A stretch of 64,000 bases of DNA, from the NCBI RefSeq assembly GCF_000021805.1, contig NC_011726.1, positions 2,760,097 to 2,824,096 on the forward strand, given 5' to 3'. Positions 1 through 64,000 of the stretch are shown here, piece by piece. The notes beneath the pieces are model-generated. The model had not been told where the DNA came from. It did no database searches and was given only the letters and a program-made list of their open reading frames with translations. The translations under genes and the position numbers were made by a program. Origin of the DNA: Rippkaea orientalis PCC 8801 (GTDB lineage Bacteria > Cyanobacteriota > Cyanobacteriia > Cyanobacteriales > Microcystaceae). Positions within the stretch are counted from its first letter, which is position 1. Every line of letters begins with the position of its first letter.

Positions 1-1
1 A

Positions 2-2206
2 TGGAACAACGATCAAAAAATTCAAGCAATAGCCACTAAAAGACAAGCAGGAGATATTCCCAGACAGTTAAATATCCGGGGTCAATTTGCAGCAGAAATT
101 GGCTTATCTGGAACCTTAGAAAAACCAGAAATGTCTTTAAATTTTCAAGGTAATCAATGGCAATGGACTCCACAACGGTCTGGACCTGCTATCATTAACC
201 CCTTGGGATTTGTCATAGAAGGAGCTCAGGTAATTCCCATTGAGAAATTAGCAATAGAAGGAAGTCTCAAAGAAGGGATAATTCAGTTTAATCCATCTCT
301 AAAACTTGGGTCAAGTTTAACCCAAGGAAATTTATCTTTAATCTATCAAAATAACCAATTTTATATCAAAGATTCTAGTTTTAGTTTTGAAAATTTGTCC
401 TTAGATACCGTCCGCAGCTTAATCGTGGTTCCGGGGGATATTAATGGCAATCTGAATTTACAAGGAACCCTCAAAGGACTGTTAACAGAACCCAAAATTG
501 AAGGAGAGTTTCAGTTTAGTGACGGCTCAATTTATGCGCGATTAATTCAAGATACATTTAAAGGAAATTTTATCTATGAAAACGCTCAAGTAAAAGTGCA
601 AATCAACGAACCTACTTATCTTCAAGTTTCAGCTAATTTACCTTTTCCTATTCAACCTGATATTAATGATAAATTTCAAATTAATACCCAAATAGAAACC
701 GAAGCTTTCTCCCTACTAGAAACCTTAACTAAACAGCAACTAATCTGGTCGGGAGGAGAGGGAAGCTTGGATATTAATCTAAGCGGCAGAATCTTGATTA
801 ATGATACAATTAAAATTAGTTTAGATCAAACTACTAAGGCGATTTTAGATTTTAATAACACCCTTTTTCAAACCGATTTATTTACTGAACCCCTTAATCT
901 AAATGGACAAATTTCTCTCCAAAATGGACGACTGCAAACAGCACAATTAACCGGAACAATAGGAGAAAGAACGATTAGAACAATCGGCGTTTTACCTCTA
1001 TTTCCTGATGCTTCTGCTAATATTGAAACAGCCGTTCCTTTCACCATAGCCTTAACCCAAGATCAAGTTAACTCAGAAGGGTTATATCAAGGCCTTGCTG
1101 ATGGCCGTATTATTATTACCGGATCATTGATTAATCCAACGATTGGAGGAGAGGTTAGATTAACGCAAGGAAAAATTGTCATCCCTGATGTTAGGGAACT
1201 TCAAAAACAGCCTTCTCCAGTGTTTAATCAATGGATAGGAAATCTTAGACCCCTAGAAGGAGTACTGCTTCCTCCCACATTTAATAACCTCAGAATTTTG
1301 ATTGATCAAGTGGCTGTTGAACAAACAAAAATTAGTCCTAGATTTAATCTTAATTTGAGTGGAGATTTAAGCTTAAATGGTCAACTAAATAGCTTTTCTT
1401 TGCCCGGAGTACTTGCCTTAAAACCATCAGGAAGCGTTAAGGTTAATGAAGGTAAAATAGATATTCCCCTGACTTCCGTTTTCCTCAGTCGTCAATACGA
1501 CAACACCATAACATTTTTACCCGAACAAGGATTATTGAATCCTTCCATTGATCTAACCTTAAAACTCTATATTCTAAGCGTTTCTCTCCAGACTATTCGG
1601 GATAATGAAATCCCTGATGATCTTATCCAAACTGGACGGTCTAAATCAATAGAAGTTAACCTCGGAATCCAAGGACAAGCCAGTGAATTATTGCCTAATT
1701 TGGGATCTCGATTTCAGCAAATTTGTCAATTACGGACAGAAGACTATCCTCCTGTCCCTCAATCTCCGGCGATTCCTACTAATAAGCTACAACAGTTAGC
1801 TGAATGTATTCAAATCAATAATTTAGGGGCAAATTCTATTGCCGACTTAATCCGTTCTCCTATTGTTTCCTTCTCTAGTAATCCCCGTCTTAGTAATAGT
1901 GAATTGTTCACACTTTTTAGTCAGCAACTGCCTAATTTACTAGGAAATTCACAAGTCGGAAATTCAACGCAATTAGTCAATGCCAGAAGTCCACAAATAG
2001 CCCTAGTATTACTACCATTTCTACAAGATTGGATTTTTGAACTCAATGAAAATATTAATCAAAAAGGTAGCGAACCCGGTATGGTTAATTTTCGGGTATT
2101 TCCCTCATTAGAAACCATTTATCAGCTTGAAGGAGATGCTTTAATCCGCTTTTCCTATGACTATTCCTTTAATGAAGCAATTATTCGCTATGAAAACAAA
2201 TTTTAA
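2..2206 (+). CDS. TamB-like (DUF490) translocation/assembly protein, 3' part
   Basis: The reading frame is open from base 2, so the gene begins upstream of the window and only the C-terminal part (about 734 codons) is here. The first internal ATG is at 131. The protein is made of long runs of alternating polar and hydrophobic residues with many Gly-turns (for example GDINGNLNLQGTLKG), as in the beta-helical TamB/DUF490 family. It ends in a region rich in short beta-strands, like the conserved C-terminal TamB domain. The family spans the periplasm and is implicated in outer-membrane protein and lipid transport. The family call comes from repeat style and size. The membrane anchor expected at the N-terminus lies outside the window. 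Confidence 0.75.
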   Translation, partial: WNNDQKIQAIATKRQAGDIPRQLNIRGQFAAEIGLSGTLEKPEMSLNFQGNQWQWTPQRSGPAIINPLGFVIEGAQVIPIEKLAIEGSLKEGIIQFNPSLKLGSSLTQGNLSLIYQNNQFYIKDSSFSFENLSLDTVRSLIVVPGDINGNLNLQGTLKGLLTEPKIEGEFQFSDGSIYARLIQDTFKGNFIYENAQVKVQINEPTYLQVSANLPFPIQPDINDKFQINTQIETEAFSLLETLTKQQLIWSGGEGSLDINLSGRILINDTIKISLDQTTKAILDFNNTLFQTDLFTEPLNLNGQISLQNGRLQTAQLTGTIGERTIRTIGVLPLFPDASANIETAVPFTIALTQDQVNSEGLYQGLADGRIIITGSLINPTIGGEVRLTQGKIVIPDVRELQKQPSPVFNQWIGNLRPLEGVLLPPTFNNLRILIDQVAVEQTKISPRFNLNLSGDLSLNGQLNSFSLPGVLALKPSGSVKVNEGKIDIPLTSVFLSRQYDNTITFLPEQGLLNPSIDLTLKLYILSVSLQTIRDNEIPDDLIQTGRSKSIEVNLGIQGQASELLPNLGSRFQQICQLRTEDYPPVPQSPAIPTNKLQQLAECIQINNLGANSIADLIRSPIVSFSSNPRLSNSELFTLFSQQLPNLLGNSQVGNSTQLVNARSPQIALVLLPFLQDWIFELNENINQKGSEPGMVNFRVFPSLETIYQLEGDALIRFSYDYSFNEAIIRYENKF

Positions 2207-2240
2207 CAGTAGGCTTGACGTAAACTCTTTAGGGTTTATG

Positions 2241-2266
2241 ATAGGGCTAAAGCCCTCACTACAAAC
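2241..2266. repeat. Short dispersed repeat, copy 1 (GGGCTAAAGCCC core)
   Basis: The core GGGCTAAAGCCC is an imperfect palindrome followed by TCACTAC. A near-identical stretch occurs at 24436-24461 in the same orientation. It sits in the 76-bp gap between the TamB-like gene and the TPR gene. Confidence 0.6.
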
Positions 2267-2282
2267 TGGAAAGAATCTCCAG

Positions 2283-3956
2283 ATGAATCGTCAACACAAA
2301 ATTTCTATCATCGGGTTTCTAGTAGGTCTAGGGTTAATCCTCATTTCTGGCTTACTATCACCCTTTATCCTTCATCATTCGGTATCAGCTTCATCGGGTC
2401 AAGAAAAAGTTAAACTCATCGAAAACCTTGGTAATTATCATTACCCCATTTCCACGACTTCAGACTTAGCCCAAAAGTATTTTGATCAAGGGTTAATTCT
2501 GTCCTACGGGTTTAACCATGCTGAGGCTGCCCTCGCCTTTGAACAAGCGAGTCAAATCGATCCCAATTGTGCCATGTGTTACTGGGGATTAGCCTATGTC
2601 CAAGGTCCTAATATTAATGCACCAATGGCCGATGATCAAGTCGGTAAAGCGTGGGAAGCCTTACAAAAAGCGATCGCCCTCAGTCCCAAAACCTCTAAAC
2701 GAGAACAAGCCTATATTCAAGCCTTAACCCCCCGTTATTCCGAAAAACCCCTCGCTGATCGCTCCTCTTTAGATCTAGCCTACGCTCAAGCCATGAAGCA
2801 ACTGGTTCAAGCGTACCCCAATGACTTAGACGCAGCCACCCTCTACGCAGAGGCGATCATGGACACGATGCCGTGGGACTATTGGCAAGACAATGGGGAA
2901 CTCAAACCAGAGGCTAAACCCATGCTAGACACCCTAGAATCGGTCTTAAACCGCGATTCCAAGCATCCAGGGGCCCTACACTTGTATATCCATGCTACGG
3001 AGAAAGAACGTCCTCAATTAGCCGAAAAAGCAGCCGATACCCTACTCGATCTCGTTCCAGCATCGGGACACCTAGTCCATATGCCCTCCCATATCTATAT
3101 CAGGGTGGGGCGTTATCAAGATGCGGTCATTGCCAATCAAAAAGCGATCGCTGCCGATAATAACTATCTAGCCTCTTCCAAGGATAAAACGCTTTACACC
3201 ATCGCCTATGTCCCCCATAATAAACATTTTCTCTGGTTTGGGGCATTGATGAGTGGACAGAGTAAACTGGCGATGGAAGCGGCGAAACAAACCGCCGAAG
3301 TTGATCAAAATTTGCTTTATAATCCCGATTTAACGGGTATTTTACAACATTTTTCCAGTATTCCTTTGTATACCGAGGTGCGTTTTGAAAAATGGGATGA
3401 CATTTTAGCCACTCCTGCGCCAGAAAACACCCTTAAATACGCTAAAGGAGTGTGGCATTATGCAACAGGAATGGCATTAGTTGCTAAGGGGAAAAAAGCC
3501 GAAGCAAGCCAAGAATTAACCCAATTACAGACATTAATCGCCGATCCTGAGTTGGAAAATTTATCCATTTGGGGATTTAATTCTACCGCGAGTGTTCTCA
3601 ACATTGCGGCGGAAGTCTTAAGCGGTGCTCTAGCGACTGCTGATCAAGATTATCCCACAGCGATTAAACATTATCAAAACGCGATCGCCCTAGAAGATAA
3701 ATTAGTCTATACTGAACCCCCAGATTGGTATTCTCCAACCCATAATTTACTGGGAAATATCCTCTTAAAAGCGAACCGTCTCCAGGAAGCAGAAAAGGCG
3801 TTCAGGGATGATTTAGTCCTTTATCCTAACAATGGTTGGTCATTGTATGGTTTAAGCCAAAGTTTAGAGGCACAAGGTAAACTCTCAGAAGCCAAAACCG
3901 TTGAAAAGCAGTATGAACAAGCCTGGCAATATGCTGATCTTAGACTAACTCCTTAG
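2283..3956 (+). CDS. Membrane-anchored/secreted tetratricopeptide repeat protein
   Basis: I place the start at the ATG at 2283 (MNRQHKISIIGFLVGLG), not at 2157, because the longer form would overlap the TamB-like gene and run through a dispersed repeat. That gives 557 aa. Residues about 7-30 form one hydrophobic segment, a signal anchor or signal peptide. TPR-like helices follow, for example AEAALAFEQASQIDPNCAMC near residue 80 and others near the C-terminus (AEKAFRDDLVLYPNNG, LSEAKTVEKQYEQAWQ). Proteins of this kind act as periplasmic or lumenal scaffolds. No catalytic motif is visible and the specific role is unknown. Confidence 0.8.
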   Translation: MNRQHKISIIGFLVGLGLILISGLLSPFILHHSVSASSGQEKVKLIENLGNYHYPISTTSDLAQKYFDQGLILSYGFNHAEAALAFEQASQIDPNCAMCYWGLAYVQGPNINAPMADDQVGKAWEALQKAIALSPKTSKREQAYIQALTPRYSEKPLADRSSLDLAYAQAMKQLVQAYPNDLDAATLYAEAIMDTMPWDYWQDNGELKPEAKPMLDTLESVLNRDSKHPGALHLYIHATEKERPQLAEKAADTLLDLVPASGHLVHMPSHIYIRVGRYQDAVIANQKAIAADNNYLASSKDKTLYTIAYVPHNKHFLWFGALMSGQSKLAMEAAKQTAEVDQNLLYNPDLTGILQHFSSIPLYTEVRFEKWDDILATPAPENTLKYAKGVWHYATGMALVAKGKKAEASQELTQLQTLIADPELENLSIWGFNSTASVLNIAAEVLSGALATADQDYPTAIKHYQNAIALEDKLVYTEPPDWYSPTHNLLGNILLKANRLQEAEKAFRDDLVLYPNNGWSLYGLSQSLEAQGKLSEAKTVEKQYEQAWQYADLRLTP

Positions 3957-3971
3957 CTTAGTTGGGGTAGT

Positions 3972-4388
3972 TCAGATCCCACTGATGTAAACAACAATTT
4001 CCCGTCGATGACTATGTTGACGGTGTTCCCAAAGGTAAATTCCTTGCCAAATTCCTAACACTAAGCGACCCTGATTAATGGGAATTTGTTCAGAGGTTTT
4101 GGTTAAGGCTGATCGGATATGGGCGGGCATATCATCGGGTCCTTCGGTACTATGAATATAATGGCCTGATTCGGGGACTAATTTGGCAAAAAAGTTGGAT
4201 AAATCTACTAAAACATCGGGATCAGCATTTTCTTGAATCACTAAAGAGGCTGAGGTATGACGGACAAAAAGAGTACAGAGTCCCATCTTAACCCCAGATT
4301 CACTGACAATTTCTTCTATCTCACGGGTAATACGATGGAAATCTTTACCTCTTGTTTTAAGAACAAGTGTTTTTTGATAATGGTTCAT
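3972..4388 (-). CDS. YjbQ family protein (UPF0047)
   Basis: At 138 aa this has the usual size for the family. Visible hallmarks are the central SASLVIQENADPDVLVDL stretch, the HIRSAL segment and the C-terminal WQGIYLWEHR. The family forms a small trimeric barrel. Weak thiamine-phosphate synthase activity has been reported for some members, but the main physiological role is unclear. The gene runs convergently with the TPR gene, with only a 15-bp gap between the stops. The neighbouring genes suggest no role in thiamine metabolism. Confidence 0.9.
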   Translation of the reverse strand: MNHYQKTLVLKTRGKDFHRITREIEEIVSESGVKMGLCTLFVRHTSASLVIQENADPDVLVDLSNFFAKLVPESGHYIHSTEGPDDMPAHIRSALTKTSEQIPINQGRLVLGIWQGIYLWEHRQHSHRREIVVYISGI

Positions 4389-4608
4389 TTCAGTAATAAA
4401 TTATCAGTTATCAGTTATCAGTAATGGATAACGACTGATAACATCATCAATAATCTATAGCATTTCTCACTCTGATGAGGGACATTTAGCACCTAGATGG
4501 TTTACGGGCGTGGAAACCACGCCCCTACTTTGTACCTCACGAGCATGGAAATTGCTGTATTATCAATTATCCATTACTCATCTCTAATTAACTGAGATTC
4601 AAAGATAG
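4389..4608. repeat. Intergenic stretch with short tandem and palindromic repeats
   Basis: Around 4396-4430 the heptamer-like unit TTATCAG(T) recurs several times. At about 4501-4530 GGGCGTGG and CCACGCCC form a palindrome followed by CTAC, resembling the palindromes at 27258 and 46318. No gene was seen. Confidence 0.55.
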
Positions 4609-5601
4609 CTAACGGAACATACTACTAACCGAGGTATCTTCATGAATACGCCAGATCGCTTCACCGATTAAATTAGCAACTGAAATAACCGTGAGTTGCT
4701 CAAAACGATGTTCCTCTGGAACGGGAATCGTATTAGTCACGATGACTTCTTCGAGCATTCCACTCGATAACCGAGAGATAGCAGGTCCTGAAAAAACCGC
4801 ATGGGTAGCACAGGCATAAACCTGTCTGGCTCCATGTTCGCGTAACAGTCTCGCTCCTTCTAGAATCGTCCCTGCTGTATCGATCATGTCATCGACTAGG
4901 ACGGCTGTTTTGCCTTGAACATCGCCAATTAAATTCAAAACCTCAGCTACATTGTGAGCCTGACGGCGTTTGTCAATGATGGCTAAAGGAGCACCATTGA
5001 GCTTTTTCGCAAAAGCCCTTGCCCTAGCTACCCCTCCCACATCAGGAGAGACAACCACTAAATCCTCAAGCTGTTTACTGGCTAAATAATCCAGTAAGAC
5101 GGGAGAACCATAAACATGATCGAAGGGAATATCAAAATAGCCTTGAATTTGGGCTGAATGTAAATCCATGGCCAGGACTCTGTGGGCTCCCGCTTCGGTA
5201 ATTAAATTGGCGACCAGTTTAGCGGTAATGGACTCTCTTCCGGCGGTTTTGCGATCGGCTCTCCCATAGGCATAATAGGGAATGACGGCGGTAATTTGCC
5301 GGGCTGATGCGCGACGACACGCATCAACCATGATCAACAATTCCATCAAATGATCGTTGACGGGATGACAACAAGGCTGAATTAAATAGACATCACAGCC
5401 TCGAATCGATTCTTGAATTTGAATGTAGAGTTCCCCATCGGCGAACTTTTTACGGATCATTGGTCCTACATCCATCCCCAAATAACGAGCCACTTCTTGG
5501 GCTAAGGGAAGGTTAGCAGACCCCGAAAAAAGACTTAGACGATTATTATCCGATAATGACGGCATTATCGGATGTAGGGTTATGGTAGGACTATGACTCA
5601 C
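4609..5601 (-). CDS. prs: Ribose-phosphate pyrophosphokinase
   Basis: The product makes PRPP from ribose 5-phosphate and ATP, feeding purine, pyrimidine, His, Trp and NAD synthesis in the cytoplasm. It is 330 aa, close to the family norm. Hallmarks are the ATP-binding flexible loop region (PYYAYGRADRK), the metal/PRPP site (VVSPDVGG) and the ribose-5-phosphate loop VLVDDMIDTAGT. The frame opens at a GTG (5601). An ATG at 5565 (MPSLSDNN) is an equally plausible start, since conserved sequence begins soon after it. The gene is divergent from bioD and shares a 250-bp promoter region with it. Confidence 0.97.
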   Translation of the reverse strand: MSHSPTITLHPIMPSLSDNNRLSLFSGSANLPLAQEVARYLGMDVGPMIRKKFADGELYIQIQESIRGCDVYLIQPCCHPVNDHLMELLIMVDACRRASARQITAVIPYYAYGRADRKTAGRESITAKLVANLITEAGAHRVLAMDLHSAQIQGYFDIPFDHVYGSPVLLDYLASKQLEDLVVVSPDVGGVARARAFAKKLNGAPLAIIDKRRQAHNVAEVLNLIGDVQGKTAVLVDDMIDTAGTILEGARLLREHGARQVYACATHAVFSGPAISRLSSGMLEEVIVTNTIPVPEEHRFEQLTVISVANLIGEAIWRIHEDTSVSSMFR

Positions 5602-5850
5602 GGTAGACTGTTGACCCTCAACTCATGGCAACTCTATCATCTCAGGTTTTTTGATGGTCTGAGCAAATTTTCTTCTTTAGTTATGATCATATCGAATGAT
5701 TGTGTTGATCGATAGAGATAGACAGATAGTTTTTAGAGTTATTTATCTTTTAGTGCTTTTTCTTGAAAATCTGACAAAAAGTGAGATAATAAAGCAACAT
5801 TATTTTGATCATCCCCTTCACCCCCTCAATCTCAACAACTATCTTAGACG

Positions 5851-6555
5851 ATGAACAGCCTATTAATCACTGGAACGGATACGGGTGCAGGTAAAACCAT
5901 TGTAACATCAGCCTTAGCAGCCTATTGGCACAAGTATTATCCTTCCCAACGGTTGGGAGTGATTAAATTGCTACAAACAGGAATCGGAGATCACGAACAT
6001 TATCAAGCGATGTTCGCGGGACAAGAATCAGTAGAAGTTGTCTGTCCTCTACGGTTTACAACCCCTGTTGCCCCACCCATCGCAGCCGAACGGGAAAATC
6101 AGCCTATCCCCCTAGAAATTGTCTGGAAAAGCCTGGTTTCTCTGCAAAAAAGCTGTGATTTTGTCTTAGCTGAAGGGTTAGGGGGACTGGGATCTCCTGT
6201 TACTTGGGAGCTAACGGTGGCTGATCTCGCCGGAGAATGGCGTTTACCGACGGTGTTAGTGGTTCCAGTGAAGTTAGGCGCGATCGCCCAAGCCGTTGCT
6301 AATGTTGCCCTAGCCCGTCAAACTCAGGTTAACCTAAAAGGGATTATTTTAAGTTGTTCTCATCCTCTTTCACCCCAAGAATTAAGCGATTGGGCTCCTA
6401 TGGATTTAATTCAATCGTTAACAGGAGTTCCAGTCTTAGGGGTCATTCCTTATTTAGAGACGATTAAGGATCTCGATCAACTAGCTAAAAGCGCTTCTCA
6501 TTTAGACTTAGAACCATTAATTTCTCTAGATTGTAGAACACAATTTCTTGGGTAA
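5851..6555 (+). CDS. bioD: Dethiobiotin synthetase
   Basis: The product closes the ureido ring of dethiobiotin using CO2 and ATP, the penultimate step in biotin synthesis. The N-terminal P-loop is GTDTGAGKT, typical of this enzyme. [13 protein letters not shown] matches the conserved catalytic segment, and the GVIPYLE stretch lies near the C-terminus. It is 234 aa, the normal length. No other bio gene is adjacent, as is usual in cyanobacteria. The next gene downstream begins the RiPP island after a 129-bp gap. Confidence 0.95.
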
Positions 6556-6628
6556 ATTCTCGGATTGAAATTGACCTGTCCAATAATGTAAACTTTTGTC
6601 AAAAATATCCGGAACTTCGCTAGACTGC

Positions 6629-6658
6629 TTGTGTATTTTAATTGTGTCTGCTTACTGA
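6629..6658. repeat. Left copy of a sequence repeated at the far edge of the RiPP island
   Basis: This 30-bp stretch ends in TCTGCTTACTGA. It nearly matches 19232-19260, which ends in TGTGCTTACTGA, in the same orientation. It lies 26 bp upstream of the island's regulator gene. It may be a duplicated boundary sequence or a shared regulatory sequence. Confidence 0.5.
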
Positions 6659-6684
6659 ATTAAGTTAAAAACAGGTTAAGAGTT

Positions 6685-7284
6685 ATGGATTTTGACCATC
6701 AGCAACAGAAGCATCACAATGAGATGCCCAAAAATTATTTAACGTCATTTCAGCGAAAAACCTTACAAAAAACCCTTGAAGGGGAGATTGAAGAAAAATA
6801 TCGTCAGCGAATTAAAATTATCTTATTAGCTGATGAAGGAAAAAGCCAAACAGAAATTTGTCAGTTATTAGGCTGCTGTCAGTCCACCGCTAGACATTGG
6901 ATCATGATGGCACGCAGTGGTCAAGCACATCGGTGGGAGGACAACAAAATTGGTCGTCCTAAAAGAGTCAATGAACAGTATTTAAAACGATTACAAGAAT
7001 TAGTTAGCCAAAGTCCCCGTGAGTTTGGCTATTCTTTTAAGCGGTGGACGGCAGAATGGCTCAGCAGACATTTGGAAAACGAATTTAACATTAAAGTGAG
7101 CGATCGCTATATTAATCAACTGTTGAAACAGATGGGATTATCCACGAAAGCAAACCCCAAAAAAGTTGATACTAACCCTTCTCATTCCTACCAAACGAAT
7201 AACCTACTCATTCGAGATTTACCTCTTGTTACTCAGGTCAATTTAGAACAAGTTCTATCATTGAATTTGCTCAAACAGGAATAG
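6685..7284 (+). CDS. Winged helix-turn-helix protein, probable regulator of the RiPP exporter operon
   Basis: This 199-aa protein has a homeodomain-like helix-turn-helix at about residues 45-75 (DEGKSQTEICQLLGCCQSTA). A second winged-helix region lies at about 110-155 (REFGYSFKRWTAEWLSRHLE through SDRYINQLLKQMGLS). This arrangement resembles the DNA-binding half of IS630-type transposases, but there is no DDE catalytic domain and the frame ends cleanly. It ends 5 bp before the exporter gene, so the two are surely co-transcribed. It could be a domesticated transposase DNA-binding domain working as a transcription factor. The regulatory role is inferred from position. Confidence 0.7.
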   Translation: MDFDHQQQKHHNEMPKNYLTSFQRKTLQKTLEGEIEEKYRQRIKIILLADEGKSQTEICQLLGCCQSTARHWIMMARSGQAHRWEDNKIGRPKRVNEQYLKRLQELVSQSPREFGYSFKRWTAEWLSRHLENEFNIKVSDRYINQLLKQMGLSTKANPKKVDTNPSHSYQTNNLLIRDLPLVTQVNLEQVLSLNLLKQE

Positions 7285-7289
7285 AAATC

Positions 7290-10010
7290 ATGGAAAAAAT
7301 CAAAGATTTTGTTTTCTCGCATCGTCAACTGACTGAAGCATTAGGCTATTCTCTACCTGAGAAAGACTACGTTTATTTACAGCAACAAATTAAAATTATT
7401 GAACCGGAAATCGGCTTATTTTGGGAAACGATTAAAGCAGAAGCGGGACTCTATATCGTTATTGGGGGAAAATCTCGATTGGTCAATCAAAGCAATGAAA
7501 AAATTTGCACCCTAGAAAGGGGAGATACCTTTGGAGAATGTCGATTTTTTCCCAATGAAAATTTTGAAAACTATGGAGTGAGGGCTGGTTTAAAAACTAA
7601 ACTTGCTTACCTTTCCCCTGAATTGTTGTTTCCTTTAATCACCCAATATCCTCAAATACGAGAACATTTTTATTATCAAGCACAACAACGAAATAGTCGT
7701 TTAAAACCCACAGAATCACTTAAAAATCAAGTCAATGTACCGTTAAATTTACCGACTAAACAGTCAGCACCACTTCCTCAAAAATCTCCAAAAATAATCA
7801 ATAAAGCCTACTTTCCCAGTCCCACCCAAAAAGTCAGTCATCTGCTACAAAAAGTATGGCGACGCTACCCATTTTATGCCCAACAAAGTGCCTCTGACTG
7901 CGGGGCAGCTTGCCTAGTGATGGTTGCCCGTTATTGGGGTAAAAAGCTAAGTGTCAACCGTTTACGCGATATTGCCAATGTAGATAGAAACGGGGCTTCT
8001 TTGCGGGGACTTTGCCATGCAGCAGAAAGCATCGGTTTTTCGACGCGACCGGTTAAAGCCAGTCTGGATAAATTAGCTGAACAAGAACTTCCAGCCATTG
8101 TTCATTGGGAAGGAAAACACTACATTGTTGTCTATGAAATCACCAAAAAACAGGTAGTGATCGCTGATCCTGCTATTGGACAAAAAATCCTAAGTCACCA
8201 GGAATTTAAACAACATTGGACAGGCTATACCCTGCTCTTAAAACCTACGATTGACTTCAAAAATACGAAAGAAAGTACCACTCCTTTTTGGCAATTTTTT
8301 GAGTTGGTTAAACCCCATGGATTGGTGATTTTTGAAGTTTTTATTGCTTCCCTATTTATTCAAATCTTTGGCTTAGTTACACCTATTTTTACCCAACTTA
8401 TTTTAGATCGGGTGGTGGTACAGCGATCGGATGTAACTCTATTTGCCGTGGGATTAGGGTTAATTATTTTTGGCTTATTTAGAGTTGCCATGATGGGATT
8501 GCGTCAATATTTATTAGATCATACGGCTAATAAAATAGATATTACCTTAATTGTGGCATTTATCAACCATACTTTTCGGCTACCCTTGGGATTTTTCGAG
8601 TCTCGTTATGTCGGGGATATTATTTCCCGTGTTCACGAAAATCGTAAAATTCAACGGTTTTTAACAGGGGAAGCTTTGTCAATTCTACTGGATTTAATCA
8701 CAGTTTTTATCTATGTAGGATTGATGTTTTGGTATAGCTGGAAAATGGCTCTTTTATCCTTAGTAATTGTTCCCCCTTTCTTGATCCTTGCCCTAATTGC
8801 AACGCCATTTTTAAAGCGGATTTCGAGGGAAATTTTTGGAGAAATGGCAAAAGAACAAAGCTATCTAATTCAAGCCCTGAGCGGAGTTCGTACCATTAAA
8901 TCGAGTGCTGTTGAAAGAACGGTTCGTTGGCACTGGGAAGAACTGTTGCATAAAGAAATCACGACACAATTTTCAGGACAAGTGATTGGCAACCGCTTAC
9001 AAATTTTTAGTAATGGCATTGAAGCATTAGCAACCACGGGGTTACTTTGGTATGGAGCATGGTTAGTGATCCAAAATCAATTAACCATCGGGCAATTGGT
9101 CGCGTTTAATATGCTGTTTGGTAATGTGATTCGTCCATTCCAAAGGCTCACAGTACTATGGGAACAATTGCAAGAAGTTGTCATTGCCGTTGAACGTTTG
9201 AACGATGTTCTGGACTACGACCCCGAAGAAGATTTACAAGAGCAATCACGGCAAATATTACCGAAAATTAAAGGTCATATTCGCTTTGATAATGTTACTT
9301 TTCGTTATCATCCTGAAAGTGATTTAAACGTCCTTGAAAATCTCAGTTTTGACATAAAACCTGGTCAAACTGTGGCCTTAGTAGGGCGCAGTGGTTCAGG
9401 CAAAACTACCATTTCTAAACTCGTTTTAGGACTGTATATGCCTACGGATGGTAAAGTCTTAATTGATGGTCACGATATTAACAGTTTGTCCCTCAGTTCT
9501 TTGAGACAACAAATTGGGGTTGTCGATCAAGATACCTTTCTGTTTGGGGGAACCATTCGAGAAAATATTAGTTTAGCTCATCCTGATTCTACCCTAGAAG
9601 AAATCATCGAAGCAGCTAAATTAGCTGGAGCCCATGACTTCATTCAAAAACTACCGATGGGGTATGAAACCAAAATAGGAGAAGGGGGAGGACTGCTATC
9701 AGGAGGACAGCGACAACGGTTGGCGATCGCCCGTGCTTTGTTGGGTAATCCTCGTCTCTTAATTTTAGATGAAGCTACCTCCCATTTAGATGCAGAATCA
9801 GAGCGCATTATTCAAACCAATTTAAACTCCATTCTTCGCCATCAAACTACCTTAGTTATTGCCCATCGTCTCTCTACAGTGAGGAAAGCAGACTTAATTT
9901 TAGTGCTAGATCAAGGAGTTTTAATTGAGAGTGGAACCCATGAGCAATTAATGGCAAAACAAGGCCATTATTATTACTTAAACCAGCAGCAATTAGATAC
10001 AGTTGATTGA
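7290..10010 (+). CDS. C39 peptidase-containing ABC exporter with N-terminal cNMP-binding-like domain
   Basis: This 906-aa protein is a bifunctional peptidase and exporter of double-glycine leader peptides. Residues about 30-135 resemble a cyclic-nucleotide-binding fold (GLYIVIGGKSRL, then GDTFGE). The C39 peptidase has its catalytic Cys at 204 (SDCGAAC), a His in WEGKHYIVV and an Asp in ADPAIG. Transmembrane helices follow at about 345-600. The ATPase has Walker A GRSGSGKTT near 699, signature LSGGQ at 803, Walker B LLILDEATSHLD and the IAHRLST histidine. It is followed at once by an HlyD-type adaptor. The four Gly-Gly peptides nearby are its likely cargo. HetC of heterocyst-forming cyanobacteria has a similar domain order. 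Confidence 0.93.
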   Translation: MEKIKDFVFSHRQLTEALGYSLPEKDYVYLQQQIKIIEPEIGLFWETIKAEAGLYIVIGGKSRLVNQSNEKICTLERGDTFGECRFFPNENFENYGVRAGLKTKLAYLSPELLFPLITQYPQIREHFYYQAQQRNSRLKPTESLKNQVNVPLNLPTKQSAPLPQKSPKIINKAYFPSPTQKVSHLLQKVWRRYPFYAQQSASDCGAACLVMVARYWGKKLSVNRLRDIANVDRNGASLRGLCHAAESIGFSTRPVKASLDKLAEQELPAIVHWEGKHYIVVYEITKKQVVIADPAIGQKILSHQEFKQHWTGYTLLLKPTIDFKNTKESTTPFWQFFELVKPHGLVIFEVFIASLFIQIFGLVTPIFTQLILDRVVVQRSDVTLFAVGLGLIIFGLFRVAMMGLRQYLLDHTANKIDITLIVAFINHTFRLPLGFFESRYVGDIISRVHENRKIQRFLTGEALSILLDLITVFIYVGLMFWYSWKMALLSLVIVPPFLILALIATPFLKRISREIFGEMAKEQSYLIQALSGVRTIKSSAVERTVRWHWEELLHKEITTQFSGQVIGNRLQIFSNGIEALATTGLLWYGAWLVIQNQLTIGQLVAFNMLFGNVIRPFQRLTVLWEQLQEVVIAVERLNDVLDYDPEEDLQEQSRQILPKIKGHIRFDNVTFRYHPESDLNVLENLSFDIKPGQTVALVGRSGSGKTTISKLVLGLYMPTDGKVLIDGHDINSLSLSSLRQQIGVVDQDTFLFGGTIRENISLAHPDSTLEEIIEAAKLAGAHDFIQKLPMGYETKIGEGGGLLSGGQRQRLAIARALLGNPRLLILDEATSHLDAESERIIQTNLNSILRHQTTLVIAHRLSTVRKADLILVLDQGVLIESGTHEQLMAKQGHYYYLNQQQLDTVD

Positions 10011-10048
10011 ATTTTACCTTGTTATTTTTTTATTTTTGGACTAATCCT

Positions 10049-11578
10049 ATGACTAACGGCTTTAAAAAACCACATATTCTTGAACAAACGCAAAATCATT
10101 TATTAGAAGATGATGAATTAATTTTACCCATTGTGGAAACGAACCCTAGGGATGATTGGGCTCATTCAACAAAAGATCTGCTAGATACTTTGCCCCGTGT
10201 TTGGACAAGGGGTTTGCTGTACTTTTTGGTCATTTTTGTTAGTATTGCTTTGCCTTGGGCAATGTTAGCCAAAGTGGATGAAACAGGAAAGGCGATCGGC
10301 AAGTTAGAACCCAAGGCAAAAACCTTAAAATTAGATGCTCCTGTCGATGGAAAGATTGCTTTCATTAATGTCAAAGAAGGCGATATTGTTAAGCCAGGAC
10401 AACGGTTAATTGAGATTGAATCTGAGTTAATCCAAGGGGATTTAAAACAGCACCAAACTAAACTAGAAGGAGAAGAACAACGGTTACATCAATTAAATAT
10501 TTTAGAGAAACAATTACAGTTAGTTTTCCAGACTCAACAGCAACAAAATGAAGCCCAAAAATTAGAAAAACTTGCTCAAGTAAATCAAGCAAGACAGAAT
10601 CTTGATCAACTGAGAAATTCCTATGGATTACAAAAGGAAGAAAAGCAAGCACAAGTCAATCAAGCTCAACAGGATTTAGAACATAATCAAAAAGCCGTTA
10701 AATTGGCAGAAATTCAGTTAAAAAATGCCCAAGGGGTTAAAGATCGTTATTCCTCTGCCGTTGAAGAAGGGATTGTTTCCCAAATTCAGGTAGTAGAAAG
10801 GGAAGATACAGTACAGGAAAGGAAAAAAACCTATGAACAAGCCAAGTCTGATATTGAACAGGCAAAACATCGTTTAGCAGAACAAAAAAGTAGTTATGAA
10901 CGGACGATTAAACAAGCTAGTGCTGATATTAAGGAAGCAGAATTAAGGCTGAAAGAACAAGAAAACAGCTATGATAGTTTAGTCCAGTCAGGGGAACTAT
11001 CTTTGCTCAAAAATAAAGAACAAATTAATAACCTACAAACGGAAATTACGACCCTTAAATCAGACATAAAACAAACCAAAAGTCAAATTCAAAATTTGCA
11101 GTTTCAGTTAAGCCAAAGAGTCGTAAAAGCTCCTGTTGCAGGAACGGTTTTTGATTTACCGATTGAAGCGGAAGGAGCCGTTGTTCAACCAGGAAATCGA
11201 CTTTTAGAAATTGCGCCTCAAGGAACACCTTTGATTTTACGAGCGCAAATGGCTACATCAGAAAGTGGTTCTGTGACTAAAGGAATGCCTGTTAAAATAA
11301 AGTTTGATGCCTATCCTTTTCAGGATTTTGGGATAATAGAAGGAAAATTAATTGAGGTTTCTCCAACGACATCAGAGATAGATACCTCAGAGGGTAAAAC
11401 ATTAGCTTATGACCTAAAAATTGAACTCAATCAAACTTGTATGCCAACCCCTAAAGAGTGTATTACATTACGTCCTGGCGATACAGCAATTGCAGAGGTT
11501 ATTATCCGTCAGCGTCGCATGATTGATTTTGTTCTTGATCCCTTTAAGAAATTACAACAAGGAGAGTTTAAGCTTTAG
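10049..11578 (+). CDS. HlyD-family membrane fusion protein
   Basis: This periplasmic adaptor links the inner-membrane exporter to an outer-membrane channel. I use the ATG at 10049 (MTNGFKKPHILEQ), 38 bp after the exporter stop; the frame also opens at a TTG overlapping that stop. One transmembrane helix (LLYFLVIFVSIALPWAMLAK) lies near residue 60. A lipoyl-like half (VDGKIAFINVKEGDIVKPGQ) precedes a coiled coil rich in Gln, Glu and Lys at about 125-360. The second lipoyl half is at VVKAPVAGTVFDLP, and a beta-barrel domain ends the protein. No TolC-like gene is present in the island, so a channel encoded elsewhere would be needed. Confidence 0.92.
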   Translation: MTNGFKKPHILEQTQNHLLEDDELILPIVETNPRDDWAHSTKDLLDTLPRVWTRGLLYFLVIFVSIALPWAMLAKVDETGKAIGKLEPKAKTLKLDAPVDGKIAFINVKEGDIVKPGQRLIEIESELIQGDLKQHQTKLEGEEQRLHQLNILEKQLQLVFQTQQQQNEAQKLEKLAQVNQARQNLDQLRNSYGLQKEEKQAQVNQAQQDLEHNQKAVKLAEIQLKNAQGVKDRYSSAVEEGIVSQIQVVEREDTVQERKKTYEQAKSDIEQAKHRLAEQKSSYERTIKQASADIKEAELRLKEQENSYDSLVQSGELSLLKNKEQINNLQTEITTLKSDIKQTKSQIQNLQFQLSQRVVKAPVAGTVFDLPIEAEGAVVQPGNRLLEIAPQGTPLILRAQMATSESGSVTKGMPVKIKFDAYPFQDFGIIEGKLIEVSPTTSEIDTSEGKTLAYDLKIELNQTCMPTPKECITLRPGDTAIAEVIIRQRRMIDFVLDPFKKLQQGEFKL

Positions 11579-11665
11579 GTTGGAGTTCAGAAGAATTACA
11601 CTTTCAGTGTGCTTATCTGGTTCATTTTCTTTGAGAAGTGCTTAATATTAATTTTGAACCCCTAG

Positions 11666-11782
11666 GATCATATTGAATTGATTAATCAATATGTAAAAGA
11701 AAGTCAACAGATTGGTAGAAGTGAAGGAATCAGAAACTTTAAAAATTCGCTTAGGGAAAATGTTGATAATAACTTAAGTTAG
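11666..11782 (+). pseudogene. Remnant of an unidentified coding sequence
   Basis: Read from GAT at 11666 to TAG at 11782, this stretch encodes 38 residues with protein-like composition (DHIELINQYVKESQQIGRSE and onward). An in-frame TAG stands directly upstream and there is no start codon. It looks like the 3' end of a decayed gene lying between the adaptor and the foldase. I do not recognise the parent family. Confidence 0.3.
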
Positions 11783-11834
11783 AAGTTAGAATTTAGTAAA
11801 TGAAGAAATATCAATTTTCAACTTAAAAGCAATT

Positions 11835-12566
11835 ATGTCATTATCTATCGCCATTACCGACGAAGAAATTCTCAAGCAAGTGAAATTATCTGGTAAAATT
11901 CCAGAAATCATAGAAGGGATTATTAACCGTCAAATTATTACCGAAGAAGCGACTAACTTGGGAATTAAAGTAGAAACTGAAGAACTTCAACAAGCCGCCG
12001 ATCAATTTCGATTATCGAAGAACCTCCACAGTGCCAATGATACTCATCAATGGTTAGAAAAAAATCAGCTTTCTGTCGATGATTTTGAAGAAATGCTTTA
12101 TTGTACCATTCTTTCTGGAAAGTTGGCCAACCATCTTTTTAATGATCAAATTGAAGCTTATTTCTATCAAAATCAATTAAATTATGCTGAAGTAGTAATG
12201 TATGAAGTTATCTTGGATAATGAAGACTTAGCGATGGAATTATATTATGCTATTGATGAAGAAGAAATGAGTTTTTGGGATGTGGCGCATCACTATATAC
12301 AGGATCAAGAATTAAGACGCAAAGGTGGCTATTTAGAAACCGTTAAACGTCAGGACTTAAAACCTGAAATTTCTGCTGCGGTTTTTGCTGCAACCCCTCC
12401 CGAATTACTAAAACCAATTATGACTTCTCAAGGCGTTCATTTAGTGTTTGTTGAGGAAATAATACAACCAGTGTTAAACGAGAAGAAACGTTATCAAATC
12501 TTAGCTGATTTGTTTTCTCAGTGGGTAAAGCAAAAATCTGAAGAAATTACAATTGTGGATAATTAA
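11835..12566 (+). CDS. PpiC/SurA-type peptidylprolyl isomerase, RiPP-island foldase
   Basis: This 243-aa protein has an N-terminal helical chaperone-like half (about 1-115) rich in Glu and Gln. It is followed by a parvulin-like domain at about 115-230, with the motif region RRKGGYLETVKRQDLKPEIS and the strand GVHLVFVEEI. No signal peptide is visible, so it is probably cytoplasmic or carried with the exporter. Similar genes often accompany C39 exporter/HlyD pairs in cyanobacteria. Its role here, handling peptides before or during export, is inferred from position. It ends 112 bp from the convergent 55-aa precursor gene. Confidence 0.8.
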   Translation: MSLSIAITDEEILKQVKLSGKIPEIIEGIINRQIITEEATNLGIKVETEELQQAADQFRLSKNLHSANDTHQWLEKNQLSVDDFEEMLYCTILSGKLANHLFNDQIEAYFYQNQLNYAEVVMYEVILDNEDLAMELYYAIDEEEMSFWDVAHHYIQDQELRRKGGYLETVKRQDLKPEISAAVFAATPPELLKPIMTSQGVHLVFVEEIIQPVLNEKKRYQILADLFSQWVKQKSEEITIVDN

Positions 12567-12600
12567 TAATCAACAATAGTTATTCTTAAGAAAAATTCAA

Positions 12601-12642
12601 AAACAAGCTGCTAGAGATTTTTGTATTTCTGGCAGCTTGTTT
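12601..12642. terminator. Bidirectional hairpin between convergent genes
   Basis: AAACAAGCTGC at 12601-12611 pairs perfectly with GCAGCTTGTTT at 12632-12642. The minus-strand reading continues into TTGAATTTTT, as expected of an intrinsic terminator for the 55-aa peptide gene. It lies between the stops of the foldase and that gene. Confidence 0.7.
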
Positions 12643-12678
12643 AAGGTATTGTTGTATAAGCTAATGAATCAGACTTAT

Positions 12679-12846
12679 TTATCTCAGAACGTGTGAAATG
12701 GCAAGACCGACAGCTACACCAAACCAGAACGCTCCACCATGAGTTTCATTAAGTTGATCATCGGTTAACTCAGCCATGAAACTTTCAGAATCAACAAACA
12801 AATCAGTACCAGCAGGATATAAATTTGAAATTGCAATGTTAGCCAT
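12679..12846 (-). CDS. 55-aa double-glycine RiPP/bacteriocin-like precursor
   Basis: This short gene was found by translating the minus strand. A strong ribosome site (GAGGAGG) lies about 10 bases before the ATG at 12846. The leader ends LTDDQLNETHGG, a classic double-glycine site for a C39 peptidase, with hydrophobic residues at the expected leader positions. Cleavage after Gly38 would leave the 17-residue core AFWFGVAVGLAISHVLR: hydrophobic, with small residues spaced as in membrane-active peptides, one Ser, no Cys and no Tyr-Gly. It is separate from the other precursor genes and convergent with the exporter operon. It may be an unmodified bacteriocin or a substrate of the island's enzymes. 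The sequence supports precursor status; the activity is unknown. Confidence 0.82.
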   Translation of the reverse strand: MANIAISNLYPAGTDLFVDSESFMAELTDDQLNETHGGAFWFGVAVGLAISHVLR

Positions 12847-13348
12847 TTTAAGAGTTCCTCCTCAGAAGAAATATTAGTTGTTTTAACTCTTTTATTTTAT
12901 TGTTCTTACCTTTATATGGCAACGCTTTTTATATTACAAAAAAGAAAAAAATATGACAATTACAAGTCATGATTAAAGCCCGAAAAACTGTTTTTGAGCT
13001 ATTTGACTTTTCCTCAATTCAGTTATATGTATGAAAGCTCGCGTTAAATGAACAAAAATTAAATTAATTATTTCTTTTTTAATCATAATTTTTTGCTAAC
13101 TTATCAAATAAACGAACAAGAAAATATAGACTAAAGATTAATCTTTAGTCTATGAATAGACAATCATTAAATTAAACTATCTTCCTGATTTAAAATAGTT
13201 ATCTTTGAGTTTTAAGTAGGTCGGTATAAATAAAGGTAGTAAAACCCCGATTTTTCCTTGGCTAAAATGGCTTGCCTTCGTTAACATATCCTAAAGTGAC
13301 AGAAGAGAGATAGATCAGGCTACATATTTTTTATCAACATTATCAAAA
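12847..13348. other. AT-rich intergenic region of the RiPP island
   Basis: This 502-bp gap separates the HopA1 gene from the 55-aa precursor, both on the minus strand. It holds the probable promoter of the precursor and the perfect palindrome at 13126-13153. No convincing further short gene with a ribosome site was seen on either strand. Confidence 0.6.
13126..13153. repeat. 28-bp perfect palindrome
   Basis: The half ATAGACTAAAGATT is followed immediately by its exact reverse complement with no spacer. It lies about 200 bp beyond the HopA1 stop on the minus strand. It may be a terminator-like cruciform or a binding site for a dimeric regulator. Confidence 0.6.
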
Positions 13349-14476
13349 TTAATTAGTCTTTGGCATAATCAAGGTCTGGTCATATATATTTTCAGACTGA
13401 CTATTCAGATAACTATATTGTAGATTAATTCCTAATTGAGAAAATTCTTGCAAAATAGCTTTCATTCGTCCTTCGGGAGAATCATCTCCCTGATACAAAG
13501 CTTCTAATAACCCATTAGCAATTATTTGACAACGGTTCATTCCAAAACTTTCTTTTTGGAAAAATTTTTGATTAGGTTCCTCTGCTAATCCTAACCCCGG
13601 TGCAAGTTCTAAAGTAAATAAAGGTGTTTCAGGCTTAAAATACTTTTGATAGTCTTGATAAATAATCCCTAAAATTTCTCTCACTGCTAAATAATTTTCC
13701 TTATCAAAATACAATACCCCTGAATCGTAGCGTTGGTAATCTTCAGGATTATATAATACCTTAAAACTAAAAGGTATTTCTTTATTATTTAACTGTTCAG
13801 TTAAACTTTTCATGATTTTAATAGCTCCTGAAGGAGTTAAATTAAAATAAATACGAACAGTAACTGATTGCTCAGCCAATTGTTTAATTATTTGATGGCC
13901 TTGATTACCAACGGCCATATAAAATCCATTTTGGACTAAATTTTTGGGCATCTTAATTGACACTGAATCTCCGACTACAGCATTTTTTTCAGAAACTTTG
14001 AGATATTTATCTGGATCAATATATAGTTTTAAATCCCCTTTAGTGACTATTAACCCATCATCTTCTTCTTTGATAACTAACCAACCTAAATCAAAATAAC
14101 CTTGTCCGTGGTTGTTGTTATCTAATTGATAATAAAATTGCAAATCTACCCCTAAAAAAGTATTATTTTCTAAATCAATTGGTCGGTTATTACTTTGTTT
14201 ATCTAATGCTAAAGATTTTCGCATTGAACCATTATAATAGATACCATAGAGAAAGCTTTGTAATTGTAAGCTAAAATATTTGTTCTTTATTGGTTCAGGG
14301 AGATTCTTAAAACGGGTAAATGATTCAGCAGGCAGTTCAAAAGGTTGATAATCAGGATGAATAATCGAGAAATTTGGTTTGATTTCAACATTTTTAACGA
14401 TGTCAGTCAAAACCTCTCGTAATTTCTGACTAATTTGATTAGACTGCTGAAGGGAAAGAGAATCAAGTAATTGCAT
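13349..14476 (-). CDS. HopA1-domain protein, candidate class V-type phospho-Ser/Thr lyase
   Basis: This 375-aa protein resembles the HopA1 effector family: a helical N-terminus, a central region with YYNGSMRKSLAL and FYYQLDNNNHGQGYFDLGW, and a C-terminal GLGLAEEPNQKFFQKESFGM. In class V lanthipeptide clusters (lexapeptide, cacaoidin, pristinin) a HopA1-domain protein acts with an APH-like kinase to dehydrate Ser/Thr. Here it lies 25 bp downstream of an APH-like kinase gene in the same operon, which supports that reading. It is the last gene of the minus-strand maturation operon. The family call is from overall pattern, without a catalytic motif I can name. Confidence 0.68.
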   Translation of the reverse strand: MQLLDSLSLQQSNQISQKLREVLTDIVKNVEIKPNFSIIHPDYQPFELPAESFTRFKNLPEPIKNKYFSLQLQSFLYGIYYNGSMRKSLALDKQSNNRPIDLENNTFLGVDLQFYYQLDNNNHGQGYFDLGWLVIKEEDDGLIVTKGDLKLYIDPDKYLKVSEKNAVVGDSVSIKMPKNLVQNGFYMAVGNQGHQIIKQLAEQSVTVRIYFNLTPSGAIKIMKSLTEQLNNKEIPFSFKVLYNPEDYQRYDSGVLYFDKENYLAVREILGIIYQDYQKYFKPETPLFTLELAPGLGLAEEPNQKFFQKESFGMNRCQIIANGLLEALYQGDDSPEGRMKAILQEFSQLGINLQYSYLNSQSENIYDQTLIMPKTN

Positions 14477-14501
14477 AATAGTTGAGTTACCAAAGTATTA
14501 G

Positions 14502-15656
14502 TTAAATAAAATTAGGTTGAGGTATTTGGGATGCCGCACTACCAAAGAGAGTCGGGATTGATTGAGTTGGACGACAAAGTAAGGTTTTAGCAACCTGAAG
14601 CATAGCAATCCCTGTATTTCCAAAAGATTTTTGATATTGAATCATCGCCTGAATTTGTCCAATTAAAGCAAATCCAGCACACTGAATTACCCGTTTTAAG
14701 AAATCAGGTTTATGTTCTGTGATTTCTGGAAAAGTATTAAGATAGGTAATATATAAAGTGGCAATAGAGGGTTGTAATAATTCTAAAGGCGTTGTTGCCA
14801 ATCGCAAAGATTCATCAATTGTTAAGGACTGACTAACGACTAAACTTCCGAGCCAAATTTGTATATAAGCTCCCATTAACATTCCTAAATCAAAAGTAGG
14901 ATCTCCCCATCCTGCTCGTTCCCAATCAATCAAACGAACCAGATTTTTTTGAGAGTTTTCCCAATCATTTAAGAGAAGAATATTATTAAGTTTTAAATCA
15001 TTATGGGTTAAACAAAGAGGGGTTATTGCTTGGCCTAATTCTGCGATCGCCTGTCCCAAACTATCATATCTTTGATAAAGGGCGAAGAATTTTAGTCCAT
15101 CGCTAGGAACCACACTAAAAATTTCGGGTGTAACCCGTTCTAAACTTTGAATTGATTTTAATATTGGGTTGGAATTAGGACTCCCTGACTCATTAGCAAA
15201 AAAGCCTTGATAATCTTTATTGTTAATTGTTTGGCGATGAATACTGCCCAAAGTTGTTGCCAAAGATGAAGCAATTACGGAGTTAAAAGTATTTTCCGTG
15301 GAATAAAAGCTTTGTAAATCTTGGTAATGATCGAAATAAGTAGTGATCACAATAGAATTATCCGGATCAAAATGCAAAACTTCAGGTACATAAGACCATA
15401 AATTATTAAGTTCTGGAAAATCTTGCAAAAATTTCTGTAACCGCCATTCTCCTAAAAATTCACCCGCCGTTTTGCCTTCTTGATTATGTCTTTCTTGTTT
15501 CACTAAAAGTTTTCGTGCATCTGAAAAACTAATGAGTAAATTAAAATTTTTAGCTAATATTGGTTCAATGTTAGCACTGTCTTTATCGGTGTCGTGACAA
15601 AGCTGATGCTCAATTAAATAGTCAAAAATATTCTGGGAATTTAAAATGAATGGCAT
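14502..15656 (-). CDS. APH-family phosphotransferase, candidate RiPP kinase
   Basis: This 384-aa protein starts at the ATG at 15656 (MPFILNSQN); two codons upstream the frame also opens at a TTG. The kinase catalytic loop LTHNDLKLNNILL is present, with the catalytic Asp and following Asn, then the metal-binding LIDWERAGWGDPTFDLGML, as in aminoglycoside and choline kinases. No resistance gene context exists. Paired with the HopA1-domain gene, it best fits a Ser/Thr kinase for dehydration, as in class V lanthipeptides. No clear ribosome site precedes it, so translational coupling to the upstream 59-aa gene is unlikely (about 140 bp apart). A small-molecule kinase role remains possible. Confidence 0.78.
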   Translation of the reverse strand: MPFILNSQNIFDYLIEHQLCHDTDKDSANIEPILAKNFNLLISFSDARKLLVKQERHNQEGKTAGEFLGEWRLQKFLQDFPELNNLWSYVPEVLHFDPDNSIVITTYFDHYQDLQSFYSTENTFNSVIASSLATTLGSIHRQTINNKDYQGFFANESGSPNSNPILKSIQSLERVTPEIFSVVPSDGLKFFALYQRYDSLGQAIAELGQAITPLCLTHNDLKLNNILLLNDWENSQKNLVRLIDWERAGWGDPTFDLGMLMGAYIQIWLGSLVVSQSLTIDESLRLATTPLELLQPSIATLYITYLNTFPEITEHKPDFLKRVIQCAGFALIGQIQAMIQYQKSFGNTGIAMLQVAKTLLCRPTQSIPTLFGSAASQIPQPNFI

Positions 15657-15796
15657 AAGCAATTAATCATTAATAATTAGAATAAAAATTTGGATAGTTA
15701 ACCAGAGGTTTGATTGATTTCCTATGGTTAGGTCAATTAAATCTTTGAAACTAATGAAATTGGTTGAATCAGCTAAATACATGGGAAAATTACCGA

Positions 15797-15976
15797 TTAT
15801 TTTTCGATAATTCCTGCTTCTTCTTCGATTTTATCTAAAGCTTTTTTGACTTTAAATAACGTTCGTAAATAAGCGATATTACTATTCCAAGCGGAACGGG
15901 GCAAAATCGGTTGTTTTGCTGCTTCATTTTCTGGAGTTCTTTCTAACCCACTAGATTCAATTAAGCTTTTTTCCAT
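15797..15976 (-). CDS. 59-aa unknown protein between RiPP enzymes
   Basis: A ribosome site GAGGAAA precedes the ATG at 15976. The product begins MEKSLIESSGLERTPENEAA, has a central PRSAWNSNIAYLR and ends in a charged helix (KKALDKIEEEAGIIEK). It has no Gly-Gly site and no hydrophobic core, so it does not look like a precursor. It starts 17 bp after the radical SAM stop, so it belongs to the operon. A small leader-binding or scaffolding partner of the maturase is one possibility. I do not recognise the family. Confidence 0.6.
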   Translation of the reverse strand: MEKSLIESSGLERTPENEAAKQPILPRSAWNSNIAYLRTLFKVKKALDKIEEEAGIIEK

Positions 15977-15993
15977 GGTACATTTCCTCAGAA

Positions 15994-17265
15994 TTAATGA
16001 TTAGAACCTACAAAAGATAACGTTTTATCTTTCCCTGTTTCCCAACCAGCAGGCCATTTAATTTTATCGGCTGAGAATCGCAATTGATCATTGTTATCTT
16101 CAGGCAAAGGACTATTAAAAGGTTCTTCAATTAACTCAAATACCCCATTGTCAAAAGGACTTCCTTCGGCCTGGTGTTTCAAGACAACTCGCTCCCGAAT
16201 ACCATTTTTTTCTTGAGTTAAAGCCCGATGGTGACAGTAAGGATTATTACCTCTTCGATCAAAGAAAACATGAGCCGTCCAACTGCAACCACCGCGACAT
16301 AATTCTGCAAATTCACAAGTTTTACAAAAACCCCAAAGATGGTCAGTGCCTTGGGGGGTTCCTGCCCCTAAATTGAAGCGCAATTCTTCCGTTTCTTCAA
16401 TAATTGTTCTGAGGGAATGATCCCGAATATTTCCCCCCGTATAGGCAGATGTTGGTAAAGAAGGACATCCTTTAATTGCGCCATCGGCTTCAATTCCTAA
16501 AGCAGATAGTCCGGCACTACATCCTTGCCAAAATGACCAAGCATCACCCCCGCGAAACAGTCTTTCATAGGGTCCATAATAACCAATATTATTACCTGCT
16601 TGAACACGGACTCCTTCCTGCTTTGCCCGTTGAGTAACTTTGGCTATCATGGGATAAATATCTAACAATTCGTAGGGTTGTAAAAGAATATGATTATTAT
16701 CAGCAGCCCTACCCATAGGAACGGTTAATTGAACTTGCCAGGCAAAGATTCCCGCATCTCGAAGACGTTCATAAAGTAGCGGAAATTCTGGAGCAGAAAG
16801 ACGGTTAATTTGAGTATTGCAACCAAAAGCAATGCCCGCTTCTTTAAGGTTACTCATGGTTTTAAATGCCCATTGCCATGAACCTTGTTTTCCCCGTTGA
16901 TAGTCATGGGTTTCTTCTAATCCATCAACAGAAACAGAAACGACTTTAATTCCTGCTTCTTTCATGCGATGGGCTGTTTCTAAGGTGATCCCATAACCAC
17001 CCGTTGTCATGCCACAAATCATGCCAGCTTTGGTAATAGCTTGGGCAATTTCTAACCAGTCTGGACGGAGAAATGCTTCTCCACCAATGATCGTAACTTC
17101 TTTAATACCAACCTCAGCCATTTGCTGCACTAAATTTAGGGCTTCTTCGGTTGAAAGTTCTTCAGTTCTATTGTGTCCAGCACGGGAGCCACAATGTTGA
17201 CAGGCGAGGTTGCACTTTAGGGTGATTTCCCAAACAGCATAACTAATTCGGCGATATTCTGTCAT
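15994..17265 (-). CDS. Radical SAM/SPASM RiPP maturase, candidate splicease
   Basis: This 423-aa protein carries the radical SAM motif CNLACQHC (Cys18, Cys22, Cys25) and the GGEAFLRPDW SAM-binding strand. A SPASM-type C-terminal region has many Cys (GCPSLP, FCKTCEFAELCRGGC, PYCHHRA) for auxiliary Fe-S clusters. It follows two Nif11-leader peptide genes on the same strand. Those cores contain Leu-Tyr-Gly-Val, the kind of XYG motif from which the PlpX-type spliceases of Pleurocapsa excise tyramine to leave an alpha-keto-beta-amino acid. Other chemistry (epimerisation, cross-linking) cannot be excluded from sequence alone. Confidence 0.88.
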   Translation of the reverse strand: MTEYRRISYAVWEITLKCNLACQHCGSRAGHNRTEELSTEEALNLVQQMAEVGIKEVTIIGGEAFLRPDWLEIAQAITKAGMICGMTTGGYGITLETAHRMKEAGIKVVSVSVDGLEETHDYQRGKQGSWQWAFKTMSNLKEAGIAFGCNTQINRLSAPEFPLLYERLRDAGIFAWQVQLTVPMGRAADNNHILLQPYELLDIYPMIAKVTQRAKQEGVRVQAGNNIGYYGPYERLFRGGDAWSFWQGCSAGLSALGIEADGAIKGCPSLPTSAYTGGNIRDHSLRTIIEETEELRFNLGAGTPQGTDHLWGFCKTCEFAELCRGGCSWTAHVFFDRRGNNPYCHHRALTQEKNGIRERVVLKHQAEGSPFDNGVFELIEEPFNSPLPEDNNDQLRFSADKIKWPAGWETGKDKTLSFVGSNH

Positions 17266-17318
17266 AATTTTGGAGATGAAACTATTTACTAAATCTTTTC
17301 TTAAAATGATGGCTTAAA

Positions 17319-17357
17319 GTAGGTGAGTACAAATCCTATTGAATTATACTTACCTAC
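17319..17357 (-). promoter_or_regulatory. Hairpin between precursor genes and the maturase gene
   Basis: GTAGGTGAGTA (17319-17329) and TACTTACCTAC (17347-17357) pair at 10 of 11 positions around a 17-base loop. It lies downstream of the last Nif11 precursor and upstream of the radical SAM gene. It could attenuate read-through or protect the precursor mRNA, so precursors outnumber enzymes. No T-run follows. Confidence 0.5.
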
Positions 17358-17395
17358 ATGAATTAATTAAGTCCGTCAACTTTCAGATGGTTTTA

Positions 17396-17734
17396 TTATT
17401 CTGAAATAACCACACCATAGAGAGGCTGAACATATTCAGGAGGCCAAATTACCCCATAAAGCGGTTGTATTTTTCCACGGCCAATCCGTGAACTAGCTCC
17501 CCCAAAAACGGCTTCTAGTTCTTTTTCATTGAGATCTTGTAAGTCTCCTTCATTGAGACTAGATTCTAACAGTTCAGAGGTGTAACTTTCAAATTCTTCT
17601 TGAGTGAAATTATAACCAGATGCCTGAACCAATTGGCTACATTCTTCTTTGCTTGTTACCTCTTGAAGTTGAGTGCGAAACGCCTCATCTTTGGCTAATC
17701 TTTGGTAAAAACTTTTAACATCAACTAATGACAT
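17396..17734 (-). CDS. Nif11-leader RiPP precursor with two PLYGV motifs (spliceotide candidate)
   Basis: This 112-aa peptide has a Nif11-type leader (about 1-79) ending ELEAVFGG, a Gly-Gly site at 78-79. The 33-residue core holds QPLYGVIWPPEYV and then QPLYGVVISE: the hexamer QPLYGV occurs twice, 13 residues apart, with Tyr93-Gly94 and Tyr106-Gly107. Leu-Tyr-Gly is the XYG type of site cut by spliceases, so two excisions per core are conceivable. The leader is collinear with that of the adjacent precursor, so the pair arose by duplication with divergent cores. It is 15 bp from the next gene upstream and 130 bp from the maturase. Confidence 0.9.
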   Translation of the reverse strand: MSLVDVKSFYQRLAKDEAFRTQLQEVTSKEECSQLVQASGYNFTQEEFESYTSELLESSLNEGDLQDLNEKELEAVFGGASSRIGRGKIQPLYGVIWPPEYVQPLYGVVISE

Positions 17735-17749
17735 GATTGACTCCTTTTT

Positions 17750-18058
17750 TTACATTTGATCTTTCAGAAAAACAACCCCATAAAGCAGAATGGGAATTAA
17801 GGGGAAGAAGGCGTGACTAACTCCACCAAATACGGCTTCTAGTTCTCGCTCATCGAGATCTTGTAGTTCTCCCTCTTTTTGAGAAGCTTCTAACAGACGA
17901 GAGGTGTAGGTTTCAAATTCTTCTTCAGTAAAATTATACCCAGCTTGTTGCACAAATTGGCTACATTCTTCTTTTGTTTTGACTTCTTGGAGTTCAGAGC
18001 GAAACTCCACATCTTGAGCTAGTCTTTCATAAAAAGCTCTGACATTTTCAAAAGACAT
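17750..18058 (-). CDS. Nif11-leader RiPP precursor with one LLYGVV motif
   Basis: I choose the ATG at 18058 (MSFENVRAFYERL), preceded by GGAGG; the frame also opens at a TTG five codons earlier. The 102-aa product has a Nif11 leader that aligns without gaps to that of the next gene downstream, again ending ELEAVFGG at residue 79. The core begins VSHAFFPLIPILLYGVV and is hydrophobic, with a charged tail. Tyr93-Gly94 falls at exactly the same position as the first Tyr-Gly of the sister precursor, although the rest of the core differs. That is strong sign of a positioned modification site. No Cys is in the core. Confidence 0.88.
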   Translation of the reverse strand: MSFENVRAFYERLAQDVEFRSELQEVKTKEECSQFVQQAGYNFTEEEFETYTSRLLEASQKEGELQDLDERELEAVFGGVSHAFFPLIPILLYGVVFLKDQM

Positions 18059-18062
18059 AGTT

Positions 18063-18506
18063 TTATCCTCCAAGGGTAGTAGGCATTGATACTTCTCGAA
18101 CTAATTCGGAAGCATTATAGTTATCAGTAATGATTTGGGGACAACGCATACAGGCTGCTTTTCCCTCTTGTTGAAACCAGCGACAATCTTTGCGAATAGC
18201 ACAAGGGGGTAATTGGGTTTCAGCAATAGGTAATTGCTGAACAACCCTTTGTGCTAAACGACAGTTACTACCATCAAAATGCTGGCATTGATGAGTCGCA
18301 CAAGCACTAGCAGTCCGAAAGACTTCTGCTGGTGTGACTGGTTCAGCCAGTGCTATTAATTCTTCGGTAACTGGTTGGGGGTTTTTGAGGTAAGCAACAC
18401 GCGGTTGGTCCACAGTTCCACTGATAACACCAAAGACGACACTGCCAGGTAATTCCGGTCGAGAACTGGGGCAAAGTGTTGTTTTGTTTGAGTTATCGTG
18501 TTCCAC
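18063..18506 (-). CDS. Cysteine-rich 147-aa protein of the RiPP operon
   Basis: The product has eight Cys, mostly in the C-terminal half: SACATHQCQHFDGSNC, then PPCAIRKDC, then AACMRCPQI. The spacing suggests a metal or Fe-S site. The N-terminal half (SVVFGVISGTVDQPRVAYL) looks like a beta-rich fold. It ends four bases before the start of a precursor, with the ribosome site inside its last codons, so translation is coupled. It may be the accessory partner of the radical SAM enzyme, as PlpY is of PlpX, but I cannot confirm homology. I do not recognise the family. Confidence 0.7.
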   Translation of the reverse strand: MEHDNSNKTTLCPSSRPELPGSVVFGVISGTVDQPRVAYLKNPQPVTEELIALAEPVTPAEVFRTASACATHQCQHFDGSNCRLAQRVVQQLPIAETQLPPCAIRKDCRWFQQEGKAACMRCPQIITDNYNASELVREVSMPTTLGG

Positions 18507-18521
18507 TGATTTACCTTTTAC

Positions 18522-18737
18522 TTAAAATTCGATTGTGGGGGGGAAAATTAATCCCAAGATAATGGGAGGAATAAAAGGAATACGAATATTGAGTGATCCT
18601 CCTTCAATATTTTTAGCTTCTTCTTCAGTGACATCAACTAAAGAATTTTCTGCCATTTGCTGTCTTCTGATGGCTGCATTGGCTACGGATTCTTCAATTA
18701 GATCTGCAATTTCAATTTGACCAAAATGCTTGTTCAT
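18522..18737 (-). CDS. 71-aa double-glycine precursor with Pro/Ile-rich core
   Basis: This first gene of the minus-strand operon encodes a peptide with an acidic helical leader ending VTEEEAKNIEGG (Gly46-Gly47). The 24-residue core starts SLNIRIPFIPPII and ends LGLIFPPTIEF: two PP pairs, many Ile/Leu/Phe, one Ser and one Thr, no Cys, no Tyr-Gly. The leader is unlike the Nif11 leaders and unlike the 55-aa peptide. Core Ser and Thr could be targets of the kinase/HopA1 pair. It starts with a GAGAAAG-type ribosome site. Precursor status is inferred from the GG site, size and position. Confidence 0.82.
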   Translation of the reverse strand: MNKHFGQIEIADLIEESVANAAIRRQQMAENSLVDVTEEEAKNIEGGSLNIRIPFIPPIILGLIFPPTIEF

Positions 18738-19306
18738 TTTTTTCTTTCTCCTAGAAGGGTTTGGAATAATTAATGAGAACCAATTTGCTCTTGACTCAAT
18801 TTTGAAAATCCTTTCTTAAAATGTCAAGAAGAAACTCACTAGATTTTGCCTATAAACTGAATAAATTATTTCTTTTTTTATTCAAGTTATTTTAAGTCCT
18901 CAAATAACATTAATGGTAGGTTGGATAAGGATCACTAAAAGGCTAAAATTTTTGTTTAGCACTGATTATCAGCCATTTACAGCCTAGGTTTCTTGACGAC
19001 TACCTACCTAATTCGACAGGATTTTATGAAAATTTTACCGGCTGTTGTGCTTTTTGTTAAAGGTTTAGCTCCCTGGATGAGAAATAACTAAAACAATTTT
19101 TTCTGAAATTCTGCTAAATTGATCGCCCTTTTAAGTGGCTAAACAAAATGAATTGCATGGTGGGCATTGCCCACAATAAGCTCTGAATAAGATTTTTCGC
19201 CTTTTACTAAGCAATACCCACCCTACAGTTTTTGTGTAATTAATTGTGTGTGCTTACTGATCTCCAGACTATTTGCTAGATTCAATCTGTTGAAGGCGAA
19301 TTTAGC
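18738..19306. other. Promoter region of the RiPP maturation operon and repeat-rich gap
   Basis: This 569-bp gap must hold the promoter of the minus-strand operon starting at 18737. It also has a TGGTGGGCATTGCCCACA palindrome near 19158 with CCCACCCTACAG near 19217, and the boundary-like repeat at 19232-19260. A 21-codon ORF at 19026 was judged unconvincing. Confidence 0.55.
19232..19260. repeat. Right copy of the island-edge repeat
   Basis: Nearly matches 6629-6658 in the same orientation, with about 25 matches over 29-30 positions by eye. It lies between the RiPP operon promoter region and the caspase-like gene. Confidence 0.5.
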
Positions 19307-20635
19307 TTACTTACTCAGTTTTTGCCAATGTTTAATAGAACGTTGAGCCCGATTGTAAAATGTTGGATGATCGGGAGGAACTAATTTAGCGGCGGCGATC
19401 GCAGCCGAAAAATTCCCTTGAATTGCCCGTCCTTCCGCAATTTCTAAAATTCCCTCACTCCACCGACTAATATGCTCTTGTGCTTCATCATAAAAAGGTG
19501 TATTGGGTTCAATTTGACGAACAATTTCAATGGCTTGATTTAGACGTGACGCTTGATTAACACTAATGCGCGTTTTAGCATAGTTTAAAACCTGTCGGTT
19601 TTCTTCCATCGCTTGATCTGCAAACTCTTGTTGACTGCTTTGAAACGGCTTTAATTTTAAGAAAATTAACCCCAAAAATCCTAGAATAAAACTGAAAAGA
19701 GCAGCCCAAATAAACCATTTAACGTTAAGCTTGGATTGGGGGCTAGTGGAAGAAGCAACAGGAGCTTCAGTGGGTGAGGTAGGAGAAGGTTGAGGCGATG
19801 GGACAACAGAAGTCCGAGATTTCGGTAAGCTAGGTAAGCTAAGCGTCCCTAGGGGAGCTGAAGCACTGACAGAGGTGTTTTGAGCCACAGTTGGGGTTAA
19901 TTTAACCTTAATTTGACTTGGTTTAATCTCTGATTGGGGAAAAGGAAGCAGAGGCAGACGACCAGCCGCTAAACTAGGACTAACCACCATGGGGGTGATT
20001 ATTGATAGATCGCGGGGACTTCCTAGAGGCGTTAACCGTTCTCGAAAATAAGCCTCTAAATTCGTTAAAGTTAGATGATAGCCGTAATAACGCAGGGCTT
20101 CTAATAAAGCCGTGGTAAACAGTCTTTCTGACACTTGAGGCGATGATACTGTGATAATCAAAGCAATACCTCGTTCTTTAGCTAAAGCGATCGCTCGTTT
20201 TTTAAAGCCTTTGTCCCCGTTGATTAACCGAATATTGAGGATCATTAATAATCGTTGGGTTTTGACTTGTAGGGTATCTAAGAGCGATCGCATTTCTATG
20301 GCTGTCTGGGGAATGGCTTGAGGATGGCCATCAATGGGAATGAGATAATTATGGCCTTGATGACTGATACCATAGCCTTGAAAGACAAACCAACCGAGTT
20401 TCACGTTATTGGGCCAGCGATCAAGCCATTGTTGAATTGTCTGTCGGTTAGGATAGGTGGATAATTGTTCGACTTGGGGGGAGGTATCGGTTAATAAAAG
20501 CAACTGATGATGGCAAATCTGGGCATTTTGGCTTAAATATTGGTACAATGCTTGGGCATTGGCTTCGGCATCCTGTAAGGGTTGCCAATAACGATAACCA
20601 TCTATCCCAATGGCCATCCCACGAAAATTTTCCAT
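19307..20635 (-). CDS. Caspase-like (peptidase C14 fold) protein lacking catalytic residues, membrane-anchored
   Basis: I use the ATG at 20635 (MENFRGMAIGIDGYRY), giving 442 aa; the frame opens at a TTG 36 bases earlier. Residues about 5-225 have the orthocaspase pattern (AIGIDGYRYWQPLQDAEANA). The usual HG of the catalytic His motif is replaced in FQGYGISHQGHNYLIPID by Tyr, and the expected Asp-Ala-Cys motif reads MILNIRL. Both dyad residues therefore appear lost. A Pro/Ser-rich linker, one transmembrane helix (FIWAALFSFILGFLGLIFL) near 310 and a C-terminal helical repeat region follow. Cyanobacterial orthocaspases with His-to-Tyr changes are known; this is probably a binding or regulatory protein. 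Confidence 0.75.
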   Translation of the reverse strand: MENFRGMAIGIDGYRYWQPLQDAEANAQALYQYLSQNAQICHHQLLLLTDTSPQVEQLSTYPNRQTIQQWLDRWPNNVKLGWFVFQGYGISHQGHNYLIPIDGHPQAIPQTAIEMRSLLDTLQVKTQRLLMILNIRLINGDKGFKKRAIALAKERGIALIITVSSPQVSERLFTTALLEALRYYGYHLTLTNLEAYFRERLTPLGSPRDLSIITPMVVSPSLAAGRLPLLPFPQSEIKPSQIKVKLTPTVAQNTSVSASAPLGTLSLPSLPKSRTSVVPSPQPSPTSPTEAPVASSTSPQSKLNVKWFIWAALFSFILGFLGLIFLKLKPFQSSQQEFADQAMEENRQVLNYAKTRISVNQASRLNQAIEIVRQIEPNTPFYDEAQEHISRWSEGILEIAEGRAIQGNFSAAIAAAKLVPPDHPTFYNRAQRSIKHWQKLSK

Positions 20636-20753
20636 CACTGGTTCATACACCTCCACACCACAACCGCTCAAACTTAACGATCAATTACCAGACAAATCCC
20701 CACTTGAGAGCTTAAAATAGAAAGGTTGTCAACTTATTCAGTGATCAGGAACG

Positions 20754-20927
20754 ATGGCAGTCCCTAAGAAGAAAACCTCCAAAACCAAGCGCGATCAACG
20801 CAAAGCTAACTGGAAACATCAAGCCGCCTTAGAAGCACAAAAAGCCCTATCTTTAGGCAAATCTATCCTTACAGGACGTTCCACCTTTGTCTATCCCCAA
20901 GATGAAGCGGAAGACGAAGACGAATAA
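20754..20927 (+). CDS. rpmF: 50S ribosomal protein L32
   Basis: This 57-aa protein starts [20 protein letters not shown] and continues with an Ala/Leu helix, then [12 protein letters not shown] and an acidic tail. The N-terminal sequence is diagnostic for L32 in the large ribosomal subunit. It lacks the zinc-binding Cys found in some bacterial L32 proteins, as is common in cyanobacteria. The start is the ATG at 20754. It stands alone, divergent from the caspase-like gene. Confidence 0.96.
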
Positions 20928-20928
20928 T

Positions 20929-20948
20929 CAAGGAAATCAATTTCCTTG
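20929..20948. terminator. Small hairpin after rpmF
   Basis: CAAGGAAA and TTTCCTTG pair around a 4-base loop directly after the rpmF stop. A purine-rich stretch rather than a T-run follows, so terminator strength is doubtful. Confidence 0.4.
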
Positions 20949-21062
20949 GAGAGAGAGAACAGGCAGCTTGTTGACTGTTCCTTTCCTCTCCTGACGACGA
21001 CAATTGTTTTACGAGACTCTTAAGTAGGCGATCGCGTTCCCAATAATAATTAATCAGAGATT

Positions 21063-21608
21063 ATGACGCTATCTCACTATCAATGGACGATTGATCACTA
21101 TCATCAAGCGATCGATGCTGGATGCTTTGATGAACAACCTGTTGAATTATTAAAAGGTGAAATAATTCTTATGTCACCGGAACGAGAAAGTCATGCTTAT
21201 CATAATTCAGAATGTGCTGATTATTTGAAAGAGTTATTAAGGAATAGGGCTAAAGTTCGAGATGCTAAACCGATTACTTTACCTAACAATTCAGAACCTG
21301 TACCGGATATTGCGATTGTTAAACCCCTAGGGGTTGAATATTTAAAACACCATCCCTATCCTGATGATATTTATTGGTTAATTGAGTTTGCTCAGGCGAC
21401 TTTAAAGAAAGATTTAACAGACAAAAAAGCGATTTATGCCGAAGCAGGAATTAAAGAATATTGGGTGGTAAACTTACAAAATAGTGAGTTAAACATTTTT
21501 CGAGATTTGGATGATAGTTATTATAGAACTCAATTAACCCTAGTAACGGGAAATATTATTCCTTTAGAGTTTCCTGATATTGTTATTTCGATAGAAAAAT
21601 TACTATGA
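21063..21608 (+). CDS. Uma2 family (DUF820) putative endonuclease
   Basis: This 181-aa protein belongs to the PD-(D/E)xK-like Uma2 family, highly expanded in cyanobacteria. Visible motifs are GEIILMSPERESHAY, then PVPDIAIVKP and the catalytic-type stretch IYWLIEFAQATLKKDL, followed by KAIYAEAGIKEYWVV. The biological role of the family is uncertain; a mobile-DNA or repair function is often proposed. It ends 37 bp before a YihY-type gene on the same strand. Confidence 0.9.
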   Translation: MTLSHYQWTIDHYHQAIDAGCFDEQPVELLKGEIILMSPERESHAYHNSECADYLKELLRNRAKVRDAKPITLPNNSEPVPDIAIVKPLGVEYLKHHPYPDDIYWLIEFAQATLKKDLTDKKAIYAEAGIKEYWVVNLQNSELNIFRDLDDSYYRTQLTLVTGNIIPLEFPDIVISIEKLL

Positions 21609-21645
21609 TCATTAAGTGTCTAAAATTTTTTATTAATTAGTAGCT

Positions 21646-22614
21646 ATGCTTAAGCGTGTCATTGAATCAATAAAACATAAAATCATTCCCTCAAAAACAG
21701 TCCAATTATTTATGGGGACTATTATTAAATGGCAACAAGATGACTGTCTAGAAAAAGGAGCAGCTTTATCTTATTATGCTATTTTTTCACTTTTCCCAAT
21801 TTTGTTGGTTATTTTAAGTATTTTTAGTTTAATTTTAGGCTCAAGAACCAATATTTATGAGCAACTTTTAGCTGTAACTCAACGGGTTTTACCCCCTGAA
21901 TCTTATCCAATTGTAGTCGTGACTTTATTAGATTTAACTAAAAGTAGTATTAGTGCTGGAATCATTGGATTTGGAATTCTTTTTATTACGGCTAGTCGAA
22001 TTTTTGCAGCCCTTGATCAAACGGTTAGTAAAATTTGGAAACACCCGGATCAGAAACCCCTTAATCTAAGTTGGAAAGCTATGATACTCAAGTACATTAG
22101 AGATAAAATATTAGCTTTCTTTCTAGTCTTGAGTACCGCTTTTCTGATCCTATTATCCCTTCTTTCTAACATTGCTATTAAAGTCATTTTAGAAATTATT
22201 AAAAATGTTGAATCCAAGCTTACTTGGATTCAAGTTGACGAAGCCTTATTGTGGAATAGTTTACAAGTTAGTCTAACATTTATTCTGCTTTATTTAGTGG
22301 TGATGGTACTTTTTAAAATACTCCCTTCTACTTCAGTGAAATGGAGCGATATTTGGTTAGGGGCAATTCTGACGGTTACTTTATATTCCTTGTTACAAAA
22401 ATTAGTCAGTAGTGGCGTAATTCGCATCGGTGAACAATTCCGTGCTTATGGCGTTATTGGTGGTTTTATGATGCTGTTATTATGGATTTTTCTCACTTGT
22501 CAAATCTTCTTTTTAGGCTGTGAATTTACTTATGTTTATACTCACCTGTTTGGCAGCAGACGCAATCAATCAAACCAAAGACATCCAGAAGTCAATAGTC
22601 AGGGGAATATTTAA
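21646..22614 (+). CDS. YihY/BrkB-family inner-membrane protein
   Basis: This 322-aa protein has about six transmembrane helices, for example ISLFPILL-like AIFSLFPILLVILSIFSLIL and GFMMLLLWIFLTCQIFFLG. The family signature KGAALSYYAIFSLFP is near the N-terminus and GEQFRAYGVIGGFMML near the C-terminus. The family was once called ribonuclease BN by mistake. It is now treated as an integral membrane protein of unknown, possibly transport, function. It is probably co-transcribed with the Uma2 gene. Confidence 0.93.
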   Translation: MLKRVIESIKHKIIPSKTVQLFMGTIIKWQQDDCLEKGAALSYYAIFSLFPILLVILSIFSLILGSRTNIYEQLLAVTQRVLPPESYPIVVVTLLDLTKSSISAGIIGFGILFITASRIFAALDQTVSKIWKHPDQKPLNLSWKAMILKYIRDKILAFFLVLSTAFLILLSLLSNIAIKVILEIIKNVESKLTWIQVDEALLWNSLQVSLTFILLYLVVMVLFKILPSTSVKWSDIWLGAILTVTLYSLLQKLVSSGVIRIGEQFRAYGVIGGFMMLLLWIFLTCQIFFLGCEFTYVYTHLFGSRRNQSNQRHPEVNSQGNI

Positions 22615-23204
22615 GTCTAAATTTTAGAGCAACTTTTTCAAAATATTCTATTTTTAAGCATTAAAATACTTTGAATAAAAAATTTATCAGTAATGATACT
22701 GAGAGACTGTTTGTTAAAGAAATATTAAAAACCAGTTTTGTAGGGTGGGCAAAGTTTTCTACTTTACGGGTAGCCCAGATCAATCTATAATTTGCCCACC
22801 CTACCGTCTATTATCTGACTTTAATCAATCAATCGGAGGAAATAATTTCCTCATTTTCCGAATAATATTAAATACGATTAAATAACCGTAATATCTCTAA
22901 GATTCAACAGCCGTTGTCCCTTACAAATTTCCCAAAGGCAACAAGGTTTTTATCAATAATCAATCAAACGGATTTAATATAACTGGTTCCCTCTAATTCT
23001 ACTTAATGAGCGCATAAAAATTACTATCAACTAGCAACAATAATCACCTCCAAAATATCTCTTAATTCTCTGTGTACTTCTATGTTTCTGCTTGAAATTA
23101 AACCTTAATTTGATTTGCTAAAATATACTTAAGATCTCATCAATTATTGAACAAATCTGATAAGCTACTTCCATAATTAGTTATCCAACGCACATAGAGG
23201 TCAA
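22615..23204. other. Intergenic region with a 65-bp inverted-repeat element
   Basis: This 590-bp gap contains the inverted repeat at 22740-22804 and otherwise AT-rich sequence. The last 100 bp must hold the promoter of the EndoU-like gene. No gene was seen. Confidence 0.6.
22740..22804. repeat. MITE-like element with GTAGGGTGGGCAAA ends
   Basis: GTAGGGTGGGCAAA at the left and TTTGCCCACCCTAC at the right are perfect inverted repeats about 37 bp apart. Related GGGTGGGC palindromes occur near 19158, 38916, 58695 and 60417. Confidence 0.65.
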
Positions 23205-24332
23205 ATGAACCAGAAACAAAGTCTGATTATCTCAATAATTTGTCTACTTGTCTTGAGCCTATGTTCTTGGCTAATTTTACCTAAAAAAATAGCTTTAGCG
23301 CAAGCATTTTTCGATTTTCCCAGAGAATTTATTATTAATCAAAGTTGCAATGCAACAACCTCTATAGCTGGCAATAACCCAACCCCTGTTAACCGAGGAG
23401 AAAGCTATATTGCCTTGGGACAAAATCGAAGATCACGAGCAACTCATGCTTATATTGATCTCAATGGTGAGAGAAAATGGATAAACCTTCGTTGTGGAAA
23501 TTATGGGGGTACGATTGTTACTAATCCTAATCCCAATCCTAATCCTAATCCTAATCCCAATCCTAATCCTAATCCTAATCCTAATCCTAGACCAAGAGAG
23601 GATCAGCTTCTTCCCTTTTTTGATGAGGAAACGAACCTTGAAAACCCAAGCGTAGGAGGACCCGCAGATATGACTCCTCCTCCTCCCCAATTAACCCAAT
23701 TTGACCGTGATATTAGTAACATTTGTGGTCTACCTGGCCATGAAGTGACGCGGGAAGAGTTTATGACGGTAATGAACAATTATCCTGATGTCTTATCGAG
23801 GATTCGTGAGTCTATTGGGGGTGAAGTTTATAGCAACCGTCCCACTCCGACAACCGATGCAGCATTTCTCGAAGACTTAACCGATGCGTGGTTTGGTTCA
23901 GGGGTTGGGTTTCAACATATCTTTTGTGGAGAACCTTCGAGGGGAGGGAATATTGGGGGTTTTCACTTTGCTGGCCACTATTTACAACTCCAAGAACAAG
24001 GGTTAGCTTCTCGTGTTCCCCGTAATTCCCAAAGAGAAGAAGTTGATCCGGGAGTAATCTACACTCTTGGAGTTATTATGAAGGTTGATGGAGGAACAGC
24101 GCAATCTAATATTAAAGGTTATGGCTATACCCTCTCTGCTGAAGATCTTCTCGCCTTTGGCACTCAAGCATTTCATGATAATCCTACCAGTCGTTCCGAC
24201 AGTCAAGCGTGTCTTCTCAATGTTGAAGACGATGGTCATGATTTTACGATGGTATTTGTTCGACGTTCTGATGGAATACGCACTTTTTATCCTGATGCTA
24301 CCCCTGATGATTCGATTTCAGACTGTCTTTAG
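23205..24332 (+). CDS. Secreted EndoU-like nuclease-domain protein with Asn-Pro repeat linker
   Basis: This 375-aa protein has an N-terminal hydrophobic signal (LIISIICLLVLSLCSWLIL), then a small cysteine-containing domain. A linker of eleven Asn-Pro pairs is encoded at about 23522-23590. The C-terminal domain (about 170-375) fits the bacterial EndoU pattern, with His238 (FQHIFCGE) and a glycine-rich stretch leading to His254 (GGFHFAGH). EndoU enzymes cleave RNA and often serve as toxins. No obvious immunity gene follows, so a self-directed toxin is less likely. The domain call is by pattern only. Confidence 0.65.
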   Translation: MNQKQSLIISIICLLVLSLCSWLILPKKIALAQAFFDFPREFIINQSCNATTSIAGNNPTPVNRGESYIALGQNRRSRATHAYIDLNGERKWINLRCGNYGGTIVTNPNPNPNPNPNPNPNPNPNPNPRPREDQLLPFFDEETNLENPSVGGPADMTPPPPQLTQFDRDISNICGLPGHEVTREEFMTVMNNYPDVLSRIRESIGGEVYSNRPTPTTDAAFLEDLTDAWFGSGVGFQHIFCGEPSRGGNIGGFHFAGHYLQLQEQGLASRVPRNSQREEVDPGVIYTLGVIMKVDGGTAQSNIKGYGYTLSAEDLLAFGTQAFHDNPTSRSDSQACLLNVEDDGHDFTMVFVRRSDGIRTFYPDATPDDSISDCL

Positions 24333-24345
24333 GAAATGTCTCTAG

Positions 24346-24366
24346 GGATGCGTTGGGAACGCATCC
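24346..24366. terminator. Hairpin after the EndoU-like gene
   Basis: GGATGCGTT pairs perfectly with AACGCATCC around a 3-base loop, 13 bp past the stop. It is followed by TATTGG, not a clear T-run. Confidence 0.5.
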
Positions 24367-24435
24367 TATTGGATTGTTTCATCTAAAATCTTGCTTAAGA
24401 ATTTAGGTTTGTAGTTAAGCTGTTTAGAGATTATT

Positions 24436-24461
24436 ATAGGGCTAAAGCCCTCACTACGAAC
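24436..24461. repeat. Short dispersed repeat, copy 2 (GGGCTAAAGCCC core)
   Basis: This stretch repeats the 2241-2266 sequence with one mismatch in the flank (CTACGAAC versus CTACAAAC). It lies in the gap between the convergent EndoU-like and dxr genes. Confidence 0.6.
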
Positions 24462-24503
24462 CTAGATTTATTGAATTATTTTAGATAAAACAATACACTA
24501 CGG

Positions 24504-25700
24504 TTAGGTGAGAGACATAATTTTATTACCTTTGGCTATTTCTTGAGAACCTTTAATGACTTCTTGCCTTGCCCAACGATCTGCTTCTAAAATATCTTCT
24601 AAAGTCGGAGTTGAAGTATTTTGATTCGTAAAGCGATCGCAAGCCATTTCAATCAATTTAGGAATTTCTAAAAAGGCAATTTTTTCTTCTAAAAATAACG
24701 CCACTGCTTGTTCATTAGCTGCATTTAATACCGCCGGAATAGCACCCCCAGACCGTCCCGCAGCGTAGGCTAATTGCATACAAGGATATTTATGATGATC
24801 GGGTTCTCGGAAGGTAAAACTTCCTGCTTTTACTAAATCTAAAGGCTCCCAATCAGTATAAATTCTTTCCGGCCACGACAAAGCATATAATAGAGGAAGA
24901 CGCATATCTGGCCATCCCAATTGCGCTAAAACGGAAGTATCTTGTAATTCAATTAACGAGTGAATAATACTTTGAGGATGGATAACAATATCAATTTTAT
25001 CGTACTCTAAGCCAAACAAATAATGGGCTTCAATGACTTCTAATCCCTTATTCATTAAGGTAGCAGAATCCACGGTTATTTTGCGTCCCATGGACCAATT
25101 GGGATGTTTAATGGCATCTTCAACGGTAACAAACTTTAATTGTTCCACCGGCCAATCTCGAAAAGCTCCCCCCGATGCGGTTAAAATAATACGGCGTAGT
25201 CCTCCCTTGGGAACTCCTTGTAAGCATTGAAAAATAGCCGAATGTTCCGAGTCCGCCGGGAGTAATTTAACCCCATGTTTCTCGACTAACGGTAATACCA
25301 CCGGTCCCCCCGCAATCAAGGTTTCTTTGTTAGCTAAGGCAATATCTTTTCCCGCTTCAATGGCTGCTATCGTCGGTAATAACCCCGCACATCCGACAAT
25401 TCCTGTAACAACGCTTTCTGAGTCTCCATAGCGTGCCACTTCTACGACTCCGGCTTCTCCGGTGAGTAATATGGGAGAATAGTCTAGGGATGCGATCGCA
25501 TCTTTAATGGTATTTAATTGGCTTTCCTGACAAATAGCCACGATTTCGGGTCGAAACTGTTTAATTTGTTGTGCCAGCAGTTCCCCATTATTGCGAGTGG
25601 CTAAACCCACGACTTGAAATTGATCAGGGTATTGCTGGACAATATCGAGGGTTTGTGTACCAATAGACCCAGTGGAACCGAGGATAGTGATTTTCTTCAC
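24504..25700 (-). CDS. dxr: 1-deoxy-D-xylulose 5-phosphate reductoisomerase
   Basis: This enzyme makes 2-C-methyl-D-erythritol 4-phosphate in the MEP isoprenoid pathway, using NADPH. The N-terminal [15 protein letters not shown] is the nucleotide-binding signature. [29 protein letters not shown] and LTASGGAFR carry metal and substrate residues, and the flexible loop region includes [20 protein letters not shown]. It is 398 aa, the usual length. It is monocistronic, with an AT-rich region upstream. Confidence 0.97.
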
Positions 25701-26025
25701 GATAGCTAAGGGATTGAACGGGGATCACCTCTCACTATAAAGTTTTGCGGTACTTATGGGAAGTGTTTTTTGAAGCCAACAGGGAACAGGCAACAGATTC
25801 GACAAATTAGGTAACAATCTAAAGTCTTTTATTCTTTTTCAAAAATAGTATTAGGTATCGCAGTTTTATCTCAAGAAAAATTAAATTAATCAGAAGATAA
25901 TTTTGCAGCAAAATCAATATAAACAATATCAAAATTAAGTTAACAAAAGTTATCAATTTTGTAAATTTCTTAACCTCCTTTTTAGGAGATCAAGATCATA
26001 ATGGAAAGAAACTCATCACACACGC
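25701..26025. other. Divergent promoter region of dxr and a pentapeptide-repeat gene
   Basis: This 325-bp AT-rich gap holds both promoters. A ribosome-site-like TTAGGAG lies about 40 bp before the pentapeptide gene start. No gene or clear repeat was seen. Confidence 0.5.
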
Positions 26026-27231
26026 ATGAAAACTATTGCAGCAATTCTTGTCGTAACTCCTTTATTCCTAAGTTCTGTCGTCAAAGCCGAAAATCCTAGT
26101 TCAGTACAACGGTTATTAACAACTAAAGAATGTATCGGTTGTAACTTACAAAATGCTAACCTAAAAGGCCTTAATTTAGAAGGAGTCAATCTAGAAAAAG
26201 CCAACTTAAAAAATGCTAATTTGCAGGGAGCTAACCTGAACAATGCTCACCTCAAACAGGCCATTTTACAGGATGCTCGATTGATGGATGCTCAACTCGA
26301 AGGAACTGTACTCGAAGCAGCTAATCTGATCAATACAAAGCTTGATGGTGCTAATTTAAATAATGCTAACCTTAAAGGCGTTAATCTGGTCAATTCACAG
26401 ATGAATGGCATTATTTTGACTAATGCAAACTTAGAAGGAGCCACAATGAGGGGTGTTTCCCTCCAAGAAGCCAATTTAGATGGAGCTATCTTAATCCAGG
26501 CTGATTTAACCGTTCATGATGAAAAACGAGTGAATCTGACGGGTGCGAGTCTCAAAAATGCGGATTTGTCAGGGGCACATCTTCGCGGTATCAGACTCAA
26601 AGATGCTAACCTTGAAGGGGCTAATCTGGAAAAAACTGACTTTACCCGCGATATTCCTAATAATACCACCGCTAAAGGAGCTCTCAGTGTAGCTACCTCA
26701 CCCATTCCCTTAGTTTTGCCTGGTGCTGTCTTGGGTGCTATTGGGAACTTTGCTATTGGAGAAGCTTCTGCGTTGAATGCGGATGTTAGTAATACCAATT
26801 TAGCAGGAGCCAATTTAGAAGAAGCTAATCTCCAAGACATTAATTTAGAGAACTCCAATCTCAAGAATGCTAACTTAGAAAAAGCTAATTTACACAATGC
26901 TTATTTAGTCAATACGAATTTGACTAATGCCAATTTAAGTTTAGCCAAATTAACTAATATTAATATGGAGGGAGTTAACTTAAGTAGTGCTAACTTAGCC
27001 GGGGCTAATTTGGATAAATCCTATCTAGCTAAGGCTAATCTGACCAATGCTAAGCTTGAATCAGCCAAATTAACGAATGTTAATTTAACGGACACTCAGT
27101 TAACAAATGCTAACTTAATGAAAGCCCAATTAGCTAATGCTAACTTAAGCAATTCTAACTTGTGTGGGGCAACCATGCCTGATGGTTTGATTTCTCAAAT
27201 AGGATGTACTGCGGCCAATATTCAGTCATAA
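26026..27231 (+). CDS. Secreted pentapeptide-repeat protein, paralog A
   Basis: This 401-aa protein begins with a signal peptide (MKTIAAILVVTPLFLSSVVKA). Pentapeptide repeats of the A(D/N)LXX type follow from about residue 40, starting after TKECIGCNL. They form a right-handed beta-helix. A non-repeat insert at about 215-250 (VLPGAVLGAIGNFAIGEA) interrupts the helix and is hydrophobic. The protein ends with a Cys-containing cap. It is probably periplasmic or lumenal; the function is unknown. A paralog of identical length lies at 28292, on the other side of hisIE. Confidence 0.93.
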   Translation: MKTIAAILVVTPLFLSSVVKAENPSSVQRLLTTKECIGCNLQNANLKGLNLEGVNLEKANLKNANLQGANLNNAHLKQAILQDARLMDAQLEGTVLEAANLINTKLDGANLNNANLKGVNLVNSQMNGIILTNANLEGATMRGVSLQEANLDGAILIQADLTVHDEKRVNLTGASLKNADLSGAHLRGIRLKDANLEGANLEKTDFTRDIPNNTTAKGALSVATSPIPLVLPGAVLGAIGNFAIGEASALNADVSNTNLAGANLEEANLQDINLENSNLKNANLEKANLHNAYLVNTNLTNANLSLAKLTNINMEGVNLSSANLAGANLDKSYLAKANLTNAKLESAKLTNVNLTDTQLTNANLMKAQLANANLSNSNLCGATMPDGLISQIGCTAANIQS

Positions 27232-27257
27232 TTCATTGAAGTCAGTCTGTACATTTT

Positions 27258-27276
27258 GGGCGCACGCATTGCGCCC
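27258..27276. repeat. GGGCGCA/TGCGCCC palindrome
   Basis: The arms at 27258-27264 and 27270-27276 pair perfectly, followed by CCTAC. It resembles other GC-rich palindromes in intergenic gaps of this window. Confidence 0.5.
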
Positions 27277-27307
27277 CTACCCTTGGTATTAAAGAACGTT
27301 GCTGTAG

Positions 27308-27330
27308 GGGGCTTAATATTATTAAGCCCC
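27308..27330. terminator. Hairpin between convergent pentapeptide and hisIE genes
   Basis: GGGGCTTAAT pairs perfectly with ATTAAGCCCC around a 3-base loop. It lies between the stops of two convergent genes and could end both transcripts. Confidence 0.55.
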
Positions 27331-27361
27331 TTCTGACTTGGTAGCTTCGTTAATGGTATTG

Positions 27362-27997
27362 CTATCGTTTTCTATCCTGTAACTTTCGATAAACGTCTTT
27401 AATATCAACATGATGGTAAGCTAACGCAACCAACGTATGGTAAAATAGGTCAGCTACTTCTGAAGCGATCGCACTCGAATCATCATCCTTACAAGCCATC
27501 ACCACTTCTGCGGCTTCTTCGCCAATTTTTTTGAGAATTTTATTATCCCCTCCCTCTAACAGCGTTCGGGTATAGGAACCTTCAACCCGATGATCTCGAC
27601 GCTGACAAATAACCTCAAAAACCCCTGATAACGTATCCGCAGGGGGAGCTTTTTTTTGCTGTTCTATTTGATGAAAACAACTCCTTTCTCCCGTATGACA
27701 AGCAATATCTCCTACTTGTTCAACGGTCATTAATAGAGCATCACTATCACAATCATACCGCATCGCCTTGACCTTTTGAATATGGCCGGAGGTTGCGCCT
27801 TTGTGCCACAATTCCCCTCTAGAACGACTCCAATACCAAGCTTCTCCCGTTTCTAGGGTTTTTTGGAGAGATTCTCGACTCATCCAAGCCATCATTAATA
27901 CCGTTCCATCAAGATAGTCTTGTGCGATCGCAGGAACTAATCCTTGTTCATTGTAGCGGATTGTATCAATCGGAATCGCATCATTGAAAGTCATCAC
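27362..27997 (-). CDS. hisIE: Bifunctional phosphoribosyl-AMP cyclohydrolase / phosphoribosyl-ATP pyrophosphatase
   Basis: This fused enzyme carries out steps two and three of histidine synthesis. The HisI domain (about 1-115) has [19 protein letters not shown] and the metal-binding DCDSDALL and [10 protein letters not shown]. The HisE domain (about 120-211) has [18 protein letters not shown] and [12 protein letters not shown]. It is 211 aa, typical of the fusion. No other his gene is adjacent. Confidence 0.96.
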
Positions 27998-28291
27998 AGT
28001 AGCTAGACCAGAGGAGATTTACTTATAATAAATTTGAACCATATTATATCACTAATCTTAACAAAAATGTTGAATTTTATTAATTTTTTAGATTCTCTGC
28101 CCTACTCTTGCCCTATCAAGACGATAATGAAATTATATAACCCTCAACAGATAGTCATCAATCTTAATACTACGGGTTACGGAAGTGAGGAGAGAAACAA
28201 CAATCCCTAAAGGATTTATTTTTTACCAGTGAATAATTTTAAGAGTTGATATTTTTGTCATCATTAAACCTTCAAGAAAGAGAATTAACAA

Positions 28292-29497
28292 ATGAAAAAA
28301 ATTGCTTCAATTCTTCTCCTAACTCCTCTGTTACTAACCTCGGTTGTTAGAGCAGAAAATCCGAGTTCAGTAGAACGATTATTAACCACAAGAGAATGTG
28401 TTGGTTGCGACTTAGAAAATGCTAATCTCAAAGGCATGAATTTAGAAGGAGCCAATCTCGAAAAAGCAAATTTAAAAAATGCCAATTTGGAGAGAGCTAA
28501 CCTGAAGAATGCTAACTTAAAACAAGCCATTTTGCAAGATGCGAAATTAACCGAAGCTCAACTCGAAGGCGTTATGCTTGATGGGGTTAATTTTATTAAT
28601 GCCAAGCTAAAAGGGGTTAATTTAAGCGGAGTGAACCTTAAAGGGGTTAATTTCGTCAATGCGGAGATGGATGGCATTATCTTAACGAATGCTAACCTAG
28701 AAGGAGCCCAGATGAGGGGTGTCACCCTCGAAGGAGCCAACCTAGACGGAGCTAACTTACAGGGAGTTGATTTAACGGTTCATGACGAAGAACGAGCCAA
28801 TTTAACGGGTGCAAGTCTAAAAAATGCTGACTTGTCAGGGGGTTTTCTGCGGGGTATCAGACTAAAAAACGCTAACCTTGAAGGCGCAAATCTTTCTAAA
28901 ACCGACTTTAGCCGCGATATTCCTAATAATACCACCGCTAAAGGAGCTCTTAATGTCGCTACTACCCCCATTCCTTTAATTTTTCCTGGGGCAATTTTGG
29001 GGGTTATTGGAGACGTAGCTATTAATGAAGCTTCGGCTCTCAATGCGGATGTGAGTTATGCCAATTTAGAAGGAGCTAACTTACAAGATTCTAACCTAGA
29101 AGACATTAATTTTGAGAGTTCTAATCTAAAGAATGCTAACTTACAAAATGCGAATTTAAACAATGCTTATTTAGTCAATACTAACTTGACTAATGCTAAT
29201 TTAAGTTCAGCTAATTTAACTAACATTAATATGCAAGGAGTGAACTTAAGTTATGCTAACTTAATGGGAGCTAATTTAGACGGTTCTTATTTAGTTAATG
29301 CTAATTTGAGCCATGGTAACCTTGAATCAGCGCACTTAACAAGTATTAATATGAGTGGTGCTCAGTTAAGTAATGCTAACTTAAGCGAAGCTAAATTAAC
29401 CGATTCCAACTTGAGTAATTCTAACTTGTGTAGTGCCACGATGCCTGATGGTTCGATTTCTCAAATTGGATGTACTGCTGTTAATCTTGACAAGTAA
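28292..29497 (+). CDS. Secreted pentapeptide-repeat protein, paralog B
   Basis: This 401-aa protein has a signal peptide (MKKIASILLLTPLLLTSVVRA) and the same layout as the gene at 26026: TRECVGCDL, a pentapeptide helix, a hydrophobic insert (IFPGAILGVIGDVAINEA), more repeats and a capped end. The two are collinear over their full length, so they arose by duplication. The copy keeps the same length, cysteines and insert, which suggests selection on the fold. Function unknown. Confidence 0.93.
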   Translation: MKKIASILLLTPLLLTSVVRAENPSSVERLLTTRECVGCDLENANLKGMNLEGANLEKANLKNANLERANLKNANLKQAILQDAKLTEAQLEGVMLDGVNFINAKLKGVNLSGVNLKGVNFVNAEMDGIILTNANLEGAQMRGVTLEGANLDGANLQGVDLTVHDEERANLTGASLKNADLSGGFLRGIRLKNANLEGANLSKTDFSRDIPNNTTAKGALNVATTPIPLIFPGAILGVIGDVAINEASALNADVSYANLEGANLQDSNLEDINFESSNLKNANLQNANLNNAYLVNTNLTNANLSSANLTNINMQGVNLSYANLMGANLDGSYLVNANLSHGNLESAHLTSINMSGAQLSNANLSEAKLTDSNLSNSNLCSATMPDGSISQIGCTAVNLDK

Positions 29498-29516
29498 TTC
29501 ATTGTAATAATGTTCC

Positions 29517-29543
29517 TAGGGGTCAACGTTTGTCGACCCCTAC
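29517..29543. repeat. Dispersed palindrome, TAGGGGTCAAC family
   Basis: TAGGGGTCAACG and TCGACCCCTA form an imperfect palindrome just after the pentapeptide gene. Other copies are at 38786, 46318, 51314 and 52474. Confidence 0.65.
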
Positions 29544-29582
29544 ATCATTAGATTAGTATTCCGATAATCGGTTTTAACTTGG

Positions 29583-29999
29583 TTAATCTTCATCGATAAA
29601 TCCCTGACTAATTTCAATAATTCTGTCATCTGGATCAGCCAGCCAAACCGTACGCCAACCTGGGATAAAATCATCAAAATTGAGCGGACCTAGGGTAATT
29701 TTTGCATCATCACCCATCTCCGCTAGTTTCGCATCTACATCATTGACTTTAAAGGCTAGATGACGGACAGAGGGAAACTGATAACCATCATTAATTGCGG
29801 GAGCAATGGGTGCTTCTTCCTTCGCTTGAAAAATTTCAAAATAGAAGGCACTATCGGCCATTTTGATAAAAACAATTTGATCACCATCAGGTAGCTTAGC
29901 GACTCTAGCTCGTTTAAATCCAAAGTATTTCGAGTAAAAGTCTTCAGTCGTCATTGGGTCTTTGCAAGTAAGAGCGACTTGAGAAAAAATTTGTAACAT
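29583..29999 (-). CDS. VOC-family (glyoxalase-fold) protein
   Basis: This 138-aa protein has the single-domain VOC pattern: VALTCKDPMTTEDFYSKYFG at the N-terminus, VRHLAFKVNDVDAKL in the middle and WLADPDDRIIEISQ at the end. His and Glu positions suit metal binding. The family includes lyases, dioxygenases and resistance proteins, and the substrate here cannot be told. It stands alone upstream of the TIR-NACHT gene. Confidence 0.85.
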   Translation of the reverse strand: MLQIFSQVALTCKDPMTTEDFYSKYFGFKRARVAKLPDGDQIVFIKMADSAFYFEIFQAKEEAPIAPAINDGYQFPSVRHLAFKVNDVDAKLAEMGDDAKITLGPLNFDDFIPGWRTVWLADPDDRIIEISQGFIDED

Positions 30000-30102
30000 A
30001 ATAGTTACTCTCCTATTGACTAGACAACCCCAACTTTAGCCTAAGTTAATTTAATTATAACATTTCCTAAACTTGTTCAGTTTATTCAGTTTACTCATTT
30101 TT

Positions 30103-32745
30103 CTATTGATCATATCGTTTAGCAAAATAGTCAAGTAATAGTCGATGAACAAAGACATAACCATTACCAACTTTTTGTAAAAAAATGTGTTCAACAGTAT
30201 AGCTTAAAAATTTTGCATAGTTCCAAGGACTGTATCCATTAACCCCAAGCACTAAACGCAAGGTAAAATGTTTAATACAGGTGATTCCTGACCATTGTCC
30301 CCCAATTAAGGCAGCAGCTAACCCAAAAATGAAAGCATTAACTACTACAAAATCTAAATCAATGATAAATGCAGGATCATTCATCTTTGAATGAATCTGA
30401 AGTACCCCTAAAAATAGTCCAGTTAGGATAGCGATCGTCGCAAACAATTTTGCGCTATTATGACAAGATCTCCAGATTCCCTGGTTTGGCATATTTTTTT
30501 GATCAACTTCATCATCTTTGTCAAATCCAAAAATCAATGATATTATTAATCCAAAAATAAGGCTAGGAAGCAATTCATTAGAAGTTCCAAACCGGAGGCA
30601 AATTCCTATAATCAAACCAAAGATTAAATTGTTTTTAGCTTTAACCCAAGACCATTTTAGTCCTTCAACTGCTTCTATTTTTTCGCTATAAATTGGTCGA
30701 TAAATTAATAATCCAATGAGTCCATATATTATGCCATAGGCTATGCCATAGATCCAATTACCATAAATTACACTAAAAATTAATCCGTAAATTATACCTA
30801 AAATAAGAGAATTAAATAAACGTCCAATAACAGGATTAATTGATTCATCAATCATGATTGTTAATAAAGCATATAAGAAAGCTCCCATCAAACCATAGGT
30901 CATTCCCCTAAACGCTTGATCAATATTTAAAGTAATTTGATAGCCTTGATGTCCCGTTAATAACCCTACATGAAAACTTGCCCAAATTCCTACACTAAGT
31001 ATTTTAATTACCAGGCGATATAGATATTTTTGTCGGTTAGTTAATAGCCAGTTCGGCTGCATTTCTTCTATTAAAAATACCGTTGTCGAAAAGTTAGTCA
31101 TTCGTCTTGCTAACCAATTCAGCCAATGGATAACTTGTTCTTTAGAATATTTGGGTTGAATTTCTCGCCGTTTAAACATTTGCTCAATATATCTATCAAA
31201 GAGTTGCTGACGACGTTCTTCTATTATGTTTGTTTGCGGTAACGCTTGAAAAGATAGATCTTGATAAGCCAAAATCATAAGATTCAGCATTAAGGGAGAG
31301 GTTACTAATTCTTGTAGAGTTTTATCTCTCTCAATTAAAGTCACTAAATTAGACTGTTTGATTTGATCACTTTTTAAGTAATCCAAAACCTGCGTTAACT
31401 GTAGAGGTTTTAAATAAATTGCCTTTTGAAAGTTTAAACGAGAAGAAAGTTCTTTGTACTCTTTAAAACGGCTACAAACAACAATTTCTGGACTATAGTT
31501 TTGATGAAATTGATTGATAGTTTGTAAGCATTTTTCTCGATGCTTAACTGTTACTTCATCTAACCCATCTAAAAGTAAAAGAAGTTGCTGTTGTTGAACC
31601 CAAGTTTTTCCAACTTTCTTGGGGACTTGATATTTGCTGTTGAGTTCTTCCACCAACCAATCAGTAAAATTACGTTTTTCAACTGACCAATTAGAGAGAT
31701 TAAGAACTACTGGAATGCGGTCATCAATCCCTTCATTAGCACGGTTAATTAAGTGACGAGTTAATTGTAATAAAGTTGTCGTTTTGCCTGATCCTGGTTC
31801 TCCTAGAATCAGCAATGTTCTGCCTTCTCCCATTTGATCGAAAATCGAGATAATAGAAGTATCTAAAGACAATTGTTTAGGTTTTTTTTCAGACGTTTGT
31901 AACGTTAGATTCCAAGGAGAGGCTACTGCGTCAGAATGTTCTTCTAATTCTAACATTATCAACGCCTGTTCATGAATAGAATTTTCCAGAACGCCTTTAA
32001 TCCAATAATTGTTAACTTTATTCAGTACTGTTTGACGATTACGAAGCTCTTGAGGAGTCATGCGACGTAGCCTTAATTCAACTGCTTCTCGTTCAGTTTC
32101 AATAATTCGGCTGGTTTGTATATATTTTTGCTGTAATGCAGTAGCTTCAGGCTGTTTATCTTGACTTTCAGCTAACCATTTTTCTGCTTCTTCTAAATTG
32201 GTTCCTAATAAAAGAAAATCCGAATTGTATTGTTTATTTTCCCATTCTTTAGCTCGCATTAATAAACGAGTATGATATTTAACATAATTAAAGTCTGTTT
32301 CAAGAGCTTGAAGTAATTGTTGAAAACTTTGCTTAAAATTATCACATTCTTGACCATTACATCCTGAACAAAAAATCCAATTTATTTTCGCTAAGTCGGG
32401 ATTAATATCTTCGTTTTGTGGCTCTTGAATAATAATAGCAATCAGGCGTTTATTATGATTAATAGCATAAGTCAATTCTTCTTGACAGAAAACAGACGTA
32501 AGAGAATGGGAACTGATAATAAAAAGAAAATTATGGGACGCTTCAATGCCTTGATAAATCTCTTGTCTCCAATCTTCAGCCGGGGGAATATCTTGCCAAT
32601 CAACCCAAACTGTATAATTAGCCTCTAGCAGTTTTTCCCACAAAAGACGAACAAACTCCTTATCTCGACGAGAGTAAGAAATAAAAACATCGTAATCTGG
32701 TCTGGATTTAGGTAAATTGGATTTAACTATGGCATCAAAAGTCAT
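30103..32745 (-). CDS. TIR-NACHT membrane protein
   Basis: This 880-aa protein starts with a TIR domain (about 17-150): YDVFISYSRRD, then WVDWQDIPPAEDW and CQEELTYAINH with the Glu typical of NAD-cleaving TIRs. A helical linker leads to a NACHT-type ATPase with P-loop GEPGSGKTT at 315 and LLLLLDGLDEV near 395. The C-terminal third (about 575-800) has many hydrophobic segments (GLIYGLIFSVIYGNWIYGIA), so the protein is membrane-bound. TIR and NACHT modules suggest signalling or antiphage immunity. Unlike many defence NLRs, the sensor part is a membrane domain. It is next to tadA and close to an OLD-like system. Confidence 0.88.
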   Translation of the reverse strand: MTFDAIVKSNLPKSRPDYDVFISYSRRDKEFVRLLWEKLLEANYTVWVDWQDIPPAEDWRQEIYQGIEASHNFLFIISSHSLTSVFCQEELTYAINHNKRLIAIIIQEPQNEDINPDLAKINWIFCSGCNGQECDNFKQSFQQLLQALETDFNYVKYHTRLLMRAKEWENKQYNSDFLLLGTNLEEAEKWLAESQDKQPEATALQQKYIQTSRIIETEREAVELRLRRMTPQELRNRQTVLNKVNNYWIKGVLENSIHEQALIMLELEEHSDAVASPWNLTLQTSEKKPKQLSLDTSIISIFDQMGEGRTLLILGEPGSGKTTTLLQLTRHLINRANEGIDDRIPVVLNLSNWSVEKRNFTDWLVEELNSKYQVPKKVGKTWVQQQQLLLLLDGLDEVTVKHREKCLQTINQFHQNYSPEIVVCSRFKEYKELSSRLNFQKAIYLKPLQLTQVLDYLKSDQIKQSNLVTLIERDKTLQELVTSPLMLNLMILAYQDLSFQALPQTNIIEERRQQLFDRYIEQMFKRREIQPKYSKEQVIHWLNWLARRMTNFSTTVFLIEEMQPNWLLTNRQKYLYRLVIKILSVGIWASFHVGLLTGHQGYQITLNIDQAFRGMTYGLMGAFLYALLTIMIDESINPVIGRLFNSLILGIIYGLIFSVIYGNWIYGIAYGIIYGLIGLLIYRPIYSEKIEAVEGLKWSWVKAKNNLIFGLIIGICLRFGTSNELLPSLIFGLIISLIFGFDKDDEVDQKNMPNQGIWRSCHNSAKLFATIAILTGLFLGVLQIHSKMNDPAFIIDLDFVVVNAFIFGLAAALIGGQWSGITCIKHFTLRLVLGVNGYSPWNYAKFLSYTVEHIFLQKVGNGYVFVHRLLLDYFAKRYDQ

Positions 32746-32802
32746 ACTTTACCTGTTTTAAGATATTCTTCTAACCCCTGCAGTCCAATGTTAGCTAAAA
32801 AA

Positions 32803-32842
32803 TCAACAATTAGGGTTCAAGTCCTATCCTTCGCCGCGATCT
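32803..32842 (+). other. Possible tRNA 3'-end fragment
   Basis: The sequence AGGGTTCAAGTCCT looks like a tRNA T-arm with loop, followed by CCTTCGCCG, which could be a 3' acceptor strand. No matching 5' half was found upstream. It may be a leftover from an integration event at a tRNA gene. Confidence 0.25.
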
Positions 32843-32853
32843 CCAACAATATC

Positions 32854-33330
32854 TTAATGCCGTCGTTCCCTAAACCATTGTTGTAGTTGTTGGCGACACT
32901 CTTCTTCGAGAATACCTGAAATAACGGCTAAACGATGATTAGAACAGGCACTATCTGGTAAATTCATTACTGTCCGAATTGTCCCTGATTTGGGCTCATC
33001 GCATCCATAGACTAATAATCCTAAACGGGACTGAATCAGAGCTCCTGTACACATGGGACAGGGTTCAAGAGTAACGTAGAGAGTACAGTTATTTAAGTGC
33101 CAAGTCTGTAACCGTTGACTCGCTTGACGAATGGCTAACATTTCTGCATGAGCGGTAGGATCTTGGTTAGTTTCTTTGCGGTTTCCTGTCTCAGCTAATA
33201 AGTTACCTTGATGATCAACAATAATTGCTCCGACAGGAACTTCTCCTATTTCTCCTGCTAGTTTAGCTTGGTTTAAGGCTTTTTCCATCCAATAACGATG
33301 AATAATATAGGGGGTCATTGAATTGTTCAT
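32854..33330 (-). CDS. tadA: tRNA-specific adenosine deaminase
   Basis: The product deaminates A34 to inosine in tRNA-Arg(ACG). The zinc and catalytic motif HAEMLA is followed by the second zinc motif PCPMC, with the spacing normal for cytidine-deaminase-fold enzymes. It is 158 aa. The start is at 33330 (MNNSMTPYIIHRYWMEKAL); the conserved helix begins at Met15. It lies just downstream of the disrupted DUF4276 gene on the same strand. Confidence 0.95.
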   Translation of the reverse strand: MNNSMTPYIIHRYWMEKALNQAKLAGEIGEVPVGAIIVDHQGNLLAETGNRKETNQDPTAHAEMLAIRQASQRLQTWHLNNCTLYVTLEPCPMCTGALIQSRLGLLVYGCDEPKSGTIRTVMNLPDSACSNHRLAVISGILEEECRQQLQQWFRERRH

Positions 33331-33386
33331 CGTTTTTAGTAATAAGGTTTCCTCGCTATTTGATCTTGAATTGTATCATAATAATC

Positions 33387-34049
33387 CTAACAATATTGTT
33401 TTAATCCTTCAATGAAAATTTTAAAGCTATGAGAGGTATTTTTTTCTAAGTTGTCCACTTCTAAATATTGACCTATTTCTCTTGAACCACTTATTTGCTG
33501 ATATAGTCATTTCAAGTAAGAATGCGACAAAGATTGAGCGACGAAAGCTATCACAACAAGAAACTAGGTGTCTCACTTTAAATTGAAATGACTATAGTTG
33601 CTTCCCAATTTTTTGAGTTCTTGTTTGGCTGAATTAAGTCGATCAGGATTTTTATATTTTGTATTATTCTGTTTTTGATTTAATTTTCCTGTTCTTAGCT
33701 TAAAAGCTTTTTCAACAGCAGCTAAGTCACCTAAAAACCAAGATTCTAGTTCATGACAAACGATTCTAATGAGAACATCTGAGCGTCCAGATTGCTGGCA
33801 TAAATCAAAAAGTTGTTGTTTAATTTCAAGACAATCTCCTGAATCTTGATCTCGGATAATGATAAATTTTGCTGGTGTGTTCCAAGCTTTTAATTTTCGA
33901 GGAATAGATTTTTCAAGATCTTGTTTGCCTCGATGAGCAATACATTTAAAATTAACATAACTTGGGATAATTCTCGGTAGCAGAACCTCTAACAATGCTT
34001 TCATAGAAGGTTCTTCCAGCAAAAAAACTAAATCATAACCCTCGTTCAT
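33387..34049 (-). pseudogene. DUF4276 family gene, interrupted by a MITE
   Basis: The first 150 or so codons encode a DUF4276-type protein (IIIRDQDSGDCLEIK, HELESWFLGDLAAVEKAF). The open frame stops at 33573, inside an inserted element. Beyond the element the same frame resumes with QQISGSREIGQYLEV and ends FKIFIEGLKQYC at 33387. Removing 93 bp restores one continuous frame, KKLGSNY joined to QQISGSREIG. The start overlaps the end of the ATPase gene by four bases, so they form an operon. The partner may be a TOPRIM-like effector; the insertion probably inactivates it, losing about 40 C-terminal residues. Confidence 0.8.
33502..33596. mobile_element. Small MITE with TA target duplication, inside DUF4276
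   Basis: The inverted ends are TATAGTCATTTCAA (33502-33515) and TTGAAATGACTATA (33583-33596). Counting TA as the target duplication, the insert is 93 bp. TA targets are typical of IS630/Tc1-mariner elements, so it is likely a nonautonomous relative. No coding capacity. Confidence 0.8.
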
Positions 34050-35233
34050 TTAGGAACAATACCTCCAAAAAGTCCCTGTTGCCATAAATATCCAGGTAAG
34101 TCTCCTTCTTGACATAAATTCTTTAATAATTCTTGCTCAGAAGCGCGATAAACTTTGGTAATTCCTTCATGTTTTTCTAACCAGAATATATTGTTTAAAT
34201 CAACTGCATTAAGAAAATCGGGGGAGTGAGTGCTAACAAAAACCTGTCCTTCTGAACGGGTATAAGCTTCAAATTCTTCGGCTAATTCTTGTAATAATAA
34301 AGGATAGAGTTGATTCTCTGGTTCTTCTACACATAAAAGAGGATGGGGATGGGGATCATGTAATAAAACAAGATAAGCAAACATTTTAATAGTTCCATCA
34401 GAAACATAACGAGCAATAAAAGGATCATGAAACGATTGATCTTGAAATTTTAAAATTAAACGTCCATCGTCAGTTTCTTTTGCTTCTACTTTAGAAACTC
34501 CAGGGACTCTTTGCTTCATTTTATTGAGAATGTCATCAAAAATATCTTTATGGTTTTCATAAATATATTGAGCAACTAAAGGTAAATTATCACCTGTTGT
34601 AGATAAATGTTCTGCATATCCAGCATCTTTACTACCCCTAGCAGCACTAATATGAAAATCAGAGACGTGCCAATTTTCAATTAAAAGTCGGAATGCACTA
34701 GCAGCTTTAAATCGTTGAAATTGTCCGAGTCCTTTAATTGCTAAAGTATCTGCTGCATCAAGGATTTGCTGTTCACGAGTTAGTTCTTCATCAGTTTTGT
34801 CAAAATCTTCCTCATTGGTTATAGCAAAACCTTGACCATTCTTAAAGTCTAAAAAATGAAAAGGAGAGCCTTGACTACCACGTTTATAACGAAGCATTTC
34901 TCGCTTTATAATGGGTTTGTTATTCTCTAGCCCGATTTTTAAAACATAAGTAACTAATCTTTCTTTGTCAAGAATTTTCATCCTAAATTTAACTTCAAAA
35001 CAAATGTCTTCATCTTCATGTTCTCGTGTAATTACTTCTTTAAATCCCCCTCTCACCTGTAAACTTTGACGAACATTGTTTTTAAGAGAGTCTCTGAGAA
35101 ACCCAAAAACATCAAAAAGTGTACTTTTTCCTGTACCATTTGCACCAACAAATACGCAAAATCTCGGCATATTATTAATAGTAATATTTTGAAAGGCTTT
35201 ATAATTTTTAATTGTCAATGAAGTAATTTGCAT
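34046..35233 (-). CDS. OLD-like AAA/ABC-type ATPase, partner of DUF4276
   Basis: This 395-aa ATPase has Walker A GANGTGKST near residue 31, the FLRDSLKNN region, a central domain and the signature-like YVSDGTIKMFAYLVLL. Walker B is LLCVEEPENQLYP and the His motif is VSTHSPDFL. This is the layout of OLD-family and AAA_21 ATPases, which in several antiphage systems pair with a separate nuclease or TOPRIM partner, as in PARIS. The next gene is such a partner candidate (DUF4276) but is broken. The ATPase frame itself looks intact. Confidence 0.85.
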   Translation of the reverse strand: MQITSLTIKNYKAFQNITINNMPRFCVFVGANGTGKSTLFDVFGFLRDSLKNNVRQSLQVRGGFKEVITREHEDEDICFEVKFRMKILDKERLVTYVLKIGLENNKPIIKREMLRYKRGSQGSPFHFLDFKNGQGFAITNEEDFDKTDEELTREQQILDAADTLAIKGLGQFQRFKAASAFRLLIENWHVSDFHISAARGSKDAGYAEHLSTTGDNLPLVAQYIYENHKDIFDDILNKMKQRVPGVSKVEAKETDDGRLILKFQDQSFHDPFIARYVSDGTIKMFAYLVLLHDPHPHPLLCVEEPENQLYPLLLQELAEEFEAYTRSEGQVFVSTHSPDFLNAVDLNNIFWLEKHEGITKVYRASEQELLKNLCQEGDLPGYLWQQGLFGGIVPK

Positions 35234-35322
35234 AATTATTGATTGTCCTTTAACCTAAAATTGTGCTTTTAAAGGTTTTAAAAACTAGGTGCGCTATTAA
35301 TTAACGCACCTTAAATGAGTCT

Positions 35323-38202
35323 CTAAAACTCACCGACTAAGGCAGCATTACACCGTTCACAAATGGTGGGATCATCGCTAAATTCTCCCACTTTTGTTGA
35401 ATAGTTCCAACAGCGATCGCACTTCTGTCCCTCTGCTTTAACTACCCCAACAGATACCAATTCAGACTCGCTTTGATAGTCTGCCTTTTTGATAGCCTCT
35501 AAACTATCGACTAATTCCACTTGGGAAGCTAAAACCAGATAGCGCAATTCATCGACTTGATTCCCTTTTAAACTATCATTAGGGTTGAAGCTTTCTAGCT
35601 GTTTTTTGAAGTCTTGATCTGAGACATAAAGTAATACTTTTGCATCCAAAGAAGACCCGATCGCTTTCTCATTTCTGGCCTGTTCTAGTACCTTATTGAC
35701 TTCCGTGCGGATCTGCCGTAATTTGCCCCAAGAAGCGGTCAATTCGGGTCGTTCCCACTGTTTTTGCATTTCCACCCATCCGGACGCGAAGACGGACTGA
35801 TAAGGAGTCTTGTAGGGCAAAAATTGCCAGATATCCTCGGCCATGTGGCATAATACAGGGGCGATCGCTTTGGCTAAACTTTCCACGGCAACTTTTAAAA
35901 CCGTTTGGCAACTGCGACGACGCAAGGAATTAGTATCAGAAATATAGAGTCTGTCTTTGGCAATATCTAAATAAAAATTCGACAGATCTACAACACAAAA
36001 ATTCTGTACTGTTTGGAAGAAACGGAAAAATTGAAACTTCTCAAACGCATCAGTTACTTCAGTAAAAACCTCGGTAATACGATGCAGCATATATTGATCT
36101 AATTCGGGTAATTGGTCATAGGAAACGGTATCTTTTTCGGGATCAAAATCGTGCAAATTTCCCAATAAAAATCGGGCAGTATTACGAATTTTGCGGTAAA
36201 CATCGGATAATTGTTTGAGGATAGTTTGACCAATGGGAACATCCGAGGAATAGTCAACCGAGGACACCCATAATCTTAGTACATCAGCCCCATAGGGAGG
36301 CTCTTGTTTTTGGTTTTTACCCCCATTAATAATCACCAAAGGGTCAACAATATTACCCAAAGATTTACTCATTTTGTGTCCCTTTTCATCGAGGACAAAA
36401 CCATGGGTTAACACAGTTTTATAGGGAGCAATGCCATTAACTGCTACACTGGTTAATAAACTAGATTGAAACCACCCTCGATGTTGATCGCTTCCTTCCA
36501 AATAGATATCAACCGGATACTTTAATTCTTCCCGTTGTTTGGCTACGGCTGCCCAAGAAGAACCAGAGTCAAACCAGACATCCATTGTATCAGTTCCCCT
36601 ACGGTATTTATGAGCATCTTTTTTATATTGTTCGGGCAATAATTCCTCAATAGATAGTTCCCACCAAGCATCAGAACCCTGTTTAGCAATGATAGCTTGA
36701 ACATGATTAATGGTTTCTTCCGTTAATAACGGTTCGTTCGTTTCTTCATTATAAAAAACTGGAATAGGAACACCCCAACTACGCTGACGGGAGATACACC
36801 AATCTGAGCGATCGCTAACCATTGGAGTGATACGATTTTCACCTTGAGGGGGAATCCAATTAACAGATTTAATGGCTTCTAAAGCAGCCTCACGAAAGCC
36901 TTCTACCGAGGCAAACCACTGTTCAGTTGCACGAAAGATAGTCGGTTTTTTCGTGCGCCAGTCGTATGGATATTTATGAAGATAGGGTTCTTCTTTAAGT
37001 AATGATCCTTTATTTTTTAGCTCATTAATAATGGCTTGGTTGGCATCTTTTAACACATTTAATCCTGAAAATTGTCCGGCTTCTTCTGTAAAATTTCCCG
37101 CGTCATCTACAGGAGAAAGAACTTGTAAGCCATAGCGTTGACCGACGATATAATCTTCTTGTCCGTGACCAGGTGCAGTATGAACTAATCCTGTCCCTGA
37201 TTCTGTGGTAACATAGTCACCACCGATAACAATTTCACTTTCTCGATCATACAAAGGATGACGATAAATCGTATGTTCTAAAATCTGTCCTGGTAATGTT
37301 GCTTTAACCGTTAACTCAGTCGAAAAAGTAGCTGATAACCGCTCGACTAAATCGGCTGCAACGATGATATACTGATAGTTACACAAGTTAGAAGTTTGTT
37401 CAACAATCGCATAAGTTAATTCAGGATTCAAGGCAACGGCTAAGTTACCAGGCAGCGTCCAGGGGGTTGTTGTCCAAATAGCAACCCCTAAATTGGAGAG
37501 AAAAGGATCTAAAATTTCTTGGGCATCTTTTGAGGATTTGATAATAGGAAATGCTGCAAAAATACTCTGAGACGTATGACCTTCTGGGTATTCTAATTCC
37601 GCTTCTGCTAAAGCAGTCCGAGAACTGGGACTCCAGTGAACAGGTTTGAGCCCTCGATAAATATAGCCTTTGAGTGCCATCTGACCAAAAACGCCAATTT
37701 GGGCGGCCTCGTATTCAGGAGTTAGGGTTAAATAGGGGTTTTCCCAGTCTCCCCAAACTCCATACCGTTTGAAACCTTCGGCCTGTTCCTGTTGGGTTTT
37801 AAGGGCAAAATCTCGTGCTTTGCGACGAAGTTTGAGAGGGGTTAGACCCTCCCGTTCTTCGGACTTCATGCTTTGTAACACTTTTAATTCAATAGGGAGT
37901 CCGTGACAGTCCCACCCTGGAACGTAGCGGACTTTATGACCCCGTAGTAGCTTGTATTTATTGATAATATCCTTGAGGGTTTTGTTCAAAGCGTGACCCA
38001 TGTGGAGCGACCCGTTAGCGTAAGGAGGACCATCGTGCAGAATAAATAAGTCTTCTGGATTATTTTGAGATAGCTGCTCATAAATACAGTTTTCTGTCCA
38101 AAATTGTTGGATTTCTGGCTCACGTTGTACGGCGTTCGCGCGCATACTAAAATCAGTCTGGGGTAAGTTTACGGTGTCTTTGTAGCTTTTGGGTTCTGTC
38201 AC
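35323..38202 (-). CDS. ileS: Isoleucyl-tRNA synthetase
   Basis: This 959-aa enzyme charges tRNA-Ile. The class I motif appears as GSLHMGHAL (HIGH-like) near residue 67 and KMSKS (GHKMSKSLGN) near 610. Editing-domain sequence TTTPWTLPGNLAVAL is present. The C-terminal zinc finger has CDRCWNYSTKV and CERCNAAL. The length is normal for the bacterial type. No regulatory leader was seen upstream. Confidence 0.98.
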   Translation of the reverse strand: MTEPKSYKDTVNLPQTDFSMRANAVQREPEIQQFWTENCIYEQLSQNNPEDLFILHDGPPYANGSLHMGHALNKTLKDIINKYKLLRGHKVRYVPGWDCHGLPIELKVLQSMKSEEREGLTPLKLRRKARDFALKTQQEQAEGFKRYGVWGDWENPYLTLTPEYEAAQIGVFGQMALKGYIYRGLKPVHWSPSSRTALAEAELEYPEGHTSQSIFAAFPIIKSSKDAQEILDPFLSNLGVAIWTTTPWTLPGNLAVALNPELTYAIVEQTSNLCNYQYIIVAADLVERLSATFSTELTVKATLPGQILEHTIYRHPLYDRESEIVIGGDYVTTESGTGLVHTAPGHGQEDYIVGQRYGLQVLSPVDDAGNFTEEAGQFSGLNVLKDANQAIINELKNKGSLLKEEPYLHKYPYDWRTKKPTIFRATEQWFASVEGFREAALEAIKSVNWIPPQGENRITPMVSDRSDWCISRQRSWGVPIPVFYNEETNEPLLTEETINHVQAIIAKQGSDAWWELSIEELLPEQYKKDAHKYRRGTDTMDVWFDSGSSWAAVAKQREELKYPVDIYLEGSDQHRGWFQSSLLTSVAVNGIAPYKTVLTHGFVLDEKGHKMSKSLGNIVDPLVIINGGKNQKQEPPYGADVLRLWVSSVDYSSDVPIGQTILKQLSDVYRKIRNTARFLLGNLHDFDPEKDTVSYDQLPELDQYMLHRITEVFTEVTDAFEKFQFFRFFQTVQNFCVVDLSNFYLDIAKDRLYISDTNSLRRRSCQTVLKVAVESLAKAIAPVLCHMAEDIWQFLPYKTPYQSVFASGWVEMQKQWERPELTASWGKLRQIRTEVNKVLEQARNEKAIGSSLDAKVLLYVSDQDFKKQLESFNPNDSLKGNQVDELRYLVLASQVELVDSLEAIKKADYQSESELVSVGVVKAEGQKCDRCWNYSTKVGEFSDDPTICERCNAALVGEF

Positions 38203-38344
38203 TGCGGTAATAGGAATTTTTGTATCGTTTACTCTCTTCTCATGATATTACAAACGAAAAGTTATCTAGATTGAAAAAATCTAATTAGTTGAGTTAAGCT
38301 TAAGATTATTGGTTAAATATTACTCATTAATCTTCTCGATTTTG

Positions 38345-38504
38345 ATGCCTACCATATTAAGAAAGGATCAAAAAGAACGCGCTACTTTTGTCACAATTTC
38401 TGGAAAAATGAGCAATAAAGATGCGACTGAAGCGTTAAAATTAGTTATTGAGAATAAAACGTTTTTATTGAAAAAAATGGAGAGAAGTTCATGGAGAGTC
38501 TTAA
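38345..38504 (+). pseudogene. Decayed DUF4160-like gene with a frameshift
   Basis: The N-terminus MPTILRKD matches the usual start of DUF4160 proteins, but the expected middle with HxHV is missing. The C-terminal part reads EALKLVIENKTFLLKK. Deleting one A from the run of seven at 38471-38477 continues it as WREVHGES and a stop at 38504, like the usual DUF4160 end. In that frame it overlaps the start of the DUF2442 gene, the normal operon arrangement. It is probably an internally deleted, frameshifted remnant of a toxin-antitoxin-like pair. Confidence 0.55.
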
Positions 38505-38766
38505 TTTAACAGAGGAAATGCTTCAAGCAGAAATTAATCAAGCAAGGGAAGCTGCTAAAATCGCTGATTCTCAAGACCTTCGCGCTCAATCAGTGTATTA
38601 TGATAGTCAAGCAAGACAAGTCGTTATTAACTTAACTAACGGTAGCACTTTTTTCTGTCCGACTGACCTGATTGAAGGGTTAACTAATGCTGCTGACGAA
38701 GATTTAAAAGAGATTGAAATTACTCCATGTAAAGAAGGATTACACTGGGAAAATTTGGATATATAG
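38491..38766 (+). CDS. DUF2442 family protein
   Basis: This 91-aa protein has a DUF2442 core: VYYDSQARQVVINLTNGSTF, then CPTDLIEGLTNA and the end GLHWENLDI. It usually stands next to a DUF4160 gene, and the remnant upstream fits. These pairs have been proposed to act as toxin-antitoxin modules, which is not firmly shown. The N-terminal helix (EEMLQAEINQAREAAKIAD) is longer than in minimal members. The gene itself looks intact. Confidence 0.8.
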   Translation: MESLNLTEEMLQAEINQAREAAKIADSQDLRAQSVYYDSQARQVVINLTNGSTFFCPTDLIEGLTNAADEDLKEIEITPCKEGLHWENLDI

Positions 38767-38785
38767 CATTACCCGAAAAGTTTAA

Positions 38786-38813
38786 GTAGGGATCAACGGC
38801 CGTTGACCCCTAC
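38786..38813. repeat. Dispersed palindrome, TAGGGATCAAC copy
   Basis: A 28-bp near-perfect palindrome with GGCC at the centre and GTTGACCCCTAC at its right end. It is preceded by GCATTACCCGAAAAGT and followed by ATGACAAG. The same flanks occur in inverted orientation around the 52474 copy. Confidence 0.7.
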
Positions 38814-38915
38814 ATGACAAGATTTAAGGGATAAAATTAGGTCATTGATATTGCCCGTAGCACCCTAGTTGCGATTGAAAACAGAGAACTCCTGATCAAA
38901 GCCAAAAATAGATAA

Positions 38916-38932
38916 GGTGGGCAAAGCCCACC
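38916..38932. repeat. GGTGGGC palindrome copy
   Basis: GGTGGGCAAAGCCCACC is a short palindrome just before the infB stop, of the same family as 22740 and 58695. Confidence 0.5.
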
Positions 38933-38953
38933 CAACGAGTGTTATTAAGTTGT

Positions 38954-41932
38954 TTACTTTCCAGCCAAAGTACGGCGTTTCATGACCATTTCGTAGGCTT
39001 CAATAATGTCACCCTCTTGCCAGTCATTAAACTTATCCGTTCCGATACCGCATTCATACCCTGCATTGACTTCACGGGCATCTTCCTTAATCCGTTTGAG
39101 GGAATCAAGGTTGCCTTGGTAAACGATATCCTTACCTCGGCGTACCCGTACTAAGCGGTTGCGGACGACCTTACCCGACTGGACATAACAACCAGCCACC
39201 GCACCGCGTCCTACGGTGAAGACTGCCCGAACTTGAGCTTGTCCCAAGGGCGACTCCACCTCTTCAGGTTCGAGTAACCCTTCCATCGCCCCTTGAATAT
39301 CATCGAGGAGCTTGTAGATGATATCGTACTCACGGATATCGACCCCTTCGCGGTCAGCAGCAGCCCTCGCACCACTGGCTAAAGTCGTACTAAAGCCGAC
39401 AACAACCGCACCACTAGCCGCCGCTAAATCCACATCCGTTTCGGTAATTTCACCTGGAGCAGCTAAGAGAACCCGAATTTGTACTTCTCCTTGAGGTAAC
39501 TGTTCCAAAGCCCCTAGAATCGCTTCTACTGACCCTTGAACATCCGCTTTGAGGATGAGGTTCAATTCCTTGAGTTCTCCCTCTTGTGCCTGGGCTGACA
39601 GGGTACTTAGGGTGACACGACGAGACGACATCGCCTGTTGCAAACGAGTCTGACGTTGCTCTTGGGCGAGTTGTTCAGCGATCGCACGGGCTTCTTTTTC
39701 GTTTTCGTAGACCTCAAATTCATCGCCCGCCGAAGGAACGCTGTTCAGCCCGAGAATTTCTACCGCAAAGGAAGGAGAAGCCGCTTCAACTTTGTTGCCG
39801 CGATCATCGATCATCGCCCGAATTTTTCCGAAAACGGAGCCAACAACAATGGCATCACCTACCCGAAGAGTTCCATTTTGGACTAGGAGGGTGGCCACCG
39901 GTCCTCTGGTGCGATCGAGGTTGGCTTCGATGACCGTTCCTTTCGCGCGGCGATCGGGGTTAGCCACCAATTCTTCAACCTCCGAGACCAGGAGGATCAT
40001 CTCTAACAAAGTATCGAGATTTTCTCCCGTTAAAGCACTCACAGGAACCATAATCGTCTCACCGCCCCATTCTTCCGAGAGCAGACCCAATTCTGAGAGT
40101 TCCTGTTTAATGCGATCGCTGTTAGCTTGGGGTTTATCAATTTTATTGATAGCTACCACAATAGGAACTTTAGCCGCTTGAGCATGGCTAATGGCTTCTC
40201 GCGTTTGGGGTTGGACTCCATCATCGGCCGCCACCACCAAGATAGCGATATCCGTCACCTTGGCTCCCCGTGCCCGCATCGCCGTAAAGGCTTCGTGGCC
40301 AGGGGTATCGAGGAAGACAATCTGCTCAGGAACCCCATTATGGTCAAGATCGACATGATAAGCCCCGATATGCTGGGTGATCCCCCCGGCTTCTCCTTGG
40401 GCGACCTTGGTTTTGCGAATGGAATCGAGCAAGGTCGTTTTTCCGTGATCGACGTGACCCATAATCGTGACGACAGGGGGACGACGCTGGAGATTTTCGA
40501 GATCGTACTCATCGAGCAGTTCTCGATCTTTGGTAGCCGCGGCTTTTTCTTCGGGGGTGATTACCTCTACCCCTAATTCTTCCGTGACTAACCGAGCCGT
40601 CTGGAGATCCAAGGTTTGGGTAATGTTAACCGCAATGCCCTTCGAGAAGAGATTTTTAATAATTTCCGTTTCGGGAATCTCTAGTCGGTTAGCCAGTTCT
40701 CTGACCGTTAAATTACTGTCAAGGATAATTTGTTCAGGACGTTGAACGACTTCTTGACGCTCACGACGGTCTGTTTTTGTCCGTGTTACCCCCGTTTCCG
40801 GCTTAAGCAGGGGTTTTTTCGGTTTCGCAGTGGCTGCCACTGGTTTAGCTTGGGATTTGGGTTTAGGTGGACGAGCCGTGGAAAGACTGACCGTTAAAGG
40901 AATTGGATTAGCATTGAGTTCTGACTCAAAGTCCTCATCTTCGTCCTCAAGACGATTCGTCCGACGTTTTCCTTTGCCTGGAACTTTGCTGGCTTTGGCT
41001 TTAACTTCTTCTTCTTCTTCCTCTTCCCATTTTTGTTTTTGTTTGGAGGGACGAACTGATGTAGGGCGTTTTAGGGTCGGTTTGGGTTTGAGAACCGATT
41101 CTAGGGTATCATCAACGATATCTATATCATCCGTTTCTTCCAAGGCCGGTTTCACCGATGGAGCGACTAATTCCGGGAGAATCTCTTTTTCGGGTTTAGG
41201 CCCTTGAGGTCGTTGTAGATCAGCTTTTGCTCTAACTTTAGTCGGGGTTTTGCCACTGACTGGAGCTTCAGCCGAGACGATTTTAGGCGTAGGAGCACCG
41301 ACCAAACTGGGTTTCTTGGCCTGCTCTATTTTCCCTACGGGTTCTGGACGCGGAACCGGTTTCGGTGAGGGCTTGTCAGGACTGGGTTTTTCCCCAGATT
41401 TAACTTTCGGTTTGGACAATTGTGGGGGTTGCATAAGGCTAGGAGAGGCTTTCACCTCTTTGGTCTTAGTCCCAGGTGCTTGAGGTTTAGCCGATAGTTC
41501 TGGTTTAATGGGTACAGCCTCCGGTTGCTCTGATATGGACTCCCTTGGAGCAGGTTCTTGCGCGGGGGTAGAGGGGGTAGGCGCATTCGGCTTAGCGGGA
41601 GGCTTAGGGGGAGTGACTAATGCAGGAGAAGCCTCTGAAGACGGTCTTTGGGCATCAGGGGAACGCCCCTTACGGATTTGTTTATGATGAATGGCTAAAA
41701 TTTGTTGTTTGCGCTCCCCAGGATAGGAGGGTTCTTGAGTTGGCTTATTGCTTTGGTTGGCAACGTATTTAGCTGCCATCGCTTTGATTCGTTCGGCCTC
41801 GGATTCGGTAATAGTGCTACTGTGGCTCTTAACGCTAATGTTAAGCTGAGTGCAAATTTCTAGGATGTCTTTGTTGTCTAAGTTCAATTCTTTTGATAGG
41901 TCGTAAATTCTAACTTTTTGTGCGTTGTTCAT
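38954..41932 (-). CDS. infB: Translation initiation factor IF-2
   Basis: This 992-aa GTPase recruits fMet-tRNA to the 30S subunit. The N-terminal IF2_N domain ([20 protein letters not shown]) is followed by a long Pro/Lys-rich linker at about 70-390, typical of cyanobacteria. The G domain starts near 490 with GHVDHGKTT, then DTPGHEAF and NKIDKP. Domains II-IV follow. It is the last gene of the rimP-nusA-ylxR-infB operon, 294 bp after ylxR. Confidence 0.98.
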
Positions 41933-42226
41933 CCACTATCCCCCTGACTAGGTTTGTGCTGGTTCAATGGCTTAGACCCTTGGCTGTGAGTCAATGGGTA
42001 AGCTCTGGGTTTGATCAGTTCCATCTAACTGTCATTATCATGATCGTCAAAAATCATCTTTAACTACGATCTTACCTCAATCCCGTGAGAAAGCTCACCC
42101 TCTACTCTCTGATATAGAATCCTTAAAGGTTTGCGACAACCAAGGGAGTAGGGAGAGGGTGGCCAGGGTGGGTGGATGGGGAAGATTGATTAGTCTCCTT
42201 CTTTGTTCTATTTGATGATCGCTTTT

Positions 42227-42484
42227 CTAGGGAGGTAGTTCCTCTAAACGCTCCCATAAGCTTTGATAGATAGTCGGGGGAACCGAGGCTTTGAGTGTTC
42301 GTCCTAAACGATTTTTTTTAGTGGCATTGTCCAAACAACTTTTTTCGGGACACAGATAGGCTGACCGCCCCATGCCATGATCCAATTGTACCTCCTGAGA
42401 AGGATAAACTCTAACAATCCGCCAAAAGGCTTGTTTCGGGGCAACTTTCCGACAACTAATACACCGTCGATAATTAGGCTTCAT
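42227..42484 (-). CDS. YlxR family (DUF448) RNA-binding protein
   Basis: This 85-aa protein has the signature RRCISCRKVAPKQAFWRIVR, then GRSAYLCPEKSCLDNATKKN and LGRTLK. YlxR proteins bind RNA and are usually encoded between nusA and infB, as here. It starts 27 bp after the nusA stop. In other bacteria roles in transcription or RNase P regulation have been proposed. Confidence 0.93.
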   Translation of the reverse strand: MKPNYRRCISCRKVAPKQAFWRIVRVYPSQEVQLDHGMGRSAYLCPEKSCLDNATKKNRLGRTLKASVPPTIYQSLWERLEELPP

Positions 42485-42510
42485 GAGCTTATCCCGTCAG
42501 TTCCTAAACT

Positions 42511-43749
42511 CTAACCTATCTGTGTTTCTGACATCTCGGTTAAGGGAAGATTGGGGTCTTCTTCTAGGGGATCAATGGCTGTCTGATTCTGTGCGTGTTT
42601 TTTTTGTTCCACTTCTGCTTGATAAGTCGCTGTATCCTTAATATCGATTTTCCATCCCGTCAAACGAGCTGCTAGGCGCACGTTTTGCCCTTCTTTCCCA
42701 ATGGCTAAACTGAGTTGATCTTCGGCTACTAAGACAAGGGCATGACGTTCATCAGGATTAATTAAGATAACATTATCCACCCTAGCTGGACTTAACGCAT
42801 TGGCAATATAAGTAGCTGGATCAGGAGACCACCGAATCACATCGATTTTTTCTCCTCGCAGTTCATTAACGACAGCTTGAATACGCGATCCCCTAGCTCC
42901 AATACACGCTCCCACGGGATCAACATCCCTTTCGAGGGTATCGACGGCTATTTTCGTCCGCGGCCCTACATGGCGCGAAGGGGGGTTCGCTTCGCGGGAA
43001 ACCGCCACGATCCGCACGATTTCTTCTTCAATTTCAGGGACTTCAACGGTAAACAAATCTACCACTAACCCGGCTGCCGAACGGGAGACAATCAATTGAG
43101 GTCCTCGGTGGGAGCCTTCACGGACTTTTTTGAGTAAGACTTTAAAGGTGGCATTAGCTCGGTAATTATCGTTGGGGAGTTGTTCGCGTTTGGGTAAAAC
43201 GGCTTCGACTTCGGGTTGTCCAAAGGTACTTTGCACGGCAACGATCGCGTCTTGTCGCTCAAACCGCAAAACTCTGGCGTTGAGCACCGTTCCTTCTATT
43301 TCGTTAAATTCTTCTTGAATCAGTTTTCTCTGCTGATCTCGCAGTTTTTGCAGCAGAACCTGTTTCGTTTGAATGGCAGCCATGCGCCCAAAATCTTTTT
43401 GGTTAGGGGTAACATCTAAGACGACTTCATCCCCCAGTTGCGCTTCGGAAGCGACTTCTTGGACTTCTTCGAGGGAAATAAAATGATCGGTATTCTCGAC
43501 GGCTTCGACAATTTTTTTCGTCGATAGAATACGAAACCCTTCTTCTTCGGTGTCTAGTTCCACTTCAAAATTGTCGAAGTAATCTTCGTGAAAGGCCTGA
43601 CGTTCTAAGTTTTGGGAACGACGGTAGCGTTCATAGCCTTTAAGCAAGGCTTCTCGTAAAGCTTCTTGTACGGCGGATTTGGGTAGGTTGTGTAGTTGGC
43701 TAATTTCTTCAATCATATTTGCCAACCCTGGCAAACTCACAAGGGACAT
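42511..43749 (-). CDS. nusA: Transcription termination/antitermination factor NusA
   Basis: This 412-aa protein binds RNA polymerase and nascent RNA. The N-terminal domain (about 1-130) is followed by an S1 domain (EGTVLNARVLRFERQDAIVA) and two KH domains (GACIGARGSRIQAVVNELRG and LAIGKEGQNVRLAARLTGWK). There are no C-terminal acidic repeats, so it is the short form usual outside Proteobacteria. It lies 38 bp downstream of rimP. Confidence 0.97.
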   Translation of the reverse strand: MSLVSLPGLANMIEEISQLHNLPKSAVQEALREALLKGYERYRRSQNLERQAFHEDYFDNFEVELDTEEEGFRILSTKKIVEAVENTDHFISLEEVQEVASEAQLGDEVVLDVTPNQKDFGRMAAIQTKQVLLQKLRDQQRKLIQEEFNEIEGTVLNARVLRFERQDAIVAVQSTFGQPEVEAVLPKREQLPNDNYRANATFKVLLKKVREGSHRGPQLIVSRSAAGLVVDLFTVEVPEIEEEIVRIVAVSREANPPSRHVGPRTKIAVDTLERDVDPVGACIGARGSRIQAVVNELRGEKIDVIRWSPDPATYIANALSPARVDNVILINPDERHALVLVAEDQLSLAIGKEGQNVRLAARLTGWKIDIKDTATYQAEVEQKKHAQNQTAIDPLEEDPNLPLTEMSETQIG

Positions 43750-43787
43750 AATGCTATTCCTCCAAGCATTAAATTTTTCAGTTTTTC

Positions 43788-44249
43788 TTAACGATGCTCA
43801 TCTAATTGGACTTTGGCGATTAATTCACGGGGAATAGCGATCGCTCGTCCTTTTTGATTAATATAAACGGCTGACTCATCTCTCCCCTGTAATTGCCCTC
43901 GCCATTCTTTATGATCTAAATAGGGAATCTCGGTGGTGACGATGACGGCAAATCCTTTAAAAGAGATAAATTCTCGATCGCTATGTAATTGTCGGGAGAT
44001 CCCTGGACTGGAAATTTCTAGGACGTAAGACCCTCCCATCACTTGGGATTCATCAAGAACGGCTTCTAAAGCTCGACTGACTGCTTCACAATCATCTAAA
44101 CTGGTTTCTCCTTGGCTGTTGCGAATATCGACCCGCAACACCGGAGGGCGTTTGTTGGTCTGAAAAACAACATCTACGACTTCTAAACCCCGATCTTCGG
44201 CAATGGGAGTCGCTAGATTTATAATTTGTGGTATCAGAGGATGAGTCAT
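43788..44249 (-). CDS. rimP: Ribosome maturation factor RimP
   Basis: This 153-aa protein helps assemble the 30S subunit. Hallmarks are VLRVDIRNSQGETSLDDCEA, VSRALEAVLDE and LEISSPGISRQLHSDREF, the last being the most conserved family motif. It is the first gene of the rimP-nusA-ylxR-infB operon and is divergent from the atp operon, with about 240 bp between them. Confidence 0.95.
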   Translation of the reverse strand: MTHPLIPQIINLATPIAEDRGLEVVDVVFQTNKRPPVLRVDIRNSQGETSLDDCEAVSRALEAVLDESQVMGGSYVLEISSPGISRQLHSDREFISFKGFAVIVTTEIPYLDHKEWRGQLQGRDESAVYINQKGRAIAIPRELIAKVQLDEHR

Positions 44250-44490
44250 TGCTGCTCAGGCACTAAAAAAAGCGGGCTTTACCCCACTTCCCTTAAGGTT
44301 CATTGCTACTGTGTATCCTAACACATCTTAATCCGCTTTGGATTTTATGAGTTCTTTTGAGTTGTATTTAGACTATTATTTTTGAGACAATAATTTCCTC
44401 CCTCTTCCTTATCTTCCCCCTTCTCACATCAGGTGCCCTTCCGTGGTATTATGGCTGACGGTTTGCTATTAGGTTAATTTGCCTGACACC

Positions 44491-44907
44491 ATGACCATAA
44501 TTGACCCCCAAAGTCCAACAGGTGAAGCCGTTTCACCCCCAGTCGATCCCATGAAAGACTACTATCAATTGCAACGAACCCTGTTGTTATTGAGCCTATC
44601 GCTAACGGGAATCATCTTTATTTCTGTCTGGATCGCTTATTCTCTAGACATAGCTCTGAATTATTTAGTTGGAGCCTGTGTTGGCATAGTTTATCTTAAA
44701 CTTTTAGCCGGAGACGTAGCACAACTCGGTACAGTCAACAAACGGATGGGAACAAGGGGACTAGGCTTATTTGTGGTGTTAATTGTCGTGGCCAGTCAAT
44801 GGCAGAAACTGCATATCCTCCCAGTGTTTCTGGGATTTTTGACCTATAAAGCTGCCATCATCGTCTATATGCTCCAAAGCGTTTTCACGCCGGAGACAAA
44901 ACCCTAG
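44491..44907 (+). CDS. ATP synthase protein I (Atp1)
   Basis: I use the ATG at 44491; the frame opens at a TTG 12 bases earlier. The 138-aa protein has about four transmembrane helices ([66 protein letters not shown]). As the first gene of the atp operon, just before subunit a, it is the small membrane protein thought to help assemble the c-ring or supply magnesium. Sequence conservation in the family is low, so position is important evidence. Confidence 0.88.
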
Positions 44908-44966
44908 CGATGAGGCGATCGAGGAAATTAACCATTCTCGTATTTTGATTACCTAAATCTCACCGA

Positions 44967-45722
44967 ATGACAATGTTAGATGGTTTGAGTGTTGTACAAA
45001 CATTTCCTCTTGCTTCATTAGAAGTTGGTCAGCATTGGTACTGGCATATTGGCAACCTAAGAGTTCATGGACAAGTGATCTTAGCCTCTTGGTTTGTCAT
45101 TGGCCTATTGGTGATCGCCTCCTTAGCCGCCACTAAGAATGTGCAACGCATCCCCAGTGGAATGCAAAACTTCATGGAATACGTCCTCGAATTTTTGCGA
45201 GATTTGGCTAAGAATCAACTTGGAGAGAAAGAATACCGGCCTTGGCTGCCCTTTATTGGCACCTTGTTCCTGTTTATCTTTGTTTCCAACTGGTCAGGAG
45301 CCTTAATTCCTTGGCACGTTATCAAACTGCCCGAAGGAGAATTAGCGGCCCCCACCAACGACATCAATACCACCGTTGCCTTAGCCTTACTAACTTCCCT
45401 CGCGTACTTCTACGCAGGTCTAAGCAAGAAAGGATTAGGCTATTTTTCCCATTATGTCGAACCGATTCCCGTTCTCTTGCCCATTAAAATCCTAGAAGAC
45501 TTTACCAAGCCTCTCTCCCTAAGCTTCCGTTTATTTGGAAACATTCTCGCGGATGAATTAGTTGTAGCGGTGTTAGTCTTCTTAGTGCCCTTGTTCATTC
45601 CCCTGCCTATTATGGCCTTGGGGTTATTCACCAGTGCCATTCAAGCCTTAGTGTTTGCCACCCTAGCGGGGGCTTATATTCATGAGGCCATTGAATCGGA
45701 ACACGAAGAAGAAGACCATTGA
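44967..45722 (+). CDS. atpB: ATP synthase F0 subunit a
   Basis: This 251-aa membrane subunit forms the proton half-channels. The conserved fifth-helix motif is [17 protein letters not shown] with the essential Arg, and later [16 protein letters not shown]. Other helices include [15 protein letters not shown] and [19 protein letters not shown]. It starts 59 bp after Atp1. Some cyanobacterial annotations call it atpI. Confidence 0.97.
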
Positions 45723-45919
45723 TTTGCTCAATAAGAAAGCAAGCTAAGGGAGTAGATTGAGAAATTGAATGGAATCAGCTATTGAAATATGGTCAAAACA
45801 TAGGACAATATCAGATGGGTTCATTTTCACAATTGAGATCTCTCAAATTGCTGAACTCTAAAAACCACTGATGGGGTTGATCCGTTGGGAATTTTCCCGC
45901 ACGAAGTCAATAACCATAG

Positions 45920-46228
<309 letters not shown>

Positions 46229-46317
46229 ACGGTTTTGAAACAGTAGAGACGCGGCTATGGACGAAGGCAAAAGTTAAGTGTGCTTGGTTGCTTTTAGGTC
46301 AAACTGGCCAAGACCTT

Positions 46318-46345
46318 GTAGGGGTCAACGGCCGTTGACCCCTAC
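46318..46345. repeat. 28-bp perfect palindrome of the TAGGGGTCAAC family, inside the atp operon
   Basis: The half GTAGGGGTCAACGG is followed by its exact reverse complement. It lies between subunit c and subunit b' and could form a strong mRNA hairpin. Confidence 0.75.
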
Positions 46346-46451
46346 TGCTTGATGCTGTCTCTACTGCTTCTAGGAGAACACCCATGAAAGACCCCTAAAA
46401 CTTAGAAGATCTTTCAGGTTTTGACTAAAATATCACTGGGAACCGTAGAAA

Positions 46452-46883
46452 ATGTTTGATTTTGATGCAACCTTGCCCGTAATGGCTTTGCAATTTATTC
46501 TCTTGGCGGTTATCCTCAATGGGATTTTTTACACACCTTTGAATAAGGCCTTAGACGAACGGGCCGACTATATCCGTCAAAAAGAGACTGACGAAAAAGA
46601 ACGACTAGCCAAAGCGAAAGAATTGGCTCAAGAATACGAAAAACAGTTGGCGGATGCCCGTAAACAGTCTCAAGAAGTGATTGCTGCTGCCCAAGCCGAT
46701 GCCCAAAAAATCGCGGCAGAAGCGTTAGCCAAGGCTCAAAAAGAAGCCCAAGCTAAAAAAGAGGAAGCAGCCGTAGAAATTGCCCAACAACGCCAAGCAG
46801 CGTTAGGGGTTTTAGAACAACAGGTCGATGTCTTGAGCCGTCAAATCCTAGAAAAACTCCTAGGCCCTGAATTAGTAAAGTAA
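46452..46883 (+). CDS. ATP synthase F0 subunit b'
   Basis: This 143-aa peripheral-stalk subunit has one N-terminal transmembrane helix ([19 protein letters not shown]) and then a long Ala/Lys/Glu/Gln helix. Cyanobacteria and plastids have two distinct b-type subunits; the b' gene comes first, as here. Often named atpG or atpF2. It is 39 bp before subunit b. Confidence 0.95.
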
Positions 46884-46922
46884 ACTCCCCTATCCCTTGA
46901 GTTATCGCTAGGATAAATTGGT

Positions 46923-47459
46923 ATGATCGATTCTCTTTTAATATTAGCCACAGAAGCCCACGGGGCTGGCGAAGGAGGGTTCGGGTTAGATTTAAACCTT
47001 CTAGAAACGAACCTGATTAATTTAGCCATCCTGGTCGGGCTATTGGTGTTCTATGGTGGAAAAGTTTTAGGAAATATTCTGACTGAACGGCGATCGCAAA
47101 TAGCCGAAGCTATTCAAGAAGCCGAAGAACGTCAACGCAAGGCCGCCGAAGCCCTAGCCACCGAACAAGAAAAATTAACCCAAGCGCAAGCCGAAGCTGA
47201 ACGCATTCGTCAAGCCGCTAAAGAACGGGCAGCAAACCTAAGTGCCGAAATTGCCGAAAAAAGTCGGCAAGACGTGGAACGGCTGAGAGAAACGGCTGCC
47301 TCCGACCTGAGCAGTGAACAAGAACGAGTCATTGCTCAATTGAAAAAGCAAATTGCTCAAATGGCCGTAGAAAAGGCTGAAACTCAACTGAAAGCACGGA
47401 TCGATGATGGCATCCAAGAGCGATTAATTGATCGTAGTATTGCTCAATTAGGAGGTTAA
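46923..47459 (+). CDS. atpF: ATP synthase F0 subunit b
   Basis: This 178-aa peripheral-stalk subunit has a membrane helix ([20 protein letters not shown]) near residue 35, then a long charged coiled-coil helix. The N-terminal leader ([20 protein letters not shown]) is typical of the cyanobacterial protein. It ends two bases before the delta gene, so translation is probably coupled. Confidence 0.97.
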
Positions 47460-47461
47460 TC

Positions 47462-48019
47462 ATGAAAGGTTCACTCATTAGCAGTGCGATCGCCGAACCC
47501 TACGCCCAAGCCTTAATGTCCGTCGCTCAAGCCCACAACTTGACCGAACAATTTGGTGATGACTGCCGTTCTTTGATCGCCATCTTAGAAGAATCAAGGG
47601 ACTTACAAGGGTTGATCCTGTCCCCTGTGATCAAAGAAACCGATAAAAAAGCGGTCTTGAGGCGCATGATGGGAGATAGAACCAGTCCCTATCTTCTCAA
47701 TTTTATCATGCTCTTGGTGGATAAACGGCGCATCATCTTCCTCGAAGAAATTTGTCAACAATACCTCACCCTGCTGCGGAAGTTGACCAATACCGTCTTA
47801 GCGGAAGTCACCTCAGCCAAAGAACTGAGCGATCGCCAATGTCGGGCTGTCACCGACAAAATCAAAGATCTCACCGGAGCCCAAGGGGTCGAAATCAAAA
47901 CCAGTGTTGATCCTGACTTAATTGGTGGCGTGACCATCAAAGTCGGATCGCAAGTCTTTGATGCCAGTCTGCGGGGTCAATTACGCCGTGTGAGTCTCAG
48001 CCTAGGCGGTACGGCTTAG
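47462..48019 (+). CDS. atpH: ATP synthase F1 subunit delta
   Basis: This 185-aa subunit joins the stalk to the top of F1. The N-terminal helical domain contains [14 protein letters not shown] and [19 protein letters not shown]. The C-terminal [25 protein letters not shown] is the family signature. It lies two bases after atpF and 50 bp before atpA. Some cyanobacterial annotations call it atpD. Confidence 0.97.
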
Positions 48020-48069
48020 GTTCTTTTTTGTTCCTTGTATCTCTATCCATTTCTTAAGACAATCCAACT

Positions 48070-49581
48070 ATGGTTAGCATCAGACCCGACGAAATTAGTA
48101 GCATTATTCGCCAGCAAATTGAATCCTACGACCAAACCGTCACGGTTTCCAACGTCGGAACGGTTCTGCAAGTAGGGGACGGAACCGCCCGTATTTATGG
48201 CTTAGAACAGGCCATGGCCGGAGAACTCCTAGAATTTGAAGACGGAACCGTTGGTATCGCCCTCAACCTCGAAGAAGATAACGTCGGGGCAGTATTAATG
48301 GGAACCGGTCTTGATATTCAAGAAGGCAGTACCGTCAAAGCCACCGGAAAAATTGCCCAAGTCCCCGTAGGGGAAGCCCTGATCGGACGGGTCGTTGATG
48401 CCTTAGGCCGTCCTATCGACGGAAAAGGAGATATTAATACCACCGAAACTCGTTTAATTGAATCGATGGCTCCTGGGATTGTTGCTCGTAAGTCTGTTTG
48501 TGAACCGATGCAAACCGGAATTACGGCGATTGACGCTATGATCCCTGTCGGACGGGGACAACGGGAGTTAATCATCGGAGACCGCAAAACCGGAAAAACA
48601 GCGATCGCCATCGATACCATCATTAACCAGAAGTCCGAAGACGTAATCTGCGTGTATGTGGCGATCGGACAAAAAGCCTCTACCGTTGCTCAAGTCATCG
48701 GAACCCTCGAAGAAAAGGGCGCAATGGCTTATACCATCGTGGTTGCTGCTAACGCCAACGACCCCGCCACCCTACAGTATCTTGCCCCCTACACGGGAGC
48801 CTCCATGGCGGAATACTTCATGTATAAAGGCAAAGCCACCCTGGTGATCTATGATGACTTGTCCAAGCAAGCGCAAGCTTACCGTCAGTTATCCTTGTTA
48901 CTCAAACGTCCTCCGGGTCGGGAAGCCTATCCTGGGGATGTCTTCTACATCCACTCTCGTTTGTTAGAACGGGCAGCTAAACTCAGTGATGCCCTCGGTG
49001 GGGGTAGCATGACCGCATTACCCGTGATTGAAACCCAAGCAGGGGACGTTTCGGCCTACATTCCCACCAACGTCATTTCCATCACTGATGGACAAATCTT
49101 CCTCTCTAGTGACCTGTTTAACTCTGGGTTCCGTCCCGCGATCAACGCAGGGATCTCCGTGAGTCGGGTGGGTTCGGCAGCCCAAACTAAGGCGATGAAA
49201 CAGGTAGCAGGGAAATTAAAGCTAGAATTGGCGCAATTTGCGGAATTAGAAGCCTTTTCTCAATTTGCCTCTGACTTAGACGCTGCTACCCAGTCCCAAT
49301 TAGCGCGGGGTCAACGCTTACGCGAAGTGTTGAAACAACCCGAAAACTCGCCTCTGGCGGTGTGGGAACAGGTCGCTATTGCCTATGCGGGGTTGAATGG
49401 CTATTTAGATGAAATCCCTGTCCCTAAAGTCAGTGAGTTTGCGGCTGGACTACGGGATTATATTAAGACCAGTAAAGCCAAATTCGCTGATATTGTCGGG
49501 TCTGAGAAAAAACTGACCGATGAAGCGGAAACTCTCCTCAAGGAAGCCATTGCGGAATATAAACAGGCTTTCGGTGTGTAA
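48070..49581 (+). CDS. atpA: ATP synthase F1 subunit alpha
   Basis: This 503-aa subunit carries noncatalytic nucleotide sites. The P-loop is [15 protein letters not shown] near residue 170, and the [17 protein letters not shown] signature and the arginine finger region are present. The N-terminal [14 protein letters not shown] contacts delta. Length and order are normal. Confidence 0.99.
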
Positions 49582-49667
49582 TTCGGATAAGGATAGGGGT
49601 CGGTCATGTCCTAGGAGATGGCCGATCGCTAACTCGTAATTATTGATTATTGATCCCAAGAAACATT

Positions 49668-50612
49668 ATGCCTAATCTCAAAGCTATCCGCGATCGCATT
49701 CAGTCGGTCAAAAATACGAAAAAAATTACTGAGGCCATGCGTCTGGTGGCCGCGGCTAAAGTTCGTCGTGCCCAAGAACAGGTTATTGCTACTCGTCCCT
49801 TTGCTGATGCGTTAGCCAACGTTCTCTATAATCTATTGAACCGTTTACAATACGGGGATGTGAGTTTACCTCTGCTGCAACAACGCCAAGTTAAAACCGT
49901 GGCTTTAGTGGTGGTTTCGGGCGATCGGGGGTTATGTGGGGGTTATAATACCTATGTAATCCGTCGTGCGGAACAACGCCAAAAAGAGTTAGAAGCCCAA
50001 GGCATTAATTACCGTTTGATTACGATTGGACGGAAAGCAACTCAGTATTTTTCCCGTCGTCAGGCCCCCATTGAAAAAACCTACGTTGGGTTAAATCAAA
50101 TTCCGACGGCTGATGAAGCAGGGTCAATTGCTGATGAATTACTGTCTCTGTTTCTCTCGGAAACAGTAGATCGGGTAGAGTTAATTTACACTCGCTTTGT
50201 CTCGTTGATTAGTTCTCGTCCCGTGGTTCAAACCTTGTTACCCTTGACGGTTCAGGGGTTGGAAGTCGAAGATGATGAGGTATTCCGCTTAATTACCCGT
50301 GATGGGAAGTTACGGGTAGAACGGGAAACCATTGCTCAGGAAGTGAGCAGTTTTCCTCAAGATATGATTTTTGAGCAAGATCCGATTCAAATTCTTGATG
50401 CTTTGTTACCTCTGTATATTAATAACCAATTACTCAGAGGGTTACAAGAAGCAGCCGCGAGTGAGTTAGCTGCGCGGATGACGGCGATGAGTAATGCGAG
50501 TGATAATGCGGGTCAGTTGATCGGCACTTTAACGCTATCTTACAACAAAGCGCGTCAAGCTGCGATTACTCAACAGTTAATGGAAGTGGTTGCGGGTGCG
50601 AATGCTTTGTAA
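49668..50612 (+). CDS. atpG: ATP synthase F1 subunit gamma
   Basis: I use the ATG at 49668 ([20 protein letters not shown]), giving 314 aa; an upstream TTG is less likely. The rotor subunit has the N-terminal coiled coil and the C-terminal signature helix ([20 protein letters not shown]). It has the extra central segment typical of cyanobacteria and plastids but not the regulatory cysteine pair of plant gamma: one Cys is visible (DRGLCGGYN). Often called atpC in cyanobacteria. It is last in the operon; beta and epsilon are not in the window, as is usual. Confidence 0.98.
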
Positions 50613-50648
50613 GCTTTAATTTAGCTGACAATTTACGTTTATTCAAAG

Positions 50649-50677
50649 GCGTTTAGAGGTTTTTCTAAACGCTTTTT
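50649..50677 (+). terminator. Intrinsic terminator of the atp operon
   Basis: GCGTTTAGA (50649-50657) pairs perfectly with TCTAAACGC (50664-50672) around a 6-base loop and is followed by TTTTT. It lies 37 bp after the gamma stop. Confidence 0.85.
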
Positions 50678-50802
50678 GGGTTAAAGTAATGTAAGCCACT
50701 CTTACTCGACCCAATTTTCGGTAATTCATTTCTTGCACCAGGACCAAACAAGTTAGCAAAGACAACCAAGAAAATCAATTTTCAAATAGTTGCTGATAAA
50801 CC

Positions 50803-51195
50803 ATGAAAAAAGTCATGTTTGTTTGTAAAAGAAATTCTTGCCGTTCCCAAATGGCAGAAGGCTTTGCGAAAACCCTAGGACAAGGTAAAATTGAAGTCAC
50901 TAGCTCCGGTTTAGAAGCGAGTCGCGTTCATCCGACAGCTATTGAAGTTATGGGAGAAATTGGCATTGATATTACTAACCAAACCTCTAACCCATTAAGT
51001 GAATTTACGGCCGAAGATTATGATGCGGTTATTTCTTTATGTGGGTGTGGGGTTAATTTACCTCAAGAATGGGTATTACGAGAAATCTTTGAAGACTGGC
51101 AATTAGATGATCCTGACGGACAACCCCTAGAAACCTTTCATCGGGTTAGGGATGAAATTAAAGAACGAGTGGCAGCATTAATTGAGAAACTTTAA
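50803..51195 (+). CDS. Arsenate reductase-like low-molecular-weight phosphatase family protein
   Basis: This 130-aa protein has the P-loop CKRNSCRSQ (Cys8 and Cys13) of LMW phosphatase-fold enzymes, DPDGQP near the C-terminus as general acid segment and the CGCG pair at about 86-89. Cyanobacterial arsenate reductases of this fold (Synechocystis ArsC type) share these features. No ars regulator or transporter is adjacent. A protein-phosphatase role is possible but less likely. Confidence 0.82.
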   Translation: MKKVMFVCKRNSCRSQMAEGFAKTLGQGKIEVTSSGLEASRVHPTAIEVMGEIGIDITNQTSNPLSEFTAEDYDAVISLCGCGVNLPQEWVLREIFEDWQLDDPDGQPLETFHRVRDEIKERVAALIEKL

Positions 51196-51313
51196 GAAAA
51201 TGTAGCAAGTGTTAGAGGGCAACAATTTTTGCTATAACTAGAAGATAATAAACCTTCCTAACGCCCCTAAATCCATTCAGACCAATTTCCTAAAGTTTAG
51301 CTACACATTTTCC

Positions 51314-51340
51314 TAGGGGTCAATAGCCATTGACCCCTAC
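51314..51340. repeat. Dispersed palindrome, TAGGGGTCAA family
   Basis: TAGGGGTCAATAG and the right half CCATTGACCCCTAC form an imperfect palindrome in the gap before the M48 peptidase gene. Confidence 0.65.
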
Positions 51341-51432
51341 AATATCCCCATCTGTAGTCCAAGTTGATGAAAATGGTATAACTTTAATGAAGGAATTTCA
51401 GGGGTTAGAGTCCTAGTTTCTTAAAGATAAAA

Positions 51433-52395
51433 ATGCCAACCTATACCGGAATTTCTAGTGAAGCCTTTCGTCATCCCCTCGATAAACAAGCTGAACAAAC
51501 CCTGCGGAGTGTTCCAGGCTTTAATATATTAGCAAAAAGCTTTCTCGAATACCTTTATGAGCGTCCTCAGCAAATTTTTTTGATGGGAAATAGTATTAAA
51601 GCCGGACCTCGCCAATATCCTACCCTTTACGGGATTTTTCGCGAATGTATGAAGGACTTAGATATTAGTTCTGAACCCAGTTTATACGTCAGCCAAAACC
51701 CCCAAGTGAATGCCTATTCTTTGGGTCATGAACAGCCTTATTTAATCTTTAATACGGGTTTATTAGACTTACTAAATGAAACAGAGTTAAGGACAGTTAT
51801 TGCCCATGAATTAGGTCATATAAAATGTGATCATAGTGTTTTAATTCAAATGGCTATTTGGGCAATGGGAGCAGCTTCTTTGTTAGGAGAATTAACCTTA
51901 GGATTAGGAAATTTAATTACCACGGGGTTAATTTATTCGTTTTATGAATGGCGACGCAAAGCGGAATTATCAGCCGATAGGGCGGCTTTATTAGTAATGG
52001 ATGATCTTAACCCTATTCTTAATAGTATGATGAAAATGGCAGGGGGGACTCAGAGGTATGGCAATGAATGTCATTTAGATGAATTTATTCGTCAATCTGA
52101 ACAGTATCGAGACTTAGATCAAGATAACTTAAATCAATTTTATAAGTTTTTCATTTATAATGGTGGTAATGGCGTGTTTTTAACCCATCCTTTTCCCGTA
52201 GAACGGCTTCATTATTTAACAGAATGGTCAACCTCTCAAGAATATCAAAATATTCGGCAAGGTAATTATAAACGAGTCACAAAAGAAGGATCTGTTGATG
52301 TCAATGTAGAAGAAGAAGGGAATGAAGTGGATATTTTACGGAAACAAATTGAGGAATTACAAAAAGAAATTGACCGCATTAAATCAGAAAATTAA
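51433..52395 (+). CDS. M48-family metallopeptidase
   Basis: This 320-aa protein has the zinc motif HELGH at residues 126-130 (IAHELGHIKCDH) and the third ligand Glu in RKAELSADRAALL. The HtpX/Ste24-like NPQVNAYSLGHEQPYLIFNTGLLD stretch precedes it in two blocks. One hydrophobic region (about 140-170) could be membrane-associated. The C-terminus is a charged coiled coil. The substrate is unknown. Confidence 0.9.
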   Translation: MPTYTGISSEAFRHPLDKQAEQTLRSVPGFNILAKSFLEYLYERPQQIFLMGNSIKAGPRQYPTLYGIFRECMKDLDISSEPSLYVSQNPQVNAYSLGHEQPYLIFNTGLLDLLNETELRTVIAHELGHIKCDHSVLIQMAIWAMGAASLLGELTLGLGNLITTGLIYSFYEWRRKAELSADRAALLVMDDLNPILNSMMKMAGGTQRYGNECHLDEFIRQSEQYRDLDQDNLNQFYKFFIYNGGNGVFLTHPFPVERLHYLTEWSTSQEYQNIRQGNYKRVTKEGSVDVNVEEEGNEVDILRKQIEELQKEIDRIKSEN

Positions 52396-52473
52396 GAGAT
52401 AAGGTAACACCTTATCCAACTATAGCACTACGCATTTTGGTTAGGACATTTGTTATCCGTCAAACCTTGTCAT

Positions 52474-52501
52474 GTAGGGGTCAACAGATTTTGACCCCTA
52501 C
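52474..52501. repeat. Dispersed palindrome with extended flanks, inverted copy
   Basis: GTAGGGGTCAAC and TTGACCCCTAC form the palindrome. The flanks CTTGTCAT on the left and ACTTTTCGGGTAATGC on the right are the reverse complement of the flanks at 38786, showing a longer shared element of about 60 bp. Confidence 0.7.
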
Positions 52502-52570
52502 TTTTCGGGTAATGCGATAGAAGATGATTTTGACTTTTTGGATGTGAAGAAAATGGTTTTATTGTGGTCG

Positions 52571-54451
52571 CTATTGTCCTAAATTGTCTGAATAAGGTAA
52601 ACAAATTTTAACCGTTGTTCCTAAGTCTATTCCCTCGCTGGACAAAGTAATATTCCCCCCCATTAATTGCATTAAATTCCGAGAAATTGCTAACCCTAAC
52701 CCCGTTCCACTGTACTTGCGAGTGGTTGAACCATCTACCATAACAAAAGGTCGAAAAAGCTTATCTTGCTGTTTAATATCAATGCCAATTCCCGTATCTT
52801 TAACAGTAATACAGACCTGTTTTTGATGGTTATTTTCTTCAATGTGAGTTTTAATGGTAATATTTCCTTTTTCTGTAAACTTAATAGCATTTCCCAGAAC
52901 ATTCAAAATCACTTGTTTTAATTTTTTGGGATCAGCTTGAACTATTATTGAATGGGGGTTAATCTTTGTCATTAAGGTAAGTCGTTTTTTTTGAAGAGTG
53001 ATAGTTTGTAAATTAATGACTTCTGATAGTAAGCTAGTTAAATCAACAGGTTCTAAACTCACTGATAATTTGCCCGCTTCAATTTTAGCTAAATCAAGAA
53101 CATCATCAATAATTCCTAATAAATGAACTGCTGCTTGTTCAGCTTGCTGTAAAAATTCTAATTCTTCCTCTTTACTATCACAATATCCTTCTTTAAGAAT
53201 ATGAAGACAGCCAATAATTCCATTAAGAGGAGTGCGTAATTCATGGGAAGTAGTGGCTAAAAATTCACTTTTCAAGCGATTAGCATTTTGTGCTTCTTGC
53301 CACGCGGAAACCACCTCTTCTCCCCAAGCTTGTAGTCGTTCTACCATATCCTGAATAGCGATCGCTAGTTGATCGACTTCTCTAATTCTAAAATTAAGGC
53401 GCATGGGTTGTTTAGCATTGAGATTAGCTTTATTAATGGCATAATCTCGGAGTTTTTCTACAGGACGGGCTAACTCCCACGCAATATACAATACCGCTAA
53501 AAAACTCGCTGTCAACAAGGCAAAAACCATATAAAACAACACTCGCCGAATTTCTACTAAGGGAGAAAGGGCATCAACTAGGGGAGAAACCGCTAAAATG
53601 ACCCATTTTTGTCCTTTATCTTGGGTAACGGGACTAGGAATAGAACTATATCCGGCCACCAATTCTACCCCATCTTTTTCTAAGGCAAATAGGTGTAAAA
53701 AATCTTGTCGTCCCGCGATCGCATTACCAATCAATATTTTAAGACGATTAGCATCGGCTTCTTGTTCAATATTACGCCCCACTCGTTGCCGAAATGGATG
53801 GGCTAAAATAGTTCCTGATTGGGCAATCACAACGGGATATCCGGCTAACGAACCAGGAGAGACTTTTTCTTTTTCAAGTAAGGCTGATTGAATTTTTAGG
53901 GCATAACGCAACCCCCCTTGACTATCATAAACTGGGGCAGCTAAGAATAAGACTAATTGACTCTCAGAAGAAGGTTGTTTTGACAGTTGATTGGGCAATA
54001 ATAGGTCAATAAAAATAGCATCAGGGTTAGTTAATAATTGGGTTTGTTGCTGCGACCAGTTGCTAACTTTTATTGGATTACCGATTCTCTGATCACAGGT
54101 ACTTGCGGTTAATTTGCCTGTACTTAAATCCTGTAACTGGATACATTGAATTTGCGTTGGTAATGTCGTAGACAACTGTTTAAGAAAGTTGTTTTGATCT
54201 TGTTGAGAGCCTTCTTTTAGCACTACACTATCACTGGCTGTTACTAAATTAGCTTGTAACGATTCTATAGATTGACTGATACTTTGTCCTTTACGAATAG
54301 CACTTTCAGTTAAATTTTGTCTTGCTGTTTCTAGAAAAGCAGAACGCGCTTTGCGATAGGTGACATAAACCCCCATTAATAAAACAGGAACGCTAACTAA
54401 TAGTAACCGTGAAACAAGAATACGACGGAAAGAAGATCTACCTAATATCAT
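52571..54451 (-). CDS. Membrane sensor histidine kinase
   Basis: This 626-aa protein has an N-terminal membrane helix (ILVSRLLLVSVPVLLMGVYV), a periplasmic Cache-like sensor region at about 35-300, a second membrane helix (VLFYMVFALLTASFLAVLYI) and a HAMP domain. The HisKA domain has SHELRTPLNGIIG with the phosphorylated His near 402. The ATPase domain has NVLGNAIKF, DTGIGI and GTGLGLAIS. There is no receiver domain and no response regulator next door, so its partner lies elsewhere. Confidence 0.95.
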   Translation of the reverse strand: MILGRSSFRRILVSRLLLVSVPVLLMGVYVTYRKARSAFLETARQNLTESAIRKGQSISQSIESLQANLVTASDSVVLKEGSQQDQNNFLKQLSTTLPTQIQCIQLQDLSTGKLTASTCDQRIGNPIKVSNWSQQQTQLLTNPDAIFIDLLLPNQLSKQPSSESQLVLFLAAPVYDSQGGLRYALKIQSALLEKEKVSPGSLAGYPVVIAQSGTILAHPFRQRVGRNIEQEADANRLKILIGNAIAGRQDFLHLFALEKDGVELVAGYSSIPSPVTQDKGQKWVILAVSPLVDALSPLVEIRRVLFYMVFALLTASFLAVLYIAWELARPVEKLRDYAINKANLNAKQPMRLNFRIREVDQLAIAIQDMVERLQAWGEEVVSAWQEAQNANRLKSEFLATTSHELRTPLNGIIGCLHILKEGYCDSKEEELEFLQQAEQAAVHLLGIIDDVLDLAKIEAGKLSVSLEPVDLTSLLSEVINLQTITLQKKRLTLMTKINPHSIIVQADPKKLKQVILNVLGNAIKFTEKGNITIKTHIEENNHQKQVCITVKDTGIGIDIKQQDKLFRPFVMVDGSTTRKYSGTGLGLAISRNLMQLMGGNITLSSEGIDLGTTVKICLPYSDNLGQ

Positions 54452-55219
54452 TTCTCTTGAATTTGATTACCTAGGATTAATACAAAGTGGGGAAGATACA
54501 TGAACTATAATAAACATTGATAAAACTGTATCATTGGCAAAAAATTTAAGCTCCTACTATATCAATAGTAAATGATCAATTGTTAATTGACATATTGTCT
54601 AACTAAATTCGACCATATTTAAGCATTTTTTGATGTTTAAATCTATACACTCTTGGGTATACTTAGGGTTAGGTTGATGAGATCGATTGATGAATTGAGA
54701 ATGTAAATCTATAAACACTAGACTGTAAACAATAAAAATTAGATTTAATCATAAGGAAGAAATTAACAGTATTTTTGTTTTACAATTCACTATTTTCTCC
54801 TTCATCAAAAAAGCTTTTTTCTAATTGCAACCCTTTAATATCAGATGGCATTTAGAGGAGTATTATAATTAATATTTTTTGCTGCGGTTAATAAGAAAAT
54901 TTTTATCTGTTTTAAGCATTGTTCTGGAGTCATGTCTGCTATGTCTTGGGTCATATTATTGCCTATTTAGGTTTTGGTTTAAAAATTTAGTTGGGTTAAT
55001 TATAACATTAATTGGTTGAATTTCACGGATTCACTATAGTGCTTATCTTTGAATTGTAAACAGTGTAACACAAGCATCTATTACAGACTAGAAGGCTGTG
55101 TTACTATTTACATCTCATTTGAAAATACTATAAAATGTAAATCTAACGTTAACATAATAATAATCAAGAACCTGTGCCTTTTATTTGGGTGAACACTGGT
55201 TTGTCTTTATCTATCTATC
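54452..55219. other. Long AT-rich intergenic region with a small-gene remnant
   Basis: This 768-bp gap divides the divergent histidine kinase and ABC exporter genes. Apart from the candidate small ORFs at 54780-54954 I see no gene, RNA or clear repeat. Confidence 0.5.
54780..54954 (-). pseudogene. Possible small gene in two frames
   Basis: From the ATG at 54954 the minus strand encodes 37 residues (MTQDIADMTPEQCLKQIKIF and on) to a stop at 54841. A second frame starting at 54851 continues with 23 residues (MPSDIKGLQLEKSFFDEGEN...). The two overlap by 11 bases. They may be one frameshifted small gene or two chance ORFs. No homology is recognised. Confidence 0.3.
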
Positions 55220-57052
55220 ATGACTGTTTTATCCCCTCTCCCTAACGCTAAAACCCCTCAATCTCCCCGTGAAAGTGACAGCAGACTTATCTTAAGATTG
55301 GTTCCTTATGTGCGTCGTCACCCCCGTTTATTATTGATATCCATGGGGTTACTCATTCCTTTGTCTATCGCGGGGGCCATCCAACCCTTAATTATCGGTC
55401 AAGCGGTTTCTTTGTTGCGTCAAGAGTCTACCTGGGGGTTTTTAAAAACCATTTCTATTCAAGAAGGCATACAATTTTTGAGTATTTTATTATTAATAAC
55501 CATTATTATTCGTGTTATTTGTGCTTCTTGTCAAGGCTATTTAGTTCAGAAAATTGGGCAACAAATTACCGCAGATATTCGCAAAGATTTGTTTACTCAT
55601 GTCACTTCTTTAGGGACAAGTTTTTTTAACCGAACTCCCGTCGGAAAGTTAGTAACACGCTTAACCAGTGATGTTGAAGCATTGGGGGATGTTTTTTCCA
55701 GTGGTGCCATCGGGGTTTTAAGTGATGCTATCTATATTTTAGCGATTATTATCACGATGTTTACCTTACACGGAAAATTAGCTTTAATGTTACTTTTGAT
55801 GCTGATTCCTGTAACGGGATTAATTATTTATTTTCAAACTGAATATCGTAAGGCAAATTATCAAGTACGGGAAGAACTTTCACAACTCAATTCGATGTTA
55901 CAAGAAAATGTTTCTGGTATTAATGTTGTTCAGTTATTCCGTCGAGAACACTTTAATGGAGAATTATTTCGCACCATTAATCAGAGATATCGTCAAGCAG
56001 TTGATAAAACGATCTTTCATGATTCGGCGGTTTCTGCTACCTTGGAATGGATTAGTTTAGTAGCGATCGCAGGGGTTCTTTGGTTAGGAGGAATTTTCAT
56101 TCTCGATGATGCTATTACCTTTGGAACCTTGTCTGCATTTATTCTTTATTCACAGCGTTTGTTTAACCCTTTACGTCAATTTGCTGATAAATTTACTATG
56201 TTTCAGGCAGGATTTACTGCGATAGAACGCATTAGTGAATTGATGAATGAACCAATAGATATTCCTGAACCTGAAGCTAAAATTACTTCCTTTTCTACCC
56301 TGCGTGAGCAAAATACAACAGGGGAAATTCGCTTTGAAAATGTTTGGTTTGGCTACAAAAAAGATGAGTATGTTCTCAAAGATTTAGACTTTACTATCCA
56401 TCCAGGGGAAAAAGTTGCTTTAGTCGGTCCAACGGGTGCAGGAAAAAGTTCTATTATTCGTTTATTATCTCGTTTATACGACCCAACTCAAGGCAGAATT
56501 TTGATCGATGGTGTGGATATTCGAGACATTTCTAAAACAGAATTACGGCAATATGTTGGGGTCATTCTTCAAGAAACGTTTCTCTTTGCTGGAGATGTTA
56601 TTCGGAATATTACGTTAGGAGAAGATTACTGTTTAGAACGGGTTCAAAATGCAGCCAAATTAACCAATGTTGATGCTTTTATTGAGGAACTTCCCCAAGG
56701 CTATCAAACAGAAGTACGTGAACGGGGAACCAATTTATCAGGAGGACAAAGACAACTGTTAGCCTTTGCTAGAGTTGCAATTCGTAACCCTCGCGTGTTA
56801 GTTTTAGACGAAGCAACGTCCAGTTTAGATGTTAAAACAGAAGCCTTAATTCAACAAGCGTTAGATAATTTATTAGTCAATCGAACGGCTATTATTATTG
56901 CTCATCGACTTTCCACTATTCGGGATGTAGATCGTATTTTAGTCTTGAAACAAGGGGAGTTAATTGAATCAGGAAACCATGAAGAGTTATTAAAGCAAAA
57001 TGGACTATACAGCAGTTTATATAAGCTGCAAATGATGGGATATGAAGAATAA
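55220..57052 (+). CDS. MsbA-like ABC exporter (fused permease and ATPase)
   Basis: This 610-aa half-transporter has six membrane helices at about 35-330. Its ATPase has Walker A GPTGAGKSS at 403, the Q-loop VILQETFLFAGD, signature LSGGQRQ, Walker B VLVLDEATSSLD and IAHRLSTIRD. There is no C39 peptidase domain, so it differs from the RiPP exporter. It probably works as a homodimer exporting lipids or drugs. The substrate cannot be told. Confidence 0.93.
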   Translation: MTVLSPLPNAKTPQSPRESDSRLILRLVPYVRRHPRLLLISMGLLIPLSIAGAIQPLIIGQAVSLLRQESTWGFLKTISIQEGIQFLSILLLITIIIRVICASCQGYLVQKIGQQITADIRKDLFTHVTSLGTSFFNRTPVGKLVTRLTSDVEALGDVFSSGAIGVLSDAIYILAIIITMFTLHGKLALMLLLMLIPVTGLIIYFQTEYRKANYQVREELSQLNSMLQENVSGINVVQLFRREHFNGELFRTINQRYRQAVDKTIFHDSAVSATLEWISLVAIAGVLWLGGIFILDDAITFGTLSAFILYSQRLFNPLRQFADKFTMFQAGFTAIERISELMNEPIDIPEPEAKITSFSTLREQNTTGEIRFENVWFGYKKDEYVLKDLDFTIHPGEKVALVGPTGAGKSSIIRLLSRLYDPTQGRILIDGVDIRDISKTELRQYVGVILQETFLFAGDVIRNITLGEDYCLERVQNAAKLTNVDAFIEELPQGYQTEVRERGTNLSGGQRQLLAFARVAIRNPRVLVLDEATSSLDVKTEALIQQALDNLLVNRTAIIIAHRLSTIRDVDRILVLKQGELIESGNHEELLKQNGLYSSLYKLQMMGYEE

Positions 57053-57287
57053 GTGACTTATTGATGAATAATTTGCTGTTTCAACGAAGTCTAAAACCCT
57101 AATCATTTCGTTGAAAAAATCTTAACTCTGACCTCCGAACTCCTAACACTGAACTTCAATGATTAAGGTAATCTAATCCTAGGATTAACTTTGTGTTAAC
57201 AAATTGACTCTTTTGAAGGGAGTTATTTTTTTCTTGACTAAGGTATACTATGTATGTCTATAAACTGAAAAAGTCACTCACAATAAA

Positions 57288-58595
57288 ATGTCCCTATCTC
57301 GAAGAAAGTTTCTGACCATAGCGGGAATGGGTGTTGCGACAGGAGTAGCAGCAGCCTCTCTAAAAAACCTATACATTCGTGTTGCTAATGGACAAAACCC
57401 GACTATCAAAGGGTTAGGAAAGCTAGTCAAAGATCCTAACGGTATTTTAGATCTTTCCCCAGGATTACAATATCGAATTATCTCCGAAGGTGGCAAACCA
57501 ATGAGTGATGGAAACCCCGTTCCTACCAGTTTTGATGGGATGGCTGCTTTTCCAGGGAAAAACGGACAAACCATCCTAATTCGTAACCATGAATTGAGTC
57601 CGAGTCAGTCTCCTGGGGTAATAGCAACAGAAGCATTTCAATACGATAAATTATCGAAAGGGGGTACAACAACTGTGATCGTAAATAGCGATCGCACCCT
57701 CGATAAAGAGTTTGTTTCCCTAGCAGGAACTAACCGAAATTGTGGTGGAGGAACCACTCCTTGGGGATCTTGGATCAGTTCTGAAGAAGACGTTTCTACC
57801 CCGAAAACCAATATCCCTGAAGATCCCAATAGTGTCTCTGTTAAGCATGGTTATAATTTTGAAGTTTCTACGCAAGAAAAGCGAGAAAAACCCATTCCTT
57901 TAACCGCAATGGGACGGTTTCGCCATGAAGCGATCGCGGTTGATCCAAAAACGGGATATATCTATCAAACGGAAGATCAAGTTGATAGTTGTTTCTATCG
58001 CTTTCGTCCCAATAAATCAGGGAATTTACAAGAAGGAGGCACGCTAGAAGCTTTAGTAATTGATGGAATGCCTAAAATTAATACTAGCAAAAATTATCCC
58101 TTAAATCAACCCAAAGCGGTTAAATGGGTCAAACTAGAAGACGTTGATCCCGAACAAGATACCCTGCGTTATGAAGCACAAAATAAAGGTGCAGCTATTT
58201 TTAGCAGAGGAGAGGGAATTTGTTTAGGAAATGGTGAAATTTACTTTACTTGTACCGACGGAGGAAACGCCGAAAAAGGTCAAATATTTCGCTATAATCC
58301 TGTTAACGAAACCATTAGTTTATTTGTCGAATCTCCTGGAAAAGAAGTTTTAGACTATCCTGATAATTTAATTTTATCTCCCTTTGGTGATTTAATTGTC
58401 TGTGAAGATGGCCAAGATGAACAATTTTTAGTCGGAGTCACTCCCCAAGGAGAAATTTATCAGTTAGGACGCAATGCTTTAAATAATAGTGAATTTGCAG
58501 GGGTTTGTTTTTCTCCTGATCAAAAAACCATGTTTGTGAATATTTATTCTCCTGGTGTAACCCTAGCCGTTTGGGGAAATTGGCAGAAAGGTTAG
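57288..58595 (+). CDS. PhoX/DUF839-family protein with Tat signal
   Basis: This 435-aa protein has a Tat signal (SRRKFLTIAGMGVATGVAAA) at the N-terminus. The conserved DUF839 elements include RNHELSPSQSPG, NRNCGGGTTPWGSWISSEED and GRFRHEAIAVDPKTGYIYQTED, and later CTDGGNAEKGQIFRY. PhoX proteins are calcium- and iron-dependent phosphatases exported folded through the Tat system. Whether this member is a phosphatase is not certain from sequence. No Pho box was identified. Confidence 0.88.
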   Translation: MSLSRRKFLTIAGMGVATGVAAASLKNLYIRVANGQNPTIKGLGKLVKDPNGILDLSPGLQYRIISEGGKPMSDGNPVPTSFDGMAAFPGKNGQTILIRNHELSPSQSPGVIATEAFQYDKLSKGGTTTVIVNSDRTLDKEFVSLAGTNRNCGGGTTPWGSWISSEEDVSTPKTNIPEDPNSVSVKHGYNFEVSTQEKREKPIPLTAMGRFRHEAIAVDPKTGYIYQTEDQVDSCFYRFRPNKSGNLQEGGTLEALVIDGMPKINTSKNYPLNQPKAVKWVKLEDVDPEQDTLRYEAQNKGAAIFSRGEGICLGNGEIYFTCTDGGNAEKGQIFRYNPVNETISLFVESPGKEVLDYPDNLILSPFGDLIVCEDGQDEQFLVGVTPQGEIYQLGRNALNNSEFAGVCFSPDQKTMFVNIYSPGVTLAVWGNWQKG

Positions 58596-58694
58596 TCAAG
58601 GAATCCTCAATCGATCAATTAATAAGGGAGGCGAGTTTTTACAACAATTTATACTTCTAAGAAAGCACACAAAATTAATGGTACAACAACTGTA

Positions 58695-58713
58695 GGGTGG
58701 GCAATGCCCACCC
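58695..58713. repeat. GGGTGGGC palindrome copy
   Basis: GGGTGGGCAATGCCCACCC is a perfect 19-bp palindrome between convergent genes, preceded by TGTA. It could act as a terminator hairpin. Confidence 0.6.
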
Positions 58714-58719
58714 GAATGA

Positions 58720-60081
58720 TTAAGATTTTTTAACAAAGAAAAGAGCCGAGCGTGCGGGAATTTCTAACCCTCCCTTATCAGGAGAACCCCATTGAGTGAC
58801 GTATTTTTGTCCGTCCCTTCCACGGCCAACACACATGGTAAAATCAAAAACCGATTCTTGATAGCATCCTTCCTCTAAACCCGGCATTCTGGCAACTGAT
58901 TGCACAAAGGGTTCTCCGGCTTTATTGATCATAGCAATGCCTTGATTGCCCCGTTCAATAAATAACAAATTAGGGCTATTACCCCCGTTAGCAATCTCCT
59001 TACCGTTGCGGAAATTTTGGCGTTGCGTGAGGAGTTTTTCGTGGAAATTAGCCCCGGCTCGAACAATGGGATCATTGCCATCATCAAGGTAAATTAAGGG
59101 CAGTCCATCCTGACGCGCAAGGAGGTAAGCATTGGCTAAAATTTGATCACGGGAATCAAAATTATAGGCTTGACATAGCCCCTCACAGCGACCATTGCGG
59201 GGAATGGTATCATGGGTTTTTGAGAAAGTAACCTCAATTGTTCCAGGGAGAACTCCTTGGGGATTAATCAGCGATCGCAAATCTCCTCCCAAGCTAAAAG
59301 CTGTCTTCAGTCTTCCTAACAAGCCATAGTCCGTGATATCGATGTTGTGAATCGCTGGATAAGTGGAATATTCATTGCAAGTTGCGCCAATGATTTCCCC
59401 ATAGATGTATTTATCAGAGGGAACCACTTCAAAAATGTTCCGTGCATCTGCTACAGCAATATGCTTGATGGCATCAACCCGAAATCCATCAACCCCTAAA
59501 TCTAGTAGCTTGGTTAAATAATTTCTTAGTTCTCCTTGAACGTAGGGAGAGCTCGTATTTAAGTCAGGAAGATCACCCCCTAACCATCCATTAGTAACGG
59601 TGGGACAGTTGTTGTCATTGATATCACCGCGTGGGTGAAAATCTGCCCGCGAAAAGCGAGGATATTGTAAATTTTCAACGTAAGGACTCGCATTAGCCAT
59701 GTGATTAAGCACCACATCAACTAATATTTTAAGGCCTTGTTCATGGGCTGCATTAATGAGTTCTTTTAGGTCATTTTCATTGCCTAAACGACTTTCAATA
59801 ACCGTAAAATCAACGGGTTGATATCGAGCCCACCATGCTTTATCAGGATTACTTTTTTCAGGGGGTGAAACTTGAATATATGTAAAGCCATTAGCTTTGA
59901 GTTGGGGGAGTTGATTTTTAATTTCCTGAAAAGGTATATCAAACGCTTGATAAATTACATCAGCTTTGGCAGATGGAGTATAGCCCATAACAATCATAAG
60001 GGTTATGAACAATACTATCGCTATCTTTTGAATATTCGTTAAACCAGAACGAATTTTTGTGATGATAAGGTCTTGATTCAT
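58720..60081 (-). CDS. Secreted alpha-amylase family (GH13) protein
   Basis: I use the ATG at 60081 (MNQDLIITKIRS), preceded by a GAGG ribosome site, giving 453 aa; the frame opens further upstream. A signal-type helix (IAIVLFITLMIVMGYTPSAKA) follows. GH13 regions include LVDVVLNHMA (region I), GVDGFRVDAIKHI with the nucleophile Asp (II) and YIYGEIIG with the acid Glu (III). Region IV reads SKTHDTI, so Thr replaces the usual Asn before His-Asp. It is probably periplasmic and acts on alpha-glucans. Confidence 0.9.
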   Translation of the reverse strand: MNQDLIITKIRSGLTNIQKIAIVLFITLMIVMGYTPSAKADVIYQAFDIPFQEIKNQLPQLKANGFTYIQVSPPEKSNPDKAWWARYQPVDFTVIESRLGNENDLKELINAAHEQGLKILVDVVLNHMANASPYVENLQYPRFSRADFHPRGDINDNNCPTVTNGWLGGDLPDLNTSSPYVQGELRNYLTKLLDLGVDGFRVDAIKHIAVADARNIFEVVPSDKYIYGEIIGATCNEYSTYPAIHNIDITDYGLLGRLKTAFSLGGDLRSLINPQGVLPGTIEVTFSKTHDTIPRNGRCEGLCQAYNFDSRDQILANAYLLARQDGLPLIYLDDGNDPIVRAGANFHEKLLTQRQNFRNGKEIANGGNSPNLLFIERGNQGIAMINKAGEPFVQSVARMPGLEEGCYQESVFDFTMCVGRGRDGQKYVTQWGSPDKGGLEIPARSALFFVKKS

Positions 60082-60564
60082 AATTAACCTCATTAGATCA
60101 AATTGACAAAAGAATACTACCAATAAAATTTGGAGAATTTCTGTAGAGGTTTAATAATATTAAACTCTGACGACTTTTAATTAAAGTACTTTACTAGACG
60201 TATTATAGATAAGTTCTTAAAAATACTCTAAAATTTCACAAATTCTTTATAATTAGTCGCTTTTCGAGTTTAAGGTATAATGAATAGTTCTCTCTCGAAA
60301 AATTCAATCTTTTTTTGAGGTGGTCATAATAGGAAAAAATGTTCGCCTTTGTTACATTTTGGTCGCACGCAATCATTGGTGTCAACTTAAACCGCAAAAC
60401 CCTCACCTCATAAAACTTGTAGGGTGGGTTACGCTTCGCTAACCCACCGCATCTAGATTGATCAATGATGGGTTATGGTGCCTTTGTTCCCTAAATGTAG
60501 GGTGATATGCCATTATGTTGTGGCACCTAACCCATCCTACAATCTATTCCCTAGTCCCTATTCC
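60082..60564. other. Intergenic region with a long inverted repeat
   Basis: Around 60417-60543, TTGTAGGGTGGGTTA at the left faces TAACCCATCCTACAA at the right, about 95 bp apart, with an inner TTACGCTTCGCTAA hairpin. This is another member of the GTAGGGTGGG family. No gene was seen. Confidence 0.55.
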
Positions 60565-62151
60565 CTATATATTCGTTAACCAAAGTTTTTGTTGAGGTAA
60601 AGAAAGGGGTAAACCTTGGCGGTCAAAAGCGATTTTTAAGCGACGACGAAATTCCCGTGAAATATCCCATTGTTTGAGGGGTTTTGTTTTAATCCAAACC
60701 CGAATAATTAAGCCCCGTTCCGAAAAATTATCTACCCCTAAAATTTCAGGAGTTTCTAAAATATTCTCTTGCCAAATTTTATCTTTTGTCATTTCTTCCG
60801 CTACCTGATGAACTAAGGTTAAAACTTCATCAATATCGCTTTCATAAGCAACAGGAATACTTAAATCAGCCCTTGACCAATTACTAGAAAGATTAGCAAC
60901 AATTTTGACTTCACTGTTAGGAATAGTAATTAATCTTCCTTCAGAATCTCGCAATTGTGTGATTCTTAGATTAATATTTTCAACTAAGCCGCTAAACTGT
61001 CCTACTTGAATAATATCTCCCACAGCATATTGGTCTTCAACAATAATAAAAAAGCCATTAATCGCATCTCGAATCAGGTTTTGAGACGCTAAAGAAACAG
61101 CTACCCCTAAGATCCCCACCCCTGCTAATAGGGGAGCAATATTAACTCCAATGACGGATAAAGCTACGATAATTCCCACCATTACCCAAATAATAGTAAT
61201 AATACTGCGGGAAACAAGAGAGATAGTTCTCAAGCGTAATTGTAACCGTTGATTGAACTCAAAATCTAAGACATCTTGACTAAATAATAGGGTACTTAAT
61301 TTGGCAATTAAAGCATAACTTAAGCGAATTAATAAATAGGTTCCTAACCCTACGATAGTGATTCTAGCAGGAATCCTTAGTAGCGTTATTAGCCAAATTT
61401 GAGCAATGCGTGTATAGGGAAAAAGTCCGACAATGACTAAAGTTGCTCCCAACCATAAACCAACTTCAAGAAGTTGTAATAAACGGTATTGAACTTCTCT
61501 AATATTCCATTGTTGTCGTCGGGTTAATTCAGTAGAAATCGGCTGATTGATTCTTAATTCTGCTACGCGATCGCGGTAAGTATTTAACCGTTTTATTAAA
61601 CGAAGTACCAGAAAGTTTAGAATTAATAAAAGTCCAAAAATAATGAATGCTATCAATCCCTTTTGGACTAAAGAGACTAATTCTCTTTCCTTTCTTCCCC
61701 GTTCTAATCCTTCTTGTACTTGTTCAATAATTTCTTGAGCTTTTGTTTCTAAATCAACCCCTTGATTTTTAATATCTAAACTGGTAATGGTGAGCAAACG
61801 AATTTCTAGATCATTAACCTTTACATGAATATTTGGTAAATTATTGACCGTTCGTTTTTCAATAGTCAATGTAGCGTCTTGTTGGTAAAAATAAAGATTG
61901 CTAATCCGATGTAAACGCTGCTCAATCTGTTGAACTCGTTCGGCAATATCTGATGCCGTCGCAGACACTTCAAATAAACAGAGACCATCGAGTCGAATAC
62001 AAGCGGATACTTCTGCACTATTATTATTGGTTGGCAACCAGGTATTGGTATTATTTAATTCAGGGAGAACTAAAATTTGTGCATTTAAAGGAAGAACGAT
62101 TAAACAACTTATTAAAGCAATAACTAGGAGTTTGAGGAGTTTTTTAATCAA
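60565..62151 (-). CDS. MscS-family mechanosensitive channel
   Basis: This 528-aa protein has a signal peptide (LLKLLVIALISCLIVLPLNA), a periplasmic N-terminal domain and several membrane helices. The pore helix and following beta domain are marked by IAPLLAGVGILGVAVSLASQ, then FFIIVEDQYAVGDIIQVG and GLVENINLRITQLRDSEGR. The C-terminal domain ends normally. It probably opens under osmotic downshock. The long N-terminal region places it with the larger MscS members. Confidence 0.95.
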   Translation of the reverse strand: MIKKLLKLLVIALISCLIVLPLNAQILVLPELNNTNTWLPTNNNSAEVSACIRLDGLCLFEVSATASDIAERVQQIEQRLHRISNLYFYQQDATLTIEKRTVNNLPNIHVKVNDLEIRLLTITSLDIKNQGVDLETKAQEIIEQVQEGLERGRKERELVSLVQKGLIAFIIFGLLLILNFLVLRLIKRLNTYRDRVAELRINQPISTELTRRQQWNIREVQYRLLQLLEVGLWLGATLVIVGLFPYTRIAQIWLITLLRIPARITIVGLGTYLLIRLSYALIAKLSTLLFSQDVLDFEFNQRLQLRLRTISLVSRSIITIIWVMVGIIVALSVIGVNIAPLLAGVGILGVAVSLASQNLIRDAINGFFIIVEDQYAVGDIIQVGQFSGLVENINLRITQLRDSEGRLITIPNSEVKIVANLSSNWSRADLSIPVAYESDIDEVLTLVHQVAEEMTKDKIWQENILETPEILGVDNFSERGLIIRVWIKTKPLKQWDISREFRRRLKIAFDRQGLPLSLPQQKLWLTNI

Positions 62152-62202
62152 GGCACTAAAGACAAATACTCTACATTTTTCAGGATAAAACGTATCCTTG
62201 GG

Positions 62203-62991
62203 TTAACCCTTGAGGGCTTTATTATAATTGAGAACTCGGATGACAGTTCCTGACTTGGGTAGATCCGAAGATCTCAGCCGAAGTTGATTGTCATTAATTT
62301 GGCGAATATTCATCTCCTTAACTAACCCTAAAAAGTCATCAACCGGAGATAGATCACAGGTTTTTTTATCGGCCGCTGAGGTTAAATAATGCGTCGGAAT
62401 CATCACTCTGGGGTTGAGGGTATTCATGGCTTGTTTGGCTTCTTCGGCACTATAAGCTTTTCGTCCTCCTCCCACGGGAATTAGCGCAAGATCGGGGCTA
62501 CCTAAAAGGATTTTTTGTTCAATACTGATGGGTGCAGCAGCCCCCCCTAAATGAACAACCCTGAGTCCCCCTTGAGTCCAACGCCAAGCGACATTCATGC
62601 CAAATTGTTTGCCCCCTTTGCGATCGTGGGCAATTTCTACCCCTTGGATGCGTAACCCATTAATCTCATAAACCCCAGGTTCATACAAAATTTTGGGGTT
62701 TCCAGGTAAATTTTCCGCCGCCCCTTCGTCCCAGAGTCGGCTACTAATAATCACTAAATCGGCAGCAACTTTAGGCAGTTGATACCCTGCCGTACAGCCA
62801 ATTGTCCGAAAAGGATTGGCTAAAATTTTCACCCCTCCCCCGGTAAACAAAAAGGCGGTATGACCGAGGTATTGTACCAACAACGAATCTTTACTTTGAC
62901 CCCAGACAGGTTGAAACTGAGAAACGAAGGGAACAGCAGTGGTTGCGATGGCACTTGCACCTACATAACGGAGTAATTGTCGCCGTTTCAT
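62203..62991 (-). CDS. MBL-fold metallohydrolase with Tat-like signal
   Basis: This 262-aa protein begins MKRRQLLRYVGASAIATTAV, a twin-arginine-type signal. The rest follows an UlaG-like metallo-beta-lactamase pattern: LVQYLGHTAFLFTGGGVKIL, then VVHLGGAAAP and MIPTHYL. Canonical HxHxDH is not seen, so the active site may be reduced. It is divergent from a second MBL-fold gene. Confidence 0.82.
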   Translation of the reverse strand: MKRRQLLRYVGASAIATTAVPFVSQFQPVWGQSKDSLLVQYLGHTAFLFTGGGVKILANPFRTIGCTAGYQLPKVAADLVIISSRLWDEGAAENLPGNPKILYEPGVYEINGLRIQGVEIAHDRKGGKQFGMNVAWRWTQGGLRVVHLGGAAAPISIEQKILLGSPDLALIPVGGGRKAYSAEEAKQAMNTLNPRVMIPTHYLTSAADKKTCDLSPVDDFLGLVKEMNIRQINDNQLRLRSSDLPKSGTVIRVLNYNKALKG

Positions 62992-63105
62992 CTTGTTTTC
63001 CCCATCTACACAGCAATAAGTATTTATCCTGGGTCTAGTATAGCAGGGGTGATAACAAGTCTTTACAATAGGAGAAAAGATCTAGGACTCAAAGGACTAA
63101 TTGTT

Positions 63106-63885
63106 ATGCAGCTTACTTGGCTTGATAGTAATTCTTGGCTGATGGAAATCGCGGGTAAAACGATTCTGCTTGACCCTTGGTTGGTGGGTTCTTTGATGTT
63201 TAATAATCTCGATTGGTTGTTTAAGGGGATCAAACCTAAATCCTATTCAATTAAACAACCGATTGATTTAATTTTATTGTCTCAGGGGTTAGAAGATCAT
63301 GCCCATCCCCCAACCTTAAAGGAATTAGACCATAGTATTCCAGTAGTGGGTTCTCCTAATGCGGCTAAAGTGGTTAAAGCGTTGGGCTACACTCAGGTAA
63401 CATCTCTCTCCCACGGGGAAAGCTATACTCTCGATAATGCCATTAGTATTAAAGCAGTTCCAGGTTCTTTGGTGGGTCCCCAATTGATAGAAAATGGCTA
63501 TATTATTACGGATTTAATTGATCAAAATCGTCTTTATTATGAACCCCATGGTTATCATAGTCCGACCCTTAAAGAGGAAAGTCCGATTGATGTTGTGATT
63601 ACTCCAGTAGTTGGGTTTAATTTGCTTTATGTGATCCCCTTTCTTCAAGGACAAAAAAGCACGTTGGAACTCTGTAAGTTAGTGAAGCCTCAGTTTGTTT
63701 TACCAACAGCAACAGCCGTAGGAGATGTTCAATACGAGGGAATATTGGCTAAGCTAATTACACAGGAAGGAACCGTAGAAAGTTTTCGTCAATTATTAGC
63801 GGATTATCATCTTTCTACCCAAGTATTAACCCCTAAACCGGGTGAAATCATTGAGTTAAGTTTAGCGAAGGGAGTTTTAACCTAG
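63106..63885 (+). CDS. MBL-fold protein
   Basis: I use the ATG at 63106 (MQLTWLDSNSWLMEIAGKTI), which starts where conserved sequence begins; the frame is open from 62977 but that would overlap the divergent gene. The 259-aa product has LLDPWLVGSLMF, ILLSQGLEDHAHPPTLKELD and YYEPHGYHSP. The Ser-Gln in place of the usual first His of the metal motif suggests altered metal binding. It is related to the preceding divergent gene, and the two may act in one process that is unknown. Confidence 0.82.
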   Translation: MQLTWLDSNSWLMEIAGKTILLDPWLVGSLMFNNLDWLFKGIKPKSYSIKQPIDLILLSQGLEDHAHPPTLKELDHSIPVVGSPNAAKVVKALGYTQVTSLSHGESYTLDNAISIKAVPGSLVGPQLIENGYIITDLIDQNRLYYEPHGYHSPTLKEESPIDVVITPVVGFNLLYVIPFLQGQKSTLELCKLVKPQFVLPTATAVGDVQYEGILAKLITQEGTVESFRQLLADYHLSTQVLTPKPGEIIELSLAKGVLT

Positions 63886-64000
63886 CGCAAAAAGTTCATA
63901 TCGCCCGAACAGCTATTCGTATCTCCCGTGTCAAAAATAATAACAATTGTAATGGCAAGGTTCTCTAGACTTAACCGTTACTCTAAGCTAATAGGTAGAC

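Follow-up and report, generated by a model that had tools for sequence, protein, structure and literature searches.

Does a locus that places a splicease-type radical SAM enzyme beside a peptide kinase and a HopA1-domain protein encode one pathway whose products carry both modifications, or several pathways that share an exporter? The island at 6629-19260 of a 64,000-nucleotide stretch of the Rippkaea orientalis PCC 8801 genome (hereafter the window) raises this question directly. The first-pass annotation of this DNA read the two enzyme sets as a single RiPP system. Every gene that it listed is present by ORF, Pfam and NCBIfam matches, as are four Gly-Gly precursors in three leader types and one C39 exporter common to both branches. 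Our analysis leads us to favor, with a probability of about 0.8, a model in which the locus is a modular RiPP island of the bacteriocin type, with one export chassis serving three independent precursor/maturase cassettes. Since related genomes hold these cassettes in nearly every combination, we regard the island as a swappable peptide platform rather than one doubly-modifying pathway. The anatomy of this model (genes, family membership, intact catalytic residues, the pairing of leaders with enzymes, cassette exchange and the kinship of the exporter with those of splicease islands) is read from sequence.

The island and its export chassis

The + strand of the island carries the export chassis, which we define as a winged-helix (wHTH) regulator, a long-type C39-ABC exporter, an HlyD protein and a PpiC foldase, and the − strand carries the four Gly-Gly precursors of three leader classes. 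The putative regulator, the first chassis gene (6685..7284, +), has a transposase-type DNA-binding domain with HTH_32, HTH_29 and HTH_33 matches at or above the Pfam cut-off, and it lies directly upstream of the ABC gene here and in homologous islands. The 906-aa exporter (7290..10010, +) is composed of an N-terminal cNMP-binding-like domain, a C39 peptidase (Peptidase_C39, 6e-44) and ABC membrane (ABC_membrane, 5e-48) and ATPase domains; the cNMP_binding match is weak and sub-threshold (E 6e-4, 20.1 bits against a Pfam cut-off of 27.5). An HlyD-type membrane fusion protein (10052..11578, +; HlyD_3, 2e-23) and a PpiC/SurA-type rotamase, or foldase (11835..12566, +; Rotamase, 1e-10), complete the chassis. 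The nearest NCBIfam model of the latter is TIGR04500, “peptide maturation system protein” (7e-19, below cut-off).

This build has a precedent in the group II long-type bacteriocin clusters. In the part of Wang et al. (2011, PMC3140520) devoted to them, these clusters have the same exporter, with an N-terminal nucleotide-binding-like domain and C39, together with HlyD and a rotamase/SurA protein, and they likewise hold several Gly-Gly precursors per cluster, N11P included; multiple precursors are presented there as normal for the long type. The window has the group II feature set, namely a C39-ABC exporter with a weak N-terminal nucleotide-binding domain, HlyD and a rotamase. That same part of the account does not tie leader classes to splicease, LanKY or c147 cassettes and does not describe cassette exchange.

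In order of transcription the − strand reads pre71, c147, NifA2, NifA1, the radical SAM (rSAM) gene, s59, the kinase gene, the HopA1 gene, a terminator-like element and pre55. The element, between HopA1 and pre55 (13126..13153, −), is a perfect 12-bp stem with a T-rich tail, and an Rfam scan of the island region returned no matches. A gene for a caspase-like protein (19307-20671, −; Peptidase_C14, weak) adjoins the island and gives no sign of belonging to it. We envision that, through the GG signal common to the four precursors, every peptide would be cleaved and released by the one C39 exporter. Cut after GG and left unmodified, the cores would weigh 3670.99 Da (NifA1), 2646.47 Da (NifA2), 1842.03 Da (pre55) and 2719.61 Da (pre71).

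A splicease cassette

The splicease-like branch proposed in the first-pass annotation is borne out. The radical SAM/SPASM enzyme (15994..17265, −) scores 842 bits against TIGR04103, a splicease-family model with a cut-off of 725, and it is the single enzyme of the source genome above that cut-off. We take TIGR04103, a model that none of the papers searched mentions by name, to be the IPR026482 subclass. That subclass is the one named for PlpX (PMC11002830). Two Nif11-leader precursors accompany the enzyme: NifA1 (17396..17734, −; Nif11, 7e-16), with core ASSRIGRGKIQPLYGVIWPPEYVQPLYGVVISE and two putative LYG splice sites, and NifA2 (17750..18058, −; TIGR03798, 9e-14), with core VSHAFFPLIPILLYGVVFLKDQM and one. 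The LYG contexts in these cores, KIQPLYGVIW, VQPLYGVVI and PILLYGVVF, closely resemble those printed for the PlpXY splicease, for which tags were built on PIRPLYGLPI and AVAAGYGVVFPG (PMC10533398).

The 59-aa protein s59 (15797..15976, −) is a near-universal rSAM partner: its gene adjoins the rSAM gene in nearly all of the 91 distinct rSAM loci that we gathered from an even draw of cyanobacterial genomes and from named genomes. It has the core motif LLPRSAWxSQxAYLR and is placed as expected of a PlpY-type protein. Its predicted structure is a single helix (residues 28-54) with no winged-helix RRE fold, and on this model, which gives one helix only, we reject its identification as a full RRE. 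PlpY-type partners are described as truncated RREs, and s59, an rSAM neighbor with one predicted helix, is a possible counterpart.

The spliceotide clusters of the PlpX/PlpY type (Pleurocapsa PCC 7319; PMC11002830, PMC10533398) thus provide the closest frame for this cassette, with an rSAM/SPASM enzyme, Nif11-leader precursors, a small rSAM-adjacent partner and LYG/MYG sites in a PLYG or LYGVV context in common. Unlike these clusters, the window island lacks an epimerase gene, has as partner a 59-aa protein predicted to be a single helix, and bears further cassettes and a SurA/PpiC-type chassis. By analogy, the TIGR04103 enzyme and s59 would excise tyramine at the LYG sites of both Nif11-leader peptides, with a predicted loss of 135.07 Da per site, which amounts to 270.14 Da for NifA1 and 135.07 Da for NifA2.

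A kinase/HopA1 cassette

The second branch had been called class V-like, and it does consist of LanK/LanY homologues with intact active sites. The HopA1/LanY-type protein, a putative phospho-Ser/Thr lyase (13349..14476, −; PF17914, 7e-60), is the only HopA1 protein of the source genome. It matches LxmY of the lexapeptide dehydratase (PDB 9DK1, 9dk1_B) at 6e-8 alone and at 7e-10 as a profile, and its catalytic set (R208, K239, R249 and Y256) is intact; the matching Arg, Lys, Arg and Tyr of CaoY have been shown or inferred to be catalytic (PMC9486802). The APH-fold kinase (14502..15662, −; APH, 3e-12) has a listed TTG start, with an ATG two codons later at 15656. Its best NCBIfam match is LxmK (NF038156), nearly full length (3e-22) at 79 bits against an equivalog cut-off of 315, and K55, E72, D222, N227 and D246 are invariant. 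All 28 kinase relatives tested (28/28) match the LxmK family and keep the main kinase active-site residues. Judged by these matches, the window kinase is a LanK homologue with an intact active site and is not an LxmK equivalog.

Known class V LanK/LanY pairs (CaoKY, PMC9486802; LxmKY, PDB 9DK1, PMC12141560; TvaCD and KinCD) similarly combine an APH-fold kinase with an adjoining HopA1-family lyase and keep the catalytic residues. In contrast to these pairs, the window kinase falls far below the LxmK equivalog cut-off, and no LanX, decarboxylase or reductase gene was seen. LanK/LanY pairs with “type-B” precursors, confined to cyanobacteria, are already known (PMC9486802).

The precursor assigned to this cassette, pre55 (55 aa; 12679..12846, −), has the leader box DLFVDSESFM, a GG and the core AFWFGVAVGLAISHVLR, which contains one Ser, no Cys and no XYG. 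A peptide in L224, from a genome of another family, is 71% identical and has the core LFWFGVAVGLAISHLLRNH; the conserved core [A/L]FWFGVAVGLAISH[V/L]LR recurs there with the same Ser, and a similar core with that Ser occurs in L088, from a genome of the window's own family. We considered a lanthipeptide identity for the window peptide and rejected it: without Cys in the core no lanthionine is possible, and the island ORFs include no second APH-like or LanC-like gene, that is, no LanX cyclase. Most box-type cores elsewhere are also without Cys.

We propose that the LanK-type kinase phosphorylates Ser/Thr in peptides whose leaders carry a DLFxDSESF-type box upstream of the GG, and that the lyase carries out the beta-elimination. 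In pre55 the single core Ser would be phosphorylated and then eliminated to dehydroalanine, for a predicted loss of 18.01 Da. A core with a single Ser makes an unusually poor LanKY substrate, and this counts against the modular reading. The reactions assigned here and above, like co-export, co-transcription and any joint action of the peptides, are what we infer from the anatomy of the island.

Two further sets of kinase/HopA1 genes are worth recording. In one HopA1 clade, widespread in the window's order, the catalytic Lys is replaced by Gln or Glu (L091, L098, L102-L108, L110, L112, L114, L116, L117 and L119, around 8.7-10.9 kb of each locus). Its members have their own kinase and have neither an export chassis nor box-leader peptides nearby, and this kinase/lyase pair may have a different, perhaps non-dehydrating, role. 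Second, divergent kinase/HopA1 copies with degenerate catalytic residues (YNRR, SYRQ) sit beside an intact copy in L136 (11748-14080) and L094 (13101-15344).

A candidate third cassette

The first-pass annotation missed a third cassette, formed by pre71 and c147. The 71-aa GG precursor pre71 (18522..18737, −) has a leader of the third class and a core, SLNIRIPFIPPIILGLIFPPTIEF, that contains the motif P..xxG[LI]I; c147 (18063..18506, −), of 147 aa, has eight invariant cysteines, matches no Pfam or NCBIfam family and gives a poor AlphaFold model (pLDDT 51). The two genes are 16 bp apart in the window, and in general pre71 lies mostly within about 150 bp of c147. Precursors of the pre71 type were seen in 32 loci, each of which has c147 (32/32), and in none of 81 loci without it (Fisher 1e-12 for the rSAM loci). 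The P..xxG[LI]I motif is found in 27 of 33 pre71 cores, against 2.3 expected from shuffles.

Three loci (L225, L226 and L227) have c147 on a chassis without splicease or kinase/HopA1 genes, and in two of these, L226 and L227, which have no Nif11 precursor either, the pre71/c147 pair is present. Because the pair occurs on splicease-free chassis and pre71 cores contain no YG, we disfavor pre71 as a splicease substrate. In our model c147 would act on the peptide from pre71 or together with it. We tentatively suggest, as a possibility on the weaker side, that the two form an undescribed RiPP cassette in which c147, probably metal-binding, matures P..xxG[LI]I peptides or is needed to mature them. 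One of three chemistries in the island would then be new, and c147/pre71 is the part of the island most likely to be new chemistry.

Leader classes and enzyme sets

Whether the enzyme sets share substrates can be approached through the precursors of islands that have both splicease and kinase/HopA1 genes (dual islands). Every Nif11 core has an XYG, in dual islands (46/46) as in splicease-only ones (85/85; 131/131 in all), and none of the 59 cores with a pre55-type box leader in dual islands has one (0/59). XYG and the leader box therefore never share a precursor in dual islands, which argues against the earlier proposal of one system with doubly modified products. The Ser/Thr content of Nif11 cores is not significantly higher in dual (0.082) than in splicease-only islands (0.070; p 0.16).

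The leader box, [LFM][FLI].{1,2}[DEGSY].[ED][SNTD][FY][LM], typically DLFxDSESFL, follows the kinase/HopA1 genes. Among GG peptides gathered by an N-terminal pattern independent of the box, it is borne by 68/79 in dual, 70/93 in kinase/HopA1-only and 2/37 in splicease-only islands, and the corresponding counts of loci are 24/26, 23/23 and 2/22. The association with kinase/HopA1 has a Fisher value of 1e-17 on peptides, a figure to be read in the light of a box defined after the data were seen and of loci that share ancestry. In 4 of 5-6 phylogenetically independent pairs the box accompanied kinase/HopA1, and the opposite was seen in essentially none, numbers too few for significance. The state of the lyase gives a further tie: box peptides lie near 47 of 50 HopA1 genes with the full R-K-R-Y set and near none of 15 with the K-to-Q/E replacement, although these 15 form one clade and so may reflect one evolutionary event. 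At the level of sequence, this pattern ties the box to lyase chemistry.

The box is not exclusive to LanK. A DLFxDxETFM box, common with pre55, occurs in the same genome in the leader of a Cys-rich GG precursor (L200, 1417-1623) that adjoins a gene for a LanM-type synthetase (L201, 10078-13314; a 1078-aa ORF with a LANC-like C-terminus; G000:C3, about 2053775). The box may thus mark dehydratase substrates in general. With every leader class following one particular enzyme set, a doubly modified molecule is unlikely.

Cassette exchange among cyanobacteria

The same components are shuffled among related genomes. Among loci with a recognizable chassis all seven combinations were seen: splicease, c147 and kinase/HopA1 in 19, splicease and c147 in 15, kinase/HopA1 in 13, splicease in 12, c147 in three, c147 and kinase/HopA1 in two, and splicease and kinase/HopA1 in one, figures that depend on locus sampling. 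There are 61 rSAM loci flanked by at least 8 kb on either side; a HopA1 gene lies within about 10 kb in 21 of them and is missing from 40, and all 21 are on the same export chassis (21/21); the neighborhood thus recurs across genera, and two thirds of splicease loci are without HopA1. Together with the 13 kinase/HopA1 chassis without rSAM, this comparison of homologous loci speaks mostly against a single system.

The kinase/HopA1 label switches at least 15 times over the rSAM tree (six forced by well-supported branches; shuffled mean 21.4). On the exporter tree the window and other dual-island exporters group among the splicease-only ones, and kinase/HopA1-only exporters stand apart. The dual label clusters strongly on the HopA1 tree (eight changes vs 21.4 shuffled, with one clade of 25 rows of which 19 are dual), partly due to the many loci sampled through the rSAM gene. 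This clustering points to one HopA1 lineage with a lasting tie to splicease islands, a tie that modularity by itself leaves unexplained.

The window's two closest relatives are set apart by exactly one cassette. L121, from the unicellular cyanobacterium SU3, has all three cassettes in the same order as the window. L120, from a Crocosphaera MAG (rSAM 89% identical, exporter about 86%), has the splicease, c147 and the chassis and no kinase/HopA1; a small GG peptide, without Ser/Thr in its core, is all that the 495 bp between its s59 and PpiC genes encode. The simplest history is one in which the kinase/HopA1/pre55 cassette enters and leaves the s59-PpiC slot of splicease islands. Box-free, short-leader GG peptides, such as KGGCPICILLIGAAVG, occupy this slot in splicease-only L120 (3813-3956), L127, L130, L134, L070 and L167.

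Alternative explanations

Could the neighborhood be a coincidence, with two unrelated RiPP loci that came to lie side by side in this genome? Each of the gene sets is widespread in filamentous cyanobacteria. However, among 386 evenly drawn cyanobacterial genomes, of which 20 have a TIGR04103 enzyme over cut-off and 55 have HopA1, a HopA1 gene lies within about 5 kb of a TIGR04103 gene in seven, against 0.10 expected (P about 2e-11), and dual islands amount to 26 distinct loci with gene order alike in most. We reject chance adjacency on this recurrence across genera and give it hardly any weight. A hybrid pathway, in which one precursor is modified by both splicease and kinase/HopA1 to yield alpha-keto-beta-amino and dehydroamino residues, would fit the arrangement of the genes, as the kinase gene follows the rSAM gene, co-directional and within 1.5 kb, in 18 of the 26 dual islands, and the first window Nif11 core has Ser residues near its LYG sites. 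Set against this are the strict separation of XYG from the leader box, the unremarkable Ser/Thr content of dual Nif11 cores, and the frequency with which each enzyme set is found alone; we consider such a pathway improbable.

A third alternative is compatible with the modular anatomy and adds a functional tie: the cassettes could be kept together by the joint action of their products, as in a two- or three-peptide bacteriocin, beyond the sharing of an exporter. The HopA1 clade concentrated in splicease islands (19/25 rows), the arrays of paired, glycine-rich hydrophobic peptides in several dual islands, and the single orientation and short gaps of most dual islands are all consistent with synergy. 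However, splicease-only sister islands put other small GG peptides in the same slot, and the rSAM tree shows frequent changes of the label, so that a fixed partnership is not needed. We hold synergy to be possible, though doubtful, and continue to favor the modular island with one chassis and three independent cassettes.

Known components and implications

Splicease clusters and LanK/LanY pairs are each already known, and a large splicease survey is credited with 939 predicted systems where it is cited in PMC10533398. In a literature search that lay outside this survey, we found no description of the leader-box rule, of c147 or of the recurrent splicease and LanK/LanY combination; the first-pass annotation likewise knew of none for the combination.

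These findings suggest that cyanobacteria may diversify their secreted peptides by swapping whole precursor-enzyme cassettes on a fixed exporter, with each cassette addressed by its own leader class. They also provide a rule in which a DLFxDSESF box together with a catalytic-Lys HopA1 predicts which anonymous Gly-Gly peptides are dehydrated. Finally, the small, cysteine-rich c147 family may represent a new maturation enzyme.
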